From the NCBI RefSeq assembly GCF_000332195.1, contig NZ_KB235922.1:558001-622000 (forward strand): DNA of 64,000 nt, written 5' to 3'. Position numbers and translations under genes: made by a program. The notes beneath the pieces are model-generated. The model was not told the origin of the DNA and searched no databases. It saw nothing but the letters and a program-made list of their open reading frames with translations. The DNA is from Pleurocapsa sp. PCC 7319 (lineage in GTDB: Bacteria > Cyanobacteriota > Cyanobacteriia > Cyanobacteriales > Xenococcaceae). Positions 1-64,000 of this stretch are shown one piece after another. Numbering within the stretch: position 1 is the stretch's first letter; every line of letters starts with the position of its first letter.

Positions 1-2599
1 TTGCAGTATCCAAAGCTTTATCTAACTTACTGGCATCTCTGCCGCCAGCTTGAGCGAGATTTGGTCTGCCACCACCGCCACCGCCGCAGATTTTGGCAAT
101 ACCACCAATAAATTTTCCGGCTTGTAGTTTCTTTTCTTGGATAACTTTCTGACTAAAAGCAGCTACTAAACTAATTTTTCCTTCCGAAGGTATGGATGCA
201 ATTACTACGGCTGATTCTCCTAGTTTTTGTTGCAATCTTTCTGCTGCCGACTGTAAAGACTTTGCATCCATTTCTCCCATATTGGCTACCAGAATTTTAT
301 AATCACCGACTGTTTCGGCTTGGGATAACAAACTGTCAGATTTGGCTAGAGCTAGCTCCTGTTTTGCTGCTTCTAATTCTTTTTGAGTCGCTTTGAGTTC
401 TGCTTGTAAACTATTAACTCGATCGCCGATTTCTTCGGGTTTGACTTTAAAGCGATCGCTCAATTCTTTAACGACTTTATCCCGTACTTCTAAATAATCT
501 AAAATAGCTGCCCCAGCTACAGCTTCAATCCTTCTTACCCCAGAAGAAATACCAGTTTCCGAGATAATTTTAAATGCGCCAATTTCAGCCGTATTTTTAA
601 CATGAGTACCGCCACAAAGTTCCATAGAAACTCCCGGAAAATCGATTACTCTCACTTCAGCAGTATATTTTTCCCCAAACATAGCCGTTGCACCTTTAGC
701 CTTAGCATCTTCTAAGGGCATAATATTCACATCAGCTTCATGGGCTTCGGAAATCCAAGTATTAACCAATTCTTCTACTTGTTGTACATCTTTCGGTTTT
801 AAAGCGCGGGGAGAATTAAAGTCAAACCGAAGGCGATCAAAACTGACTAACGATCCAGCTTGAGATACGGAATTATCAACTACCTTCTTCAATGCTGCCT
901 GAAGTAAGTGAGTTGCAGTGTGATTTGCTTGCACGCGACGACGACAAGCACGATCAATAGCTGCGTTAACTGTATCTCCCACAGTAACACTACCGCGCTC
1001 AATTTTTCCGTAATGAACAAAGAACCCAGATTCTTGTTGTACATCTTGGATACGAATTAGCAGGTTATCCCCAGAAAGATATCCTTTATCCCCAATTTGC
1101 CCTCCAGATTCAGCATAAAAAGGAGTTTGATCGAGAATAAGTTGAATTTCTGCTCCTACTTCAGCAGCTTCTGAAGATTTCCCTGAGATTAATACCGCTT
1201 CAACTTTTGCCTGGGATTGAAGTTCGCCGTAGCCGGAAAATTCTGTAGGATGAATATGTTCTGCCAGTTTATCGATACTTCCCTGAACTGTCAAATCGAT
1301 GGTTTCGTGTGCTGCTCTAGCCCGAGTACGCTGTTGTTCCATTTCTGCTTCAAAGCCTGCTTCATCAACAGTTAAACCTTGTTCCTCGGCAATTTCTTGA
1401 GTCAATTCAAAGGGAAAGCCGTAAGTGTCATAGAGAGTAAAGGCATCTACTCCAGATATCTGCTTATTGGTGCTAGCAATAATTTCTGCTAATAGTTTTT
1501 CCCCTCTATCCAATGTCTTCAGAAATTGTGATTCTTCAGTGACTAACTGATTTTTTATAAACTCTTCCCTTTCCCTAACATTAGGATAAGCTGATTCCGA
1601 GAGAGCGATCGCAGTTGCTGCAACTTGATTAATAAAATTACCATTAATCCCAATCAATCTGCCATGACGAATTACTCGCCGTATTAAGCGACGTAAAATA
1701 TAACCGCGATCGGTATTAGAAGCAGTAATGCCATCGGCAATCATATGAACCACTGCACGAACATGATCGCCAATGACTTTTAAAGAGGTTTTAGTCTTCT
1801 CGTCAGCTTGATTGTAATCAATTCCTGCAATCTCAGCAGCAGTTTTAATAATCGGGAAAATTAAATCAGTTTCATAATTATTGGGTACTTGCTGAAGGAT
1901 TTGCGCCATCCTTTCCAAACCCAAACCTGTATCGATGTTTTTATTTTGTAGAGGGGTTCTATTTCCTTCCGCATCTTGGTTGTATTGCATGAATACCAAG
2001 TTATAAAACTCGATAAACCTGCTGTCATCTTCTAAATCAATGTTTTCATCGCCCAATTCGGGATGAAAATCATAAAATAACTCCGAAGAAGGACCACAAG
2101 GACCAGTAGCACCCATTGTCCAATAGTTATCTTCCCCCATGCGCTGAATACGATTTTCGGGAATACCTATCTTGTCGCGCCAGATAGCAAAAGCTTCATC
2201 ATCACTATGAAATACGCTAGGGATAATGCGTTCTGGAGGTAACTTATACACTTGTGTAGATAGTTCCCACGCCCATTCAATAGCTTGTTCTTTAAAATAA
2301 TCTCCAAAGCTAAAATTCCCCAACATCTCAAAGAAGGTATGATGTCTGGCGGTACGTCCCACATTCTCAATATCATTGGTACGAATACATTTCTGGGAGG
2401 TAGTAGCGCGGGGTTGAGGTGGTTTGCGCTGTCCCAAAAATATAGGTTTAAAAGGTAGCATCCCCGCAATAGTCAATATTACTGTTGGGTCTTCTGATAT
2501 TAAAGAGGCACTGGGTAAAATTTTGTGTTGTCGGGTTTCAAAGAATTTGAGGAACTTGTCGCGGATGTCGCTACCGCTTAGGTGAGGAAGATCAGCCAT
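1..2599 (-). CDS. alaS: Alanyl-tRNA synthetase, 3' end cut by window edge
   Basis: Charges tRNA-Ala with alanine in the cytoplasm. Translating the minus strand from the ATG at 2599 gives an unbroken frame of about 866 codons, so only roughly the last ten of the usual ~876 residues lie outside the window. It opens with MADLPHLSG and the class II catalytic core follows ([10 protein letters not shown], the [18 protein letters not shown] block, [13 protein letters not shown]). The editing domain is visible as HTATHLL (near 900) and CGGTH (near 620), and the C-terminal glycine-rich motif as [16 protein letters not shown] at 40-100. No neighbour shares its strand closely; the gene upstream is a mobile RAYT. 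Identity is secure. Confidence 0.97.
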
Positions 2600-2716
2600 A
2601 GTAGTTTATGTAATGCAATTAGTTTATTTATTTATTTTTGCATTTTTAGGGGATGAACTACTTTAGGCATTGGTAATATAATTGAGTAACAGAGCGATCG
2701 CATTTCATCAAAATTG

Positions 2717-2788
2717 GTAGGGGCGGTTCGCGAAACGGAGGGGCTGTCGCCTGTGGTTTCCCAGGCGTTTATAAGCCCCGTCCCCTAC
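2717..2788. repeat. Imperfect inverted repeat, GTAGGGG family
   Basis: The 72-bp stretch starts with GTAGGGGCGGTTCGCGAAAC and ends with CCCCTACAGGGTTT, so it has the same ends as the perfect palindrome at 3057-3084 and the copy at 52314-52342. It sits just downstream of the RAYT gene, the position expected of a REP-like sequence served by that transposase. The centre (CGCCTG...CAGGCG) forms a second stem. Confidence 0.7.
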
Positions 2789-2809
2789 AGGGTTTATCGG
2801 TTTCCCACA

Positions 2810-3361
2810 TTACCATTTTGACGGATTGTTGGGATGCAATTGATCAACATTCCAAGATATTGGATTGTTAATAATATATTGGCGGATATTGTTTAATGAT
2901 TTTTGATTACGAATAATGTGTTCGTAATAATTACGTTGCCATACTGATGAACCTGGTGCGTTGCGAATTAGATTGATTTTTTTGGTGGAAACGGTTTTGA
3001 ATGCCCCAATTAAACGTCCCAATGGTTTACGTTTTGGTTTGGAATTGATTGGTGGGGTAGGGGCGTTTCGCGAAACGCCCCTACAGGGTTTGTCGGTTAA
3101 AACGATAATCCCGTGAAAATGATTGGGCATAATAATCCATTCATCGAGATTTATATAGGAATAACGAAATGACAACGATTGATAGGTTTCGGCAACAATC
3201 TCACCATATTGATTTAACTGCATCAAACCATTAACAATGTCACCAAATAAACATTGTCTTTGATAACAACAAATGGTGACAAAATAAAATCCTGCCTGAG
3301 AATAATCGTATCCTTTAAGCCTGATGGAGCGTCTATGATGTCTTGTAGAATCATATTTCAT
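2810..3361 (-). CDS. REP-associated tyrosine transposase (RAYT, Y1 family)
   Basis: 183-residue HUH-type single-strand transposase of the RAYT branch of the IS200 superfamily. The start ATG at 3361 gives MKYDSTRHHRRSIRLKGYDY, followed by the family blocks GFYFVTICC, the HUH motif MPNHFHGI near residue 80, LIGAFKT, and the C-terminal VWQRNYYEHIIRN containing the candidate catalytic tyrosine and YIINNP. RAYTs are domesticated transposases thought to move REP/BIME palindromes rather than themselves. Here a perfect 28-bp palindrome (3057-3084) lies in frame inside the gene, coding for roughly RGVSRNAPT between the HUH and tyrosine blocks, and a diverged copy lies just past the stop. The insertion falls in a variable linker, so activity may be retained. 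Confidence 0.88.
   Translation of the reverse strand: MKYDSTRHHRRSIRLKGYDYSQAGFYFVTICCYQRQCLFGDIVNGLMQLNQYGEIVAETYQSLSFRYSYINLDEWIIMPNHFHGIIVLTDKPCRGVSRNAPTPPINSKPKRKPLGRLIGAFKTVSTKKINLIRNAPGSSVWQRNYYEHIIRNQKSLNNIRQYIINNPISWNVDQLHPNNPSKW
3057..3084. repeat. Perfect 28-bp palindrome inside the RAYT gene
   Basis: GTAGGGGCGTTTCG is followed directly by its exact reverse complement CGAAACGCCCCTAC. It is in frame in the RAYT coding region. Related copies are at 2717-2788 and 52314-52342. GTAGGGGC-type palindromes are common dispersed repeats in cyanobacteria. Confidence 0.9.
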
Positions 3362-3535
3362 AGACTAAATATACCCATTTTTGCTTCGCAGACTAAGGAG
3401 AAGCGTAACCGCATTTTCTCGACGAATCATAAAGAAAATCAAACAATCACATAACTAACTACTCATTGCTGAAAGAAAAGACGTGGCACAATAAAGAAAG
3501 AATAAAAAAACTTAATAAAAATTAAGAGAGAGGCT

Positions 3536-5263
3536 ATGGTCGCAACACCAATCAAAACCCAGCCAAGATTAACTATCGAAACTGCCGCGATAACTCCCGA
3601 CACCACAGCAATTCGCTCTCTAGATTGGGATCGCGATCGCTTTGATATAGAATTTGGCTTACAAAATGGTACAACTTATAATTCCTATTTAATTCGTGGC
3701 GATAAGACTGCCTTAGTTGATACGTCTCACGCTAAATTTCGTCAGTTATATTTGGATACTTTAACTGGCTTAATCGATCCTAAAGAGATTGACTACCTCA
3801 TTATTAGTCATACCGAACCCGATCATAGTGGATTAGTTAAAGACTTTTTGGAACTAGCACCCCAAGCGACAGTAGTTGCAGCGAAGATGGCAATTAAGTT
3901 TTTAGAAGACTTAGTTCATCAACCCTTCGAGAAACAAATCATCAAGAATGGTGAAACGATTGATTTAGGTCAAGGTCACGTAATTGAGTTTGTTAACGCT
4001 CCTAATTTACATTGGCCCGACACCATATTTAGTTATGACCAGAAGACAGGTATCTTGTTTACCTGCGATGCTTTTGGGATGCACTATTGTTCTGATGCTA
4101 CCTATGATGAAGACTTAAAAGCGATCGAAAAAGACTATCGCTTTTATTACGACTGTTTAATGGGTCCTAATGCTCGTTCCGTACTTTCGGCAATGAAACG
4201 GATGGATAATTTAGGAGAAATTAACACCATTGCCAATGGACATGGTCCTCTATTGCGTCATAACCTCCAGGAACTCTTAAACCGCTATCGCGATTGGAGT
4301 AAAGCTCAAACTAAAGGAGAAAAGACAGTAGCGGTTTTTTATATCTCCGACTATGGCTACAGCGATCGCCTTTCCCAAGCTATTGCCAGAGGAATCACCA
4401 AAACTGGAATTGAAGTAGAAATGGTGGATTTGCGTTCAGCCGATAGTACTGAAGTCCATGAAATCGTTGGTCGTTCCGTGGGTCTGGTATTGGGAATGCC
4501 TCCCCTCAGTAGCAACAGCCAAGAGGATATTACTACCAATTTAGGAACAGTTTTAGCAGCATCTAAAGAAAAACAAATTATTGGTATGTTTGAATCCTAT
4601 GGTGATGATGATGAGCCAATTGATCCTCTGTCAACTAAATTCCGTGAAGCGGGTTTAAAGTCGGCTTTTCCAGCAATTAAGCTTAAGGATACACCTACCG
4701 AAGCAGATTATCAGTTATGTGAAGAATCGGGAACTGACTTAGGGCAACTCTTAACCCGCAAAGATCTAGTCAAGCACATGAAATCCCTCGATAGCGACCT
4801 CGATAAAGCAATTGGTCGCTTAAGTGGTGGACTATATATTATTACCGCAACTAAAGGCGATGTTAGCAGTGCCATGTTGGCTTCGTGGGTATCCCAAGCT
4901 AGCTTTGAACCACCTGGATTAACTATTGCCGTCGCTAAAGATCGGGCGATTGAATCTTTGATGCAGGTAGGCGATCGCTTTGTCTTAAATATCCTGGAAG
5001 AAGGTAAGTATCAAAACCTAATGAAACACTTCCTCAAGCGATTTAAACCAGGTGCTGACCGTTTTGCCGGAGTCAAAACCCAAACCGCAACTAATGGCTC
5101 GCCTATTTTAAACGATGCTTTAGCATATCTAGAATGTGAAGTCATGAGCCGTATGGAATGCAGCGATCACTGGATTGTTTATAGCAAAGTTGATTTAGGT
5201 CGAGTTTCTAACCCCGATGGCTTAACTGCAGTCCATCACCGTAAGGTAGGAAATCATTATTAA
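3536..5263 (+). CDS. flv3: Flavodiiron protein Flv3
   Basis: 575-residue class C flavodiiron protein. In cyanobacteria Flv3 works with Flv1 to reduce O2 to water at the acceptor side of photosystem I (Mehler-like reaction). Three modules are visible: a metallo-beta-lactamase-like di-iron domain (about 30-250), a flavodoxin FMN domain (about 265-410, VFYISDYGYSDRLSQAI) and a flavin reductase domain (about 430-575, GGLYIITATKGD). All canonical iron ligands are present: H92, E94, D96, H97 (SHTEPDHSGL), H159 (NLHWPD), D178 (CDAFGMHYC) and H236 (ANGHGPLL). That argues for the Flv3/Flv4 type and against Flv1/Flv2; the overall sequence, especially SLDWDRDRFDIEFGLQNGTT near the N-terminus, matches Flv3 as I know it. 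A purine-rich GAGAGAGG precedes the ATG. No partner flv gene lies nearby. Confidence 0.93.
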   Translation: MVATPIKTQPRLTIETAAITPDTTAIRSLDWDRDRFDIEFGLQNGTTYNSYLIRGDKTALVDTSHAKFRQLYLDTLTGLIDPKEIDYLIISHTEPDHSGLVKDFLELAPQATVVAAKMAIKFLEDLVHQPFEKQIIKNGETIDLGQGHVIEFVNAPNLHWPDTIFSYDQKTGILFTCDAFGMHYCSDATYDEDLKAIEKDYRFYYDCLMGPNARSVLSAMKRMDNLGEINTIANGHGPLLRHNLQELLNRYRDWSKAQTKGEKTVAVFYISDYGYSDRLSQAIARGITKTGIEVEMVDLRSADSTEVHEIVGRSVGLVLGMPPLSSNSQEDITTNLGTVLAASKEKQIIGMFESYGDDDEPIDPLSTKFREAGLKSAFPAIKLKDTPTEADYQLCEESGTDLGQLLTRKDLVKHMKSLDSDLDKAIGRLSGGLYIITATKGDVSSAMLASWVSQASFEPPGLTIAVAKDRAIESLMQVGDRFVLNILEEGKYQNLMKHFLKRFKPGADRFAGVKTQTATNGSPILNDALAYLECEVMSRMECSDHWIVYSKVDLGRVSNPDGLTAVHHRKVGNHY

Positions 5264-5279
5264 CTTGCAATCTAAAAAA

Positions 5280-5378
5280 GCTATCAGTCTATAGCTTACA
5301 GCTCTCAGCTTTGGGCAACAGTTGGAACATCGGATTCTATCGCTTAAAGAAACTGTAAGCTCTATATAGACTGATAGC
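5280..5378. repeat. Inverted-repeat element after flv3
   Basis: GCTATCAGTCTATAGCTTAC at 5280-5299 is mirrored by the complement at 5353-5378 (GTAAGCTCTATATAGACTGA then TAGC). The ~99-bp unit is placed 16 bp after the flv3 stop. It could be a MITE-like repeat or act as a transcription terminator stem; there is no clear T-tract. Confidence 0.55.
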
Positions 5379-5514
5379 TGATAGCAAACACTGAACGTCT
5401 GGTGTGGGTTAGAAAAAAGTGGGTAGAAGACAGAAGATGAAAGTTATCAAGTTGTCTATCTAAAAATCTTTACTCATTAATAGAATAGACTTTGAAAGCC
5501 TTTTATTGACTACT

Positions 5515-5566
5515 CCCCATAGTTACAGTGAACTTTGCTTTCGCTACGTTAACTTAAAACTAGGGG
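5515..5566 (-). ncRNA. Candidate element-end hairpin / omega-RNA 3' end of tnpB
   Basis: CCCCATAGTT (5515-5524) pairs with AACTAGGGG near 5558-5566, with an inner GTGAAC/GTTAAC pairing. It lies just past the tnpB stop, where IS200/IS605 right ends and the guide (omega/reRNA) scaffold of TnpB are found. Function is inferred from position only. Confidence 0.45.
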
Positions 5567-5577
5567 ATTCTCCAGAG

Positions 5578-6735
5578 CTAATGCTTTGGATTACACTGAA
5601 GATGAGGCTCAAATCTCACTCCAGAGGGGCTAGCCATAAGCCCGACTACTGGGATTTCTCCCAGATACTTTGCTCGAATATTAGAGCATCCAACTCCGTC
5701 CCTGTGCCACCTAAAACCACACAAACACTTGTATTCGCGGTTTCTAGGTTTGTTTCTTTTTCGACACGATAAATATTCTTGAGAAGTGTATGCTTCTGAA
5801 ATTAATTCAGTATTGATTCCAGCCTTGGCGCATTTATACTCAAGTTTTGCTCTAATCGAACCGAAGTTCCATTGATGTAGTTTTTGATTAACTTTCTTGC
5901 TGTATTTAATATTCTTCCTGATATCACGAACATCTCCTATCACTAACGTTTGAATGCTCCTCTCTTGCAGCATTGAAACAGCTTTGCTAGTTAACTTATG
6001 TTCGATATCTTTGATTTGATTTACAACCTTGGCAAGTTGTTTTTGTTTTGATTTGATTATTTTTTGGCGTCTTTGGCTACCTCTTTTTTTTGTATCAATT
6101 AAATTAGATAATTTAGCTTTGAGCTTGTTTTGATACTGGCGTTTAGAACGAAGCAATCGACCATTTAAAATATCGGTATCAACGCCATCTGTAAATACCA
6201 TTGGATGAATTTCTCCCAGGTCACAACCAGATACGCGCCCATTCTTAACTAGTCTTACCTTTGGTTCAGAGTAGCAAGCTCGAAGTTCGTAACACTTATT
6301 TCCTTTATTCCAGCCAAGTTCTACTTGTTTTGGTTTGTCCCAACACCAATTAACTATTAATGGTTGATTGCCTTTTCCATTACTCAACCTAAGCTTTCCA
6401 TCTTTGAGCTTAATAGCTGAAGACTTCCAAGTTAGTTTGTAATACCATCTACGTCGTCTTGGTGGTCTAGAATTTGGATCGGTTTTTCGTCTTGCTCTCC
6501 AAGACTTTAAACTGGCAAAAAATGACTGTGTGACTGCATCAGAAGAATGAGCATGAAGCTTATTTGACACCAGCCATTTCTCCATTGTGTAGCCCGACAA
6601 CCAAACATTCTTTTTCCGAACAGTACGCCAAAAACTAACTAATGTTTGTGAGTACAATTCTCCCGCAGCATGAGCTAATTCATTTAGCTGTTCGAAGTAT
6701 TTAAGTTTAAGTTTTCTCACGGTATAATTTGCCAT
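5578..6735 (-). CDS. tnpB: TnpB RNA-guided nuclease, IS200/IS605 family, finger degenerate
   Basis: About 385 residues starting at MANYTVRKLKL (ATG at 6735); an upstream in-frame ATG at 6768 would add eleven residues that lack family similarity and nearly abut tnpA. TnpB is a transposon-encoded, omega-RNA-guided RuvC endonuclease ancestral to Cas12. RuvC motifs: GCDLGEIHP (first Asp), LVIGDVRDI (second motif, Gly-Asp where the better-known TnpBs have Glu-Asp) and HRDGVGCSNI (third Asp). The zinc finger reads TSQEYLSCRKRNK then YKCLCG: the first cysteine of the usual CPxC pair is a tyrosine. That suggests either a divergent lineage or early decay. Adjacent tnpA looks intact. Confidence 0.88.
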   Translation of the reverse strand: MANYTVRKLKLKYFEQLNELAHAAGELYSQTLVSFWRTVRKKNVWLSGYTMEKWLVSNKLHAHSSDAVTQSFFASLKSWRARRKTDPNSRPPRRRRWYYKLTWKSSAIKLKDGKLRLSNGKGNQPLIVNWCWDKPKQVELGWNKGNKCYELRACYSEPKVRLVKNGRVSGCDLGEIHPMVFTDGVDTDILNGRLLRSKRQYQNKLKAKLSNLIDTKKRGSQRRQKIIKSKQKQLAKVVNQIKDIEHKLTSKAVSMLQERSIQTLVIGDVRDIRKNIKYSKKVNQKLHQWNFGSIRAKLEYKCAKAGINTELISEAYTSQEYLSCRKRNKPRNREYKCLCGFRWHRDGVGCSNIRAKYLGEIPVVGLMASPSGVRFEPHLQCNPKH

Positions 6736-6769
6736 AGGATAATTATACAGAACGAAGCTATATAACACA

Positions 6770-7171
6770 ATGGTTCAATACAAAAGCAATAACAATATTG
6801 TTTACAACTGTAAGTATCACGTTGTCTGGGTCGTTAAATATCGTCGTCCAGTATTAACAACTGAAATTGAAGCCAGATTCAAAGAAATTCTTAAAAATAT
6901 AGCTGCTGAAATTCAAGTAGAGATATTAGAAATGGAAGTAGGAGACTTGAACCATGTCCATCTTTTGTTGTCTTTAGACCCTCAGTTTGGAGTACATAAA
7001 GCAGTAAGGAGGTTTAAGGGTGTTAGCTCTAGGTATCTTAGAAAAGAATTTCCTCAGTTAAAATCTCGTCTCCCGACGCTATGGACAAACTCGTACTTTG
7101 TTTCTACTGTTGGAGGCGCACCTCTGGCTAAAATAAAGGAATATATAGCCAATCAAAAGCGCAGTCGCTAA
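6770..7171 (+). CDS. tnpA: TnpA Y1 transposase, IS200/IS605 family
   Basis: 133 residues, the usual length. It performs single-strand excision and integration of the element. The HUH motif is present as NHVHLLL (about residues 62-68) and the catalytic tyrosine in IKEYIANQ near the C-terminus (about Y125); the block NSYFVSTVGGAPLAKI is also typical. No frameshift is seen, so this copy could still be active. It is transcribed divergently from tnpB. Confidence 0.93.
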   Translation: MVQYKSNNNIVYNCKYHVVWVVKYRRPVLTTEIEARFKEILKNIAAEIQVEILEMEVGDLNHVHLLLSLDPQFGVHKAVRRFKGVSSRYLRKEFPQLKSRLPTLWTNSYFVSTVGGAPLAKIKEYIANQKRSR

Positions 7172-7224
7172 ACCTCGTTCGGGCTAACCCCATGTCTGAA
7201 GCCAGGGGCTTGCGCCCTTCAAGG

Positions 7225-7472
7225 TATTTGGTCAAACTCAGTTTTGATTCTGGTTTACCGCTACGGCGATACCAATAACGAGCATTACTTAAATCTCCCT
7301 CTTTACGGTGTAAGTAAGCATGAACCCAAGCACAGTCGCGATCGCTTCGGGTATCAATCAATTTATGTGATTTGTGCCAATCATCATGATAGTCAAACCA
7401 TAATGCTTTTAGGGCAAGGGGATAACTTTTTATTTGTTGCTGAGTTAGTTCTACAAATTCTTCGATACTCAT
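7225..7472 (-). pseudogene. Small conserved cyanobacterial gene truncated by IS insertion
   Basis: From ATG 7472 the protein reads MSIEEFVELTQQQIKSYP, then ALWFDYHDDWHKSHKL, AWVHAYLHRKEGD and ARYWYRRSGKP, recalling a small (~90 residue) conserved cyanobacterial protein of unknown function. Such proteins normally end soon after with a Glu-Trp-containing helix. Here, after SLTKYLEG, the frame runs into the IS200/IS605 end and continues to a chance stop at 7128 with unrelated residues. I did not find the missing tail beyond the far end of the element at 5.4-5.5 kb. Probably inactivated or altered at the C-terminus. Confidence 0.7.
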
Positions 7473-7593
7473 GACAAAAAGAGAGGGCTTGAAGATCTTA
7501 TTTCAGTTTAGCTAGTTGGAGGCATAATAAATTTAGATAGCATTAAATACTCGTTGCTCGGAGATTTTGCTCAAAGCGTCTGCTCTTTGAAGT

Positions 7594-8406
7594 ATGAATT
7601 TTACTAATAAAACCATTATTATTACTGGAGCTTCTGCTGGAATCGGAAAAGTTTTAGCAGTCAAACTAGCACAACAAGGTGCCAAGTTGGTTTTAGCAGC
7701 CCGCAATCAAGCTGCTTTAGAAATAACTGCTCATGAATGCATCCAAGCTGGAGGTCAAGCTATTGTCGCCCCTACTGACGTAACTAATCCAGAAGCTTGT
7801 CAAAAACTTATAGAAGATAGTCTAGCTACTTTTGGCGCGCTAGATTGTTTGGTGAATAATGCAGGAATATCTATGTGGGCGAGGTTTGACCAGCTCAAAG
7901 AGATCTCAATGTTTGAGAAGATAATGAAGGTTAACTATCTTGGAACTGTCTACTGTACAAACTATGCTCTACCCCACCTGAAAAATTCTCGCGGTTTGTT
8001 AGTGGCTATTTCCTCTCTATCGGGGAAAACTGGGATTCCCACTCGCAGTGGATATGCAGCCAGTAAACACGCTGTACAAGGCTTTTTTGATTCTCTGCGG
8101 ATAGAGTTACGAGGCACGGGAGTAGATGTATTAGTTGTTTCTCCTGGTTTCGTAGCTACAGACATCCGTCAGCATGTTTTAGGAGCAGATGGAAAACCTG
8201 TCAAAGCTAGTTTAAATAACGAGCAGCAGAAGGCTATGTCTACAGAACTATGTGCCGATTTGATTATTAAAGCAATGCGCAAGCGAAAAAGAGAGTTGGT
8301 AATGACTCTCAAAGGCAAGTTAGGTCTTTGGTTAAAATTGTTTTCCCCCAACTTAGTTGATACGCTCGCAGCTCGTGCTGTTAGCTCTCAGAAGAGGGAG
8401 ATTTAG
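7594..8406 (+). CDS. Short-chain dehydrogenase/reductase (SDR)
   Basis: 270-residue classical SDR oxidoreductase. A Rossmann fold binds NAD(P) through TGASAGIG (residues 11-18) and NNAG (88-91). The catalytic residues are Ser about 141 (AISSLSG), Tyr154 and Lys158 (YAASK). VSPGFVATDI follows, as expected. Substrate is unknown; the sequence recalls the DHRS7-like group of lipid or steroid reductases, but that is a guess. A C-terminal hydrophobic/basic stretch (LKGKLGLWLKLFSPNL) may be membrane-associated. It appears monocistronic. Confidence 0.9.
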   Translation: MNFTNKTIIITGASAGIGKVLAVKLAQQGAKLVLAARNQAALEITAHECIQAGGQAIVAPTDVTNPEACQKLIEDSLATFGALDCLVNNAGISMWARFDQLKEISMFEKIMKVNYLGTVYCTNYALPHLKNSRGLLVAISSLSGKTGIPTRSGYAASKHAVQGFFDSLRIELRGTGVDVLVVSPGFVATDIRQHVLGADGKPVKASLNNEQQKAMSTELCADLIIKAMRKRKRELVMTLKGKLGLWLKLFSPNLVDTLAARAVSSQKREI

Positions 8407-8516
8407 CTAAAACGAATTTCTTATGTTATGAACCCTAACAAATTGTCACAGCTAATCACCAAATCAATCTATTATTTCTAGACAATTAAATTTAATCAAA
8501 AACTTTTTATTTAAAA

Positions 8517-9287
8517 ATGTTTAGCAAATATATAAGCTTTAGTATTAGCTTAGGAATTTTAGCAGCAATTCTAGGTGGAATTGTTCAATGGTTAAATATA
8601 TCCGCAGGTAGTTTAGTTGATTGGTTAATTGGAATTGCTTCTTTTTGGTGGCTGTTGATTATTGTTACTATTCCCTGGAATATCTATTTTGATGCTCGCG
8701 AAACACTAACTGAGGCTGAAGTATCTCAAAAAAAAGGTCTTAAAATCGAGCTACAGCCCTTAAACTATGTTCAGAAAGTAGCTCGCTGGTCGATCATTGG
8801 CGCGATTACTTTACATTTAATTTCAGCTTTAGCTCTTTATTTATTGGCTGCTACTGGTATCAGTAATGTAGGGTATGTCAGTTCTGGATTAACTTTATTG
8901 TTAACAATTTTGCGTCCCACAATTCGTGGCTATCAATATTTAACGACCAGATTATTAACTATTAAAAAAGAGATCAAATATCCCCGTGAGGACGCTATTG
9001 AACTTAGTAATAGAGTGAAAATTTTAGAAACAGCAATTAAAAAAATAGAATCCCTACTAGATTCAAAAAATCCCAATTCTTGGGTCAGTAAACAACAGCA
9101 AGCAACTCAAGAAAATCGAAATCAGCTAGCACGTCAAAAAGCATTACTAGAAGAGTATCAAGCCAAAAATACAGTCGAACACGAACGAATTTCTAGAGAA
9201 GCCATAACCGCTGTTTCTCAACTAAGTGAAGACAGTCAATTTTTAAGTCATGTTAGGGAAATTATTCGCTTTGTCAAAACAGCATAA
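8517..9287 (+). CDS. Membrane protein with C-terminal coiled coil, function unknown
   Basis: 256 residues. I do not recognise a named family. Two hydrophobic helices lie near residues 8-28 and 37-55, a further pair around 94-135 (IIGAITLHLISALALYLLAA; VGYVSSGLTLLLTIL), and the last ~110 residues are charged and heptad-like with many Glu, Lys and Gln, suggesting a cytoplasmic coiled coil. The ATG at 8517 follows an AT-rich leader with no strong ribosome site. It may be a scaffold or sensor; no catalytic motif is visible. Confidence 0.7.
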   Translation: MFSKYISFSISLGILAAILGGIVQWLNISAGSLVDWLIGIASFWWLLIIVTIPWNIYFDARETLTEAEVSQKKGLKIELQPLNYVQKVARWSIIGAITLHLISALALYLLAATGISNVGYVSSGLTLLLTILRPTIRGYQYLTTRLLTIKKEIKYPREDAIELSNRVKILETAIKKIESLLDSKNPNSWVSKQQQATQENRNQLARQKALLEEYQAKNTVEHERISREAITAVSQLSEDSQFLSHVREIIRFVKTA

Positions 9288-9773
9288 AAGCGATCGCTCT
9301 ATTATTTCTCCTGAGAATCTAAGTATTGCTAAAATTACAGCGATCGCATCAATTTCAAATAGCATCTCATCACTTGCCAATCGGGGAACGGGAATTAAAG
9401 TGCTAGCTGGCTTGTATCCTACATTTCGCACGTTACAAATGAAGCACAATAGATTATCGTAAAAATCGCTAATTTTGCCAAATTTTCATTGTCACATCTT
9501 GAACTATTCTTGATTTTTCGCGATGACATGATTTTGTCTCAAATCACTAAAACTATTTCAAGGCAATGGTTTTGAATGAAATTCATTAGAAGTATAATGC
9601 AACTCGCGAAATGTGGGTTGTATAGCAATACGAACTTTTATTAGGACACTCATTACTTGTTACTCGTTACTCATTACTTACTAGCAATCAAATAAACTTG
9701 TCCTAACGTAACTTTGTACGGCTATAGTTTGACCAAAAAGACTTTATTTTGGCAGAAATCAATAATGCCCAGG
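9288..9773. other. Intergenic region holding a MITE-like element
   Basis: Apart from the inverted-repeat unit at 9621-9727 and two HIP1-type sites near 9290-9345, nothing coding is seen. Small open frames on both strands around 9243-9462 mirror each other and lack family similarity. Confidence 0.6.
9621..9727. repeat. MITE-like element, family A, copy 1
   Basis: Terminal inverted repeats: TATAGCAATACGAACTT...TTAGGACA on the left and TGTCCTAACGTAACTTTGTA...CTATAG on the right. The centre carries degenerate TTACTCG/TTACTCA heptamers. The same ends occur at 57523-57652 and 63396-63480. No open frame is inside, so it would need a transposase in trans. Confidence 0.7.
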
Positions 9774-10523
9774 CTAATAGCTGATTTGCAAAGTGACAGA
9801 AGCTCTGACTGTTTGTTCTCCACCGATGATAGGCGTATTTACTTGAGCATCTGCTCTTGACAATTGCTCAACTTGAATAGGCTTTGGTGGGGGGACACTG
9901 GCTTGATTTACTTGAATACTAACAATCTCTTTTGACGTAAGATTAAGAGTCTCCAAAACAGTATCTGCCATAGCTTGAGCATCAATAGTTGCTTTACGGA
10001 GTGCATCTTTTTGAGCAGTAGAGATTGCTTCAGGGGTAGCGGTAAAACTTACCCCATCGATGCGGCTGGCTCCCGCTTTTACGGTTTCATCTAACAAAGT
10101 TCCAACCAGCTCTGTCTGGAGACGAAAGCTGACCGTATTGGTGCCAATGTAACCCACTAAACGCCTTTGCTTATTACTGTAGTCATAATTTGGTTGCAAC
10201 CGAACGCCAGTGGTTTGTAACTGTTCAACATTTTTTGAGCGTAGTAAATCCACCACAGCTGATGTACGAGAAGCTACTTCCTGTTGTACTTCCGTCGCCG
10301 TTTTTCCCTGAATCTCAACTCCCAACCTGACTTGTGTAAGGGTGGTGGCAATCTTTTCAATCCCATTTCCAGTTACTGTCAACGTTGGTAATAATTTTTC
10401 TGAGGCCATAACTGGATTAATCAAAGTCAAACTGAGAAAACTGCAAATGGCGAAGCCACTACTTAAACGCAGGTTCGGTACCGTAAATTGACTTATCTTC
10501 AATTGTTTTCTGTATTTGCTCAT
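9774..10523 (-). CDS. SIMPL (DUF541) domain secreted protein
   Basis: 249 residues. After a charged start (MSKYRKQLKISQF) comes a hydrophobic segment (SGFAICSFLSLTLINPVMA) that looks like a signal peptide with AxA-type cleavage near residue 40. The mature part begins LPTLTVTGNGIEKI, the hallmark opening of SIMPL/DUF541 proteins, and continues with DYSNKQRRLVGYIGTNTVSF and KASRI-type DGVSF blocks. E. coli YggE belongs here and is linked to oxidative stress tolerance; the biochemical role is unknown. Likely periplasmic. No operon partner. Confidence 0.85.
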   Translation of the reverse strand: MSKYRKQLKISQFTVPNLRLSSGFAICSFLSLTLINPVMASEKLLPTLTVTGNGIEKIATTLTQVRLGVEIQGKTATEVQQEVASRTSAVVDLLRSKNVEQLQTTGVRLQPNYDYSNKQRRLVGYIGTNTVSFRLQTELVGTLLDETVKAGASRIDGVSFTATPEAISTAQKDALRKATIDAQAMADTVLETLNLTSKEIVSIQVNQASVPPPKPIQVEQLSRADAQVNTPIIGGEQTVRASVTLQISY

Positions 10524-10635
10524 TGTTCACTCTCTACCTTCATTCGGTTTTCGTCAACTGCCAAAACTTCCGAAAAGATCCATCCCTGATAATATCAACA
10601 TTAACAATCTACTTGATAATGCGATCGCTCCTATG

Positions 10636-10749
10636 TTACTGAGCTAAATAGTTTTCTTTAGTGAGAGAAAATAGCTTTCCTTGTTCGGGGATTCCTTTAA
10701 ACTCGACTAATCCTTGGTAAACAGTCCCAATTTCAGTTGTTCTGCTCAT
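10636..10749 (-). CDS. Short 37-residue frame, possible gene remnant
   Basis: The minus strand encodes MSRTTEIGTVYQGLVEFKGI followed by PEQGKLFSLTKENYLAQ and a stop. A VEFKGIPEQGKLFSL-type ending resembles the last strand of class III adenylate cyclase domains (where a KG-IP segment precedes the terminal Phe or Tyr). It may therefore be the tail of a lost cyclase, or chance. No ribosome site of note. Low certainty. Confidence 0.3.
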   Translation of the reverse strand: MSRTTEIGTVYQGLVEFKGIPEQGKLFSLTKENYLAQ

Positions 10750-10807
10750 GCTATTGTCCTAACCTTTTTCTCCTCCTTTAACACTACCTATTAATAATTT
10801 CTTTTCT

Positions 10808-12559
10808 TTAATGGTGGTGGTTCTGTTGATCGGCTTTTTCATCCTTCTTTCTTTTAGTATCTCTGACACTAAGATAGCGGTCTAGACGTATATTCTGTAG
10901 TAAAGAAGCTACTTCTCTTTCTTCTTCTCCCAGGGTACTTAAAATCTGTCTGCCCATTTCCAATGCTGCCTCAAATTCTGGCTGCACCACCTCAGTTGCA
11001 CCTAGTTTGGTTAACAGGTCAATTTCACTATCACTATGAGAACGGGCAACTATGTCGATACCTGGGGCAATTTCCATCGCTTGCTTCACCAAAATACGTG
11101 TACTAGACGGATCGGGTAGAGCGATCGCCAAAGCTTTTGCCCGATCTAAATAAGCTTTTTCTAATACTAGTTCCGCATCAGCATCTCCAAAAATGTAGGG
11201 AATGGATTCTTGTCGCAAACGTCTGATGGCAGCTTCGCTATTTTCAATTGCCAACACAGTAAAACCGCGATCGCGCAGGACTTTAACAATTACTTGTCCT
11301 ACTCTACCGTAACCGGCAACGACTATATGGTTGCAAATAGTTTCGGGTACAGATATGCCTCTAGCCTGCTGTCTACGATCCAAATAGCCGGCAATTAGAG
11401 GAATAGTTGCCAACTTTTGGGCAATTTCGGCAGAGAACTTCATCCCAATAGGAGTCATTACCAGGGTTATCGCCGTTGTACCGATTAAGAGATCGTATTG
11501 ATCTTGATTGATAAATCCTAATCTAGCTCCCAAAACTGCTAGAACAAAAGAAAATTCTCCGATTTGATTTAGTCCTAAGCTACTAATAACTGCGGTTTTA
11601 AAAGAATAGCCAAACTGCCAAATAATGGGAAAAATAATAGTTGCTTTTCCCAGCATGACCAAAGTAACTAAGCCGATAATGATGCCAAAATTTTGCCAGA
11701 TAATACTAGGATTAATTAACATCCCAATCGAAGCAAAAAAGAGACTGGCAAATGTATCTCGTAAAGGTATGACTTTAGCTAAAGCTTGATCGGAATAATC
11801 AATCTCCGAAATAGTTAACCCCGCAACAAATGCCCCCATCTCAATCGATAGACCTAAACTAGCGGTAATTAATGCCACCCCAAGGCATAATGCAATTACC
11901 GTCAGCAAAAATAATTCACTGTTTTCGGTTTTTGCCACAGCGCTCATTAAACGAGGAATGATCCAATAGCCCGCAGCGATCGCACTTGTAAAAAACAGTA
12001 CAGCTTTAATCACCGCCGCAATCAAGGCAGGAGCTAAATTATCTGGTTGATTAAGAGCAGGTAATACCGCCAGCATTAACCCCAAAGCTAAATCCTGGGC
12101 AATTAAAATTGCTAGCATCACCTGACCATGAATCGTATTTACTTCTCCTCTTTCGGTTAGAGTCTTCAGTACTACTGCGGTTGAAGATAGAGATAAAACT
12201 GCCCCCATAAAAATTCCTTCTATGGGAGTCTGTACCCAACCCCACAAGGTTGTAAAAACAGCAACCAGAGCAATAGTGAAACCAATTTGTAATAAACTGC
12301 CTTTGAGGGCGATATCCTTAACTCGTTTTAGTTCGGCTAGGGAAAACTCAACCCCTAAAGCAAATAGAAGAAAAGCAACACCTATTTGGGCTAAAGATTC
12401 TATCTGCTCTATTTGAGTTACTTGCCCAATGATTAAACCTGATGCCAAATAGCCTAAAAGAACAGGCTGACGAAGACGATTAGCAATGTAACCCCCCAAC
12501 GCCGAGGAGCCTAAGGCAATTGTCATGTCAAAAATGAAGCTATTGTCTACCCCGGCCAT
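10808..12559 (-). CDS. CPA2-family cation:proton antiporter with TrkA-N domain (KefB/KefC-like)
   Basis: 583-residue inner-membrane (plasma or thylakoid) monovalent cation/proton antiporter, probably K+ or Na+ exporter. The N-terminal ~390 residues hold about a dozen hydrophobic helices with typical blocks (LGYLASGLIIG, LFALGVEFSL, SLSSTAVVLKTL, GAFVAGL, LGLNQIGEFSFVLA). A cytoplasmic Rossmann RCK/TrkA-N domain follows at about 408-530 (HIVVAGYGRVGQVIVKVL, FGDADAELVLEKA) and would bind NAD(H) or NADP. A short charged tail ends QQNHHH. It has the length and order of KefB/C and cyanobacterial NhaS-type CPA2 proteins. Monocistronic. Confidence 0.92.
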   Translation of the reverse strand: MAGVDNSFIFDMTIALGSSALGGYIANRLRQPVLLGYLASGLIIGQVTQIEQIESLAQIGVAFLLFALGVEFSLAELKRVKDIALKGSLLQIGFTIALVAVFTTLWGWVQTPIEGIFMGAVLSLSSTAVVLKTLTERGEVNTIHGQVMLAILIAQDLALGLMLAVLPALNQPDNLAPALIAAVIKAVLFFTSAIAAGYWIIPRLMSAVAKTENSELFLLTVIALCLGVALITASLGLSIEMGAFVAGLTISEIDYSDQALAKVIPLRDTFASLFFASIGMLINPSIIWQNFGIIIGLVTLVMLGKATIIFPIIWQFGYSFKTAVISSLGLNQIGEFSFVLAVLGARLGFINQDQYDLLIGTTAITLVMTPIGMKFSAEIAQKLATIPLIAGYLDRRQQARGISVPETICNHIVVAGYGRVGQVIVKVLRDRGFTVLAIENSEAAIRRLRQESIPYIFGDADAELVLEKAYLDRAKALAIALPDPSSTRILVKQAMEIAPGIDIVARSHSDSEIDLLTKLGATEVVQPEFEAALEMGRQILSTLGEEEREVASLLQNIRLDRYLSVRDTKRKKDEKADQQNHHH

Positions 12560-12819
12560 CTATATTGATCAGATTGCTATATGTTCTATTTAATCTTAAT
12601 TTCCTTTACTCCAGAAATTTTAGCAGTCGCAATAAAAAAACAGGAGACAAGCTTATTATGCCTCCTAAATAACTTGGAATGAAATATTTTGCCAGATATT
12701 CTAGATAATCACCTTCTCGATACAAAGACGAGTTTTGGCAATCAGAGGAATAGTATTAATAGAGCGATATTTTACTGCTCCCAATGAGTGGTAAGTATGC
12801 AGATGTTGGACAGTTATTT

Positions 12820-13254
12820 TTATTTCATTGTTCCCGTAGAACCAAAGCCTCCAGTAGCTCTAGAAGTAACATCAAGTTTATCTACTAAGGTTACATTGGC
12901 TTGAATAATTGTCGCAATAACCATCTGAGCAATTTTCATACCAATAACAACTTGAAATGGTTTTTTGCCATGGTTAATTAAAATAATGCCAATTTCTCCT
13001 CGATATCCAGCATCAATTGTGCCAGGAGAATTTAACACAGTAATTGAATGTTTTAATGCCAATCCACTTCGAGGACGTATTTGTGCTTCAGTACCTGGAG
13101 GAAGAGCGATCGCGATCCCCGTATTGATTAGCTTAGTTTCTCCTGGTAGTATTTCCTGTTCTTCAATTGAAAAAAGATCTAAACCAGCATCCCCAGGATG
13201 ACTATAATGGGGAACGATTGCAGCTTCATTTAATTTGAGAATCTTGATTTCCAT
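12820..13254 (-). CDS. dut: dUTP diphosphatase (dUTPase)
   Basis: 144 residues, standard for trimeric dUTPase, which converts dUTP to dUMP and pyrophosphate. All five motifs are seen: PGDAGLDL (I), [10 protein letters not shown] (II), [15 protein letters not shown] (III with the catalytic Asp and Tyr), KIAQMVI (IV) and the C-terminal ATGGFGSTG (V). ATG at 13254. Downstream 260 bp to the antiporter start holds no gene. Upstream lies a small inverted-repeat element, so a promoter may be within or beyond it. Confidence 0.96.
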
Positions 13255-13259
13255 ATATT

Positions 13260-13378
13260 ATATCAAGTACGGATAATTAATTGAAATAAACAGGCTTATT
13301 GCAGACCTAAAAAACTTATTACTTGTTACTTATTACTTGACCTCATTCTTAATTTAAGTATTCAACCGAACTTGATAT
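13260..13378. repeat. MITE-like element with ATATCAAGT(A/T)CGG ends
   Basis: ATATCAAGTACGG (13260-13272) is mirrored by CCGAACTTGATAT (13366-13378), one mismatch in 13 bp. The 119-bp unit contains TTACTTATTACTTG-type repeats and no frame. It begins 6 bp upstream of the dut start codon. Confidence 0.65.
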
Positions 13379-13407
13379 TACTCATAAGCGATCGCCAGAT
13401 CACCTAA

Positions 13408-13809
13408 CTATTGTTGGTAATTGATGTTATCAAAAGCTTTGGGATACAGTTTCGTCTTTAAAATAACCTTGGAATCTGAGGAGACAGTTAAAGTTGAGGG
13501 AATTTGATCACGAGCATTAGTTTGGGTGATCGGTGAAGATAAAATATAAGTATTATTTTTATTCTGCCAAGTAGTTTTGCAAACACCAGTCCGACAAGTG
13601 ATTTTCCCCCCAGTTAAATAAATGCAATTACAATTACGGTTGCACCCATAGTAACTAAGATTACCTGTGTTGTTTCTGCCAGTCCAAGAATGCTCGTTAC
13701 CAATAGATACAGTCCAGTTATCGTTACTAAGAACATCACTGTAAGCAGGAATTTCCCAGCTTAAAAAAAATATCAAAATACTAAGACACAAGAGGCAACA
13801 TTTTTTCAT
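13408..13809 (-). CDS. Small secreted protein of unknown function
   Basis: Best start is the ATG at 13809 (MKKCCLLCLSILIFFLSWEI), which gives a basic start followed by a hydrophobic signal peptide; seven extra residues upstream are less likely. The ~110-residue mature part is rich in Asn, Thr and Cys (NRNCNCIYLTGGKITCRTGV), with Cys spacing suggesting disulfides or a compact beta fold, and ends SSDSKVILKTKLYPKAF. I do not recognise a family. Probably periplasmic or extracellular. Confidence 0.6.
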   Translation of the reverse strand: MKKCCLLCLSILIFFLSWEIPAYSDVLSNDNWTVSIGNEHSWTGRNNTGNLSYYGCNRNCNCIYLTGGKITCRTGVCKTTWQNKNNTYILSSPITQTNARDQIPSTLTVSSDSKVILKTKLYPKAFDNINYQQ

Positions 13810-13977
13810 AAGATCTTGATCTAAATGCATAAACTATTAAATTAGGAGTCCGCTTCTTGACGAAAAACTCGCTAAACTGTTGAAAGATATGGAACTGAAT
13901 CATTTAGTAGAGATACCCGCTTATCTCCCATAAGTCCTTAATCCTTATTCTTCATTCTTACTCCTTTCGTTGACCCC

Positions 13978-13993
13978 TGATACTTCAGTATCA
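13978..13993. promoter_or_regulatory. 16-bp palindrome upstream of pxcA
   Basis: TGATACTTCAGTATCA is a perfect 7+2+7 palindrome 73 bp upstream of pxcA, close behind a TTGACC hexamer at 13970-13975. It has the look of a dimeric repressor or activator operator. No matching -10 at 17 bp is obvious, so the promoter assignment is weak. Confidence 0.4.
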
Positions 13994-14065
13994 TGAAGGT
14001 TATGATTCTGCTCATATATCAAGCAAAACTATAAATCCCATTATTGATGGTGTAGTTTAAAATTA

Positions 14066-15418
14066 ATGAAACTTCAAGACATTTTTAATGCTGGTAGACG
14101 TTGGTTAGCTGCAACCCCAGAGAGAGCTCTAGACGCAGCCTATCGTGCAGCAATTAAAATTAAAGCGATCGAGGACGATCATTTTGATGGTCAAATGGTA
14201 TCTGCTAGCTCGGTGGGGTACTCCGAAAGTGTAATTAAAGTTTTTCGGGGAGATGTCAATAACTACCTCACCACAATTAAAGCCAGATTGACCGAATTTA
14301 AGATTAGTCGGGGTTTATTAATTTTTTCTGATACTAGACCCAATAATTCCAGTCAAAGTATTGTCAGATATACTAACGGCTTTGATGATAGCCGAGAGCT
14401 GACGGTAATTGAAAAACTAGCTTATATTGATGCAATTACCGCCAAATACAAAAATCCAGTTGTTGAAGAAATCGAAATTCGCGCGACTCGTCCTTTAGAT
14501 CTTAATCAAAAAGATAATCGTTTAATAATTAATAAAAAAGATCGCTCGCTGGCTTTAAACAAAGCAACCAAAGATGATAACGGTAAAGACCCTAGTACTG
14601 AAACAATTACGGATAAAACCAGTGTCCTGCCACGTTCTTTCATGCGGACGCTAAGCCGTATTAGACAAGAAATTGATCCTAAGGCAGAAGATACGGAAGA
14701 AAAAGTAGTCAAAAAATTTCGTAAAAGTCGTAATAAAACCGCAATCTCGATTCGTTTCTTACTAATTCTGATTATTGTGCCGTTACTAACTCATCAGGTG
14801 ACTAAAAGTTTAATCATTACTCCCTTGGTGCAAAAATATTTTGTCAATCACCAAGAACAAGTCTTGTTTATTAATGAAGATATGGAAGAAGAAGCTTTTT
14901 CGGAGCTACGTCGCTATGAAGAAAAGCTTCATTTTAAAAGTATGATTGGCTTGATACCTCATCTTTCTCCAGAAGAAGAAGAAGCAGAACTAAAACATAA
15001 AGCCGAAGAATTATCCGCTGAATTTCAGGGACGAGGAATTAATGCGATCGGCAATGTTTTTGCTGATTTTTTCTCTTTATTTGCTTTTGCAGGTATTGTT
15101 TTTTTCTGTAAGCGCGAAATTCAAATTATCAAATCATTCTTGGATGAGATAGCTTATGGTCTTAGTGATAGTGCGAAGGCTTTTCTGATTATTCTGCTTA
15201 CCGATATGTTTGTTGGTTATCATTCCCCCCATGGTTGGGAAGTCATTTTGGAAGGTATTGCTCGTCACCTAGGATTGCCCGAAAATCGGGAGTTTAACTT
15301 CTTATTTATTGCTACATTTCCCGTGATTTTAGATACGGTTTTAAAATATTGGATTTTCCGTTATCTCAATCGTATATCTCCTTCTTCTGTAGCAACCTAT
15401 AAAAATATGAATGAGTAA
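14066..15418 (+). CDS. pxcA: Proton extrusion protein PxcA (CemA family)
   Basis: 450 residues. PxcA is a plasma-membrane protein needed for light-induced proton extrusion in cyanobacteria and is homologous to chloroplast CemA/Ycf10. The N-terminus starts MKLQDIFNAGRRWLAATPER, recognisable for the family, followed by a hydrophilic cytoplasmic region to about 220. Membrane helices lie near 228-250 (ISIRFLLILIIVPLLTHQ), 325-345 (IGNVFADFFSLFAFAGIVFF), 368-388 (SAKAFLIILLTDMFVGY) and 410-432 (FLFIATFPVILDTVLKYWIF). The motif GYHSPHGWEVI is typical of CemA. A possible operator lies 73 bp upstream. Confidence 0.93.
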   Translation: MKLQDIFNAGRRWLAATPERALDAAYRAAIKIKAIEDDHFDGQMVSASSVGYSESVIKVFRGDVNNYLTTIKARLTEFKISRGLLIFSDTRPNNSSQSIVRYTNGFDDSRELTVIEKLAYIDAITAKYKNPVVEEIEIRATRPLDLNQKDNRLIINKKDRSLALNKATKDDNGKDPSTETITDKTSVLPRSFMRTLSRIRQEIDPKAEDTEEKVVKKFRKSRNKTAISIRFLLILIIVPLLTHQVTKSLIITPLVQKYFVNHQEQVLFINEDMEEEAFSELRRYEEKLHFKSMIGLIPHLSPEEEEAELKHKAEELSAEFQGRGINAIGNVFADFFSLFAFAGIVFFCKREIQIIKSFLDEIAYGLSDSAKAFLIILLTDMFVGYHSPHGWEVILEGIARHLGLPENREFNFLFIATFPVILDTVLKYWIFRYLNRISPSSVATYKNMNE

Positions 15419-15571
15419 GAATCAACATAAAAGTCATAGATAATTAATTGTTGCTTCATAATTGAATAGTTTTACGCCATCTGGATCCATGTCCTTATCC
15501 AGCAAGCTTTTGAGACTTGCTCAATTTGCTATTCGCTTAATGCGTAAATCCTGATAAGGTGGTTTGAGCTA

Positions 15572-15808
15572 ATGATAGCGTATGTGCTACCTTATGAAGG
15601 TGGCTACAAAAATTGTAAACACGTAAGATTAAAAGCATTGGCTAAATCAAGAGGAATTAGTCTAAATAAATTAATGGAAGAATTTTCCACTATTGCTTTA
15701 ACCGAATTTGATGCGGAGAATCGTTTTAGGGCTTTAGCTGCTCAAGGAGATCCAGAAGAAGGCTTGAAGATTTTGGATAAGTTGGATCGTTTACATCATT
15801 CTGAATAA
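15572..15808 (+). CDS. Ribbon-helix-helix / HicB-like antitoxin, solitary
   Basis: 78 residues. The segment HVRLKALAKSRGISLNKLME is a ribbon-helix-helix DNA-binding helix pair of the kind found in HicB-family and other antitoxins, and FDAENRFRALAAQGDPEEGL followed by KILDKL is a familiar C-terminal block. The first ~17 residues (MIAYVLPYEGGYKNCK) do not look like the usual beta strand of this fold, so the 5' end may be rearranged or the true start different. No toxin gene is adjacent; the following ~290 bp contain only a short direct repeat (GAGCAAAGTTGAG twice near 15830) and no frame I recognise. Confidence 0.6.
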   Translation: MIAYVLPYEGGYKNCKHVRLKALAKSRGISLNKLMEEFSTIALTEFDAENRFRALAAQGDPEEGLKILDKLDRLHHSE

Positions 15809-16097
15809 AATAGATACTTCTCAAGTAGAGAGCAAAGTTGAGGAAGAGCAAAGTTGAGATAGCGAAATTGGTCATGTTCGTGAAATAGTTGATTTCTTGA
15901 TGATCGCTGGTTCTGGAGATTTAAGTGCGACTGCTCACGACCCAATGAATACTTTTTAGCTTGGGGTTTTAGTTACAATAGCTCTCTCTAATTTAAACTT
16001 TAGCTTTATATCTCAATCAAGATTTTATTTCTTAGCCGACTCCCTAGATATAATAGAAGAATTAGACAATTAATACTATCTAACTTTTCAATTCGGT

Positions 16098-16556
16098 ATG
16101 GTTAATCGGTTTGTCTTTCATAGATTTAACACCCTAGTTGCTTCAATTGCTCTTTGTACAGTAGGATTGCAGACATTACCTGCCCAAGCCGAATCCAAGA
16201 TTTACGATCCACCTTCAATCAGCTCCGAGCAAGTAATCTCAGATACCCTTACCGAAAACGATATACCCACAGGAGAAGGTGGTTTTGCTCGCGATTATTT
16301 TGTGCAGTTAGAGAAAGGAGATCAGGTCGCGATCGATCTAACTTCAGATAATTTTGATTCCATGGTGACATTGATAGCTGCTGATGGGGCAACTATTGCT
16401 GAAAATGATGATGGTCCAGACGGTACAACCAATTCTCTACTTTTTTCCCGCATTAACGAGGCCGGTAAATATATTGTGCGAGTTCGAGCTTTTGGAGAAA
16501 CTAGCGGTGGTAAATTTACCCTAAAGTTAACTAAACTCAAACCTTCCTCTAAGTAA
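16098..16556 (+). CDS. Secreted PPC-domain protein
   Basis: 152 residues with a signal peptide (FNTLVASIALCTVGLQTLPAQA, cleavage near residue 31). The rest matches a bacterial pre-peptidase C-terminal (PPC) beta-sandwich: FARDYFVQLEKGDQVAIDL, FDSMVTLIAADGATIAENDD and GKYIVRVRAFGETSGGKFTL. PPC domains usually tail secreted proteases; here it stands alone, as in several cyanobacterial proteins. Probably periplasmic. Not in an operon with acs, 120 bp downstream. Confidence 0.8.
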   Translation: MVNRFVFHRFNTLVASIALCTVGLQTLPAQAESKIYDPPSISSEQVISDTLTENDIPTGEGGFARDYFVQLEKGDQVAIDLTSDNFDSMVTLIAADGATIAENDDGPDGTTNSLLFSRINEAGKYIVRVRAFGETSGGKFTLKLTKLKPSSK

Positions 16557-16676
16557 TAAATAAGGATTGCACTGCAATAGTTAAAGAATTCTTACCAACT
16601 TCGTAAATATTAAAATTACTTTGGGAAAATCGGCGTTACAAATAACTTTAGTAAATTCATACGGTAAATAGTAACT

Positions 16677-18641
16677 ATGTCGGAAGCAACAATAGAATCA
16701 ATCTTACAGGAGAAAAGAGTATTCACTCCATCGCTAGAATTCTCTGAAAAAGCTGCTATTAAGAGTATGGAAGAGTATAAAAAACTTTATACTTTAGCCA
16801 AATCAGATCCTAGTGGATTTTGGGCAAAATTAGCGGAAAAAGAATTGCATTGGTTTGAGAGATGGGGAACAACCTTAGATTGGCAACCTCCTTTTGTCAA
16901 ATGGTTTGTCAATGGCAAAATTAACATTGCCTATAACTGTCTAGACCGACATTTAACTACCCATCGCAAGGATAAACCAGCCCTTATTTGGGAAGGAGAA
17001 CCTGGAGATTCGCGAACTTTAACTTATGCCGAACTGCATCAAGAAGTTTGTCAGATGGCAAATGTAATTAAGCATCTAGGAGTAAAAAAAGGCGATCGCG
17101 TAGGAATTTATATGCCTATGATCCCGGAAGCGGCGATCGCTATGTTAGCCTGTGCTCGAATTGGAGCCGCCCACAGTGTTGTTTTTGGGGGCTTTAGTGC
17201 TGAAGCTTTAAAAGCTCGTCTGCAAGATGCCGAAGCCAAATTAGTAATTACTGCCGACGGTGGTTGGCGTAAGGATAAAATTGTGCCCCTAAAAGATGCG
17301 GTAGATCAAGCGATCGCTAGTGATGTTCCCAGTGTCAAAAGCGTCCTGGTGGTGCAGCGCACAAAACAAGATATTCAGATGCAGCCCGATCGAGATTACT
17401 GGTGGCATGAACTAAAAGCCAGTGCTTCCGATCATTGTCCTGCCGAACATATGGACAGTGAGGACTTACTATTTATTCTCTATACCAGTGGTACTACGGG
17501 TAAACCTAAGGGGGTAGTTCACACCACTGGGGGTTACAACCTATATACCCATATGACTTTTAAATGGACATTTGATATTAAAGATGATGATGTCTATTGG
17601 TGTACTGCTGATGTTGGTTGGATTACAGGTCATAGCTACATTGTTTATGGCCCTCTTTCCAATGGTGCAACTACTGTCATGTATGAAGGTGCACCTCGTC
17701 CTTCTAATCCGGGTTGTTTTTGGGATGTAGTGCAAAAATATGGTGTCACGATCTTTTATACTGCCCCGACAGCAATCCGCGCCTTTATCAAAATGGGTGA
17801 CGAACATCCTAATCGTCGTGATCTTTCTTCTCTACGTATTTTAGGTACTGTTGGCGAACCAATTAATCCTGAAGCTTGGATGTGGTATCACAAAGTAATT
17901 GGTGGTGAACGTTGTCCTATTGTGGATACTTGGTGGCAAACGGAAACTGGAGGCTTTATGCTAACTCCTCTACCCGGAGCCACTCCAACAAAACCGGGCT
18001 CTGCTACTTTGCCTTTCCCTGGCATTATTGCTGATGTTGTGGATATGGAGGGAAATCCTGTGGGGGAAAATGAAGGAGGTTATTTGGTCATCAGGCATCC
18101 TTGGCCGAGTATGATGCGCACTGTCTATAAAAATGACGATCGCTTTCGTCGCACCTATTGGGAACACATTCCTCCCAAGGATGGCAAATATCTCTATTTT
18201 GCAGGAGATGGCGCACGCAAAGATGAGGATGGTTACTTCTGGGTCATGGGTCGGGTTGACGACGTGATGAATATCTCTGGACATCGTTTAGGCACCATGG
18301 AAGTAGAGTCAGCTCTGGTATCCCATCCTGCTGTGGCTGAAGCTGCGGTAGTCTCTCGTCCCGACGAAGTAAAAGGGGAAGATGTTTATGCTTTTGTCAC
18401 TTTGGAAGGTACTTATAGTGCTAGTGATGAATTAAAAGCAGAACTCAAACAACACGTAGTCAAAGAAATTGGCGCGATCGCCCGTCCCGGGGAAATTCGC
18501 TTTGCCGATGCGTTACCTAAAACTCGCTCTGGTAAGATTATTCGCCGTTTCTTACGTAATTTAGCTGCCGGGGAAGAATTAGTAGGCGATATCTCCACCA
18601 TGGAAGATCTCAGCGTGTTAGATAAATTACGACAAGGTTAA
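16677..18641 (+). CDS. acs: Acetyl-CoA synthetase (AMP-forming)
   Basis: 654 residues, standard length. It makes acetyl-CoA from acetate, ATP and CoA. Signature blocks: the N-terminal ACAS domain ([19 protein letters not shown]), adenylate-forming motif [19 protein letters not shown], and the C-terminal lid with [11 protein letters not shown], whose lysine is the usual regulatory acetylation site. [13 protein letters not shown] and DRDYWWHEL are also typical. ATG at 16677. Flanked by an IS110 fragment downstream. Confidence 0.97.
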
Positions 18642-18717
18642 TATGATTGATTTGGGATGAGTGTCATGCTCATCCAATCGTGGTCAAATACTTGTATTTC
18701 CTCTTGGGTGTATATTT

Positions 18718-18864
18718 TGCCTTTTTAAAGCCTTCTATGAGCGGTTGCTAGAAAAAGGTAAACTCAAAAAAGTCGCTCTTACTGCTTGTATTCACAAGCT
18801 TTTAATCGTTTTAAATGCTATGATGAAAAATAATTTACCTTGGCAACCTCGAACTGTCAGTTAA
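18718..18864 (+). pseudogene. IS110-family transposase, C-terminal fragment
   Basis: The frame reads FKAFYERLLEKGKLKKVALT then ACIHKLLIVLNAMMKNNLPW, the characteristic last ~45 residues of IS110/IS116/IS902 transposases (FY.RLL..GK..KVAL.A..RKLL..LNAM). Nothing upstream codes for the rest; the ~60 bp before it runs into the acs 3' flank. A dead remnant. Confidence 0.75.
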
Positions 18865-18995
18865 CTCTTTCAATCGTTCTGAAGTTTTAAACATCACATG
18901 AAGTTGTTATTGTGATAAGCGGTTAGCTTGCCTGAATTGTCTGGTTCGCGATCGCCCAAAGCCCACAATTACAATTAAATACCTTATTACTCAAA

Positions 18996-19994
18996 CTAAC
19001 CCCATTGAAAAATAGCTGCCCCCCAAGTCAACCCTGCTCCAAACCCAGAAGCTGCGATCGTATCGCCTGGTTTCACTTTGCCTTCTCTAACCGCTGCATC
19101 CAAGGCGAGGGGAATAGATGCTGCAGAGGTGTTACCATATTCGGCGATATTACTTAAAATCTTTTCTGAAGGAATTTTGAGGCGTTTGGCAACTGCATCC
19201 ATGATACGCTGATTTGCCTGATGCAAGAGTAACCAATCAATATCATTAGCAGTCAGATTGGCATGAAACATGGCTTTTTCGATCGCTTCGGGAACTCTGG
19301 CTACCGCAAAACGATATACTTCTTTCCCATTCATCGTTATAGGATGATACGTTCCCTGCTGAGCAATAATACCATCTACTAACGCTTGGCAATCACTTTG
19401 ATAATTCAAATTGAGAGAGTCATTTTGACTACCATTACTATACATGCCATAACTTAATAGGCGATCGCCGTCAGAAATGCCCTGACATACTGCTGCACCT
19501 GCACCGTCTCCAAACAGAACACAACTAGCACGATCTGACCAATCTACCCAGCGAGAAAGTACATCTGCCCCTATAATTAGGACATTTCTGTATACTCCAT
19601 TACGGATAAACTGAGTAGCATTAATTAAAGCAAAAAGAAACCCAGAACAAGCGGCAGTTAGATCAAAAGCTACGGCATTAGTTGCTCCAATTAACCCTTG
19701 TACTTTGCAAGCACTACCAAACATATCATCAGGGGTTGAAGTCGCCAGAATAATTAAATCAATATCGGTAGCGGAAATCCCTGCCATAGCGATCGCATTT
19801 TTGGCAGCAACAGCTGATAACTGACTTAGAGATTCAGTAGGGGAGGCGATATGACGATTGCTCATTCCGGTTCTGGTTTTGATCCACTCATCAGAAGTTT
19901 CTACCATCTGAGCTAAATGATAATTAGTTAGAATTGCCTCTGGCGCAGCTGAACCACATCCAGTAATCGCAATACCCGCACCCATATTGTTCAA
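18996..19994 (-). CDS. fabH: 3-oxoacyl-ACP synthase III
   Basis: 332 residues. FabH condenses acetyl-CoA with malonyl-ACP to start fatty acid synthesis. The Cys-His-Asn triad is visible: Cys116 (DLTAACSGFLF), His258 (LLHQANQRI) and Asn288 (EYGNTSAAS). N-terminal GCGSAAPEAILTN and SDEWIKTRTGM are typical. It lies 36 bp after plsX on the same strand, the common plsX-fabH operon. Confidence 0.97.
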   Translation of the reverse strand: MNNMGAGIAITGCGSAAPEAILTNYHLAQMVETSDEWIKTRTGMSNRHIASPTESLSQLSAVAAKNAIAMAGISATDIDLIILATSTPDDMFGSACKVQGLIGATNAVAFDLTAACSGFLFALINATQFIRNGVYRNVLIIGADVLSRWVDWSDRASCVLFGDGAGAAVCQGISDGDRLLSYGMYSNGSQNDSLNLNYQSDCQALVDGIIAQQGTYHPITMNGKEVYRFAVARVPEAIEKAMFHANLTANDIDWLLLHQANQRIMDAVAKRLKIPSEKILSNIAEYGNTSAASIPLALDAAVREGKVKPGDTIAASGFGAGLTWGAAIFQWG

Positions 19995-20030
19995 TGTCTT
20001 ACTCCGTTACTTATTAGGGCTACCTGTCTA

Positions 20031-21095
20031 TTACTTTGAACTAGCTGAAGCCGTTTCAGTATGATTTTTTGCTTCTTCTATTTGTTGATTGTTATTAGCT
20101 TTGATTTTTTCTAAAACCTCGTTGTCGATCGCCTCTTTAGCTAGGCGAATAGCATTAAACATTGACCCCCGACGAGAACTACCGTGACTAATAATACAAA
20201 TTCCTGCCACTCCAAACAATAAGGCTCCACCGTGTTCGGCTCGATCAATACGCCGTTTAATATCACCTAAATTAGGCTTTAATAGAGCTGTTCCTAGCTT
20301 ACCGCGCCATCCCTTAGGTAATTCTTCCTTCATAATTTGCAACATCACTTCCCCGATGGCTTCAGCAAATTTGAGCACAATATTGCCCACAAAACCATCA
20401 CAGACAATTACATCAAACCCACCAGATAGTACATCTCTGCCTTCTGCATTACCCAAAAATGGAATCTGAGGGTTATCTGTCAATAACTGATGGGTTTGTA
20501 GAGCCAATTCGTTGCCCTTGGAAGATTCTTCACCAATATTAAGCAAACCAACTTTGGGTTCTTGGTGTCCCAAGACATATCTACTGTATATTGTGCCCAT
20601 CAAAGCAAACTTTTCTAGATACTTAGCTTTGCTATCAACATTTGCCCCTACATCTAATACGATTACTGATTTGTCTGGAACAATGGTCGGTAAAACAGCT
20701 CCAATTGCAGGGCGTTCAATGCCTTTTAAGCGACCTAAACGCAATAAAGCAGATGCCATAGCTGCTCCTGAATGCCCTGCAGAAACTACTGCATCCGCTT
20801 TTTTCCGCTTCACTAGATCCATTGCCACGTTAATTGAAGCTTTGGGCTTACGACGAATACCCGTTAGAGGTTCTTCCTTCATGGTGATCACATCTTCAGC
20901 GTGGATCACCTCAATCTGTGCTAGGTCTTTGACACCATGTTTTTTAACCAGGGAGTCTATTTGTTGTTTATCTCCCACCAGTAAGACATCTAAATCCAAT
21001 TCTGCTGCAGCCATAATTGCTCCAGCAACAATTTCTTCGGGGGCATAGTCCCCCCCCATAGCGTCTACTGCGATTCTTGCGCGAGTTAATCCCAT
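20031..21095 (-). CDS. plsX: Phosphate acyltransferase PlsX
   Basis: 354 residues. PlsX makes acyl-phosphate from acyl-ACP for phosphatidic acid synthesis. It opens RIAVDAMGGDYAPEEIVAGA, the family signature, followed by GEESSKGNEL, VCDGFVGNIVLKF and EHGGALLFGVAGI-type blocks. Upstream gene of the plsX-fabH pair; divergent to the carboxypeptidase gene, with 201 bp between them for both promoters. Confidence 0.97.
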   Translation of the reverse strand: MGLTRARIAVDAMGGDYAPEEIVAGAIMAAAELDLDVLLVGDKQQIDSLVKKHGVKDLAQIEVIHAEDVITMKEEPLTGIRRKPKASINVAMDLVKRKKADAVVSAGHSGAAMASALLRLGRLKGIERPAIGAVLPTIVPDKSVIVLDVGANVDSKAKYLEKFALMGTIYSRYVLGHQEPKVGLLNIGEESSKGNELALQTHQLLTDNPQIPFLGNAEGRDVLSGGFDVIVCDGFVGNIVLKFAEAIGEVMLQIMKEELPKGWRGKLGTALLKPNLGDIKRRIDRAEHGGALLFGVAGICIISHGSSRRGSMFNAIRLAKEAIDNEVLEKIKANNNQQIEEAKNHTETASASSK

Positions 21096-21296
21096 TTAGC
21101 AAATTTTATAGAAGCCTTACAAATTTTAACAGTCTGAGGTTAAATATCCCTACTATCTGTGGAAGATGGTCAGGAAATCTCACCTAGTGTTCCTACTCTT
21201 AAAGTAGAAGAGTTATAAATATGTTGACATTGAATAATGTCATTTTAACTTTCAACTGCAACAAGTTCTGATTTAAATAGAAACAGAAATTATTCG

Positions 21297-22610
21297 ATGC
21301 TAGATTTAATTGCTCTAATTGTTCCCTGGCTCAATAATTTTCGGCAACCAAGCAATAGCCTTAAGCCTCTAGAATTATTACCCTGGCAAGAGACAGCCAT
21401 CTTCACTCTCCCTCCTGGCAGTGATGATCGCCTGGCATGGTTAGAATCTAATCGCCTTACGGAAAGTATTGTTAGAACCTATCTCCAAAATTTAGCAAGT
21501 CAGGGAATTAATTCTGAGAAACAAGGGATATGGGTACAATCTGATTGGGTATCAGTAGTCAGTAATCAGGGCACTACTGCTCTGCCAGCAGCTTCTCTAA
21601 CTAAAATTGCCACTACTTTAACTGCCTTGGGCAAATGGGAAGCAAATCATCAATTTATCACCAATATTTACCTCACAGGAGAAATTAAAAACGGTGTTGT
21701 CAGAGGAGATCTAATTGTAGAAGGGAGTGGCGATCCCTTGTTCGTCTGGGAGGAGGCGATCGCTTTAGGCAATAAGCTTAATCAATTGGGTATCCGTCAG
21801 GTTCAAGGTGATCTTTTGGTTACAGATCGATTCTATATGAATTATCAAGCTCAAGCTCAAGTGGCAGGAAAGCTATTGAAACAAGGATTAGATCGAAAAT
21901 TATGGCAATCTGAAATCACTCAACAATATCTCCAAATGCCCCCTGGTACAGCACAGCCAGAAGTAGCGATCGCTGGTGGAATCAAATTAATTGCTCAAGT
22001 ACCAGCTACAGCTCAACTAATAGTTAATCATCAGTCTTTACCTTTGGCCGAAATCCTGAGACAGATGAATATCTACAGTAACAATAAAATGGCGCAAATC
22101 TTGGCAGACTTAGCTGGTGGCGCAACAAATGTAGCTCAATATGCAGCCGAACAAGCTAATTTTGCCCTGACAGAAATTGAGCTAATCAATGGCTCTGGAT
22201 TAGGTGAAGAAAACCGTATTTCTCCCCGTGCTGTATGTCAAATGCTGATGGCTATCGATCGGTTACTTGAAGATAACGCTTTAAGCGTGGTCGATCTATT
22301 TCCCACCGCAGGAAGAGATCTTGTCGGAACAGTACAGGATCGGGGTCTGCCTCCTGGCACAACGGTTAAGACAGGAACCTTAGATAATGTAAGTGCTTTA
22401 GCCGGTGTTATTTCCACCAGCGATCGCGGTAAAGTTTACTTTGTGATTATCAACAATGGTCGCCAGGTAAAATATTTTCGCCAGCAACAGGATCAATTAC
22501 TCAATGAGTTAGTACAGACATGGCAGCTAATTCCTTATAATGTCGATCTCGCTCAAAAAAATGATTGGTATTTAGGCGATCCCCAGCGTAATCTTATTCA
22601 AGGGGAATAG
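21297..22610 (+). CDS. D-alanyl-D-alanine carboxypeptidase (PBP4/DacB, peptidase S13)
   Basis: 437 residues. Penicillin-binding protein acting on peptidoglycan stem peptides in the periplasm. The three active-site motifs are present: S100-LT-K103 in AASLTKIATTL, SNN in NIYSNNKMAQ (about 262) and KTG in VKTGTLDNVSALAG (about 358). The N-terminus has only a weak hydrophobic stretch (MLDLIALIVPWL), so it may be membrane-anchored. Its stop codon lies inside a GGGAATA heptamer array. Confidence 0.9.
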   Translation: MLDLIALIVPWLNNFRQPSNSLKPLELLPWQETAIFTLPPGSDDRLAWLESNRLTESIVRTYLQNLASQGINSEKQGIWVQSDWVSVVSNQGTTALPAASLTKIATTLTALGKWEANHQFITNIYLTGEIKNGVVRGDLIVEGSGDPLFVWEEAIALGNKLNQLGIRQVQGDLLVTDRFYMNYQAQAQVAGKLLKQGLDRKLWQSEITQQYLQMPPGTAQPEVAIAGGIKLIAQVPATAQLIVNHQSLPLAEILRQMNIYSNNKMAQILADLAGGATNVAQYAAEQANFALTEIELINGSGLGEENRISPRAVCQMLMAIDRLLEDNALSVVDLFPTAGRDLVGTVQDRGLPPGTTVKTGTLDNVSALAGVISTSDRGKVYFVIINNGRQVKYFRQQQDQLLNELVQTWQLIPYNVDLAQKNDWYLGDPQRNLIQGE

Positions 22611-22638
22611 GGAATAGGGAATAGGGAATAGGGAATAG
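22603..22638. repeat. Heptamer array (GGGAATA) x5 over the dacB-type stop codon
   Basis: Five tandem GGGAATA units. The carboxypeptidase reads GGG GAA TAG, so the stop is formed by the first unit. The same heptamer occurs at 36200-36231 and 51116-51146 inside MITE family B. Confidence 0.9.
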
Positions 22639-22839
22639 AGAACAGCCTCGGTAATGAGTAAATAGCTGTAAACCTAATCCTATAGTTTTTATTGAGAAAT
22701 TATGTAAAAATTAGCTAGCAAAACAGATATTTTGACTAAACTTTAGTTACGAAGGGGCTTGGGGAAGCCGTCACTTCCCCAACAGGGGGTCTGGGGGAAA
22801 GTTCCCCCAGAAATAAATCTGGTTTTGAAGAATTAATTA

Positions 22840-23589
22840 CTAACAAAATAGTTCATAATAATGCATCATTAATCCACAACGGATTAATATATTTGCTTTG
22901 AGCTTAACAGTACCCTTAAGTGCCTGACGATTGAAAACTAATGGCAATGCCTTACTTAAATCTCGTCGGTCAATATTTATCGCCACGGCAATTAAGCCCA
23001 CAAATAAAGCTAAATATTGACTTAGAGCAGTAGCCAAACCAGCTCCCATACTTGACCAGCCCCATCGAGTAATCATTAGATAATCTAGTAACACGTTAGA
23101 ACTATTGGCGATCGTCGAAATCAGTAAAACAATGTTGTTCTTTTCTCGTCCCAAAAACCAACCGATTAAGACAAAGTTAAGCAATACTGCGGGAGCGCCC
23201 CAAATTCTAGCGTTAAAATACTCTATGCCTGCGAGTTCAATATCCTGTGTGCCAGATAAGATCGCAAATCCTAATTTTTGGATCGGATATTGCAAACAAA
23301 GAATTAATAAAGCGATCTCCCCTGCAATTAATCCGCTGCGTAAACCCGCTAACCAAACTCCTACGGGATCATCTTTACCTGCTGCTTGAGCAGTCATCGC
23401 ATTAGTGCTATTACGCAAAAACTTGAGAATACGATATAAATAGTCAAATAAAATACTTGCTAAAATCACTCCAGCCAAATACCTTAGATCTTGCAAATGT
23501 CCTAAAAAAGCTGTGTCCCATAGTCCAGCTAAAGGCACCATCATATTAGACATGACGCCTACAATTGCTAATCGATAGAAACGAGGCAA
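22840..23589 (-). pseudogene. MATE-family efflux transporter, C-terminal half missing
   Basis: 249 residues versus ~440 for the family. MATE transporters export drugs or metabolites using H+ or Na+. The N-terminal lobe is recognisable: FYRLAIVGVMSNMMVPLAGL, WDTAFLGHL, and later YFNARIWGAPAVLLNFVLIG and FLGREKNN. It breaks off at LKANILIRCGLMMHYYELFC, where the second lobe should start, and no continuation is found in the 229 bp downstream. The start is a TTG at 23589 (in-frame codons further upstream offer no ATG before a stop), so the 5' end may also be damaged. Likely non-functional. Confidence 0.8.
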
Positions 23590-23742
23590 AAAGCTACAGT
23601 ATGGATTAGATCTGATTTCTGTTATTCAACTTTGATCAACTATTATTGAGGATGCTCGGGAAAGGGCTATACTCCACTGTTAAATGCTATGGTTAACATT
23701 ACATCAAGCATTAATCAATATTGAGTTAACATCCCATCAACA

Positions 23743-24747
23743 TTGAATAAAAAAAGTTTATTAAACTCAGATAGCGAGACATATGAAACTGTCAAGACAA
23801 TCGAACAATCTTCATCGTGGGAAAAACTAATTGCCGATAGTTTAAGTTTAGGGATTTTAACCTTAGCAGTAATTGCTCTAGCTTTTTCACCTATATTTAC
23901 TAAACTCAGTGAAATAGAAATTAGTCCAACAGCAACCATCTTTAATCGACTATGGATTGCAACTATTATTATGAGTTGCTGGCAACTAATAAAAACTCCT
24001 CCAGAATTTACCCAGTTTCAATTCCCAAAATACACTCCTGACTATAAGCAACAGGGTTTGTTAATCCTTGCTAGTATTGCTGCTACTGCCTCTGCTGTTT
24101 TTTGGGCGATTTCTTTCACTCACACTAGTGTTGCTAGCTCAACTGTATTGCGTAGTCTGACACCTTTATTTATTAGTTTTGGGGCTTGGTTAATCCTCAA
24201 ACAAAGATTCAATCGCCAATTTATGCTGGGCATGGTGTTATCCATAATTGGTGGTACAGCAATAGGTTGGGACGATTGGCAACTGGGCGCAGATCATTTA
24301 GTCGGTGATGGTATTGCTTTACTTTCCGCCGCTCTTCATGGAACCAATATCTTAATTGTCGGTTATTTACGCGATCGCGGTTGCGCAACTTCTAAAGTTT
24401 TGTTTTGGCGATGTGGCTTTGGTGCTTTAATAGTTTTGCCTATAGTTTTATTGACAGACACAACTTTATTGCCTGTTTCTCTAGAAGGTTGGTTAACTGT
24501 TATTGCTCTAGCAGTTGTTTGCCAAACTTTTGGACAAGGTTTGTTAGTTTTTAGTTTGAAGCAGTTTTCTTCTAGTTTTGTTGGGATATTTGCATTGTTA
24601 AAACCGATAATTACGGCACTTTTAGCCTGGGTGATTTTTACCGAAAACTTAAGTCTAGCTAGTGGTCTGGCAGTAATTTTAATTTTAGTTGGCATTTATT
24701 TGGCGAAATCCAGTGACTCTACCAAAGTTTCGCCCTTGAAAGAATAA
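23743..24747 (+). CDS. EamA/DMT-family transporter
   Basis: 334 residues with about ten hydrophobic helices in two EamA repeats (first around 35-170, second around 190-325), as in drug/metabolite transporters of the RhaT/YdcZ type. Key blocks: FTKLSEIEISPTATIFNRLW, SSTVLRSLTPLFISFGAWLI, GDGIALLSAALHGTNILIVG, FALLKPIITALLAWVIFTE. Start is a TTG at 23743, the only usable start after an in-frame stop 21 bp upstream. Plasma membrane; substrate unknown. Confidence 0.85.
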   Translation: MNKKSLLNSDSETYETVKTIEQSSSWEKLIADSLSLGILTLAVIALAFSPIFTKLSEIEISPTATIFNRLWIATIIMSCWQLIKTPPEFTQFQFPKYTPDYKQQGLLILASIAATASAVFWAISFTHTSVASSTVLRSLTPLFISFGAWLILKQRFNRQFMLGMVLSIIGGTAIGWDDWQLGADHLVGDGIALLSAALHGTNILIVGYLRDRGCATSKVLFWRCGFGALIVLPIVLLTDTTLLPVSLEGWLTVIALAVVCQTFGQGLLVFSLKQFSSSFVGIFALLKPIITALLAWVIFTENLSLASGLAVILILVGIYLAKSSDSTKVSPLKE

Positions 24748-24788
24748 GATGAGAATAAAGGTTTTAATTCTATTAACCAGAAATATCG

Positions 24789-27700
24789 TTAATTAGTTTG
24801 ACAATTTGATGATTGTTGAGCCACTTCACCAGATATATCAGAAGCATTGTGAGCCACGAGTACAATTTTACCTTGGTCGTTAATAATCCAACTATTAGCT
24901 TCAACTATCGGTTCAGTGTTCTCACTTTCGACTTTTAATGAGCTTTCATAAGAGCTGGAAGTCGAGGTCAAACTATTTACTTCTTCCACTCGCCAATCTT
25001 CCAGACCAAAATCACCATCAAGATTAGCCTCAGGAGATTCGGGTAAACCACCGCGTCCAGTAACTACAAATTCACTCTGATTACCATCCTTGTTTGGTTC
25101 ACAAGTTTGAGCAATCTCAGTCTCAACTGGTGTGACGGTTATGTCTAATGAATCTTGGCTGGGATCGACTTCGAGAATATCAATTTCTACTGTTCCAGAC
25201 AAACCAAATTCCGAACTAGCATTAATATCGTTGGTTGAATTACTCAAGGGTCTTTCTTCAATACCGAATAGTGACTTAGCATTGATGGCAATATTTCCCC
25301 CTTGCCCTTGTTCTGCGCTAGCTAGAATATCATTACCAAACTGTGACATCGAATCAACAGCAAAGTTTGTCTCTTGCCCTTGTTCTATATCAACTAAATT
25401 ATCTTCATTCTTAGGAAAAGCAATAATAAATCTAGCATCAATATTGATGTTACCACCATCGTTGTTGCCTGATGATTGAGCTGAGATTGGACTGTTATTT
25501 CGCAAGATAATATCTTCTGTAGCAGTAATATTGATATCTCCTCCATCCCCTGTCTCTCTGGTACTGGCAACGTCAATTAGTCCTCCATTAGCTAGATTTA
25601 GATTGGTAGTCAAAATATTTATATCACCAACATCTCCTTGTCCATCCTTGTTAACTCGACTAGTAACACCACTGCGATCTCCTTTTAAGGTTGTACCATT
25701 AAAAGTCATATCTTCTGTAGCGGTAAGTTCGACAAAACCTGCATTTCCTTGACTTGAGGTACTAGTATCAATTCTTCCTCCATTAGTCAGATTGAGATTA
25801 GTAGTAGAGATAATCACCCCCCCCGCATTACCCTCTCCATCGGAATCAACTCGACTAGTAACTTCACTTCGGTCTCCTTCTGAAGTGGCACCATCAAATG
25901 TGATATCTCCTGTGGCATAAATCTCGACTAAACTTGCATCCCCCTTACCTTTTGTACTGGCATTAATTCGTCCCCCGTTAGTTAAAGTCAGATTAGTCGC
26001 AGAAATAGTCACACCTCCAGCGTTGCCCACTCCCTCGGAATTAACTCGACTAGTAGCACCGCTGCGATCTCCTTCTGAAGTGGCACCATCAAATATGATA
26101 TCTCTAGCAGTAATCTCTACTAAACCTGCAGTTCCTTGACCTGAGGTACTCGAATCAATTCGTCCTCCATTAGTCAGATTGAGATTGGTAGTAGAGATAA
26201 TCACCCCCCCCGCATTGCCCTCTCCATCGGAATCAACCTGACTAGTAGCCCCACTGCGATCGCCTTCTGAACTTGTACCATCAAAAGTAACATCTCCTGT
26301 GGCGTTAATCTCAACTAAACCTGCATCCCCTTGACCTGAGGTACTAGCATCAACCCTTCCCCCATTGGTCAGAGTCAAATTGTTGGCAGAGATAGTTACA
26401 CCTCCAGCAGTTCCCTCTCCATCGGAATCAACCCGACTAGTAGCCCCACTGCGATCGCCTTCTGAACTTGTACCATCAAAAGTAACATCTCCTGTGGCGT
26501 TAATCTCTACTAAACCTGCATCCCCTTGACCTGAGGTACTAGCATCAACCCTTCCCCCATTGGTCAGAGTCAAATTGTTGGCAGAGATAGTTACACCTCC
26601 AGCAGTTCCCTCTCCATCGGAATCAACCCGACTAGTAGCCCCACTGCGATCGCCTTCTGAACTTGTACCATCAAAAGTAACATCTCCTGTGGCGTTAATC
26701 TCAACTAAACCTGCATCCCCTTGACCTGAGGTACTAGCATCAACCCTTCCCCCATTGGTCAGAGTCAAATTGTTGGTAGAGATAGTTACACCTCCAGCAG
26801 TTCCCTCTCCATCGGAATCAACCCGACTAGTAGCTTCACTGCGATCGCCTTCTGAACTTGTACCATCAAAAGTAACATCTCCTGTGGCGTTAATCTCAAC
26901 TAAACCTGCATCCCCTTGACCTGAAGTACTAGCATCAATATCTCCGCCATTTATTGCTATTAGAGAACCAGTAGTAATATTGATAGAACCTGAATTACCA
27001 ACTCCATCTTCATTAACCCGATTCCTAATTCGACTCTCATCAAGGGTTAGATTATCAGTGAGGTTAATGAAAATATCTCCTGCTTGAGCATCATTAGAAG
27101 TTGAATCTTGATTTATTCCTGCGTCCAAGAAACTGCGGGATATCAGCTCTAGATTGCGAGCGTTAACGGTGATATTTCCTCCACCTGTCCCTGTCACATT
27201 GACTACAGCACCATTGCTTAATGTTATATCTGCTTTGGCTATATCTTTAGGAAAGATCAGACTACCATCTTCAGCAATACCTATTATCCCTGCTGCTGAT
27301 AAACCACCTAATTCAACATTACCTCCTGGTACAGTAGCGTGACCTCCTTCAAACTTAATATTGCCCCCAACCAAACTCAGATTATTTCCTGACGAGACTT
27401 TTAAACCAGGAGGATTTGATTCACTATCTTGGACAGTTGAACGATTGACTATTTCTGCGGGATTATCTGGCAAACCTAATCCTATCGGTGCATTAATTGT
27501 TAATAAAGGAGGAGTATCTAAATCTGTGGCGCTAAACTCTCCATCATCAAACAAAATACTATCGGCAGTACTGCCCAAAAATGAACCTCCAATATCTAAC
27601 TGAGCATTCTCTCCAAAGATAATTCCATTAGGGTTAATCAAAAATAAACTTGCACTACCGTTGGCACGAATCAAACCATCTATATCCGAGATATTTCCTC

Positions 27701-27968
27701 CCGTAACTCGACTAAATATATTCGAGATATTATTGGCATTATTAAAATACGCTTCATTACCTGTTCCTACAGAAAAATCTTGGAAGCTATGAAAGAGATT
27801 CCCGCCTCGCGTTTCCCCTCCTGTAATTTCTGAAACGTTACCATCGAAATCTACTTGAGTGTCAAGGGTGTTGTCGGGAGTAACTTGAGCCTGAGTCGTA
27901 TTAGCACAGAGACAGTTAAGAGTACATAGTGAAAACAAAAGTAGGGAATGTAGAGATGTTATCTGCAT
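24789..27968 (-). CDS. Filamentous hemagglutinin-type exoprotein (TpsA) with 65-residue tandem repeats
   Basis: 1059 residues. Signal peptide (LLLFSLCTLNCLCANTTQAQ), then the TPS/hemagglutination-activity domain: VDFDGNVSEITGGETRGGNL, FHSFQDFSV, NIFSRVTGG, DGLIRANGSASLFLINPNG and GIIFGENAQLDIGGSF. Such proteins are exported by a TpsB outer-membrane pore and form a right-handed beta helix used in adhesion. Residues roughly 340-800 are about seven tandem 65-residue units (TGDVTFDGTSSEGDRSGATS ... NGGRVDASTSGQGDAGL). The C-terminus (AQTCEPN, FVVTGRGGLPESP) matches cyanobacterial TpsA tails. No tpsB gene is in the window. A small coiled-coil gene ends 2 bp upstream. Confidence 0.9.
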   Translation of the reverse strand: MQITSLHSLLLFSLCTLNCLCANTTQAQVTPDNTLDTQVDFDGNVSEITGGETRGGNLFHSFQDFSVGTGNEAYFNNANNISNIFSRVTGGNISDIDGLIRANGSASLFLINPNGIIFGENAQLDIGGSFLGSTADSILFDDGEFSATDLDTPPLLTINAPIGLGLPDNPAEIVNRSTVQDSESNPPGLKVSSGNNLSLVGGNIKFEGGHATVPGGNVELGGLSAAGIIGIAEDGSLIFPKDIAKADITLSNGAVVNVTGTGGGNITVNARNLELISRSFLDAGINQDSTSNDAQAGDIFINLTDNLTLDESRIRNRVNEDGVGNSGSINITTGSLIAINGGDIDASTSGQGDAGLVEINATGDVTFDGTSSEGDRSEATSRVDSDGEGTAGGVTISTNNLTLTNGGRVDASTSGQGDAGLVEINATGDVTFDGTSSEGDRSGATSRVDSDGEGTAGGVTISANNLTLTNGGRVDASTSGQGDAGLVEINATGDVTFDGTSSEGDRSGATSRVDSDGEGTAGGVTISANNLTLTNGGRVDASTSGQGDAGLVEINATGDVTFDGTSSEGDRSGATSQVDSDGEGNAGGVIISTTNLNLTNGGRIDSSTSGQGTAGLVEITARDIIFDGATSEGDRSGATSRVNSEGVGNAGGVTISATNLTLTNGGRINASTKGKGDASLVEIYATGDITFDGATSEGDRSEVTSRVDSDGEGNAGGVIISTTNLNLTNGGRIDTSTSSQGNAGFVELTATEDMTFNGTTLKGDRSGVTSRVNKDGQGDVGDINILTTNLNLANGGLIDVASTRETGDGGDINITATEDIILRNNSPISAQSSGNNDGGNINIDARFIIAFPKNEDNLVDIEQGQETNFAVDSMSQFGNDILASAEQGQGGNIAINAKSLFGIEERPLSNSTNDINASSEFGLSGTVEIDILEVDPSQDSLDITVTPVETEIAQTCEPNKDGNQSEFVVTGRGGLPESPEANLDGDFGLEDWRVEEVNSLTSTSSSYESSLKVESENTEPIVEANSWIINDQGKIVLVAHNASDISGEVAQQSSNCQTN
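25570..26945 (-). repeat. 195-bp tandem repeats in the first TpsA gene
   Basis: The word GCGATCGCC recurs at 26256, 26451, 26646 and 26841, exactly 195 bp apart, and the units between are nearly identical in DNA. Further copies toward 25570 are more diverged. Each encodes one 65-residue beta-helix segment. Confidence 0.92.
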
Positions 27969-27970
27969 GG

Positions 27971-28189
27971 TTAGATATTATCTTGGATTGTATCTGTAAC
28001 TTCCAGAAGCATTTGCTCTAACAATGCTTGCTCATTGGAGATCGTCTCTTCGAGGAAGACTAGCATACAAAGCATTTCCTTTAACAACTTTTTAGTTTTT
28101 TGTATTTGTTCAGCCTCTAAACTAAGTTCATCAAAATCGGTTTTAAGATTTTCGACTTCAATTAATACTTCTCTACTAATTATCATCAC
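27971..28189 (-). CDS. Small coiled-coil protein upstream of tpsA
   Basis: 72 residues (MMIISREVLIEVENLKTDFD ... TIQDNI), mostly Leu, Glu and Lys in heptad spacing, so probably a helical hairpin or coiled coil. No membrane segment or signal peptide. Its stop codon is 2 bp before the ATG of the FHA-type exoprotein gene on the same strand, implying cotranscription and probable translational coupling. Function unknown; I do not recognise a family. Confidence 0.6.
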   Translation of the reverse strand: MMIISREVLIEVENLKTDFDELSLEAEQIQKTKKLLKEMLCMLVFLEETISNEQALLEQMLLEVTDTIQDNI

Positions 28190-29282
28190 TCACCTCTTAC
28201 TTGTGAAACTAATTTGTAAAACTATTGATTTTGCGTTTTTGCTCTTTGGGAAATTTAGCGATCGCTCTGGTGAAGAGAGGCGTAAATTAGAAACTAATTT
28301 CAAATGCTTTTAATTTTTACTTTCAATAAATTCTGACTTCTGACTTGCGCACAGCGACACTAGTCACTGGATAATTGATACATCTATGATTACCGAAAGC
28401 CTCAAAGTCAAACAACTAATAAAACTAATAAAACTTAAATAATACAAAAATATTTTTTAGGATGACCATAATTAGACATAAATAATTTTGCTCCCTACTT
28501 CTTCCCGATTCTCGTTTTTAATATAGACAAGTTAACCGATAGGAGAAAAAAATAATCAAATTACCCTTCTTAGGTCTAGCTTATTCTGCTTAGCATTGTT
28601 CAAATAATAAAAACCAGGATTTACACTCTATTCTCACAATGCAAACCCTGGAAATGTTCGAGAAGTATCTTTATTTATATTAAGTATTGTTGTTAATCAA
28701 CACATCAGCCATTTTGCCTATTTTAGCTGGTTAAAATAATAGGTTTTTGCTGAGTTGAGCTGAATTGCCCTAATTGGCTATATTTTGACCTCTTAGATAA
28801 AATCGAGGATTCTCAATCTGATTCTCTTTTTCGTCGCTATAGAAGTAGTTCAAGCCAACATCTAAACCAATTTCAGAATAAGATGGTTTTACTCTTTCTC
28901 GGTTGTCGGCATCGACTAAAACTGACAATAATAACCATCAGCACGTCAAACTATTCGTACTTAAGAACCAAACTAAATCTTGAAACCCTAAGTATTAGTT
29001 GATTATCTACTACATCTAAAAATTTTTTTAAATCATTGAATGTTATCTGATGCTTAGTTACAGTATAAATACTGGGAAATTTTCAGTAGGTTTCTCTTAT
29101 TAAGTAAAATGTAAAAAAATATACTTCATATTTTAACTAATTTTCAGTGTCTTAAGTTAGCATGATTGTCAACTAAAGCTCCTCTTGAGTTCAATCTTAC
29201 AGATTATAGTTTTCAATATATAAAAAACAATAAGCTACCTACCAATCATTTAGTTTCATACTTATTTTCACAATCGGTATTA
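28190..29282. other. Long AT-rich intergenic region
   Basis: About 1.1 kb with no intact gene. It holds the TnpB remnant at 28785-28950; the rest is AT-rich with many stop codons on all frames. Part of it presumably carries the promoter of the 72-residue/tpsA pair (near 28200) and of the anti-sigma gene (near 29150-29280). Confidence 0.6.
28785..28950 (-). pseudogene. TnpB fragment, frameshifted
   Basis: The minus strand reads RADGYYCQF in one frame, then after a frameshift LVDADNRERVKPSYSEIGLD followed by VGLNYFYSDEKENQIENPRF. That is the region around the first RuvC aspartate (GLDVGL) of a TnpB, followed by the typical ENPRF. The rest of the gene is missing. A dead insertion remnant, of a lineage different from the two larger TnpB genes here. 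Confidence 0.7.
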
Positions 29283-29717
29283 ATGAAAACAAGCCAAGAC
29301 ATAAAACAATATCATTTGAGGGTTAGAACTGATTTAGAAGCTTTAAAAGAAGTACTACAGTGGTTTGAAGGTTTTGTTTTTCCTTTAGTTCCGCAGAAAA
29401 TGGGTTGGCAATGCGAGGTGGCATTAGTTGAAGCGTTTACCAATGCGGTACGTCATGCCCATAAGAATTTACCTCAAAATACACCTATTGACTTAGAAGT
29501 AAATTTTCTACCCAACTTCTTAGAAATGCGAATTTGGGATCGAGGAAAACCATTCGATCTTAAAGCTAAATTACTAAAAGGAGAACAAGACGCTAATTCT
29601 ATGGAAAAAGAAGGAGGCAGAGGATTACAATTTATCAAGAAATTAACTGATGAATTGCAATATCTCAACCTACCTAACCAGCGTAACTGTTTAATAATGC
29701 GCAAAAATTATCTCTAG
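29283..29717 (+). CDS. Anti-sigma-factor-type serine kinase (RsbW/SpoIIAB-like HATPase)
   Basis: 144 residues from the ATG at 29283 (MKTSQDIKQYHLRVRTDLEA); an upstream TTG-initiated extension of 39 residues is possible but lacks family similarity. GHKL ATPase motifs: ALVEAFTNAVRHAHKN (N box), LEMRIWDRGKPFDLKA (G1 box) and EGGRGLQFIKKLTDEL (G2 box). Such small kinases phosphorylate anti-anti-sigma factors in partner-switching systems. No STAS partner or PP2C gene is adjacent. Cytoplasmic. Confidence 0.85.
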   Translation: MKTSQDIKQYHLRVRTDLEALKEVLQWFEGFVFPLVPQKMGWQCEVALVEAFTNAVRHAHKNLPQNTPIDLEVNFLPNFLEMRIWDRGKPFDLKAKLLKGEQDANSMEKEGGRGLQFIKKLTDELQYLNLPNQRNCLIMRKNYL

Positions 29718-29734
29718 ATAGATTATAGATTGCC

Positions 29735-30625
29735 CTAAATTTCATCAAACGCTCGTTCGATTAGCCTTCTAGCCAGGGTTTGTGTTCCAGTGTGTTCGTA
29801 ATAGTTAGTGGACATATCGATAAAAGCGGCTACATAATCCAACTTATCATCAGAAAACTCCAAAAACCCTTGAAGATTAGTCATTACTTTCTGGGGAGTT
29901 AGGTTTTTGCTAGCAACAAAATCAGCCATCCAGCCTTTTACAGAATCAAAGCTTTCGCCAATAAAATCTAGCTTTCCTCTAGTATTACCTCCAGGTATTG
30001 ATTCTTGAACACCCTTAAAAGTTGAATTAGACTCTAAATCTTTGGGTCCAATTCCGCCAATTGTTGACTGTGCTTTGAGTAAAAAATCGGGACCTAGAGG
30101 AATTAATCCATCCACACAGACTAAAGCTGCCATCCGCATCAATGATTCGCCACTATAGTCTCCTAAAGCTCCCACAAAATCGCCAATGCTATCTCCAGGT
30201 ATGCCGTTGATCTGACAAAAAGCCACTAGTTCTACTACTAATTTAATACATAGATCTAGAGACTGTGCTTTATCGGGATTAGGGGTGACTTTGGTTAGCA
30301 AACCGCCGATCAAGGGAATCTTGTTACCCACTTTATTAGCTAGAGCCGCAGATCCTAAAGCTTTATCGGTGCGATCCACAGTTTGATACAGCCACATAGC
30401 TCGACGATATCCTTGGGATTTATCATTATAGAGCCACACAGCGCGATCGCCAATTTGCTGAATTAGCTCTTCGTCAGTTTCTCCAGTTACTTTGCGAATT
30501 GTCTCGACAAATCCAACTGTATTTTCCCATTCACCAGGAACGATGGAGTCTAATGATCTCAGCATCATTGTGGTGATGTTATTGCTTGGCAAATTATCTA
30601 CCAATTCAAAAATAGATTCGCTCAC
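29735..30625 (-). CDS. Conserved hypothetical protein
   Basis: 296 residues. I do not recognise a named domain. It is mostly helical in appearance, with the blocks FELVDNLPSNNITTMMLRSL, IGDRAVWLYNDKSQGYRRAM, GLLTKVTPNPDKAQSLDLCI, FVGALGDYSGESLMRMAALV and DKLDYVAAFIDMSTNYYEHT. No signal peptide; one moderately hydrophobic stretch (LCIKLVVELVAFCQI). ATG at 30625 after a purine-rich GAGGAGCAAGC. The last codons are convergent with the anti-sigma gene, 17 bp apart. Likely cytoplasmic. Confidence 0.65.
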   Translation of the reverse strand: MSESIFELVDNLPSNNITTMMLRSLDSIVPGEWENTVGFVETIRKVTGETDEELIQQIGDRAVWLYNDKSQGYRRAMWLYQTVDRTDKALGSAALANKVGNKIPLIGGLLTKVTPNPDKAQSLDLCIKLVVELVAFCQINGIPGDSIGDFVGALGDYSGESLMRMAALVCVDGLIPLGPDFLLKAQSTIGGIGPKDLESNSTFKGVQESIPGGNTRGKLDFIGESFDSVKGWMADFVASKNLTPQKVMTNLQGFLEFSDDKLDYVAAFIDMSTNYYEHTGTQTLARRLIERAFDEI

Positions 30626-30700
30626 TGCTTGCTCCTCAAATTGATTAATATCTGGTTTTTTGATGAATTAAATAGTTCAATTTATTTGGGGATTGCAACC

Positions 30701-31204
30701 TCAATTCAGCTTTGATAAGCCTCTTAGATCAAATCTCCCTAACCATTTTTCGCGATCGCTGGCAGTAAAACTAGAATCTTTCGAGCGAATTTTTACTTGA
30801 TAGCGGTTATTAACTAGTAATGCTGTTCCCGTGCTTCCTTGACTTACGACAGGATAGCCATTGATATTACTAGTACTTTGATTGAACTTATCGACTGTAC
30901 TCGGATTATTTAAAACATCAGAAATTGATAGGATGGCAATTTCTTGCCCGTTTTGTTTGAGCTTAGCTTGAGCAAAACCTTTCTTTTCTTGACTATAAAC
31001 TCTTTGATAGCCATCAGCAGCATCGGGAAAATAACGGTTAAAACTACCCCCAGATTGCGATTCATCTACTACTGCGGTTGCACCTTTACCGGTACTTTCT
31101 TGTTGCGCTCCATCAAAACGAGAAGGGGCTTGCTGCGCACAGGAAGTCAAGAGCAGGGAGCTAGTTAGAAATAATGCTACTAAAAATTTACGTAAACTAA
31201 TCAT
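30701..31204 (-). CDS. Putative lipoprotein
   Basis: 167 residues. The N-terminus (MISLRKFLVALFLTSSLLLT then SC) is a lipoprotein signal with lipobox LLTSC, so the protein should be lipidated at Cys22. The mature part (FNRYFPDAADGYQRVYSQEK, GFAQAKLKQNGQEIAILSIS, YPVVSQGSTGTALLVNNRYQ, VKIRSKDSSFTASDREKWLG) looks like a single globular domain that I recall as a conserved cyanobacterial lipoprotein of unknown function. Membrane-anchored, probably periplasm-facing. Confidence 0.75.
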   Translation of the reverse strand: MISLRKFLVALFLTSSLLLTSCAQQAPSRFDGAQQESTGKGATAVVDESQSGGSFNRYFPDAADGYQRVYSQEKKGFAQAKLKQNGQEIAILSISDVLNNPSTVDKFNQSTSNINGYPVVSQGSTGTALLVNNRYQVKIRSKDSSFTASDREKWLGRFDLRGLSKLN

Positions 31205-31289
31205 TATTTTAGTTTGTATGCATAGGCTACCTCATTTTATCAGGAATGCCTTGACATCTGAATTTAATGCCAACGCGGGATGATGATCG

Positions 31290-32954
31290 TTAATTAACTA
31301 AAACCCGATCTGCCAGCAATTCTTTAAGTCTTTCCGGTTCGGAAGAAGCTAGTTCGACTACAGCCTTTTCTTTACCACGCCATAGTAAACGAACACTACG
31401 AATCGATATTTGTTGTTCTCGGCATTGTTTCATCAACATAGCAAGAGTCCCCGCTTTATCTTCCAGTTCGACTAACAAAGCATCACCACTAACGGCTTGA
31501 TAATCAACACGACTTAAAATCTGGGTAGCTTCATTAGTATCAAAAGGAAGAGATTGTCCATAACAACGACCGATATCTAAAGTCTGATTTAAAATCTTTA
31601 ACGAGCGATCGCGATCGCTAACTTTTAGTTTAACTACATTTCCTTCTCCTACTTTAATGGCTGTTAAGTCCTCAATCGAAATTCCTGCTGAAGCCAATGC
31701 TGCTGAAACATCAGTGAGTATATTAGTATCTTCGTTACCGACCAGAATGATATCTTGACCGCTGCCACCAATGGCAGTTTCGCAGGCAGTAAAAGAGTCA
31801 CAAGTTGAAACTGGGACTGGTTTAACTGCTTTAATATCGTCAACTAAGCGATCTATTTGTATAGTTGTTACGTGGGGCATAGTGATGAGGTGAGAAATTC
31901 CCCCCTGACAAGCTAACTGCCAGCGTTGTGTTACCGAAGCTAAGGGACGATCAAATACGACAGTATTAGAGTAGGAATGTCTCCAGGCATGACAGTCTAA
32001 TTGGTTGAGATGCTTGATCGCATAGTCTGACATTTGCAGACAATCAGGGATAATCTTTTTAAATCCAGAGATGCCAACAGTGTGAAACGCATACCAGAGA
32101 AATAGGGGAGTCAGAGCATTTCGAGAACCACTTAAGGTTGTATCCAATGTGCCAATATATTCCACACTTTGAGCAATACGATCTACATTGCGTTTTTTAG
32201 CTAATACCACCCCACAAGGAATGGGAGAACCAACCATTTTATGACCGCTAATCGAGATACTATCGATTCCAGATAAGAAATTCCAGGGAGGCGGATTATC
32301 AATAAAAGGAAGAATCATTCCGCCCAAAGCAGCATCGGCATGGAGATAATGGTGATTGAGAGCTAAATCATGAAAAATCTCCCTAATACCCACAATGTCA
32401 TCCACTGCTCCTTTCATGGTCGTGCCGATAGTTGCACAAATAATTGGGGGGACATCTCTATGAATGCGGAGAGTTTCGCGGAGATCATCAAGATCCATAG
32501 TGCCATCAGAGGAACTGCGGATCATAATGCTATTTAAACCTAAACAGCGTAAAATCTTATCAATGGAATAGTGCGCGTCCTGAGAATAATAAACTATGCC
32601 ATTAGGTAACAGTTCCCTTGCCAGAAACAAACCATAGTGATTACCCTCTGTCCCCCCATTGGTAACATATCCCCAAGTATTGCCTTCGGGTGCTTGAGTT
32701 AACTGCTGAAAAATGCCCAGAACTTCTCGCTCAAAATCGTGAGTATTTAAATGATAATTACCCGGTAAGTAAGGATCTCCTACATTATTGAGGGGATATT
32801 GCAAAAATCGATATAAGGGAGAATAATCAAATATTCCATTGCAAGGATAACCCAGGAACAGTTCCGATTCTTGCTGAATGTCTCGATAAAAATTATCTAA
32901 GCGTTGCTCGTCTTTTTCAGAGAGCGCAAATTCTGAAAGCCATTGCGATCGCAT
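31290..32954 (-). CDS. PLP-dependent histidine decarboxylase fused to two ACT domains
   Basis: 554 residues against ~380 for ordinary bacterial PLP histidine decarboxylase. Residues 1-385 are the group II decarboxylase: NGIFDYSPLYRFLQYPLNNV, GYVTNGGTEGNHYGL (about 95-109), cofactor Asp207 in HADAALGG, and PLP lysine 239 in SISGHKMVGSPIPCGVV. These blocks favour histidine decarboxylation to histamine, although a related amino acid (e.g. serine) cannot be excluded. The tail carries two ACT-like regulatory domains, about 402-465 (DIILVGNEDTNILTDVSAAL) and 491-552 (LVELEDKAGTLAMLMKQCRE). ACT domains usually bind amino acids, so end-product or substrate control is plausible. Cytoplasmic; no transporter or receptor gene next to it. 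Confidence 0.82.
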   Translation of the reverse strand: MRSQWLSEFALSEKDEQRLDNFYRDIQQESELFLGYPCNGIFDYSPLYRFLQYPLNNVGDPYLPGNYHLNTHDFEREVLGIFQQLTQAPEGNTWGYVTNGGTEGNHYGLFLARELLPNGIVYYSQDAHYSIDKILRCLGLNSIMIRSSSDGTMDLDDLRETLRIHRDVPPIICATIGTTMKGAVDDIVGIREIFHDLALNHHYLHADAALGGMILPFIDNPPPWNFLSGIDSISISGHKMVGSPIPCGVVLAKKRNVDRIAQSVEYIGTLDTTLSGSRNALTPLFLWYAFHTVGISGFKKIIPDCLQMSDYAIKHLNQLDCHAWRHSYSNTVVFDRPLASVTQRWQLACQGGISHLITMPHVTTIQIDRLVDDIKAVKPVPVSTCDSFTACETAIGGSGQDIILVGNEDTNILTDVSAALASAGISIEDLTAIKVGEGNVVKLKVSDRDRSLKILNQTLDIGRCYGQSLPFDTNEATQILSRVDYQAVSGDALLVELEDKAGTLAMLMKQCREQQISIRSVRLLWRGKEKAVVELASSEPERLKELLADRVLVN

Positions 32955-33328
32955 TATTTTTCCTCCATGAACAATAAATGGAGTTAACTAGCAAGCGTAA
33001 CCCTAACGGGAGCAGCTTTTCCCCACGGTAAAGCTTGTGATTAGTACTATTCCTATTTTATTGCCAATATTTGCAAGTATTATATTTTAAGTACAATACT
33101 TTTATAATACTGTTATTCTAACAATTTTTGCTTAGTACTGAAGTCTCTTACTGTTGATCAATTTAGTTTAGAGACGTTAGTCATAGAGAAATATACTTAG
33201 TTGTCAACGAAAGTCTTAGAAGATTTACCTCTTTCGTTGAGGCATGATTCAAGACGTTTGTCAGATGTTTTTCCTTTGTTGAATCTCTACTATTAATTTA
33301 AAAGAATTTGAATTAGAAGAGATTAATT
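32955..33328. other. Divergent intergenic region
   Basis: About 375 bp separating the decarboxylase and RTX-type genes, AT-rich, without frames or repeats I can support. It must hold both promoters. Confidence 0.5.
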
Positions 33329-34552
33329 ATGACATCTACACAGACATACGAAGATAACAGTAACTTAATTCTCGGAACAGATGAAAACGATACTCTCAAT
33401 GGCACTGAGGGTGACGATACTATCATTGGTAATCCAGGTGACGATCTCAAAATTGGTGCAGCAGGAAGCGATCGCTTTATCTGGAATAACGGCGATGGTA
33501 GCGACATCAATGAAGGTGACGACGGTTACGATATTTCGGAAATCAATGGCGCACCCGATGACGGAGATGAACTCGATCTCCGTGCCAACGGTGAGCGTGC
33601 TTTATTTGAAAGGTTAAACCCAGGTCCCTTTACCGTCGATACCGATAATGTCGAGCAATTTGAAATCAATGGTCTGGGTGGTGATGATACTCTAACGGTT
33701 CAAGATTTAACTGGTACTGATATTCAACGAGTTGTCTTTAATGGTGGCGATGGCATTGACTATCTGGACGCTAGCCAGACTTCTGTAAATATGGTAGCTC
33801 GTGGCGGAGAAGGTGATGACACTCTCATTGGTGGTAATGGCAACGACATTCTCATTGGGGACACAGGAAGCGATCTCAAAATTGGTGGTTTGGGAAATGA
33901 TCGCTTTATCTGGAACAATGGCGATGGTAGCGACATCAATGAAGGTGACGACGGTTACGATGTTTCGCAAATCAATGGCGCACCCGATGACGGAGATGAA
34001 TTCGATCTCAGTGCCAATGGTGAGCGTGCTTTATTTGAAAGGTTAAACTTAGTTCCCTTTACCGTCGATACCGATAATGTCGAGCAATTTGCAATCAATG
34101 GTCTGGGTGGTGATGATATCCTAACGGTTCAAGATTTAACCGGGACTGATGTTCAACGAGTTGTCTTTGATGGTGGCGATGGCAATGACAACCTAAACGC
34201 TAGCTACACTGACACCGATATCACCGCTTTGGGTGGAGCAGGGGATGACACTCTGACTGGTGGTAGTGGCAATGACTTAATCAGTGGCGGTGACGGTCTA
34301 GATATTCTAACTGGTGGTGTTGGTGCTGATACTTTCGTTCTCGGTTTTGAGGGGGTTGATACCATTGCTGACTTCAATTTCTCAGAAGGAGACACAATTC
34401 AAATTTCAACTCTGGAATTGGGTATCTCATCAGTCGATTCTTTAGGCTATGACAATAATACCAATACACTATATTGGGGTGAAACTGAATTGGCTACATT
34501 GGAAACTCCTTTAGCAGAATTCACTCCTTCAGAGTATATCGAGCTAGTCTAG
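33329..34552 (+). CDS. RTX-type calcium-binding protein with internal duplication
   Basis: 407 residues, no classical signal peptide. Glycine- and aspartate-rich nonapeptides (GTEGDDTIIGNPGDD, GGEGDDTLIGGNGNDILIGD, GGAGDDTLTGGSGNDLISGG) form calcium-binding parallel beta rolls. Residues about 51-175 are repeated at about 194-318 with a 143-residue (429-bp) period, each carrying the block FIWNNGDGSDINEGDDGYD and RALFERLN. The end (VLGFEGVDTIADFNFSEGDT, then TLYWGETELATLE) is the usual RTX C-terminal export segment, pointing to type I secretion. Extracellular; function unknown, possibly cell-surface. Confidence 0.87.
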   Translation: MTSTQTYEDNSNLILGTDENDTLNGTEGDDTIIGNPGDDLKIGAAGSDRFIWNNGDGSDINEGDDGYDISEINGAPDDGDELDLRANGERALFERLNPGPFTVDTDNVEQFEINGLGGDDTLTVQDLTGTDIQRVVFNGGDGIDYLDASQTSVNMVARGGEGDDTLIGGNGNDILIGDTGSDLKIGGLGNDRFIWNNGDGSDINEGDDGYDVSQINGAPDDGDEFDLSANGERALFERLNLVPFTVDTDNVEQFAINGLGGDDILTVQDLTGTDVQRVVFDGGDGNDNLNASYTDTDITALGGAGDDTLTGGSGNDLISGGDGLDILTGGVGADTFVLGFEGVDTIADFNFSEGDTIQISTLELGISSVDSLGYDNNTNTLYWGETELATLETPLAEFTPSEYIELV

Positions 34553-34576
34553 GATTTAGAACATAGAAGTGGTTAG

Positions 34577-34628
34577 AGACTCCGAAATACGTAAGTTTTA
34601 CTTAGAAGTTTTGCGTCTTCCGGAGTCT
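34577..34628 (+). terminator. Possible terminator stem after the RTX gene
   Basis: AGACTCCG (34577-34584) pairs with CGGAGTCT (34621-34628) 25 bp after the RTX gene stop. The loop is long (36 nt) and no clear T-tract follows, so the call is tentative. Confidence 0.35.
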
Positions 34629-34666
34629 TACTAGCAAGAGGTCTTGAGAATTCGGAGCGTGTTACT

Positions 34667-36160
34667 ATGAACAATCTTCAACAAAGCAATGTTGTCATTA
34701 TTGGGGGAGGACCTGCAGGATTAGGGACTGCCTTGATGCTAGCTAAAAAAGGCTGGACGGGAATTACCGTTTTAGAAAAAAGACCATCGGCAGATTATTA
34801 TGAACCAGATAAATCATTTAGCTATCAAATTGACGGCAGAGGTCAAAAATTAACCGATTTATTAAATCTTACGCCAAAATTAGCTAATTTAAGTGTTCCT
34901 AGTACCGAATTTTATTTTACGCTCATAAAACCAGACGGAAATCGCAAAACTTCTAAATTACCCATTGCCGATTCTAATCGTAAAACTGCTTACTGGTTGC
35001 CCAGAGCCACTTTCGTCAATTTATTTTATGATGAAATCGAGCGCAATTGGCAAAATTCGATTCAAGTTTTATTCCAAACTCGATGTGTGGAAATTAATCT
35101 AAATAGTGATTCTGCCTCTTCGGCAACTAGCGCAACCAATAGCAGCCAAGCTAAACGCCTAGAGATTATTGCTCAGTCTCAAGATGAGCAACAATTAACT
35201 TTTACACCCAACCTGTTAGTAGGTTGTGATGGTTTAAATTCTATCGTGCGCCAAACTCTGCATAACTGGGAACAAGGCAAATCCCATGACTTTGAAATGC
35301 AGCAATTTCCCTCTCCCAGCGCAGGTTTGAAATATAAAGTTCTGACTGTACTACCCCGGTTTCCCCTATCAGAGACCCAAGAAGATCTAGCTGAATCGAC
35401 GATGGCTTATGGTATTAGATCGACTTTTAAAGGGCGTAAAAAAGCAATTTCTTTGGGTTTACTACCTTTAAAAGACCCGGATATAGAGAGAACTGCGAAT
35501 ATTATTACCTATCCAGACCATCATATTTGGCAGCTAAAAACTCCAGAAGCATTGGGTAATTATCTTACTCAAGCTTTTCCTCAACTTCCTCTCGAAAAAA
35601 TCATTTCCTCTGAGGAAATAACTAGATTTTTCTTCAGTAATGGAGGAACGTTTCCCCTGCCTCAATATTGTTCGCGACTATATCAAATCTGGGGACAACC
35701 TGATGATAATCATGGCACAGCTATAATTCTATTCGGAGATGCGGCGCATTGTTTTCCTCCCGATATTGGACAAGGTGTTAATTCGGCATTAGAGGATGTC
35801 TATCTTTTCTCCGAAACTTTAGCCGAAGTTGAAGATAATCTTGCTCTAGCTCTTCCTCGCTATCAAAACTTACGCCAACCAGATATTAAAGCTCTAATTC
35901 GCTTAGTACAAATTAGTTATCCTTGGCAATATGGTCAAAATCTTTGGCAAAAAAGATTATGGGGTCTTAACTTTTTACTACGTTTACAGCTCAGTCGTTT
36001 ATTTCCCTTTATATTTAGTCCTCATTCCTTTTTGCTAATTCAGAACCACGAACTATCTTACTCAGAAATTTTGGCTAAAAGTAATCGAACCACTCAATTT
36101 CTGTATATCTTAGGAGCTTTACTAGTATTAATTGTTCTATATATAGCGTTTCTTAAATAA
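34667..36160 (+). CDS. FAD-dependent monooxygenase (kynurenine 3-monooxygenase-like), ends inside a MITE
   Basis: 497 residues. Flavoprotein hydroxylase of the PHBH/KMO type. FAD site VVIIGGGPAGLGTALMLAKK (about 9-28), the DG motif VGCDGLNSIVRQTL, and FGDAAHCFPPDIGQGVNSAL (the GD motif). A C-terminal transmembrane helix (TTQFLYILGALLVLIVLYIA) resembles the anchor of kynurenine 3-monooxygenase, but the substrate is not established. The last codons (TAT ATA GCG TTT CTT AAA TAA) are the left end of the MITE at 36137, so the natural C-terminus has been replaced. ATG at 34667. Confidence 0.82.
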   Translation: MNNLQQSNVVIIGGGPAGLGTALMLAKKGWTGITVLEKRPSADYYEPDKSFSYQIDGRGQKLTDLLNLTPKLANLSVPSTEFYFTLIKPDGNRKTSKLPIADSNRKTAYWLPRATFVNLFYDEIERNWQNSIQVLFQTRCVEINLNSDSASSATSATNSSQAKRLEIIAQSQDEQQLTFTPNLLVGCDGLNSIVRQTLHNWEQGKSHDFEMQQFPSPSAGLKYKVLTVLPRFPLSETQEDLAESTMAYGIRSTFKGRKKAISLGLLPLKDPDIERTANIITYPDHHIWQLKTPEALGNYLTQAFPQLPLEKIISSEEITRFFFSNGGTFPLPQYCSRLYQIWGQPDDNHGTAIILFGDAAHCFPPDIGQGVNSALEDVYLFSETLAEVEDNLALALPRYQNLRQPDIKALIRLVQISYPWQYGQNLWQKRLWGLNFLLRLQLSRLFPFIFSPHSFLLIQNHELSYSEILAKSNRTTQFLYILGALLVLIVLYIAFLK

Positions 36161-36279
36161 GTGAGGTACAAATATAAACTTAGTTAAAAACCTTAAAACC
36201 CCTATTCCCTATTCCCTATTCCCTATTCCCTGACTCTACCAAGATGTATTTCATTAATACGAGAAACGCTATATAGCGG
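36137..36279. repeat. MITE-like element, family B, copy 1
   Basis: Ends CTATATATAGCGTTTCT and its near complement AGAAACGCTATATAGCGG, 143 bp apart. The inside has four CCCTATT heptamers (36200-36231). Copy 2 (51069-51210) is its inverted near-duplicate. No coding potential. Confidence 0.85.
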
Positions 36280-36416
36280 TTATCAGATAAGTGGTGATAC
36301 GGAATATATTGGTTTTAGGGATTAAGGACTAAAGATTGTTGCTCATATTTTTGCCAAGCGATCAGCTTCGCTGGTGGGCGGAGCCCAATCGCTAATTTAA
36401 CGTGTGAGTGAGAAAT

Positions 36417-36443
36417 CCCCCTGTTCGACGTAGTAACTGGGGG
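36417..36443. repeat. Hairpin resembling a TnpB-element right end
   Basis: CCCCCTGTT pairs with AACTGGGGG. The flank GTGAGTGAGAAATCC resembles the GTGAGAATCC next to the right-end hairpin at 37737. Possibly the right end of an older related element into or beside which the present one jumped. Confidence 0.5.
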
Positions 36444-36554
36444 ATGAGAACGAACTGTACAACGTAGCCCTTTGGGACACCCTAAAGGGTTCAACAGTTG
36501 GCGACACATCTGCGTGAGCTGTTACAATTTTATCAGATTCATTTTCTTCTGATA

Positions 36555-37730
36555 ATGCTTAAAGCAGTAAAAGTGAGACTATATCCCAATAGCGAACAGA
36601 AACGGCACTTAGCACAAAGCTTTGGTTGCGCTCGTTGGTATTGGAACTATAGTCTTGCTCTTACTCAAGAAACATATCAAGAGACAGGAAAAGGTTTGAG
36701 TCGTGGTGCCATACAGTCGCTCTTACCAGGCTTGAAAAAAGAGTTTGAATGGCTAAGTGAACCCTATTCTCAGTGTCTTCAAGTAGTAGCACTTAATTTA
36801 TCTAATGCTTTTATCAATTTTTTTGAGGGCAGAGGTAGATTTCCTCGGTTCAAAGCCAAAGGGAATAAGCAATCTATCAGCTATCCTCAGAATGTAAAAG
36901 TGCTAGATGGATACATCAAATTTCCTAAACTCAAATTAGTTGAAGCCAAGATATCTCAACCAATCGAGGGCATAGTCAAAACGGTGACGATATCTCAAGT
37001 GCCAAGTGGTAAATACTACGCCTCGATATTGGTTGATCATGAAATTGAAATTCCTCAAGCCAGTGACCAAGGTAAAGTTGTGGGTCTAGATGTGGGTATA
37101 TCTGATATCTGTGTAACTAGCGATGGCTCTAAATATAACAATCCTCGCTGGTTCAAGAAGCATCAACAAAACCTGAAGCGTAAACAGCAAAAGTTAGCTC
37201 GTAAACAACAAGATTCTCATAGAAGATATAAAGCCAAAAAACTAGCAGCAAAGGTATATGAAAAAGTAAGTAATTGTCGGTTAGATTTTCTCCACAAGCT
37301 ATCACGTAGGATAGTTGACGAGAACCAAGTCATTGCGGTGGAAAATCTTAACGTCAAAGGCATGGTCAAAAATCCCAAGTTAGCATTAGCGATCAGCAAT
37401 GTGGGTTGGGGAATGCTCAATACCATGCTCAAGTACAAGGCTGAATGGTCAGGAAAAATCTACATGCAAGTAGACAGGTTTTTTCCCAGCAGCAAGCTAC
37501 ATAATAAATGTCTATATCACATAGACAAACTTCCTCTCGATGTTAGATTCTGGGATTGTCCCAACTGTGGCGAAAAGCACATAGACATAGACATTAACGC
37601 AGCTCAGAACATTAGAGACGAAGCACTACGATTATTAGCCTTGGGGCGCAAGGCTACTGCTCATGGAGGAATTGTCAGACTAGGGAGTGGACGTGAAAAA
37701 TCTACGACTGAGCAAATTCTAAGGAAGTGA
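36555..37730 (+). CDS. tnpB: TnpB RNA-guided nuclease, solo element
   Basis: 391 residues from ATG 36555 (MLKAVKVRLYPNSEQKRHLA); 19 upstream in-frame residues lack similarity. Domain order: N-terminal helix-turn-helix region, beta barrel, RuvC with GLDVGISDICVT (first Asp), AVENLNVKGM (Glu) and HIDIDINAAQNI (third Asp), so the DED triad is complete, although the usual Arg before the last Asp is Ile. The zinc finger reads SSKLHNKCLYH then WDCPNCG: the first Cys is replaced by His, which might still bind zinc. It is of a different lineage from the TnpB at 5578-6735. Confidence 0.9.
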   Translation: MLKAVKVRLYPNSEQKRHLAQSFGCARWYWNYSLALTQETYQETGKGLSRGAIQSLLPGLKKEFEWLSEPYSQCLQVVALNLSNAFINFFEGRGRFPRFKAKGNKQSISYPQNVKVLDGYIKFPKLKLVEAKISQPIEGIVKTVTISQVPSGKYYASILVDHEIEIPQASDQGKVVGLDVGISDICVTSDGSKYNNPRWFKKHQQNLKRKQQKLARKQQDSHRRYKAKKLAAKVYEKVSNCRLDFLHKLSRRIVDENQVIAVENLNVKGMVKNPKLALAISNVGWGMLNTMLKYKAEWSGKIYMQVDRFFPSSKLHNKCLYHIDKLPLDVRFWDCPNCGEKHIDIDINAAQNIRDEALRLLALGRKATAHGGIVRLGSGREKSTTEQILRK

Positions 37731-37736
37731 GAATCC

Positions 37737-37773
37737 ACCTGTTCTAGCGACCGATAGGGAGCTAACTGGTGGA
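37737..37773 (+). ncRNA. Right-end hairpin / candidate omega-RNA scaffold end
   Basis: CCACCTGTT pairs with AACTGGTGG, seven bases after the tnpB stop. TnpB guide RNAs are made from this region and extend into flanking DNA. Inference from position and structure. Confidence 0.5.
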
Positions 37774-37903
37774 GTCGTCAACCCGATCTTAAAGGTCACT
37801 ATACGAAAACTTAAAGATTTTGATACATAAAAGATAAATCACCTGTATCTCATGAGTCTTACAATTTCTATATAGGAATCCTAATTTCAGTAATTAAAGT
37901 CTT

Positions 37904-38575
37904 ATGTGGGATCTAGAAGATTGTGCTAAAAGTTCAGCTGCTCAATTTATATTGCCACAAGAATTAAGGGAAGATTTTGATTTAAATGACGAGGAGTTCA
38001 TTCTAGATGTTGGTTTTGATGATGACAACATTACTGCTGATTTAGTCACTACTTTACCAGTAAGTAAAGTGGCTGATCTAGATAGCTCTTCCACAAAGAG
38101 CTTCTCTGCCAAGAAAAATAAGCAAAATAATCGTTGTCCCAGTCTTTCAATTATTTCCTGTGGAGGAAAAGGAGATGCTTTAGGAATTTTACAAATTTTC
38201 TTAGAATTGATTAACTCTAAGTCGTGTGATGTCTATTTTAGTAAATTTCATAACCCTCAATTCTTGTATGGACTTCAAGATTACCAGATCTGGTTGCAAA
38301 AATCTGGCTTTGAAATTAAACGTTTAGAGCTGGTACCTCAAGATATGACTCGAAAAGAGGGATTAGCTGATTGGATACGAACAATTTGGATGTCTTTTAC
38401 CAAAAGTGTATCTGAAAATAAACGCGACAATTCTATTCCCCAGTTTGTAAATTTATACTTGGAAAAAAATCCCTCAGCTCCCAAAGGATCGACTCATATT
38501 TCAATGGTTAGATTAGAAGTTGATTCTGCTAAAACAAATATGAAATGCGTATCCGAAAACTTGCGGGAATGTTAA
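37904..38575 (+). pseudogene. Decaying SAM-dependent methyltransferase (trans-aconitate methyltransferase-like)
   Basis: 223 residues, unbroken frame. Both ends fit a class I methyltransferase whose relatives, as I recall them, begin MWDPxxYAKNSxAQ and end with EGL-GWIRTTW and MVRLEVD: here MWDLEDCAKSSAAQFILPQE and later HNPQFLYGLQDYQIWLQKSG, EGLADWIRTIWMSF, HISMVRLEVDSAK. Two defects: the SAM-binding loop expected as LDVGCGDGKIT is LDVGFDDDNIT, and about 50 residues expected between CPSLS and IISCGGKGD are missing. SAM binding is therefore unlikely. The next gene overlaps its end by 31 bp. Confidence 0.7.
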
Positions 38576-38877
38576 TGATCATTTCTGGAGTAACCCATAA
38601 TCTCCAGTTGCTTGTTTATGCTAGGGAGGGTCATGTTTGGGGGGCTGCTGCCTTTGGTGTAGCTTATTTTATTATTGGCTTGATGCTGTTACGGTATAGT
38701 CGTCTGGCTTTATTGTTAGGAGCAATTTTGCCAACCATAGGTGGTGTGTTGGGAGTGTATCGGTTTTTCTTTCTGCAACCTAATGGGTTTTCTATTTTTC
38801 ATGTGGCGATCGATTTAATCGTAGTTCCCATCTGTATTTTCTTGTTAAGAAAAAAAGTGGGATCTGAAACTAGATAA
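38545..38877 (+). CDS. Small four-helix membrane protein
   Basis: 110 residues, four hydrophobic helices: about 5-25 (KLAGMLMIISGVTHNLQLLV), 30-48 (VWGAAAFGVAYFIIGLMLL), 52-75 (RLALLLGAILPTIGGVLGVY) and 84-100 (IFHVAIDLIVVPICIFLL). ATG at 38545 lies within the end of the preceding methyltransferase frame. Function unknown; such proteins are widespread in bacteria as uncharacterised membrane proteins. It could be translationally coupled to the decaying gene. Confidence 0.65.
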   Translation: MRIRKLAGMLMIISGVTHNLQLLVYAREGHVWGAAAFGVAYFIIGLMLLRYSRLALLLGAILPTIGGVLGVYRFFFLQPNGFSIFHVAIDLIVVPICIFLLRKKVGSETR

Positions 38878-38890
38878 TTCTGCTCAAACT

Positions 38891-39586
38891 CTAATTATTC
38901 TTAGTAGGACGAAAAGCATTGAGAAAATTGAGCAAGGGATAGAGATTGCGCGACTGAATCCATAATCTGCCTTCACCACTAAAGCGACAAACTAGACCCT
39001 CGCCACCAAATATTCCTGTTCTCAAGTTACTAAATGAAAGTCCGCCAATAACTTCTACATCATAGTTAAGAGTATCTTCAAAGGCGACGATATAACTGGT
39101 ATCCACCACATAATTACCAGCCACGGGAATTTCGATAATTCCCCCATAGGAACTAAACCAAAAATCACCAGTTCCCGATGCTCGTAGCAAAAATAAAGAT
39201 TCCCCACTAAAAAAGCCTTTTAAGCCTTGGAACTTACTATCCAATTCAATATTAGGACTACAGGCAACAAAACCCGAGCCTTGAACCATTAAGTTAGATT
39301 TACTAGTCAAATAATAATGTTGAATATCCCCAGGAATATTAGGAGAAATATATAATTCTCCGTTTCTGTCTTGGGCAGTAAATTCGTTGACAAATAGAGA
39401 TTCTCCTCCCAGCATTCTGCCAATGCCTTTGCTCAATCCCCCCTGAATTTTAGATTTCATTTTTAAGCAAGTATCCATTGCTGCCATCGCTGATGCCTCC
39501 ACCAACACCGTCTGATTTACTGGTATATCCAATACCAAAGACGCATAAGCTGGAGCATGTTCAATGCGATAAGGAATGTCATTCAT
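38891..39586 (-). CDS. AIM24 family protein (TIGR00266), third of three
   Basis: 231 residues. AIM24-family proteins form a beta-prism-like fold; the yeast member is mitochondrial and helps cristae organisation, bacterial ones are uncharacterised. Seen here: EHAPAYASLVLDIPVNQTVL, VEASAMAAMD, GESLFVNEFTAQD, GFFSGESLFLLRASGTGDF and GIFGGEGLVCRFSGEGRLWI. Last gene of a three-gene tandem read on the minus strand, 30 bp after the second. The three are clearly paralogous but well diverged. Confidence 0.87.
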   Translation of the reverse strand: MNDIPYRIEHAPAYASLVLDIPVNQTVLVEASAMAAMDTCLKMKSKIQGGLSKGIGRMLGGESLFVNEFTAQDRNGELYISPNIPGDIQHYYLTSKSNLMVQGSGFVACSPNIELDSKFQGLKGFFSGESLFLLRASGTGDFWFSSYGGIIEIPVAGNYVVDTSYIVAFEDTLNYDVEVIGGLSFSNLRTGIFGGEGLVCRFSGEGRLWIQSRNLYPLLNFLNAFRPTKNN

Positions 39587-39616
39587 AATTAGTTATTAGT
39601 TAATCTTTCTTAATTC

Positions 39617-40297
39617 TTATCTGGCGGGAAGTAAAGAACCAATAATTGAACCAAACGCACTAACACTGTGAGTTTGGCAATATACTTTCCCCTGTCCCCG
39701 AAAGCGACAGACTAAACCCTCTCCTCCCAAAAATGAACCAATCCAACTGGAACTAGCTTTGGTTACGTTAAAATCAAGTGTTCGCTCAAAAGCGACAATA
39801 TGCCCAGTGTCAACGGTATATTCTCCATCTACAGGAATGGCATATATACCACCAAAGGAAGTCAAAATTGCTTTGCCATAACCAGAGAGGGTGAGCCAGA
39901 AAATTGACTCTCCAGAAAAAACTGATTTAATGCCCTCAAAGCCCAAATCTAAATCTACTTTAGAACTACAGGCTAAATAGGACGTGGCTTGGACAATTAA
40001 ATCCTGTCCTTCCATGTCATAAACTAATAAATCACCAATTAACTTGGGGGCTAACCAGATTTCGTTACCATCCTGGTAGGAACGAAACTGACTGAGAAAT
40101 AGAGATTCCCCGGCAATCATTCTTTTTAAGCCACCCATAATACCACCGCCTCTTCTTCCCTGGCGCATGGTGGTATTTACTTGTAGAGCATCACTCATGG
40201 CGATCATTGAACCCGCTTCGGCAATAATCTCTTCTCCTGCATCTAGTTGGATACGAGCGATCGCACTATCCGGTTGATGTAATAATTCAACTTCCAT
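39617..40297 (-). CDS. AIM24 family protein (TIGR00266), second of three
   Basis: 226 residues. Same fold: DAGEEIIAEAGSMIAMSDAL, GGGIMGGLKRMIAGESLFLS, VFSGESIFWLTLSGYGKAIL and GSFLGGEGLVCRFRGQGKVY. Its start codon overlaps the end of the first paralogue by 11 bp, so the two are almost certainly cotranscribed and coupled. No signal peptide or membrane helix. Confidence 0.87.
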   Translation of the reverse strand: MEVELLHQPDSAIARIQLDAGEEIIAEAGSMIAMSDALQVNTTMRQGRRGGGIMGGLKRMIAGESLFLSQFRSYQDGNEIWLAPKLIGDLLVYDMEGQDLIVQATSYLACSSKVDLDLGFEGIKSVFSGESIFWLTLSGYGKAILTSFGGIYAIPVDGEYTVDTGHIVAFERTLDFNVTKASSSWIGSFLGGEGLVCRFRGQGKVYCQTHSVSAFGSIIGSLLPAR

Positions 40298-41033
40298 CTT
40301 GGAGAAACCTCTCGGCTAAATTACTGGATTGGGACATACGGCGATTTCTATGACCAAGTTTGAGTATTTTTGGGCTTAAAAACCCGATTAATCCACTCAT
40401 ACTGCGAGATTGTAGATAAATATCGCCATTGCCCGATAAACGATTTACAAAACCTTCCCCAGAAGTCAGTGAACCAATCAACCCCCCAGAAAGTCCAATC
40501 CCCATCTTAATTACCGGTTCGTAAGCAATGAGGTGAGAATTATCAACAATAAATTCTCCTCGAACTGTTTTTTTAGTAATACCTCCATAACCACCAAAAA
40601 AAACTTGTCCCCTACCTGAAAGCTTCAGTTTGAACCAACCTTCTCCGGCGAAAGCACTCTTAAAACCTGCCCAACGCACTCCCATTTTGACACCTGGGGT
40701 ATGGGCAATATAAGCCCCTTTTTGAAAAAAGATCGCCTTTCCCCGAAGATTGAGTGATTCAATATCCCCCAGATTAGATTGAGTTAAAACAAGACTTAAA
40801 TTTTGTCTAGTTTGGTTAGTAAAAACATTGACAAATAGAGATTCTCCACCAAAAAACTTCCGCATCAAAGCCGAAAAAAAACCACCTGAAAATTCCGTTT
40901 TCATGGTTAATTGGCTATCCATGCTTACCATTGCCCCAGCCTCGGCAGTAATACTATCCCCTGGTTCGAGAGTGATAAATATAGCTGCGAATGCTGGTTT
41001 ATATCTAATGTCGCACTGCACAATTATTATCAA
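40287..41033 (-). CDS. AIM24 family protein (TIGR00266), first of three
   Basis: 248 residues, with ITLEPGDSITAEAGAMVSMD, GGFFSALMRKFFGGESLFVN, AFAGEGWFKLKLSGRGQVFF and GSLTSGEGFVNRLSGNGDIY. The C-terminal tail (HRNRRMSQSSNLAERFLQDG) is longer than in the other two. ATG at 41033; divergent from the guanidine operon, whose promoter is about 140 bp away. Confidence 0.87.
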   Translation of the reverse strand: MIIIVQCDIRYKPAFAAIFITLEPGDSITAEAGAMVSMDSQLTMKTEFSGGFFSALMRKFFGGESLFVNVFTNQTRQNLSLVLTQSNLGDIESLNLRGKAIFFQKGAYIAHTPGVKMGVRWAGFKSAFAGEGWFKLKLSGRGQVFFGGYGGITKKTVRGEFIVDNSHLIAYEPVIKMGIGLSGGLIGSLTSGEGFVNRLSGNGDIYLQSRSMSGLIGFLSPKILKLGHRNRRMSQSSNLAERFLQDGS

Positions 41034-41167
41034 TAAAGTTTTACATAATTTGATTTGCTTCCAGTATGTCTAATGATCAATTAATGTCAATAATTGGAGA
41101 GTAAAATTGTTAGTTACAGTAAATTTTATGGTGATAAAATACTAAAAAAGTCTTAAAATAAGCGATC

Positions 41168-41196
41168 TTGCATTTAAGAATGTTTAATCTTAGTAT
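41168..41196 (+). promoter_or_regulatory. Sigma-70-type promoter of the guanidine operon
   Basis: TTGCAT (41168-41173), 17-bp spacer, TAGTAT (41191-41196). Placement 37 bp before the riboswitch start fits a transcript beginning near 41203. Confidence 0.55.
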
Positions 41197-41234
41197 TAAT
41201 TATATTAATTAACGTACAACAGAATAACCAGGCT

Positions 41235-41366
41235 TCTAGGGTTCCGATTTAAGCAACAAGATTTAAATGACTGGTCCGAGAGAAGCCAACTACCCTAAGC
41301 AAGTTTGGTTAGTCTTCTAAGACTCCTGACCTCTGGTAGTACACGGCGGGAAAAAAGCCCGGGAGA
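41235..41366 (+). ncRNA. Guanidine-I riboswitch (ykkC class)
   Basis: The conserved ykkC elements appear in order: CTAGGGTTCCG (about 41236-41246), ACTGGTCCGAGAG (about 41270-41282), ACACGGCGGGAAAAAAGCCC and GGGAGA (41341-41366). This aptamer binds guanidinium. It directly precedes a guanidine hydrolase gene, which confirms the assignment functionally. Guanidine is expected to stabilise the aptamer and switch downstream genes on. Confidence 0.95.
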
Positions 41367-41414
41367 TATTGGCAACTTTAGCTAGTTGTTGAGACTCCTG
41401 GGTTTTGTTTTTTG
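41358..41414 (+). terminator. Riboswitch expression platform terminator
   Basis: CCCGGGAG (41358-41365), the 3' end of the aptamer core, can instead pair with CTCCTGGG (41395-41402), with an inner AACT/AGTT helix, followed by TTTTGTTTTTT. Mutually exclusive with the ligand-bound aptamer, hence an ON switch by antitermination. Confidence 0.85.
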
Positions 41415-41444
41415 TATAGACTAATCTGGAAGAGGAAAATCAAT

Positions 41445-42623
41445 ATGAGTGAGCCATCGTTTTCTGCCCCTAATAATGATTCCACCGAAGCTCAAAGAGC
41501 ATTAGAAAAAGAAACTAGACTGCCACTTACTGGCTGGCAACAGGAAGTTGAGCAAGGATTAGAATACGGTTTAGAAGCTGCCGAAAGTATTCGCGATCGC
41601 TCTATTCCTAATTTTTCACGGGGAGAATTACCTCACTACGCAGGGATTAACACCTTTCTCAAAGCTCCCTACCTGGAAAATGTCAACAATGTCGGACAAT
41701 ATGACGTAGCAATTGTTGGTGTTCCCCACGACTCAGGTACAACTTATCGTCCAGGAACAAGATTTGGTCCTCAGGGAATTAGGCGGATTTCAGCACTTTA
41801 TACCCCCTATAACTTTGAGTTAGGAGTCGATTTGCGCGAACAAATTACCCTCTGTGATGTGGGAGATATTTTTACCATTCCTGCCAATAACGAAAAATCA
41901 TTCGATCAAATTTCTAAAGGTATCGCCCATATCTTTAGTTCGGGGGCATTTCCCATAATCTTAGGTGGAGATCATTCGATTGGTTTTCCTACAGTTCGGG
42001 GAGTATGTAGACATTTGGGTAACAAGAAAGTTGGCATTATTCACTTTGATCGCCACGTAGATACTCAAGAAACAGACTTAGACGAAAGGATGCACACTTG
42101 CCCTTGGTTTCATGCCACCAATATAGCTAATGCTCCTGCAAAAAATCTGGTGCAATTAGGTATTGGTGGTTGGCAAGTACCTCGTCCAGGAGTCAAAGTA
42201 TGTCGGGAGAGAGCTACCAATATCTTGACCGTGACAGATATTACTGAAATGGGCTTAGATGCTGCCGCCGATTTCGCTTTAGAAAAAGCTCTAGACGGAA
42301 CAGACTGCGTATATATCAGCTTTGATATTGACTGTATCGATGCTGGTTTTGTCCCCGGTACAGGTTGGCCAGAACCAGGCGGTCTTATGCCCCGAGAAGC
42401 TTTATATCTGCTGAAGAAAATTGTTCAGAATGCTCCTGTTTGTGGACTAGAAATTGTCGAGGTATCTCCTCCTTACGACATCAGCGATATTACTTCATTG
42501 ATGGCGACTCGCGTAATTTGTGACACGATGGCACATTTAGTTTTATCTGGACAATTACCCCGAGAAAATAAACCAGACTATATCCATGAGGAGTCACAAC
42601 AGGTAGATTCTCCTTGGCGATAA
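41445..42623 (+). CDS. gdmH: Nickel-dependent guanidine hydrolase (guanidinase)
   Basis: 392 residues from ATG 41445 (MSEPSFSAP), preceded by GGAAGAGGAAAA; the upstream TTG frame overlaps the terminator and is rejected. Ureohydrolase fold converting guanidine to urea and ammonium. Metal ligands: His177 (GGDHSIGF), Asp202, His204, Asp206 (FDRHVDTQE), Asp294 and Asp296 (SFDIDCID). The N-terminal ~80-residue extension and DERMHTCPWFHATNI, GTGWPEPGG match the Synechocystis Sll1077 type, shown to be a Ni-dependent guanidinase, rather than agmatinase. First gene of a riboswitch-controlled operon with hypA/hypB-like chaperones and an ABC importer. Confidence 0.93.
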   Translation: MSEPSFSAPNNDSTEAQRALEKETRLPLTGWQQEVEQGLEYGLEAAESIRDRSIPNFSRGELPHYAGINTFLKAPYLENVNNVGQYDVAIVGVPHDSGTTYRPGTRFGPQGIRRISALYTPYNFELGVDLREQITLCDVGDIFTIPANNEKSFDQISKGIAHIFSSGAFPIILGGDHSIGFPTVRGVCRHLGNKKVGIIHFDRHVDTQETDLDERMHTCPWFHATNIANAPAKNLVQLGIGGWQVPRPGVKVCRERATNILTVTDITEMGLDAAADFALEKALDGTDCVYISFDIDCIDAGFVPGTGWPEPGGLMPREALYLLKKIVQNAPVCGLEIVEVSPPYDISDITSLMATRVICDTMAHLVLSGQLPRENKPDYIHEESQQVDSPWR

Positions 42624-42626
42624 TGT

Positions 42627-42656
42627 GAGTTCGGAGTTCGGAGTTCGGAGTTCGGA
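42627..42656. repeat. Heptamer array (GAGTTCG) x4
   Basis: Four tandem GAGTTCG units starting four bases after the gdmH stop codon. Confidence 0.9.
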
Positions 42657-42661
42657 ATAAT

Positions 42662-42793
42662 TGTTTCACCAAATATGCCTATACCCATGTAGCGGAAGAA
42701 GGAGGATTTGACCTAACTAAGTATCATGCTATTTTGGCTTGGTTCAAACGCATTGAAGCTAACCCAAGACATATTTTGATTACTGATTACTGA
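42662..42793 (+). pseudogene. Glutathione S-transferase C-terminal remnant
   Basis: The plus strand reads KYAYTHVAEEGGFDLTKYHA, then ILAWFKRIEANPRHILITDY and a stop, the typical last helix pair of cyanobacterial GSTs (YAYTHVA.EGGFDL..YPAI.AW..R). Forty-odd codons, no start, no N-terminal domain. It is stranded between gdmH and hypA, in the operon's direction. Confidence 0.75.
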
Positions 42794-42831
42794 TTATCTC
42801 GATCCCGCTTGACGGGACTGATTACTAAAAA

Positions 42832-43209
42832 ATGCATGAAACAGATATGACCAAGGCGTTGATCTTAACCATGAAAGATTGGTATGTATCTCAGCCTGAA
42901 CAACGGAAAATCGAAAAAGTCCATTTAATTGTCGGACAGTTCACCTGTGTTGAACCAGTCAGTCTTAAATTTGCTTTTGAAATTCAAACACGAAACACTT
43001 TTCTTGAAGGAGTGGAACTAATTATTAAAGATATTCCCTTGATCGCTTTTTGTCATAGTTGCCAGCAAGAATACAAACCAAAGATTGGCTTGCAATATAG
43101 CTGCCCCGATTGTCAATCACCAATGGAAGACATCAGATCTGGTCGAGAATTAAAGATAGATCATATTGAGTATTCAACTGTTCAGGAACAAGTTACAAGT
43201 AGCAATTAG
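42832..43209 (+). CDS. HypA-like nickel chaperone of the guanidinase (GhaA type)
   Basis: 125 residues. HypA delivers nickel; the N-terminal MHE (His2, Glu3) nickel site is present, as is the zinc site CHSCQQ...CPDCQSP (about Cys74, 77, 91, 94). In Synechocystis the hypA-like gene next to gdmH (sll1078) encodes an accessory factor for GdmH activation rather than hydrogenase. No hydrogenase gene is in this window, which supports that role. The stop codon TAG lies inside an AGCAATT array. Confidence 0.9.
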   Translation: MHETDMTKALILTMKDWYVSQPEQRKIEKVHLIVGQFTCVEPVSLKFAFEIQTRNTFLEGVELIIKDIPLIAFCHSCQQEYKPKIGLQYSCPDCQSPMEDIRSGRELKIDHIEYSTVQEQVTSSN

Positions 43210-43224
43210 CAATTAGCAATTAGC
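43201..43224. repeat. Heptamer array (AGCAATT) over the hypA stop
   Basis: Three and a half AGCAATT units. The frame reads AGC AAT TAG, so the array contains the stop codon. Confidence 0.85.
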
Positions 43225-43279
43225 AAAGCGATCGCTAAATCCTCCAGAAGAAAATCCTTATCCCTCATCCCTTAAAATT

Positions 43280-43975
43280 ATGCATCAAACATATAATGCC
43301 GCCATGGAAATAAACCTGCTCCACGCTAACCAAGAAGGAGCAGATCATAATCGTGCCCATTTTGATGAGTGGGGTATTACTTGTCTAAATATAATGAGTA
43401 GCCCAGGGGCAGGCAAAACTGTTTTATTAGAAAAAACTTTAGCAACCTTACAAGATAAGTTAAGTATAGCTGTAATTGAAGGAGACATGACTACAGAATT
43501 GGATGCCAATCGCTTGCGCCAATATAATGTCCCTGTAATTCCAATCAATACGGGACGTTCTTGTCATTTGGACTCTAAAATGGTGGCTGGGGGAATTCAC
43601 ACTTTGCAACAAAAGTATAATCCCAATAATATTGATTTGGTTTTAGTTGAAAATGTCGGTAATTTAGTTTGTCCCGCGGAATTTGAAGTAGGGGAACACG
43701 CCAAAGTTGCCTTGTTAAGTGTTACCGAAGGTGAAGATAAACCTTTGAAATATCCAGTAATGTTTCAGCAAGCCGATTGCTTATTGATTACCAAAATAGA
43801 TTTAGTTCCTTATCTGAATATTGACTTAGAGCGTATTGTTAGCAATGTACGTCAGATCAACCCTGATGTAACTATATTTAGTGTATCCGCCACCACAGAA
43901 GTCGGTTTAGATCTATGGTTCTATTGGTTGTCTACTCAAGTGAAACACCGAAAATATACAAGCTCATGTTTCTAA
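43280..43975 (+). CDS. HypB-like nickel-inserting GTPase of the guanidinase (GhaB type)
   Basis: 231 residues. GTPase with P-loop [16 protein letters not shown] (about residues 39-54), [15 protein letters not shown], the metal motif [11 protein letters not shown] (Cys and His at the dimer interface) and [13 protein letters not shown] (NKxD-like). Lacks a His-rich N-terminus. It cooperates with HypA-like protein to load nickel, here presumably into GdmH. Same strand, 70 bp after hypA. Confidence 0.9.
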
Positions 43976-44115
43976 GAAAACCACAAAAATTTCCAAAAAC
44001 AACATATCACGGTAGAGTAATTTCTATCTGAATTACGAGTTTTCATTTGTATCTCAGGCTGTAGGAATTTTGTAATTCTAATGATGTTTATCTTTTTTGT
44101 AATCAGTTAATTTAG

Positions 44116-45153
44116 ATGAATAGAAGAAAATTACTATCATTACTTAGTGTATTTTGCCTCAGTCTAATATTAACTATTAGCTGTTCTCAAACTCCTCAAT
44201 CATCGGACTCAGGTACTTCCAATACCGCCAAAGATCAAGCCATCGTTATCGGCTATAGTAACTGGGCTGGTTGGTGGCCGTGGGCGATCGCTGAGAAAGA
44301 AGGTATGTTCGCTAAAAATAATGTGAATGTCGAAATGAAATGGTTTGATGGCTACCTTGAGTCTATGGAAGCTTTGGCTGCTGGTCAGCTTGATGGCAAC
44401 TGTCAAACTCTTAACGACACCATTTCTTTTGCTGCTGATGCGGTTAACGGCGAAGTAGCGATTTTGGTGAATGATAACTCGGCAGGAAATGACAAGATTA
44501 TCGTTACCGAAGATATCAATACGATTGAAGATTTGAGAGGTAAGAAAGTTGCCGTGGAAGAAGGGGTGGTAGATGATTTTCTACTGACTTTGGCACTAGA
44601 ATCAAAAGGGATGAAACGGGATGATGTCAAAATTGTGCCTCTCGAAACTGGTGCTGCTGCTGCCGCTTTTGCATCAGGACAAGTGGACGCAGTGGGTGCT
44701 TTCCCCCCCTTTTGGTTAACTGCTCTCAAACGGGAAGGTTCTAAAGAATTAATTTCTTCTAAAGAATTCCCAGGTGCAATTCCTGATTTATTAGTAGTCA
44801 CTCAAAAACTAATTGATGAACAGCCCGATAAAGCTCAAGCATTAGTTAATACTTGGTTTGATGTGATGAATTTTATAGAACAGAATCCTGAAAAAGCAGA
44901 TGAAATTATGGCCGAAAGAGCAGATGTCACGGTTGAAGAGTTACAACTATTCAAAGAAGGCACAAAAATGTTCACTATTGAAGATAATTTGAGAGCGTTT
45001 AGCGATGGTGACAATATGAAACATATGCCCTTCGCTGCTCAAAAAATGTCTGAGTTTATGATAGATGTTGGCTTTATTCCTGAAGCACCAGATTTAACTA
45101 AGGTCTTAGATGATCAGTTTGTACAAGCTTATGCCAAGACTGCTAAAAAATAG
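44116..45153 (+). CDS. ABC transporter substrate-binding lipoprotein, probably guanidine
   Basis: 345 residues. Lipoprotein signal with lipobox (LILTISCSQ, Cys23). Mature part belongs to the NMT1/SsuA-like binding proteins: IVIGYSNWAGWWPWAIAEKE, MFAKNNVNVEMKWFDGYLES, DVVDDFLL-type hinge and GAFPPFWLTALKREG. Tryptophan-rich stretch WAGWWPW could cradle a cation such as guanidinium. Homologues (sll1080) follow the guanidinase genes in Synechocystis. Substrate inferred from context. Confidence 0.85.
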   Translation: MNRRKLLSLLSVFCLSLILTISCSQTPQSSDSGTSNTAKDQAIVIGYSNWAGWWPWAIAEKEGMFAKNNVNVEMKWFDGYLESMEALAAGQLDGNCQTLNDTISFAADAVNGEVAILVNDNSAGNDKIIVTEDINTIEDLRGKKVAVEEGVVDDFLLTLALESKGMKRDDVKIVPLETGAAAAAFASGQVDAVGAFPPFWLTALKREGSKELISSKEFPGAIPDLLVVTQKLIDEQPDKAQALVNTWFDVMNFIEQNPEKADEIMAERADVTVEELQLFKEGTKMFTIEDNLRAFSDGDNMKHMPFAAQKMSEFMIDVGFIPEAPDLTKVLDDQFVQAYAKTAKK

Positions 45154-45379
45154 CTGATTTTTTAGTCAATCTTGCTCAGATACTCGAAGAGGCAAAATTG
45201 TCTGTTGTCGAACTTCAAATTTCGTTGCGCGACGCGACAGCTAGTCCTTTAGGGTAGTTTCTCGCTTAGCGAGTACTTCAAATTTCGATTTTAAATAAAT
45301 GTTTCTTGGCTTATTTATAAAATTTACCATTAATAACTTACAGCTATAAAAATCCTAAAAAATATAAAAATCATAAAAA

Positions 45380-46207
45380 ATGCTCAAAAGCGATCTAGCG
45401 AAAGCTTCAAGATCTAATTTAAAACCTACTACTTTTTGGCGTATTACCGAAGATATCCCTCAGTCTTTATCTTGGATATTAATGAGTTTATCCCTCATAA
45501 TTCCTTTGTCTATTTGGCTTGTTGTCACTAGATCTACTGAAATAGACTCAATTTTTTTGCCATCTCCCAGCGATGTGATCGAAGCTTTTCAGAAATTATG
45601 GTCTAAAGGATTTTTAATCCAGGATACATTAGCTAGTTTTACTAGGGTAAGTTTAGGATTTATCTTGTCGGCAGTTGTTGCTGTTCCCTTAGGAATTCTT
45701 ATGGGAACATTTGCTAGTATTCGGGCTTTATTTGAACCTATAATTGGCATTGTTCGCTATATGCCCGCCCCCGCTTTTATTCCTCTCTTAATCATCTATC
45801 TTGGTGTTGATGAAGCTCCTAAGATTGCACTGATATTTATTGGTACGGTATTTTTTAACATCCTAATGATCATGGATAGTGTAAAATTCGTTCCCCAAGA
45901 ATTAGTTGAAACAACTTATACTTTGGGTGGTAAACGTGGGCAGGTATTATCTCAAGTAATTACTCCCTTTATCATTCCCCGTATTATCGATACTTTTCGC
46001 GTAAATATGGCAGCTTCTTGGAATTTGGTAGTCGTTGCTGAACTACTGGCGGCCTCTGAAGGTTTAGGCAAAAGAATTTTATTAGCCCAAAAGTTTCTTA
46101 GAACAGAAGAAATTTTTGCCTGTTTAATTATCTTGGGTTTAATCGGTTTTGCTCTCGATTTATTTTTTCGTTTATTAGTTAGATTTACTTGTAAATGGGC
46201 ATTTTGA
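45380..46207 (+). CDS. ABC transporter permease of the guanidine operon
   Basis: 275 residues, six hydrophobic helices, of the SsuC/TauC type. The cytoplasmic EAA loop is VETTYTLGGKRGQVLSQVIT. Gene 226 bp after the binding protein; the spacer has a direct repeat CTTCAAATTTCG (twice, near 45207 and 45270) but no gene. Forms the plasma-membrane channel with the adjacent ATPase. Confidence 0.88.
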   Translation: MLKSDLAKASRSNLKPTTFWRITEDIPQSLSWILMSLSLIIPLSIWLVVTRSTEIDSIFLPSPSDVIEAFQKLWSKGFLIQDTLASFTRVSLGFILSAVVAVPLGILMGTFASIRALFEPIIGIVRYMPAPAFIPLLIIYLGVDEAPKIALIFIGTVFFNILMIMDSVKFVPQELVETTYTLGGKRGQVLSQVITPFIIPRIIDTFRVNMAASWNLVVVAELLAASEGLGKRILLAQKFLRTEEIFACLIILGLIGFALDLFFRLLVRFTCKWAF

Positions 46208-46292
46208 AGAAATCAATTGAGAAAAAGGAGAAAATGCAAGAAGTCAATAAATACTGATTACTGATTACTTCCGCGTAGAGGTAAATTGAACA

Positions 46293-47072
46293 ATGCACCT
46301 AGAACTATCTCATCTTTATAAAGAATTCCCCTCGAAGAAAGGAACACTCATTGCTCTCAAGGATATCAACATGCATGTCGAGACCGGGGAATTTGTCTGT
46401 ACGGTTGGTGCTTCTGGCTCGGGAAAATCAACTTTATTACGCTTAGTTGCTGGTCTGGACTTCCCCACTTCTGGTGAAATTACAGTAGATTATCAACCAG
46501 TAACCGGACCTGGAGCAGATCGGGGAATGGTATTTCAAAAATATACTCTTTATCCCTGGATGACCGTGCAAAAAAATGTGGAGTTTGGTTTAAAATTACT
46601 GGGGATTTCTGCTCAAAAACGACGAGAAATTGCCTCTTCACATCTAGATATTGTGGGTTTGGCAAATTTTGCCAAATCTCTACCTAAAGAACTATCTGGA
46701 GGTATGAAGCAACGGGTTGCGATCGCCCGTGCTTTAGCTACTAATCCCAAAATCCTCTTGATGGATGAACCTTTTGGCGCCTTAGATATTCAAACTAAAG
46801 AAAATATGCAGCAATTCCTGCTGGAAATATGGCGCAAAACAGGTTGCACAATTCTGATGATTACCCATGATGTAAGAGAGGCAGTATTTTTATCTCAAAG
46901 AATTTATGTCCTCTCAGCGCAGCCTGGTACGGTCAAACAAGAATTTAAGATCGACTTACCAAGCGATCGCGATTACCGTATTAAACGTCAAGCAGATTTC
47001 CACCAACAAGCCGATGAAATTATGGATCTAATGAGAAATATAAATACGGTAGCAGAGCCAATTGCCAATTAA
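46293..47072 (+). CDS. ABC transporter ATP-binding protein of the guanidine operon
   Basis: 259 residues. Walker A GASGSGKSTLL (about 41-51), Q-loop MVFQKYTLYPW, ABC signature LSGGMKQRVAIARAL, Walker B ILLMDEPFGALD and switch His in MITHDVREA. SsuB/TauB/NrtD-like. Last gene of the guanidine operon; its stop is 8 bp from the end of convergent eboF. A short ATTACTG repeat precedes its leader. Confidence 0.93.
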   Translation: MHLELSHLYKEFPSKKGTLIALKDINMHVETGEFVCTVGASGSGKSTLLRLVAGLDFPTSGEITVDYQPVTGPGADRGMVFQKYTLYPWMTVQKNVEFGLKLLGISAQKRREIASSHLDIVGLANFAKSLPKELSGGMKQRVAIARALATNPKILLMDEPFGALDIQTKENMQQFLLEIWRKTGCTILMITHDVREAVFLSQRIYVLSAQPGTVKQEFKIDLPSDRDYRIKRQADFHQQADEIMDLMRNINTVAEPIAN

Positions 47073-47080
47073 TTTTTTGC

Positions 47081-48451
47081 TCAATTCAGATGATTTAGTA
47101 TGATCTGAAATACTTCTGTGGCTTTAATTATTTCATTCGTCAACAAATCTTGCTGTTGAGAAATTAATAACGGCGATCGCCCTATTGAAGTTGTCAGATG
47201 TCCGTGAGAACCTTTGACCAGACTAGCATCTAAAGGAATTACATCCATCAAATAACGAAAACCCAGTTTCTTTTGAAGTAAGGTCAATGCTATTTTGCCT
47301 GGGGGAAATTTTAGCTGCGGATCGACAAAAAGTTCTACTGGATCGTAACCAGGTTTGCGGTGGATATCAACGGTACGGGCAAAATCGGGAGCGAGACTGT
47401 CATCTAACCAATAGTAGTAGGTAAACCAAGCATCAGGACTGGCGATCGCTACAAGTTCACCTGAACGAGAATGATTCAGGTGATATTTTTGCTTTCCTGC
47501 TTCATCTAAGACTAAATCGATTCCGGTCGTATTTTCTAAGATATTTCTTACCTGAGCCAAACAATCATGGTCATTGACGTAAACATGAGCAATTTGATGA
47601 TCGGCAACAGCAAAAGCTTTACTTGCTCCAGGAATTAAAATTTCTTTGCCTAGTTCTTCTCTCACGGTAATTAAACCCTGCTGTCTGAACAGACGGTTAA
47701 GATGTATAGGCTGAGAAACTTCTGTAATACTATATTCAGAGAGAACAATAACTTTCGCACCTCTAGCTTCGTAAAATTCAATCAAATCCTGACAGACTCG
47801 ATCTATTTCTTGTAAATCCTGGGCAATAGTTTGAGGATTTGTGCCAAGCTTTTGCAAACAATAATCCAAATGGGGAAGATATACCAAAGTTAGAGTGGGA
47901 CTATATTTTAATTCAACTTGTTTACTAGCATCAGCAATCCACTGACTAGATTTGACAGAAGTATTCGGTCCCCAAAAATTAAATAAAGGAAACTCTCCCA
48001 ATTCGTCAGTTAACCAAGGGCGTAATTCCATCGGTTCAGTATAGATATCAGGAAGTTTCCGACCATCTGCGAGATACATGGGACGTGGTGTCACCGCATA
48101 GTCAACTGAAGAATACATATTGTACCAACCAAAAAGATTAGCACAGGTAAAATCAGGATCGAGCGCTCGCGCTTTATCCCAGATTTTAGGGGCTTGAACT
48201 AGATGGTTCGATTGTCGCCATAATTTGACTTCACATTCATCTCGAAAATACCAGCCATTAGCGACAATACCATGCTCATCGGGATTAACTCCTGTGTAAT
48301 AGGTTGCTTGGGCGGTGCAGGTGACAGCTGGTAGAACTGGTTTAATTGAAGTGGTCTTACCTCGTTTCTGCCAAGCAGAGAGAAAAGGAGTGTATTCTCC
48401 AATTAATTCTGGAGTTAAGCCGACTACGTTCAGAACTACAGTTTTATCCAT
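47081..48451 (-). CDS. eboF: EboF, alkaline-phosphatase-superfamily hydrolase
   Basis: 456 residues. Nucleotide pyrophosphatase/phosphodiesterase-like protein. Metal and nucleophile region: VVLNVVGLTPELIGE near the start and PAVTCTAQATYYTGVNPDEHG (Thr nucleophile about residue 44); later LPHLDYCLQKLG, VLSEYSIT and KGSHGHLT contribute metal ligands. Placed as the last of six ebo genes in the canonical A-F order. Ebo proteins are required in Nostoc for moving the scytonemin monomer to the periplasm; individual roles are unknown. Confidence 0.9.
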   Translation of the reverse strand: MDKTVVLNVVGLTPELIGEYTPFLSAWQKRGKTTSIKPVLPAVTCTAQATYYTGVNPDEHGIVANGWYFRDECEVKLWRQSNHLVQAPKIWDKARALDPDFTCANLFGWYNMYSSVDYAVTPRPMYLADGRKLPDIYTEPMELRPWLTDELGEFPLFNFWGPNTSVKSSQWIADASKQVELKYSPTLTLVYLPHLDYCLQKLGTNPQTIAQDLQEIDRVCQDLIEFYEARGAKVIVLSEYSITEVSQPIHLNRLFRQQGLITVREELGKEILIPGASKAFAVADHQIAHVYVNDHDCLAQVRNILENTTGIDLVLDEAGKQKYHLNHSRSGELVAIASPDAWFTYYYWLDDSLAPDFARTVDIHRKPGYDPVELFVDPQLKFPPGKIALTLLQKKLGFRYLMDVIPLDASLVKGSHGHLTTSIGRSPLLISQQQDLLTNEIIKATEVFQIILNHLN

Positions 48452-48456
48452 AATTA

Positions 48457-48554
48457 ATTACTGATTACTGGTTATTGATTACTGATTACTGATTACTGAT
48501 TACTGATTACTGATTACTGATTACTGATTACTGATTACTGATTACTGATTACTG
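48457..48554. repeat. Heptamer array (ATTACTG) x14
   Basis: Fourteen tandem heptamers, thirteen perfect. The complementary strand codes for the last residues and stop of EboE (ATC AGT AAT CAG TAA), so the array has grown over the eboE end. Confidence 0.95.
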
Positions 48555-49761
48555 ATAAAACCCATTGGTATTCCCGTTCAATGGAGGTCAAAATATCTAA
48601 TTTCATTTCGGGAGGTAATACTTCCCAGGTATAGGTTTCAATCTCTAAATGATGACCTACAGCATAGTGGGGTAGTATTTTTAGTAGCTTTTCCAGATGT
48701 TTTTGCGTAGATTCAAATAATTGATAATTACGAATAAAAATCGGTACGTGAAAATGAGTACGCCATTCTTCGGCTTCGGTTTCTAAAAGCAAGGGTAAGG
48801 CTGTAGATAAGTCACGATGATGTTTAAAGTCAGCCCGATTGTGGTGGCGAGCAATAACTTGATGTAGATAAGTAGATTCAGCAAAAGGCGATAGTTTATT
48901 TTTAATTTTCTGGCGTTGCTCTGGTTCTGAAGGGATATTAATTTTGATTGCCGAACTGAGTTGGATTTTGCCAATTTTAATGCCCGCATTCTGAAAAGAT
49001 TGCAGTATTTGCTCTGGTTCTTCGTACTCTACTGCAAAATGACAGGTATCGTAGCATACCCTTATATGCTCGGTAATCCAAGATTCTGCTACTGACTGAG
49101 TAATTCCTAGCTGTTGTTGTAGCCATTTGCCCCCGATAGGCAATAACCAATCTTGAAAGAAATCAATAACTTCCGTAGTGTTTTCCAATAGACCATCGGG
49201 TTCTGGTTCGAGATCGAGATGCAGCAATTTTCCTGTATTTTGATGCACCTCTGCCATTACTGCGATCGCCTGAGCTAAATGAATACTACTTTGCCGAAAA
49301 ACGTGATTTTTCTCTTCAGAATTATGCCACCAGGGTTTATAGGACACGGGTAATGTAGAGATTCCACCATCAAGACTTTCTGGCAATAGAGTAGTTAAAA
49401 TCTCAATTAGCTTTAGAGTGTAATCTAAACGTTCTACTTTAGACCAGTCAGGAGCATACACTCGATCCTTGACCACTTGATGATGAAATCCACCGTAGGG
49501 AAAACCATTGAGGGTAAAGACATATAAATCTTGTTCTTGTAACCAGCTATGAAATTGGGCAAGATTATCTCCATTTAGTAATTCTCTCGCAGCGATATCT
49601 GCTAGGCGTAAGCCAATACCAAAGGATTGATCTGGAGATAATCTAGTTTTTAATTTAGTTATATATTGTTTGACGTTATGTTCTACTTCTGACCAAGTTT
49701 CTCCGGGATGGATATTGGTACAGTAAGTAAGATGTAATTGGTCATTGGTTGCTAGTTTCAC
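48535..49761 (-). CDS. eboE: EboE, TIM-barrel sugar-isomerase-like protein
   Basis: 408 residues, GTG start at 49761 (MKLATNDQLHLTYCTNIHPG). TIM barrel of the xylose isomerase type: FTLNGFPYGGFHHQVVKDRV, LHLDLEPEPDGLLENTTEVI (metal-binding Glu), CYDTCHFAVEYEEP. Ends SVISNQ inside the heptamer array. Downstream eboF 83 bp away, upstream eboD 68 bp. Reaction unknown. Confidence 0.9.
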   Translation of the reverse strand: MKLATNDQLHLTYCTNIHPGETWSEVEHNVKQYITKLKTRLSPDQSFGIGLRLADIAARELLNGDNLAQFHSWLQEQDLYVFTLNGFPYGGFHHQVVKDRVYAPDWSKVERLDYTLKLIEILTTLLPESLDGGISTLPVSYKPWWHNSEEKNHVFRQSSIHLAQAIAVMAEVHQNTGKLLHLDLEPEPDGLLENTTEVIDFFQDWLLPIGGKWLQQQLGITQSVAESWITEHIRVCYDTCHFAVEYEEPEQILQSFQNAGIKIGKIQLSSAIKINIPSEPEQRQKIKNKLSPFAESTYLHQVIARHHNRADFKHHRDLSTALPLLLETEAEEWRTHFHVPIFIRNYQLFESTQKHLEKLLKILPHYAVGHHLEIETYTWEVLPPEMKLDILTSIEREYQWVLSVISNQ

Positions 49762-49829
49762 GGTGATTATTGGTTATATTGATTTAAATAAACCGTTTCC
49801 GATGAATTACACCGATTTACTTAATTGAA

Positions 49830-51035
49830 CTAACTAACAGTTGTAACTTCAATTTCTTGCAACATCAAGATTGCTTGTTTATAGATAGGGATATTGACTT
49901 GATTTACCTCTAGTCCTTGTCCAATTTTGGGCAATAGCATTACCGCTAAATTACCGCCTAGATGCTCGCGGAATTCTACTAACCCACAAAAAATAGAATC
50001 TTCTGCTTCAGAATTGTCTAAGTTACTAGCTAGCTCAGGAACAAATAGCTCAAATCCAAGATTCTGTAGAGTTTTGATAATTTGTTGCCATTCCTCTTGA
50101 TTTAGTAGTCCTGTCAAATAAGAATAGGTACAGTCTAGAGCTATACCAATAGCTACAGCTTCTCCGTGCCGTAGGCGATAATTAGTCAAGTATTCTAGTT
50201 TATGAGCTGCCCAGTGACCAAAATCTAGGGGGCGAGAAGAACCCATTTCAAAAGGATCGCCATAATTAGCTATATGATTTAGGTGTAGTTCGGCACAACG
50301 GTAGATTACCTGTTCCATTGCTTCGGTATCCCTTAGAGCTAAATTCTTAGCGCGATCGCTAATATGTTGGAAGAACTCTGGATCTTTTATCAAAGCTACT
50401 TTAATTGCTTCAGCAATACCCGATCGCCAGTCTCGATCTTCTAAAGTGGAGAGAAAATCGAAATCGTTTAGTACTGCAACAGGTGGAGCAAAAGTACCTA
50501 AAAAGTTTTTTTTGCCGAAAGCATTAATACTGTTTTTGACTCCTACCCCCGAATCATTTTGGGCGAGAACAGTTGTCGGGATACGAATTAATCGCACACC
50601 GCGATGGGCGGTAGCAGCAGCATAACCCACCATATCGATTACGGCACCGCCACCAATTGCTAGAACGTAGGAGTGACGACATATTCCTGCTTGCTCAATA
50701 GTTTGCTGAATTTTGTCAACCAAAGAGGGATCGTTTTTGGCTGCTTCCCCTCCGGGAATGATGATTGGTTCAGCAGCTAGTTTGATTTTTTCGCTGAAAT
50801 AGTTGGTGTAGTTGGTAATTTGTTTGATTAACTGGGGATGATGCTCTAATAATCCCGAATCAACCACTACCATGATAGATTTTGCTTTATTGTTTTCTGT
50901 AGCTATTACTTGAGATAGCAGAGGATTACTGGTATTGAATAGCCCCTTAGTAAAGTGAACGTCATAAGTAAATCTAACTGCGATGTCTTGACGTAAAGAT
51001 TCGATTTGGGAAATGTTATTTTTTTGTAGAAGCAT
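49830..51035 (-). CDS. eboD: EboD, 3-dehydroquinate-synthase-like protein
   Basis: 401 residues. Sugar phosphate cyclase fold. NAD-binding AIGGGAVIDMVGYAAATAHR, then RGVRLIRIPTTVLAQNDSGV, LGTFAPPVAVLNDFDFL and metal ligands in FGHWAAHKLEYLTNYRLRHG. In cyanobacteria true AroB is a separate housekeeping gene; the ebo context says this is the EboD paralogue. Product unknown. Confidence 0.9.
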   Translation of the reverse strand: MLLQKNNISQIESLRQDIAVRFTYDVHFTKGLFNTSNPLLSQVIATENNKAKSIMVVVDSGLLEHHPQLIKQITNYTNYFSEKIKLAAEPIIIPGGEAAKNDPSLVDKIQQTIEQAGICRHSYVLAIGGGAVIDMVGYAAATAHRGVRLIRIPTTVLAQNDSGVGVKNSINAFGKKNFLGTFAPPVAVLNDFDFLSTLEDRDWRSGIAEAIKVALIKDPEFFQHISDRAKNLALRDTEAMEQVIYRCAELHLNHIANYGDPFEMGSSRPLDFGHWAAHKLEYLTNYRLRHGEAVAIGIALDCTYSYLTGLLNQEEWQQIIKTLQNLGFELFVPELASNLDNSEAEDSIFCGLVEFREHLGGNLAVMLLPKIGQGLEVNQVNIPIYKQAILMLQEIEVTTVS

Positions 51036-51068
51036 TGGTATTTTTAGAATGAAATTGATAATAGTATT

Positions 51069-51210
51069 CGTATATAGCGTTTCTCGTATTAATGAGATAC
51101 ACCTTGGTGGAGTCAGGGAATAGGGAATAGGGAATAGGGAATAGGGGTTTTAAGGTTTTTGACTAAGTTTATATTTGTACCTCACTTATTTGAGAAACGC
51201 TATATAGCGG
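51069..51210. repeat. MITE-like element, family B, copy 2
   Basis: Near-identical inverted copy of 36137-36279: TATATAGCGTTTCTCGTATT ... GAGAAACGCTATATAGCGG, with four GGGAATA heptamers at 51116-51146. Sits between eboC and eboD. An extra short palindrome (AAAGCGGCTTTGCCGC) follows. Confidence 0.88.
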
Positions 51211-51254
51211 TTTTCCAATAAAGCGGCTTTGCCGCAGCTAGGAGCTTCGCTCCT

Positions 51255-52175
51255 TTAAGTAACAGCAAACAATCGCGCTAAAAAGCGAGATAAGGGCAAC
51301 AATGCCAGTAATAACAAGCCATAAATCCAATTGCTAAAGCCAGTAGCAATAGTTGCATCCAAAACAATTAATGATAAGATTCCTGCCTTAACTGCCATTT
51401 GAATTAACTTAGGCTCAGGATTAATAGAAGCTTTAATAAAAGACGGCAAAACTAAAGCTGTAAATAAAGCCAAAAAAGGTAAAGTTATTAAGAGGGTATA
51501 TTCTGGTAACAGTCCTAAACTAAGGATGCTACCTATCACTATGGCAATTAAAGCGATCGCTATCATGCCAGTAACTTTCTTGCCGCCTTGGACTTCCCCT
51601 TGAGCAATAGCAGTAATTGCAGCAATGTAGATGATAGGAATTAATGCTAAATACCAGTGATTACCAACTGCTGAAGGAATCGCACTAACACCCAACAACA
51701 AGTTACCACCGCGACACAAACCCATATTTAAAGGTCCTAAAATTGTCTGATGTTTACTCCACTTATCGTATGTAAGAGCGCAGGTGGCAACAATGATGGC
51801 TAAAATCGCACTCAGTTGAGATACTATGGCTGCGGCAATAATCGCCATAACTAACAACAACGTACCTAAGGCGATCGCACCTGATAAAGTTGCTTCTCCA
51901 CTGGGAATAGGACGTTCTGGACGTTCAACGGCATCTAACTGAGCATCACAGACATCGTTAAAAACAACTCCCCCACCATAAAGTCCTGTGGTAGCTAAAA
52001 TTAACCAGCCCAAAGTCATAAAATTTAGGTTACTGATGCCAACGGTAACTGCTCCAGCCACGGCATATCCTAAAAGAATATCTGCCCAAGCAGTGACAAT
52101 ATTGGCAGGACGCATGAGTTGTAAATAAGCCCAGGTAGATTGAAATTTGTTCGATTTAATAGTTATCGAAGACAT
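51255..52175 (-). CDS. eboC: EboC, UbiA-family prenyltransferase
   Basis: 306 residues, about eight membrane helices. First Asp-rich motif VVFNDVCDAQLDAVERPERP (NDxxD), which binds Mg-prenyl diphosphate; second Asp-rich loop CALTYDKWSKHQTIL. Starts with AYLQLMRPANIVTAWADILL, typical for UbiA. EboC is the membrane component of the Ebo set; its acceptor is not known. Confidence 0.92.
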   Translation of the reverse strand: MSSITIKSNKFQSTWAYLQLMRPANIVTAWADILLGYAVAGAVTVGISNLNFMTLGWLILATTGLYGGGVVFNDVCDAQLDAVERPERPIPSGEATLSGAIALGTLLLVMAIIAAAIVSQLSAILAIIVATCALTYDKWSKHQTILGPLNMGLCRGGNLLLGVSAIPSAVGNHWYLALIPIIYIAAITAIAQGEVQGGKKVTGMIAIALIAIVIGSILSLGLLPEYTLLITLPFLALFTALVLPSFIKASINPEPKLIQMAVKAGILSLIVLDATIATGFSNWIYGLLLLALLPLSRFLARLFAVT

Positions 52176-52206
52176 GATGAATTATGTAAGAAGTAACAAA
52201 TTGTTT

Positions 52207-52342
52207 GTAGGGGCAGGCGCATCCCATTTTGGAAGAAACATGATGTATTGGATAATCTAACCTTTGATTTATCGTCTATCGAAAAAATATATTTGCTGAA
52301 ATGAGATGCTCCCGTAGGGGGCGTTTCGCGAAACGCCCCTAC
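52207..52342. repeat. Composite repeat, GTAGGGG family, copy 3
   Basis: Begins GTAGGGGCAGGCGCATCCCA and ends with the palindrome GTAGGGGGCGTTTCG/CGAAACGCCCCTAC (52314-52342). GCATCCCATTTT and AAATGAGATGC form an inner inverted pair. Located between eboB and eboC. Confidence 0.75.
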
Positions 52343-53271
52343 TAAACAATGACCACAGATTTAGCTTCTGAAGTGGATTCAACTAGAGGTTGTTGCCCTC
52401 TCAATACTGAATTACCACTATATAGTTCGCGTTGATCGATGGGAGAGGAATTGAGCCAATCACTTTCTTTAATTTGACCGCTTTGACTATAAGCAGTTAA
52501 GGCATTTTGATAGCAAACGGCTTTAATATGCTCTTCAGGAATACCTCTTTGTGCCATGAGTTGAGCAGTTTTGGGAACTGCTAATGGGTCACTGACACCC
52601 CAATCGGCACTACTATCGACAATAATGCGATCGCAACCATAGTGACGTACGACTTCCACCATTCTTTCATTACCCATTTTGGTATGGGGATAAATGGTAA
52701 ATCCTGCCCAAAAACCCCGATCTAAAACTTCTTTAGCGGTTTCTTCGTTATTATGGTCGACGATTACCTGAGATGGTTGTAGCCCATGTTCTAAACAGAC
52801 ATCCATACTACGAGATGTACCCGATTTTTTATCTCGATGGGGTGTATGAATCATGACGGGTAAACCTAATTCTTTGGCTAGTTCTAACTGAAGACGAAAA
52901 TACTTATCTTCCGCAGGAGTCATGTCATCATAACCAATTTCGCCAATGGCTACTACGCCCTCCTTGCAAGCATAAAGGGGTAACATTTCCATCACTGCTT
53001 CAGCTATGGCTTCATTATTAGCCTCTTTGGAATTTAAACCAATAGTACAGTAATGCTTGATGCCAAACTGACTGGCACGAAATCTCTCCCAACCAACCAA
53101 AGAACTTAAATAGTCTCTATAGGTATCAGCACTAGTACGAGGTTGCCCCAACCAAAATGCTGGTTCAATGATTGCCACGATGCCAGCTTTAGCCATTGCT
53201 TGATAGTCGTCGGTAGTTCTGGCAGTCATGTGAATGTGGGGATCGAGGAACATCATGTTGTTGTTTTGCAT
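52342..53271 (-). CDS. eboB: EboB, TatD-family metal-dependent hydrolase
   Basis: 309 residues. Amidohydrolase-type TIM barrel: LDPHIHMTARTTDDYQAMAK (metal His pair), GVVAIGEIGYDD, PVMIHTPHRDK, VIVDHNNEETAKEVLD and IIVDSSADWGVSDP. Metal ligands His12, His14 and the later His/Asp are in place. Its stop touches the composite repeat at 52342. Substrate unknown. Confidence 0.9.
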   Translation of the reverse strand: MQNNNMMFLDPHIHMTARTTDDYQAMAKAGIVAIIEPAFWLGQPRTSADTYRDYLSSLVGWERFRASQFGIKHYCTIGLNSKEANNEAIAEAVMEMLPLYACKEGVVAIGEIGYDDMTPAEDKYFRLQLELAKELGLPVMIHTPHRDKKSGTSRSMDVCLEHGLQPSQVIVDHNNEETAKEVLDRGFWAGFTIYPHTKMGNERMVEVVRHYGCDRIIVDSSADWGVSDPLAVPKTAQLMAQRGIPEEHIKAVCYQNALTAYSQSGQIKESDWLNSSPIDQRELYSGNSVLRGQQPLVESTSEAKSVVIV

Positions 53272-53325
53272 TGTTTTATAAGTGATTTTTTAGAATAATT
53301 AAGTTTGAAGAAATTTAAGTAGGAA

Positions 53326-54075
53326 TTAAGCGCAAATCACCTCAAATTCCGGTTCAAGTTCGGCAACTGCTTGAGAATTAAAAGGTGCAACTAGTTCCCA
53401 TAGTTCAGGATTAACTGTTCTTTTGGCTGCCAATCTTTCACGGGCATAGTCAATTAACATCTGGGATAACTGTTGATTATTACGGCTTTTTAATCCATAA
53501 ATAGGATGTAGTGGAGTACCAACAAATAAAGCTTTTAGAATCATTTGATTCCAAGCTAAATCATTTAAATATTTTGCTGGGTAGGGGTTATTTAACGCTA
53601 CTGCATTAAATACTGAAGTCATGTTTGTACGAACTCCTTCAGCAGCACGTAATTGAAATTTTTCTGGATAAGGCAATAATGATAAACTTTGATATAAAGC
53701 GATCGCTTCTCTTACATCCGCTGCCGCAAAAATCTTATTTAAAGTTGCTACATATTTATCTTCATCTTCGTGGGGAAAAGATAAAATCAGTAAACTGCGA
53801 CCAACTTGATCTAAAGTCCAATCAATCGGATTCCATCCAGTTACTAGTTTATTTGCTGCTTGTAATTCCTCAATTGATAATTCTAGTTTTTGCTTCCCTA
53901 AGTATCTAACTACACTACTAAAGGCAGTAAATAGAGTTTTTTCAGCAGAATTCTGCGTAATTTCTGCTTGCTTTCTTGTTAACCAAGCTAAATTTTCAGT
54001 CGCAGCCCGTGTTTCCAACCAGGTATATAGTAAAGCAATAATTTTATTGGTTTTAATATCTGTCTCAGATGCCAT
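53326..54075 (-). CDS. eboA: EboA domain-containing protein
   Basis: 249 residues from ATG 54075 (MASETDIKTNKIIALLYTWL); an alternative upstream start adds eleven residues without support. All-helical protein: NPIDWTLDQVGRSLLILSFP, FPHEDEDKYVATLNKIFAAA, LAWNQMILKALFVGTPLHPI and ARERLAAKRTVNPELWELVA are EboA blocks. First gene of the ebo operon, 54 bp before eboB. Confidence 0.88.
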   Translation of the reverse strand: MASETDIKTNKIIALLYTWLETRAATENLAWLTRKQAEITQNSAEKTLFTAFSSVVRYLGKQKLELSIEELQAANKLVTGWNPIDWTLDQVGRSLLILSFPHEDEDKYVATLNKIFAAADVREAIALYQSLSLLPYPEKFQLRAAEGVRTNMTSVFNAVALNNPYPAKYLNDLAWNQMILKALFVGTPLHPIYGLKSRNNQQLSQMLIDYARERLAAKRTVNPELWELVAPFNSQAVAELEPEFEVICA

Positions 54076-54312
54076 GATTAAAGTGATAACACTGATGTTA
54101 CTTTTCAACTATAATCATGTTTTTCAAAAACGACTATAAACTTTCGATGTTTTTTTGCAAAGTTTTAGTTAAATAAATATAGTTTTGATGAAGCGTAAAT
54201 TCTGTGAGAGGAAACACTTCTATTTCAAATAAGTAAATATACAGAAAAACTCAGCAAATAACTAATCTTTTAAGAGAAAAAAATAGAATTTGGTTGAGGT
54301 GTTGATTGCTAG

Positions 54313-55857
54313 TTAATAGTTAACAGCTTTGGTTAAATACTGAGCAAGGGTAACAGCATCTACTCCTAATTCTGTTCGCTCTTTAGCGGCTAAAATTCCT
54401 GCTTGAGCGTGCCACCAAGCCGCACTAGCCACGGTATTAAATAGGTTGGTTTTTTCCGCTTTTGTTCCTTGTGCCACTAAACCACCGATTAATCCGGTTA
54501 AGACATCTCCGCTACCTCCTCTTGCTAAGGCTGGAGTACTAGCGGAAATTAACCACGTGAATCCTCGTTCATTAGAGATCGCTGTTCTTGCTCCTTTGAG
54601 TAAAATAATCGCCTTGCTTTGTTGCGCAGCAGTTTGTACTGCTACGATGCGATTACTTTCTGGCTCGGTAATTTCAGGGAATAAACGCTTGAATTCTCCT
54701 GGATGAGGTGTCAGGACAGTGGGAACATTTCTTTGACTTAATACCTCTGTTGCTCCATGCTCTGCCAAAATATTGAGACCATCGGCATCCAAAATTAAAG
54801 GGCATTCTGCCTGTAAAACTCTCTGCACCACCGATTTAGCATCTACAGTCAAACCAGGACCACAAGCGACAGCATCAAATCGACTCAAATCGTTCCCAGA
54901 AAAAGGTAAAGAAGAGATCGCACCTTCTTTATTCTCAGGACAGTCAATAATTAAAGCTTCTGGTAAATGACTAATTAAAAGAGTTTTTAAAGACTCTGGC
55001 ACAGCGACAGATAACATTCCTACTCCACTAGCTCTGGCACCCAAAGCCGTGAGAATAGCGGCTCCTGCATAACGATGAGAGCCACAAATAAGTAGTAAAT
55101 GCCCTTGACGATATTTATATGTGACTACAGGACGGGGTAGAGGTAAGTTTTCTAAGGCGATCGCGGGAGAAATTCTTTTTACTGGTACTGGTTTGGGTAA
55201 TACTGACCAGATATGATGGCGTAGCAGACCAAAATCAATTCTTTCACTGATACCTATATATTCTAAGGCTACATCTTGGAAAAAAGCCTGTTTCCATAAA
55301 CCCAAACATAATGTGCGGGTAGCTTTGATGGCAGTACCTAATACGGCACCTGTATCGGTATTTATTCCTGAAGGCAGATCGATACTTACTACTGGTTGAG
55401 ACCAACTGTTAACCAGATTAACTACTTCGATAATATTTTCGGGTAACTCACGAGTTAAACCAAAGCCAAACAAACCATCAATAATTAATTGACATGCTTG
55501 TAAAGGTTGTATTTCATCAAAGAAGGGAATACCAAGACTATTGATATAGCTGGCGTGTTGGGCAGTTAAAGACTTGAGTTTAAAAAATGGTCGATAAACT
55601 TTAACTTGATATCCTGCTAGATACAATTCACGAGCAATTACCAGCGCATCTCCGCCATTATGACCAGGTCCGACTAAAATACCTACCGAGGTAATCTGTT
55701 CACGAGGATACAAAATCTGAAGGCGATCGCTACATAACTTGGCTGCCTTTTCCATCAATGCTGCCACAGGCATCCCCGCAGCAAAGATCTGTTCTTCTAT
55801 CTGCCGCATTTGTTCGGCAGATACGATCACGGTATCGACTATATTATCCATATTCAC
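54313..55857 (-). CDS. nnr: Bifunctional NAD(P)HX epimerase/dehydratase
   Basis: 514 residues. Repairs hydrated NAD(P)H. N-terminal YjeF_N epimerase (about 1-225): GILVGPGHNGGDALVIAREL, LIIDGLFGFGLTRELP, VVSIDLPSGINTDTG. C-terminal ADP-dependent dehydratase (about 245-510): HLLLICGSHRYAGAAILTAL, DAVACGPGL, VLTPHPGEFKRLF and the catalytic ARGGSGDVLTGLIGGL. Fused arrangement is usual in bacteria. Separated from eboA by a 204-bp AT-rich spacer. Confidence 0.95.
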   Translation of the reverse strand: MNMDNIVDTVIVSAEQMRQIEEQIFAAGMPVAALMEKAAKLCSDRLQILYPREQITSVGILVGPGHNGGDALVIARELYLAGYQVKVYRPFFKLKSLTAQHASYINSLGIPFFDEIQPLQACQLIIDGLFGFGLTRELPENIIEVVNLVNSWSQPVVSIDLPSGINTDTGAVLGTAIKATRTLCLGLWKQAFFQDVALEYIGISERIDFGLLRHHIWSVLPKPVPVKRISPAIALENLPLPRPVVTYKYRQGHLLLICGSHRYAGAAILTALGARASGVGMLSVAVPESLKTLLISHLPEALIIDCPENKEGAISSLPFSGNDLSRFDAVACGPGLTVDAKSVVQRVLQAECPLILDADGLNILAEHGATEVLSQRNVPTVLTPHPGEFKRLFPEITEPESNRIVAVQTAAQQSKAIILLKGARTAISNERGFTWLISASTPALARGGSGDVLTGLIGGLVAQGTKAEKTNLFNTVASAAWWHAQAGILAAKERTELGVDAVTLAQYLTKAVNY

Positions 55858-55897
55858 TGAGTCGGCTCATCAACTGCCAGCTAGATCGACAGATAAT

Positions 55898-56302
55898 TTA
55901 AAGATTAGTCGAAATTGCACCTACAGGACAAGTGGGTATACATTGCTCACAAACTATGCAATGCGATCGCCGAAAGTTTAATCTAAAAGTCTCTGAATCT
56001 AAAATAAGAGCTTGAGTCGGACAGACTCCCGTACACAAACCACAATCTACACAGCTATCTTGATCGATTACAATTTCAGCACTAGCCGAGAAGACATTAA
56101 TATCTCGCATACGCATCCATTCAATGGCAGCATCAATTTGATCGATATCTCCCTGCAACTCGACCACTAGTTTGCCCATCTGGTTGGGAGCTACCTGCGC
56201 CCGAATAATATTAGCTGCAACATTAAAATCTTTTGCCAAACGATAGGTTATGGGAATTTGAACCGCAGTTTTGGGAAAAGTTATTGTGACCCGTTTTTTC
56301 AT
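55898..56302 (-). CDS. NIL domain protein with two 4Fe-4S clusters
   Basis: 134 residues. N-terminal ~75 residues form a NIL ferredoxin-like domain (KRVTITFPKTAVQIPITYRL, VVELQGDIDQIDAAIEWMRM), followed by a 2[4Fe-4S] ferredoxin: CVDCGLCTGVCPTQAL and CIVCEQCIPTCPVGAI. Found in most cyanobacteria; electron partner unknown. Start ATG 56302. Divergent from txlA. Confidence 0.9.
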   Translation of the reverse strand: MKKRVTITFPKTAVQIPITYRLAKDFNVAANIIRAQVAPNQMGKLVVELQGDIDQIDAAIEWMRMRDINVFSASAEIVIDQDSCVDCGLCTGVCPTQALILDSETFRLNFRRSHCIVCEQCIPTCPVGAISTNL

Positions 56303-56386
56303 GGGGAGTAATAAATTGAGGACGGACGATTAATATAGATAGAATGATACAAATGGCACTTTAATTATTTATCTATAAGTTTACTG

Positions 56387-56959
56387 ATGACTGAGCCACA
56401 ACTAGACTCTAATACTAATAATAATTCTGTGAGAAATATTGTAATTGCGATTACGGCAGTTGTCCTCAGTATCGCTCTGTTTTTGGGCTTACAAACTGAG
56501 ACTAGTTCTTTATCTTTAGAATCTCAGGTTAAACGCTCCACTCCCTTGAATGTAGCATTAACTAATAATAAACCCACCCTGACGGAATTCTATGCGGACT
56601 GGTGTACCAGTTGTCAGGCAATGGCAGCTGATCTGGGGGCAATTAAACAAAATTATGGCGATCGCGTCAACTTTGTGATGCTCAATGTCGATAATACTAA
56701 ATGGTTGCCAGAAATGTTACGTTATCGGGTTGACGGGATTCCTCATTTTTTGTTTATGGACTCTACCGGAGAAGCGGTAGCTGAGGCAATTGGAGAACAA
56801 CCTCGTTCCATTCTCCAGGAAGATTTGGATGCTCTCATAGCCAATAACCCCATTCCCTATGCCAATACCAGAGGTCAAGTTTCTCAGTTTGAGAAAAAAG
56901 TTACCGTTACCGATAATGCCAATACTGACCCTCGTAGTCATGGTGCAACGGTTAAGTAA
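56387..56959 (+). CDS. txlA: Thioredoxin-like TxlA / HCF164
   Basis: 190 residues. N-terminal membrane anchor (IVIAITAVVLSIALFLGL, about 18-36), then a thioredoxin domain facing the thylakoid lumen or periplasm. Active site DWCTSCQAM (Cys73, Cys76), followed by KWLPEMLRYRVDGIPHFLFM with the cis-proline. HCF164 passes reductant to cytochrome c/b6f assembly. Followed by an AGTAATC array. Confidence 0.92.
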   Translation: MTEPQLDSNTNNNSVRNIVIAITAVVLSIALFLGLQTETSSLSLESQVKRSTPLNVALTNNKPTLTEFYADWCTSCQAMAADLGAIKQNYGDRVNFVMLNVDNTKWLPEMLRYRVDGIPHFLFMDSTGEAVAEAIGEQPRSILQEDLDALIANNPIPYANTRGQVSQFEKKVTVTDNANTDPRSHGATVK

Positions 56960-56992
56960 GTTTTTATCTAGGAAATCTCGGCTAGAGAATGA

Positions 56993-57019
56993 AGTAATCA
57001 GTAATCAGTAATCAGTAAC
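56993..57019. repeat. Heptamer array (AGTAATC) x3 upstream of a small gene
   Basis: Three tandem units ending just before the ATG at 57022. Complement of the ATTACTG type at 48457. Confidence 0.7.
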
Positions 57020-57021
57020 AG

Positions 57022-57471
57022 ATGACTACAATTGTTAAACATAGAAGAACGGGAAATGCATATATTTTATTAGGCATTAATGGGGAAGGAGACAAAGCCA
57101 ACCCATCTCGTTTTATTAGTGAACTATTTTCTCCAGAGAAGTCTGATGTATCCTGCTCAGCAACAGTTTGTGATGTTCAAGGAAATATTTTTTTAGCTTA
57201 TATTGATGATCTAATAGTTATTGAAATAGAGGGCAAGAAGCCAGCCGATATTTTACCCCAACCCGATTTTAACTCCGTATCTAATGATGATTATCAGCAG
57301 GAGAGTGACGATTTTGCCGATGATCTTGAAGATAATTTTGAAGATGAAGAGTTAGTTGAGAATCAGGAAAATCCCAAAATGACAACAGATTCCTCTAGTA
57401 GTTCTGTATATAGTCAAAATCAAGCGGAGCAAAGTAAATTGGCTAACGATGATGATGATGACTGGATATGA
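57022..57471 (+). CDS. Hypothetical protein with acidic C-terminus
   Basis: 149 residues. The first ~80 (MTTIVKHRRTGNAYILLGIN, FISELFSPEKSDVSCSATVC, IFLAYIDDLIVIEIEGKKPA) look like a small beta-rich fold conserved in cyanobacteria; the rest is disordered and very acidic (SDDFADDLEDNFEDEELVEN, ending DDDDDWI). No signal or membrane part. Function unknown. ATG directly after the AGTAATC array. Confidence 0.65.
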   Translation: MTTIVKHRRTGNAYILLGINGEGDKANPSRFISELFSPEKSDVSCSATVCDVQGNIFLAYIDDLIVIEIEGKKPADILPQPDFNSVSNDDYQQESDDFADDLEDNFEDEELVENQENPKMTTDSSSSSVYSQNQAEQSKLANDDDDDWI

Positions 57472-57522
57472 ACTACCGCAACTTGCTTCGATGAAGCTGT
57501 AGTTTCTGGCTTCGCTGGGTAC

Positions 57523-57652
57523 TATAGTCGTACATAATTATATTAGGACATTAAAAGTGACAGGTTCGGAAGTAATGGGTAATGAGTAACGAGTAATAAT
57601 TTTTTGATTGATATTTCAGAAAAATGTCCTAACTTTAGTCCTTAATGCTATA
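57523..57652. repeat. MITE-like element, family A, copy 2
   Basis: TATAGTCGTACATAATTATA-TTAGGACA left end and TGTCCTAACTTTAGTCCTTA-ATGCTATA right end. Interior has AATGAGTAACGAGTAA repeats. Its right end codes the last dozen residues of the WD40 remnant. Confidence 0.65.
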
Positions 57653-58062
57653 CCTTCATCATTTTCCACAGCACCAAAAGCTTTTAATGTAGATTTTTGT
57701 GCAGTTGTTAAACCTTTTACTCCAGTAATATTTATTCCTTCATAGAGTCTGGTTGCTTGAAGCACTGCGAAACATTCGCCCGTTTGGACATCCCATAATC
57801 TAATAGTTTGGTCTTGCGAACCACTGACAACATGACTGCCATTAGGACTAAATGCAACTGAAGAAACTAAATGGCTATGTCCGATGCAGATATGTAGACA
57901 TTTTCCGGTTTGTACATCCCAGAGTCTTACCATGCCATCTGGTGAACCGCTAGCAAGAGTTTGACCATCAGCACTAAAAGCGATGGAAAATACCCAGTTT
58001 TCGTGACCAACTAGAGTTTGAAGTAGCTGACCTCGTTGACAATCCTATAGTTTAATCGTGGG
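57616..58062 (-). pseudogene. WD40-repeat C-terminal remnant (STAND/NACHT-type gene)
   Basis: Minus strand encodes TIKL then stop (TAG where WD repeats have Trp), [60 protein letters not shown] and the tail [27 protein letters not shown]. That tail closes many cyanobacterial NB-ARC/NACHT-WD40 proteins. 5' part absent, one nonsense codon, 3' end overwritten by a MITE. Not functional. Confidence 0.8.
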
Positions 58063-58185
58063 CGTTGCTGAATTAAGGGAAGAATCGGTGCTTCACTTAG
58101 AATTTGTTTACAAGCAAGATGAAATAACTATTTAATGTGGTAGTATTTTTGAAATCTTGATTCTGAGGTAAACAACAATACTACC

Positions 58186-61100
58186 GTGCAAAAAGCTCTT
58201 TCTCATTGGTGTCAATTTTCACTCTATACCTTTGGCTGTCTCTACGTCACTAGTGACATATCTTTAGCTCAAGTTACGTCTGATGGCACAGTTAATACTC
58301 AAGTAAATCAAAATGGTAATGTAGCAGAAATAACAGGGGGGGGAACGCGAGGGAGTAATTTATTCCATAGTTTTCAGGACTTTTCTGTACAGATAGGAAA
58401 TGAAGCGTTTTTTAATAATGCGGATAGTATCTCTAATATTTTTAGTCGAGTTACAGGTGGGAAGATCTCCAACATTGATGGTTTGATTCGGGCTAATGGT
58501 AGTGCCAGCTTATTTTTGATTAACCCTGCTGGGATTATTTTTGGTGAAGGCGCAAGACTAGATCTCGGTGGCTCGTTTTATGGTTCTACTGCTAGTAGTA
58601 TTTTGTTTGATGATGGGGAATTTAGTGCAGCAGATTTAGAAAACCCTCCTTTATTAACAGTTAATGCTCCAATTGGTTTAGGTTTTCGGGATAATCCTGG
58701 GGATATAGTCAATCGCTCTAATTTTAATTTAACTACTACTGTCCTCAATGGTGAAATCAATCCCGTTTTTGAAGGTAGTGAATTTACTATCTTTGATGCT
58801 GTAGGTTTGGAAATTAATCCTAATGAAAATATTGCTTTGATAGGGGGGAATGTTTTTCTAGAAGATGCTGGTAGTATAACTGCGCCAGGTGGCAATGTAG
58901 AACTTGGAGGATTACTAGAAGCAGGTGAACTTCTAATTAGTGAGGATGGAGGATTAATATTTCCAGAAGGAATAGAAAGAGGAGATGTTAATTTAACCCA
59001 GCAAGCAAGAGTCCGAGTAGTTTCTGATGGTGGTGGTTCCATTAATATTAATGCCAGAAATTTGGAACTTACAGAGCAAAGTGAATTATACGCAGGTATT
59101 GCTGAAGATATGGGAAACCCTGAATCTCAGGCAGGTGATATTAATATTAATGCAACAGAATCGGTGAGAATCATTGGCAGTGGTGGTGTTGGAGAAGATA
59201 CTTCTGCTTTTATCAATGGAGTCATCCTTGATACAAATAATTATGATACAGGAATTAGGAATTTAGTAGGATTGCGTCCTGATGGTCTAGAGAATCTACC
59301 CGATTTAGGTAGAAATCCTAAATCTGAAAGTACTGCAATAGGCAATGGTGGAGCAATCAATATCGAGACAAGCTTGCTAGAAGTGAGAGGGCGTAGCTCT
59401 ATATATAACGTAGCCTATGGTAGAGGAACAACAGGCAATACAAGTTTACTATCTAATGACATAATAATAGAAGAAGTATCAATTTTAAATCGGGTTTTAT
59501 CTGGAACTGGAAGTACGGGAAATATTAATTTTGAAACTAATAATTTAACGATTATTGGTTCTCCTAATAATCAATTTGACGGAGATGCTTCATATATTAT
59601 TACTAGCAATCGTAACTTTAGTGACATTGGCAACATTAATATTAATGCCAACGAGCAAATTAACTTTAGTGGGCTAAATCTAATCCAAACTGAAGTTCAA
59701 GAAGGTAATCAGGGAGATGCGGGAAAAATTAGCATTCAAGCTAGTAATTTTTCTGACCAAGACGGATTTATTCAAAGTAGAATTTTTGGTGTAGGAAGTC
59801 CAGGGAAAATAGATATCGATGTCGAAAATGAAATTAACTTTAATGGTACAGAAGTAAACTCAGATGTCAATTTTAATGTGCCAATTAATGTTGAGGACAT
59901 CACTATAAATGCTAACAAGATTAACTTAAATGAATCTGGAATTAGATCCAGTACTATAGGAGCAGGAAATGCTGGAAATATTGCTATCACTGCTGATGAT
60001 TCCATAGCAATCGGAAGAACTACAGTTCAGGCGGGTACTGACGAACAAGCTACTGGCAATGGAGGAAGCATTATTTTAAATGCAAGTAATAATATATCTG
60101 TCGACTCAAGCCTCATTTTAAGTCAGGTTAGGGATGAGTCATCAGGAAATGCTGGAGAAATAAGCATTTCCAGTAATATGATCGATATTAGAAATTTTTC
60201 TCTTGTTTCTGCTAACGCTCAGATAGATACTTTTGGTAGGGCAGGAAATTTAAATCTTGATGGAACTAATATTTTAATTAGAGAAGGCGCAATTTTAGAT
60301 GCTTCCACTGAAAATGGTGTAGACGCTGGCAGCATTAACTTAAATGGCAATAATTTAGAAATCGTTTCAGGAGGGGTTGTCGTAACTTCCGTAAATCGTG
60401 GTGGTAACGCAGGTAATGTAAATCTCAATTTTACAGGAGACATTACTATAAACGGAGAGGATGCACTTCCTCGTTCTGAAAATATTTTTGAACTTGATGA
60501 ACAATTATTAATCGATTTGCAAGAATCGACGGGTTTATTTGCGACTAACAGCTTGAGTTCTACAGATGGAGGAGGAAATATTCAAATTTTTGGGCAAGGA
60601 AGTTTAGATATTGGCAACAATGCTACAGTCTCTGTTGGTAGCGAAGAAGGAGGAAATGGAGGAACTATAAATATTGATATTAGTTCCCTTGATTTAGACA
60701 AGGAAGGAACAATTTCCGCTATTACTACTTCGGGAGTTGGAGGAAATATCCGTTTGGTAGTGGACGATTCTATAACTTTAAATAGAGATAGTCTAATTTC
60801 TGCTGAAGCTTTTGGTGAAGCTAGCGGAGGTAATATAGATATTAATACAGAATTTATCATCGCTTTTCCTGACGGTAGTAACGATATATTGGCTAGTGCA
60901 GAACAGGGACAAGGGGGAAATATCACTATCAATGCTGAGTCATTATTTGGTATTCAAGAACGTATTCCTAGTAGCTTGACTAACGATATTAATGCTAGTT
61001 CGCAGGTTAATGGTTTAGATGGCACTATTTCTATCTCTACACCCGATATTAATCCGATTCAGGGAGTAACAGAATTACCAACCAATGTAGTCGAACCAGA

Positions 61101-61401
61101 ACGAACTGTGGCTCAGGCTTGTCAAGCTAACAGAGAAGCAACAGCAAAAAACAGTTTTACCATCAATGGTAAAGGTGGTATTCCAGCAGAACCAGGACTA
61201 CCCTTAAATTCTCTTAATGTCTCAATTAATGGTGAAACTAATCGCACATCTGCCATCCCCCAACCCATAGAAACTAGTATAGGCAAAATACAACCAGCTA
61301 GAGGCATCAAAGTTACTGATTCTGGAGAAGTAATCTTAACTGCTTATCGGACTAATAACTCAGGCGATCGCCTGACTAAAATCCAACTTAACTGCGGTTG
61401 A
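58186..61401 (+). CDS. Filamentous hemagglutinin-type exoprotein (TpsA), second copy
   Basis: 1071 residues, GTG start at 58186 (MQKALSHWCQFSLYTFGCLY), signal peptide ending near SLAQ. TPS domain: VNQNGNVAEITGGGTRGSNL, FHSFQDFSVQIGNEAFFNNA, NIFSRVTGGKISNIDGLIRA and SILFDDGEFSAADLENPPLL, closely paralogous to the protein at 24789-27968 over the first ~200 residues. The beta-helix body is not built from near-identical repeats. C-terminus VAQACQANREATAKNSFTIN, GKGGIPAEPG. Secreted through an unlinked TpsB. Possibly adhesin. Confidence 0.9.
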   Translation: MQKALSHWCQFSLYTFGCLYVTSDISLAQVTSDGTVNTQVNQNGNVAEITGGGTRGSNLFHSFQDFSVQIGNEAFFNNADSISNIFSRVTGGKISNIDGLIRANGSASLFLINPAGIIFGEGARLDLGGSFYGSTASSILFDDGEFSAADLENPPLLTVNAPIGLGFRDNPGDIVNRSNFNLTTTVLNGEINPVFEGSEFTIFDAVGLEINPNENIALIGGNVFLEDAGSITAPGGNVELGGLLEAGELLISEDGGLIFPEGIERGDVNLTQQARVRVVSDGGGSININARNLELTEQSELYAGIAEDMGNPESQAGDININATESVRIIGSGGVGEDTSAFINGVILDTNNYDTGIRNLVGLRPDGLENLPDLGRNPKSESTAIGNGGAINIETSLLEVRGRSSIYNVAYGRGTTGNTSLLSNDIIIEEVSILNRVLSGTGSTGNINFETNNLTIIGSPNNQFDGDASYIITSNRNFSDIGNININANEQINFSGLNLIQTEVQEGNQGDAGKISIQASNFSDQDGFIQSRIFGVGSPGKIDIDVENEINFNGTEVNSDVNFNVPINVEDITINANKINLNESGIRSSTIGAGNAGNIAITADDSIAIGRTTVQAGTDEQATGNGGSIILNASNNISVDSSLILSQVRDESSGNAGEISISSNMIDIRNFSLVSANAQIDTFGRAGNLNLDGTNILIREGAILDASTENGVDAGSINLNGNNLEIVSGGVVVTSVNRGGNAGNVNLNFTGDITINGEDALPRSENIFELDEQLLIDLQESTGLFATNSLSSTDGGGNIQIFGQGSLDIGNNATVSVGSEEGGNGGTINIDISSLDLDKEGTISAITTSGVGGNIRLVVDDSITLNRDSLISAEAFGEASGGNIDINTEFIIAFPDGSNDILASAEQGQGGNITINAESLFGIQERIPSSLTNDINASSQVNGLDGTISISTPDINPIQGVTELPTNVVEPERTVAQACQANREATAKNSFTINGKGGIPAEPGLPLNSLNVSINGETNRTSAIPQPIETSIGKIQPARGIKVTDSGEVILTAYRTNNSGDRLTKIQLNCG

Positions 61402-61640
61402 TAGAAAAAGTTCAACATTAAACACTGAAAGATGGCTATATCCAGACTATAAGGAGTTTTGCCAAAATACAGGAACTCCTTGAGTTTGTTTACGCCGATT
61501 TGTGAATTTATTGTCGGACTTAGGTAAAAATCAGTTGGGTTTAGATATCTGTAAGAAACGCGATTGCGCTCCGCGCAGTGGCAGAGCCAATTGCTTTGGG
61601 TCATATTTTGAGGGTCTGAAGATATGCAGTAAAACACCCT

Positions 61641-63121
61641 TCTTCTGTCACTATCCGAAATTTGAATTACAATAGAAGAAATTTTTAGAAGCTGTGAGGT
61701 AGAGTGGGCAATGGATGTAGAACTACAGATTCTTAAACATTTAAAGCGCTCGCCGGCACCTACAGTTTCCATAATAGATCGATATTGTGACTCTTATAAT
61801 GACTTGTTTTTTGATGTCAGAAATTATGAATGTTTTAAATATTTACATCAAGGAATCATCTCACCAATTAAAAGAAAATCATTACCAGAAATAGCCAAAG
61901 TAGTAGGAATTTCATCACCTCAGTCATTACACCACTTCATAGCTAATTCACCTTGGTCGGTAGAAGAACTCAAAAAGAGAAGATTGAGTTTAACCAAAAA
62001 AGCATTAAAAGGAGAAAAAATAATAGTAGTGGTTGACGAAACGGGGGATAGAAAGAAAGGGAAGAAAACAGATTATGTAGCCAGACAATATTTGGGTAGT
62101 ATCGGTAAAATAGACAATGGAATAGTATCGGTAAATGCTTATGGGGTCTATCAAAATATAACCTTTCCTCTAATGTTTAAAGTTTTCAAACCAAGAGGAA
62201 CATTGAAAGAGTCAGATACTTACAAAACCAAAATTGAGTTGGCATCATCAATTGTTACAGAACTGATAGAATTTGGATTTAAAATTGAATTAGTGTTAGC
62301 AGATAGCTTGTATGGCGAGGCTAGTTCATTTATTAGAACATTAGATAAATATCAACTACCTTGGGTGGTCCTAAAGGATACCGCTTCGCATATAGCAATT
62401 AGGAATAATCATGGTGTCTGACTATCCGTTGAACAAAAGGTTAGAGCTAACAAGTGGTGTAAATTCAAGAGAACTTTTAGCAACCAAAAATCCGAAATCA
62501 GGTATATCAGAGAAATAATTTATGGCAAAAGAAACCGAAGAACTTATTGGGAAATAACTACTGACCCTGAAACTATGCCACCTAATTCTACTTCTTTTGT
62601 AATGACTAATATTCAAACTACTCGTCACAAAATGAAGAAGACATTAGGCAATTTATATGGATTAAGAACGTGGGTAGAATATGGATTCAGACAATGTAAA
62701 CAAGAACTAGGATGGACTGATTATAGGTTTACCAATTTCCCAGAAATTAATAAATGGTGGGAAATTATTTTCTCGGCTTACTGGATGGTCAGTTCTCATT
62801 CTAAAATCTTCCATAACTTAAATCCATCTCAAGCTTTATCTAATTCTAATCTTCAACCTCAAAATTCTATTGCTGATTATACTGTTCATCCGCAATGGTC
62901 GAACAAACAAGGGTGGAAAAGCACTTTGAATAACTTTCGTTTAATTATTCTACCTGCTATTTTGTTTTGGGCTATTATTCCTTGGTTAGACATCTTTCCT
63001 AACCGTTCTTTGTTGCTGGGTTTTCATCAACTCATATCTACTATGAATCAATTTTATTTTCATTTATCCGATGGCTAAACTTCGCTTTTACTACTCTTTA
63101 ATCTCGGATAGTGACAGAAGA
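61641..63121. mobile_element. IS701-family insertion sequence
   Basis: 18-bp perfect terminal inverted repeats: TCTTCTGTCACTATCCGA at 61641-61658 and its complement at 63104-63121. One transposase gene in between. I see no clear target duplication. It interrupts a minus-strand gene whose N-terminal part lies at 63.1-63.3 kb. Confidence 0.88.
61711..63078 (+). pseudogene. IS701-family DDE transposase with one in-frame stop
   Basis: Reads MDVELQILKHLKRSPAPTVS and onward with catalytic Asp in VVVDETGDRKKGK, LADSLYGEASSF, and Glu region WVEYGFRQCKQELGW. At 62419-62421 a TGA sits where relatives have Trp (GV-stop-LSVEQKVRANKW). The downstream frame is the same, so total length would be 455 codons. 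Only this substitution breaks it. Confidence 0.88.
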
Positions 63122-63319
63122 GGGATATTTACCTGATAAAAAACGTTTCCAAGTTCCTTTGGAAATACCTTCGGCTAAATAACCTTCTTGCTCCCAAGAT
63201 ACACCTAAAGCAGCACTAGCAGAATCTAGCCACCGAAAATCATTGATCGACCATCCCATCGATTTTCTAGCTTGTTTAATCTTGGTATGACCCTCATCGG
63301 CAGCTTTTAATGCAACCAT
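63098..63319 (-). pseudogene. N-terminal fragment of a STAND/effector-type gene, cut by IS701
   Basis: From ATG 63319: MVALKAADEGHTKIKQARKS, WLDSASAALGVSWEQEGYLA, EGISKGTWKRFLSGKYP, then IS701. This helical segment heads many cyanobacterial NB-ARC, NACHT or pentapeptide proteins. Beyond the IS the minus strand reads EGCFTAYLQTLKI and stop, plausibly the next helix. Codons upstream of 63319 run into a MITE. Confidence 0.6.
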
Positions 63320-63395
63320 TAATACTTTACTCTCGCATCCCTTTGAATTCACTTGTTTCTCTAATTTATGTAGCGATCGAGAACAAGTCGGGATA

Positions 63396-63480
63396 TATAG
63401 CCGTACAAAGTTGTATTGGGACAAGTTTATTTGATTGCTCGTAAGTAATAAGTAATATAATGTAAGTCCGTATTGCTATA
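63396..63480. repeat. MITE-like element, family A, copy 3
   Basis: TATAGCCGTACAAAGTTGTA-TTGGGACA left end and AAGTCCGTATTGCTATA right end. Contains AAGTAATAAGTAAT. Shorter than the other copies. Confidence 0.65.
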
Positions 63481-63508
63481 AATTGGGAAATTAAATTTCT
63501 AGCGATTA

Positions 63509-64000
63509 TTATGCTGTAAATAAAGGTAACAATAAAGTGAAGAAATAATAGACTAAAGGAGCAGTAAACACATAACTATCGGTTCGATCTAAAATACCTC
63601 CATGTCCAGGAATTAATTGCCCCGAATCTTTTACTCCAGCATCTCGCTTCATCATTGATTCGGTTAAGTCTCCAAGCAAGCTAGTAATACCAATTAGAGT
63701 GCCTAACATGACACCGCTAATCTGCCAGGCAGGAAGATGAAAATACCAAGCTCCTATTTCAGCGACGATTAAACTACCAAGCACACCAAAAACTGCTCCT
63801 TCCACAGTTTTTTTGGGACTAATATCTGAAAGCCTAGTCCGACCAAAGCTTTTTCCCATCGTATATGCGCCAATATCCGCCGCCCAAATACAAGCCATTA
63901 CTAAAAATGTCAAAGTTAAGGCAGTAGGGAACTGACTGGGATTGAGCCAAGAATCAGGCCAATAACCATCTAGTGGCAAATTACTCGCATTACTGGAATT
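63509..64000 (-). CDS. cdsA: Phosphatidate cytidylyltransferase, 5' end outside window
   Basis: Last 164 codons of the integral-membrane enzyme that makes CDP-diacylglycerol from phosphatidate and CTP. The CDS signature is complete: SMMKRDAGVKDSGQLIPGHG then GILDRTDS. Four hydrophobic helices are visible (LTLTFLVMACIWAADIGAYT; GAVFGVLGSLIVAEIGAWYF; GVMLGTLIGITSLLGDL; VFTAPLVYYFFTLLLPLF). The frame runs open to 64000. Confidence 0.95.
   Translation of the reverse strand, partial: NSSNASNLPLDGYWPDSWLNPSQFPTALTLTFLVMACIWAADIGAYTMGKSFGRTRLSDISPKKTVEGAVFGVLGSLIVAEIGAWYFHLPAWQISGVMLGTLIGITSLLGDLTESMMKRDAGVKDSGQLIPGHGGILDRTDSYVFTAPLVYYFFTLLLPLFTA

Follow-up and report, generated by a model that had tools for sequence, protein, structure and literature searches.

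A probable guanidine utilisation operon in Pleurocapsa sp. PCC 7319, with an apparent gene relic between gdmH and hypA

The locus described here is almost certainly the guanidine utilisation operon known from the cyanobacterium Synechocystis, including its mechanism of riboswitch switching, import, nickel loading and hydrolysis. It lies in a 64-kb window, by which we mean the whole stretch of 64,000 nucleotides of Pleurocapsa DNA that was analysed. Six genes, gdmH, hypA, hypB and those for a binding protein, a permease and an ATPase, stand behind a Guanidine-I riboswitch, and aptamer, hairpin and genes are all on the (+) strand, as the initial annotation had stated. That annotation read the locus as riboswitch-controlled guanidine import and hydrolysis; our analysis supports this reading, with guanidine as the presumed substrate of the transporter. 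The operon itself is already known as a published system in another cyanobacterium, and the new detail lies only in the gap between gdmH and hypA.

Leader RNA and operon layout

The RF00442 covariance model places a Guanidine-I (ykkC) riboswitch aptamer at 41225..41367 (+), aligned over the full model (1-107). It scores 79.6 bits where the gathering score is 63, with an E of 1.6e-12 when 4227 families are searched in 64 kb. This is the sole Rfam match in the window at gathering scores and the single Guanidine-I match in the whole 7.39-Mb genome. The minimum free energy fold of 41225-41415 contains a long terminator-like hairpin with a U-rich 3’ arm at 41346..41415 (+), the putative expression platform. 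The hairpin overlaps the 3’ part of the aptamer, and its 5’ arm includes the aptamer’s conserved 3’ segment, GCCCGGGAG; aptamer and hairpin are therefore mutually exclusive. The fold of this 191-nt leader has a z of -2.80, and an equally good fold arose in 1 of 200 shuffles. The hairpin is absent from the output of a simple terminator scan and was found by the minimum free energy fold. Both the ykkC aptamer and the terminator that had been proposed from the letters are borne out by these results, and the layout of the leader is as expected for a guanidine-ON terminator switch, which suggests control by the ligand.

In the absence of guanidine, the leader RNA would most likely fold into the terminator hairpin, and transcription would halt before gdmH. 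Bound guanidine would hold the aptamer, and transcription would continue into gdmH because the aptamer shares the 5’ arm of the hairpin. The ABC importer would bring in guanidine, the HypA- and HypB-like proteins would load nickel into GdmH, GdmH would cleave guanidine to urea and ammonia, and a urease encoded elsewhere would cleave the urea; growth on guanidine would be the expected outcome. The six genes are probably transcribed together. The gaps between them measure 208, 70, 140, 226 and 85 bases, so that internal promoters are possible.

The same set of genes has been described for Synechocystis sp. PCC 6803, where the operon partners given for sll1077 are hypA, hypB, sll1080, sll1081 and sll1082 (PMC8390497), and where guanidine sensing, import and hydrolysis are the subject of a review (PMC12186494). 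The comparison with sll1077-sll1082 (gdmH, the hypA/hypB-like ghaA/ghaB and an ABC importer) uses the wording of the papers, not the sequence of the locus, and finds the same Guanidine-I riboswitch, hydrolase, two nickel chaperones, SsuA-family binding protein, permease and ATPase. Set against that description, the Pleurocapsa locus differs in having a transferase relic between gdmH and hypA. The guanidinase locus of the comammox bacterium Nitrospira inopinata (9fek) likewise has a guanidinase under riboswitch control, which belongs to the same clade (593 bits), but as described in PMC11410670 it has an APC-type permease, and the ABC transporter and nickel chaperones are absent beside the riboswitch. 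Guanidine carboxylase operons (Raoultella, Klebsiella and others), as outlined in PMC12186494, have a guanidine riboswitch and an ABC importer in common with the locus but take an ATP-dependent carboxylase route, in contrast to the direct hydrolysis expected here. None of the six operon genes is a guanidine carboxylase gene by Pfam and NCBIfam models.

Distribution in relatives and the ABC importer

The operon is an ordinary, widespread and published arrangement. In a sample of 148 genomes from the window’s order, 78 hold a GdmH match at E <= 1e-100 and 79 a Guanidine-I match (75 above the cut-off), the latter in a search whose strict filters lose weak matches. The riboswitch lies on the same strand and at most 600 bases upstream at 67 of 80 gdmH places, at a distance of 59-335 bases (median 110). 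Among the other 13 places, those with no riboswitch within 600 bases, are the two fragments of a single broken gene in genome G123 and, in this strictly filtered search, G120, a genome of the window’s own genus. Conversely, 20 of 87 riboswitch places are not upstream of gdmH when the same strand and a distance of 600 bases are asked for.

Gene order was compared in 80 named loci, kept from 378 found. The order gdmH-hypA-hypB occurs in 70 of these 80 and the full six-gene order in 37. Where at least 5.5 kb lies downstream (58 named loci), 35 loci show the six-gene order and 23 another order or content. In fifteen of the 23 the queries used find no ABC gene of the three, and in two (L043, L052) they find just an ATPase match of 28-30%, which lies on the other strand. 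Three (L045, L055, L068) have the ABC genes at another place or strand, two (L050, L061) have no detected ATPase and one (L011) is without hypA and hypB. The 15 loci without ABC genes, together with the two with the weak ATPase match, indicate that the transporter is a loose partner of the operon.

In the window, the ABC binding protein, permease and ATPase genes named in the initial annotation are all recovered inside the guanidine operon. The SsuA/NMT1-like binding protein (44116..45153, +) matches PF13379 (NMT1_2) and has a lipoprotein-type signal, as judged by eye; the permease (45380..46207, +) matches PF00528 and the ATPase (46293..47072, +) PF00005. The binding protein passes the cut-off of a single model, TIGR01728 of the aliphatic sulfonate family, at 289.1 bits against 163.5. 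Its solved relatives are named for taurine, sulfonates and nitrate, and one is a putative exported protein; none of the matches in the structure-sequence comparison is a solved guanidine-binding relative.

It is worth asking whether these genes encode an unrelated NitT/TauT-type importer that merely stands behind gdmH-hypA-hypB, a reading that we consider improbable. It would accommodate the 15 of 58 named loci with room in which no ABC gene of the set lies near gdmH, as well as the ABC genes on the other strand in L068 and upstream in L045. Yet in 35 of the 58 loci with room the three ABC genes follow in unchanged order, expression of the Synechocystis counterparts is described as raised in guanidine-producing strains (PMC8390497), and later papers name the Synechocystis counterpart a guanidine ABC importer (e.g. 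PMC12186494, PMC11410670). From membership in the operon and these published statements on Synechocystis, we infer that the ABC genes would import guanidine.

The hydrolase, its chaperones and urease

Residues 8-392 of GdmH (41445..42623, +; Arginase PF00491) align at 793 bits with the Synechocystis guanidine hydrolase of known structure (PDB 7esr, 7oi1); the second-best solved match of GdmH is the comammox guanidinase 9fek (593 bits), and other ureohydrolases reach at most 173 bits. ATG 41445 is taken as the likely start in preference to TTG 41412, because AGAGG precedes the ATG and the resulting 392 aa equal the length of the 7esr chain. The motif strings GGDHS, DRHVD and SFDIDCID, which we take to be metal-site-type motifs of the ureohydrolase family, begin at residues 174, 200 and 292. 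T100 and W308 are present and correspond to Thr97 and Trp305 in Sll1077 numbering, by a shift inferred from the alignment at a place with two adjacent Thr, both conserved; the Thr/Trp pair is found in 80 of the 80 named loci. According to the account in PMC11410670, Thr97 and Trp305 determine the guanidine specificity of the Synechocystis enzyme. The earlier call of a guanidinase-type ureohydrolase agrees with both the structural match and the retained specificity pair, and the protein is, as judged from its sequence, a close counterpart of the Synechocystis guanidine hydrolase.

GdmH barely passes the agmatinase equivalog model TIGR01230 (NCBIfam), at 174.7 bits against a cut-off of 174.3. 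With this margin of 0.4 bits, an annotation pipeline could name it agmatinase, but the bare pass does not decide the substrate, and we rejected agmatinase identity in spite of it on the strength of the solved guanidine hydrolase match and the specificity residues. A broader version, in which GdmH acts on agmatine or another guanidino compound and the ABC genes import that compound or a sulfonate, could appeal to this same 0.4-bit excess and to the pass of the binding protein in the SsuA family model. We regard it as very unlikely. Compared with the 793 bits to 7esr/7oi1, no other solved chain with an agmatinase or agmatinase-family name exceeds 134.5 bits, and 7esr and 9fek themselves bear old agmatinase names; the Thr/Trp pair is present, and the guanidine aptamer ends 77 bases upstream of gdmH. 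Sll1077 itself was originally annotated as an agmatinase and is reported to prefer guanidine (Wang et al., PMC8390497).

The two nickel chaperone genes follow. The hypA-like gene (42832..43209, +; PF01155) scores 118.6 bits with TIGR00100 against 88.1, and the hypB-like GTPase gene (43280..43975, +; PF02492) 307.9 bits with TIGR00073 against 121.2, so that their earlier naming holds at the cut-offs of both models. A second HypB-like gene elsewhere in the genome is 47% identical to the operon hypB, which would accordingly be an additional copy; a more distant match (33% identical, of the CobW/HypB/UreG family) may be UreG. A urease alpha gene is encoded elsewhere in the genome, outside the operon, and with it the route from guanidine through urea to ammonia is complete, and plausible, on paper.

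The slot between gdmH and hypA

Within the 208 bases that separate gdmH from hypA, a frame runs open from 42629 until a stop at 42791-42793. In a search of the whole genome with the transferase gene of locus L008, part of this frame matched residues 162-200 (39 residues) of that whole gene with 82% identity (E 1e-15), and the DNA alignment spans 42674-42787. By its translation, the segment 42662..42793 (+) would be what is left of a glutathione-S-transferase-like gene, its C-terminal end with the stop, although the 43-residue piece alone has no Pfam match. The initial annotation did not mention it. It appears that the gap once held a glutathione-S-transferase-like gene of which only the 3’ end is left in this strain, and that a methyltransferase gene perhaps preceded it. 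A move of either whole gene to another place in the window’s genome was considered and rejected: the best other copies of the transferase and the methyltransferase are 52% and 46% identical to the L008 genes, and we therefore take them to be paralogues.

The N-terminal domain of the glutathione-S-transferase family binds glutathione. That the frame 42629-42793 is a small functional gene and not a relic is hardly credible, for while the frame and stop are kept and the 82% identity to the end of a whole gene would allow a retained piece as well as recent decay, the piece lacks the N-terminal glutathione-binding domain, no ATG, GTG or TTG in the frame gives an ORF of at least 20 aa, and the slot is broken otherwise in relatives: L024 retains an N-terminal transferase stub of 53 residues, and L026 a methyltransferase remnant of 63.

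What the slot may once have contained is suggested by those relatives. In the nearest of the 80 named, Pleurocapsa sp. MO_192.B19 (GdmH 96% identical), a whole class-I methyltransferase (Methyltransf_11) and, behind it, a whole transferase (GST_N, GST_C) occupy the gap. Counting each genome once, a whole methyltransferase stands behind gdmH in L008, L010, L015, L018, L031, L050, G120 and G046, and a whole transferase in L008, L015, L018, L026, L037, L050, G083 and G105; L088, L089 and L096, whose contigs have the same lengths as those of L037, L015 and L024, were taken as the same records and left out of these counts. Xenococcus sp. PCC 7305 is one of the relatives with the whole transferase. 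G083 and G105 belong to other families, and for G105 what was seen is the position immediately after gdmH, and not hypA. The stub, the methyltransferase remnant and the C-terminal piece of the window make up the broken states, and most of the 80 named loci (of 378 found) have neither slot gene. Relatives of the two slot genes occur in 42 and 26 of the 148 genomes (E <= 1e-70), with 4 and 3 copies directly behind gdmH; so few copies there speak for general rather than guanidine-specific roles. In G046, of the same genus, a transferase with 85% identity lies far from the operon, and relocation is thus possible in that genome.

The two slot genes differ in how clearly their trees read. The eight methyltransferases that stand in the operon group together as a single clade, apart from 18 rows from elsewhere, with support of 100/98, which makes a single insertion into the operon likely. 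One of the methyltransferases counted as elsewhere, L166 of genome G084, is encoded on the strand opposite to gdmH, 2.4 kb behind it, and falls outside the in-operon clade. The transferase tree, with 28 rows from elsewhere, takes 4 changes to account for the eight in-operon rows, where shuffles take 7.4; 20 of its 33 inner branches are open, and a one-clade constraint is not rejected (p-AU 0.0975). This poorly resolved tree does not establish a single origin of all in-operon transferases, and G083 and G105, which belong to other families, may have gained theirs by separate insertions. The rows from elsewhere are other listed loci plus paralogues from the window’s genome (L117 and L118 for the transferase, L124 for the methyltransferase); the trees do not include duplicates of loci that they already contain (L133 and L135 for the transferase, L162, L171 and L172 for the methyltransferase) or matches that have no locus (12 and 6).

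The simplest reading of these states is that an ancestor in the family carried gdmH-methyltransferase-transferase-hypA and that repeated partial losses followed, with nearly everything lost in the window’s strain. In relatives, the slot genes are probably under the same riboswitch as gdmH. Among the literature matches listed, no title or start of an abstract reports slot genes in a guanidine operon, and supplements may list extra genes. The word ‘glutathione’ is absent from the main texts of PMC8390497 and PMC11410670; ‘methyltransferase’ is absent from the main text of the former and used three times in the latter, where the one use checked is a human-disease reference.

The locus thus adds a further cyanobacterium with the published pathway from guanidine to nitrogen, riboswitch through urease. 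It is tempting to go beyond this and speculate that in the window’s family the operon gained the methyltransferase once, with the transferase-like gene beside it, both co-directional behind gdmH, that one or both were lost again, and that any intact copies kept by selection represent new guanidine-induced functions. We offer this as a tentative proposal that is possible but rather doubtful. If it were true, the slot genes could, for example, handle methylated guanidine or guanidine damage. If they are induced by guanidine and matter to the cell, the operon would do more than hydrolyse guanidine.

Genes flanking the guanidine operon

Directly upstream of the Guanidine-I riboswitch, on the opposite strand, lie three consecutive AIM24-family genes (PF01987; 38891-41033, minus strand). 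Downstream of the operon, the gene run at 47081-54108, also on the minus strand, looks like an ebo metabolite-traffic cluster. This run includes EboE, recognized by its own NCBIfam model at 508 bits, and adjoining it on the same strand are genes for a type I phosphodiesterase, an AroB-like enzyme, a UbiA-like protein and a TatD-like protein. The minus-strand protein at 53326-54108, which we take to be EboA, had no match in a Pfam search.

Repeats around hypA and loci with other gene orders

Head-to-tail 14-base repeats lie in the gaps on either side of hypA (42627-42654 and 43196-43223). They may have been left behind when extra genes were lost from this region; several relatives carry a methyltransferase gene, a glutathione-S-transferase-like gene or both between gdmH and hypA. 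Gene order varies among related loci: in a Picosynechococcus (L055) it runs hypA-hypB-ABC genes with gdmH last, and in two cut loci (L101, L102) gdmH lies directly behind the ABC genes. Two Guanidine-I matches each were found in eight of the sampled Cyanobacteriales genomes (G136, G056, G067, G085, G102, G017, G119 and G134), and in each of them at least one of the two falls outside the 600 bases upstream of gdmH on the same strand.

A locus lacking detectable hypA and hypB

At locus L011 (9177-10317) of the metagenome-assembled genome Xenococcus MO_188.B8, the ABC genes come after gdmH, and neither hypA nor hypB was detected between them. This locus offers a natural case in which to ask if the operon requires nickel chaperones of its own.
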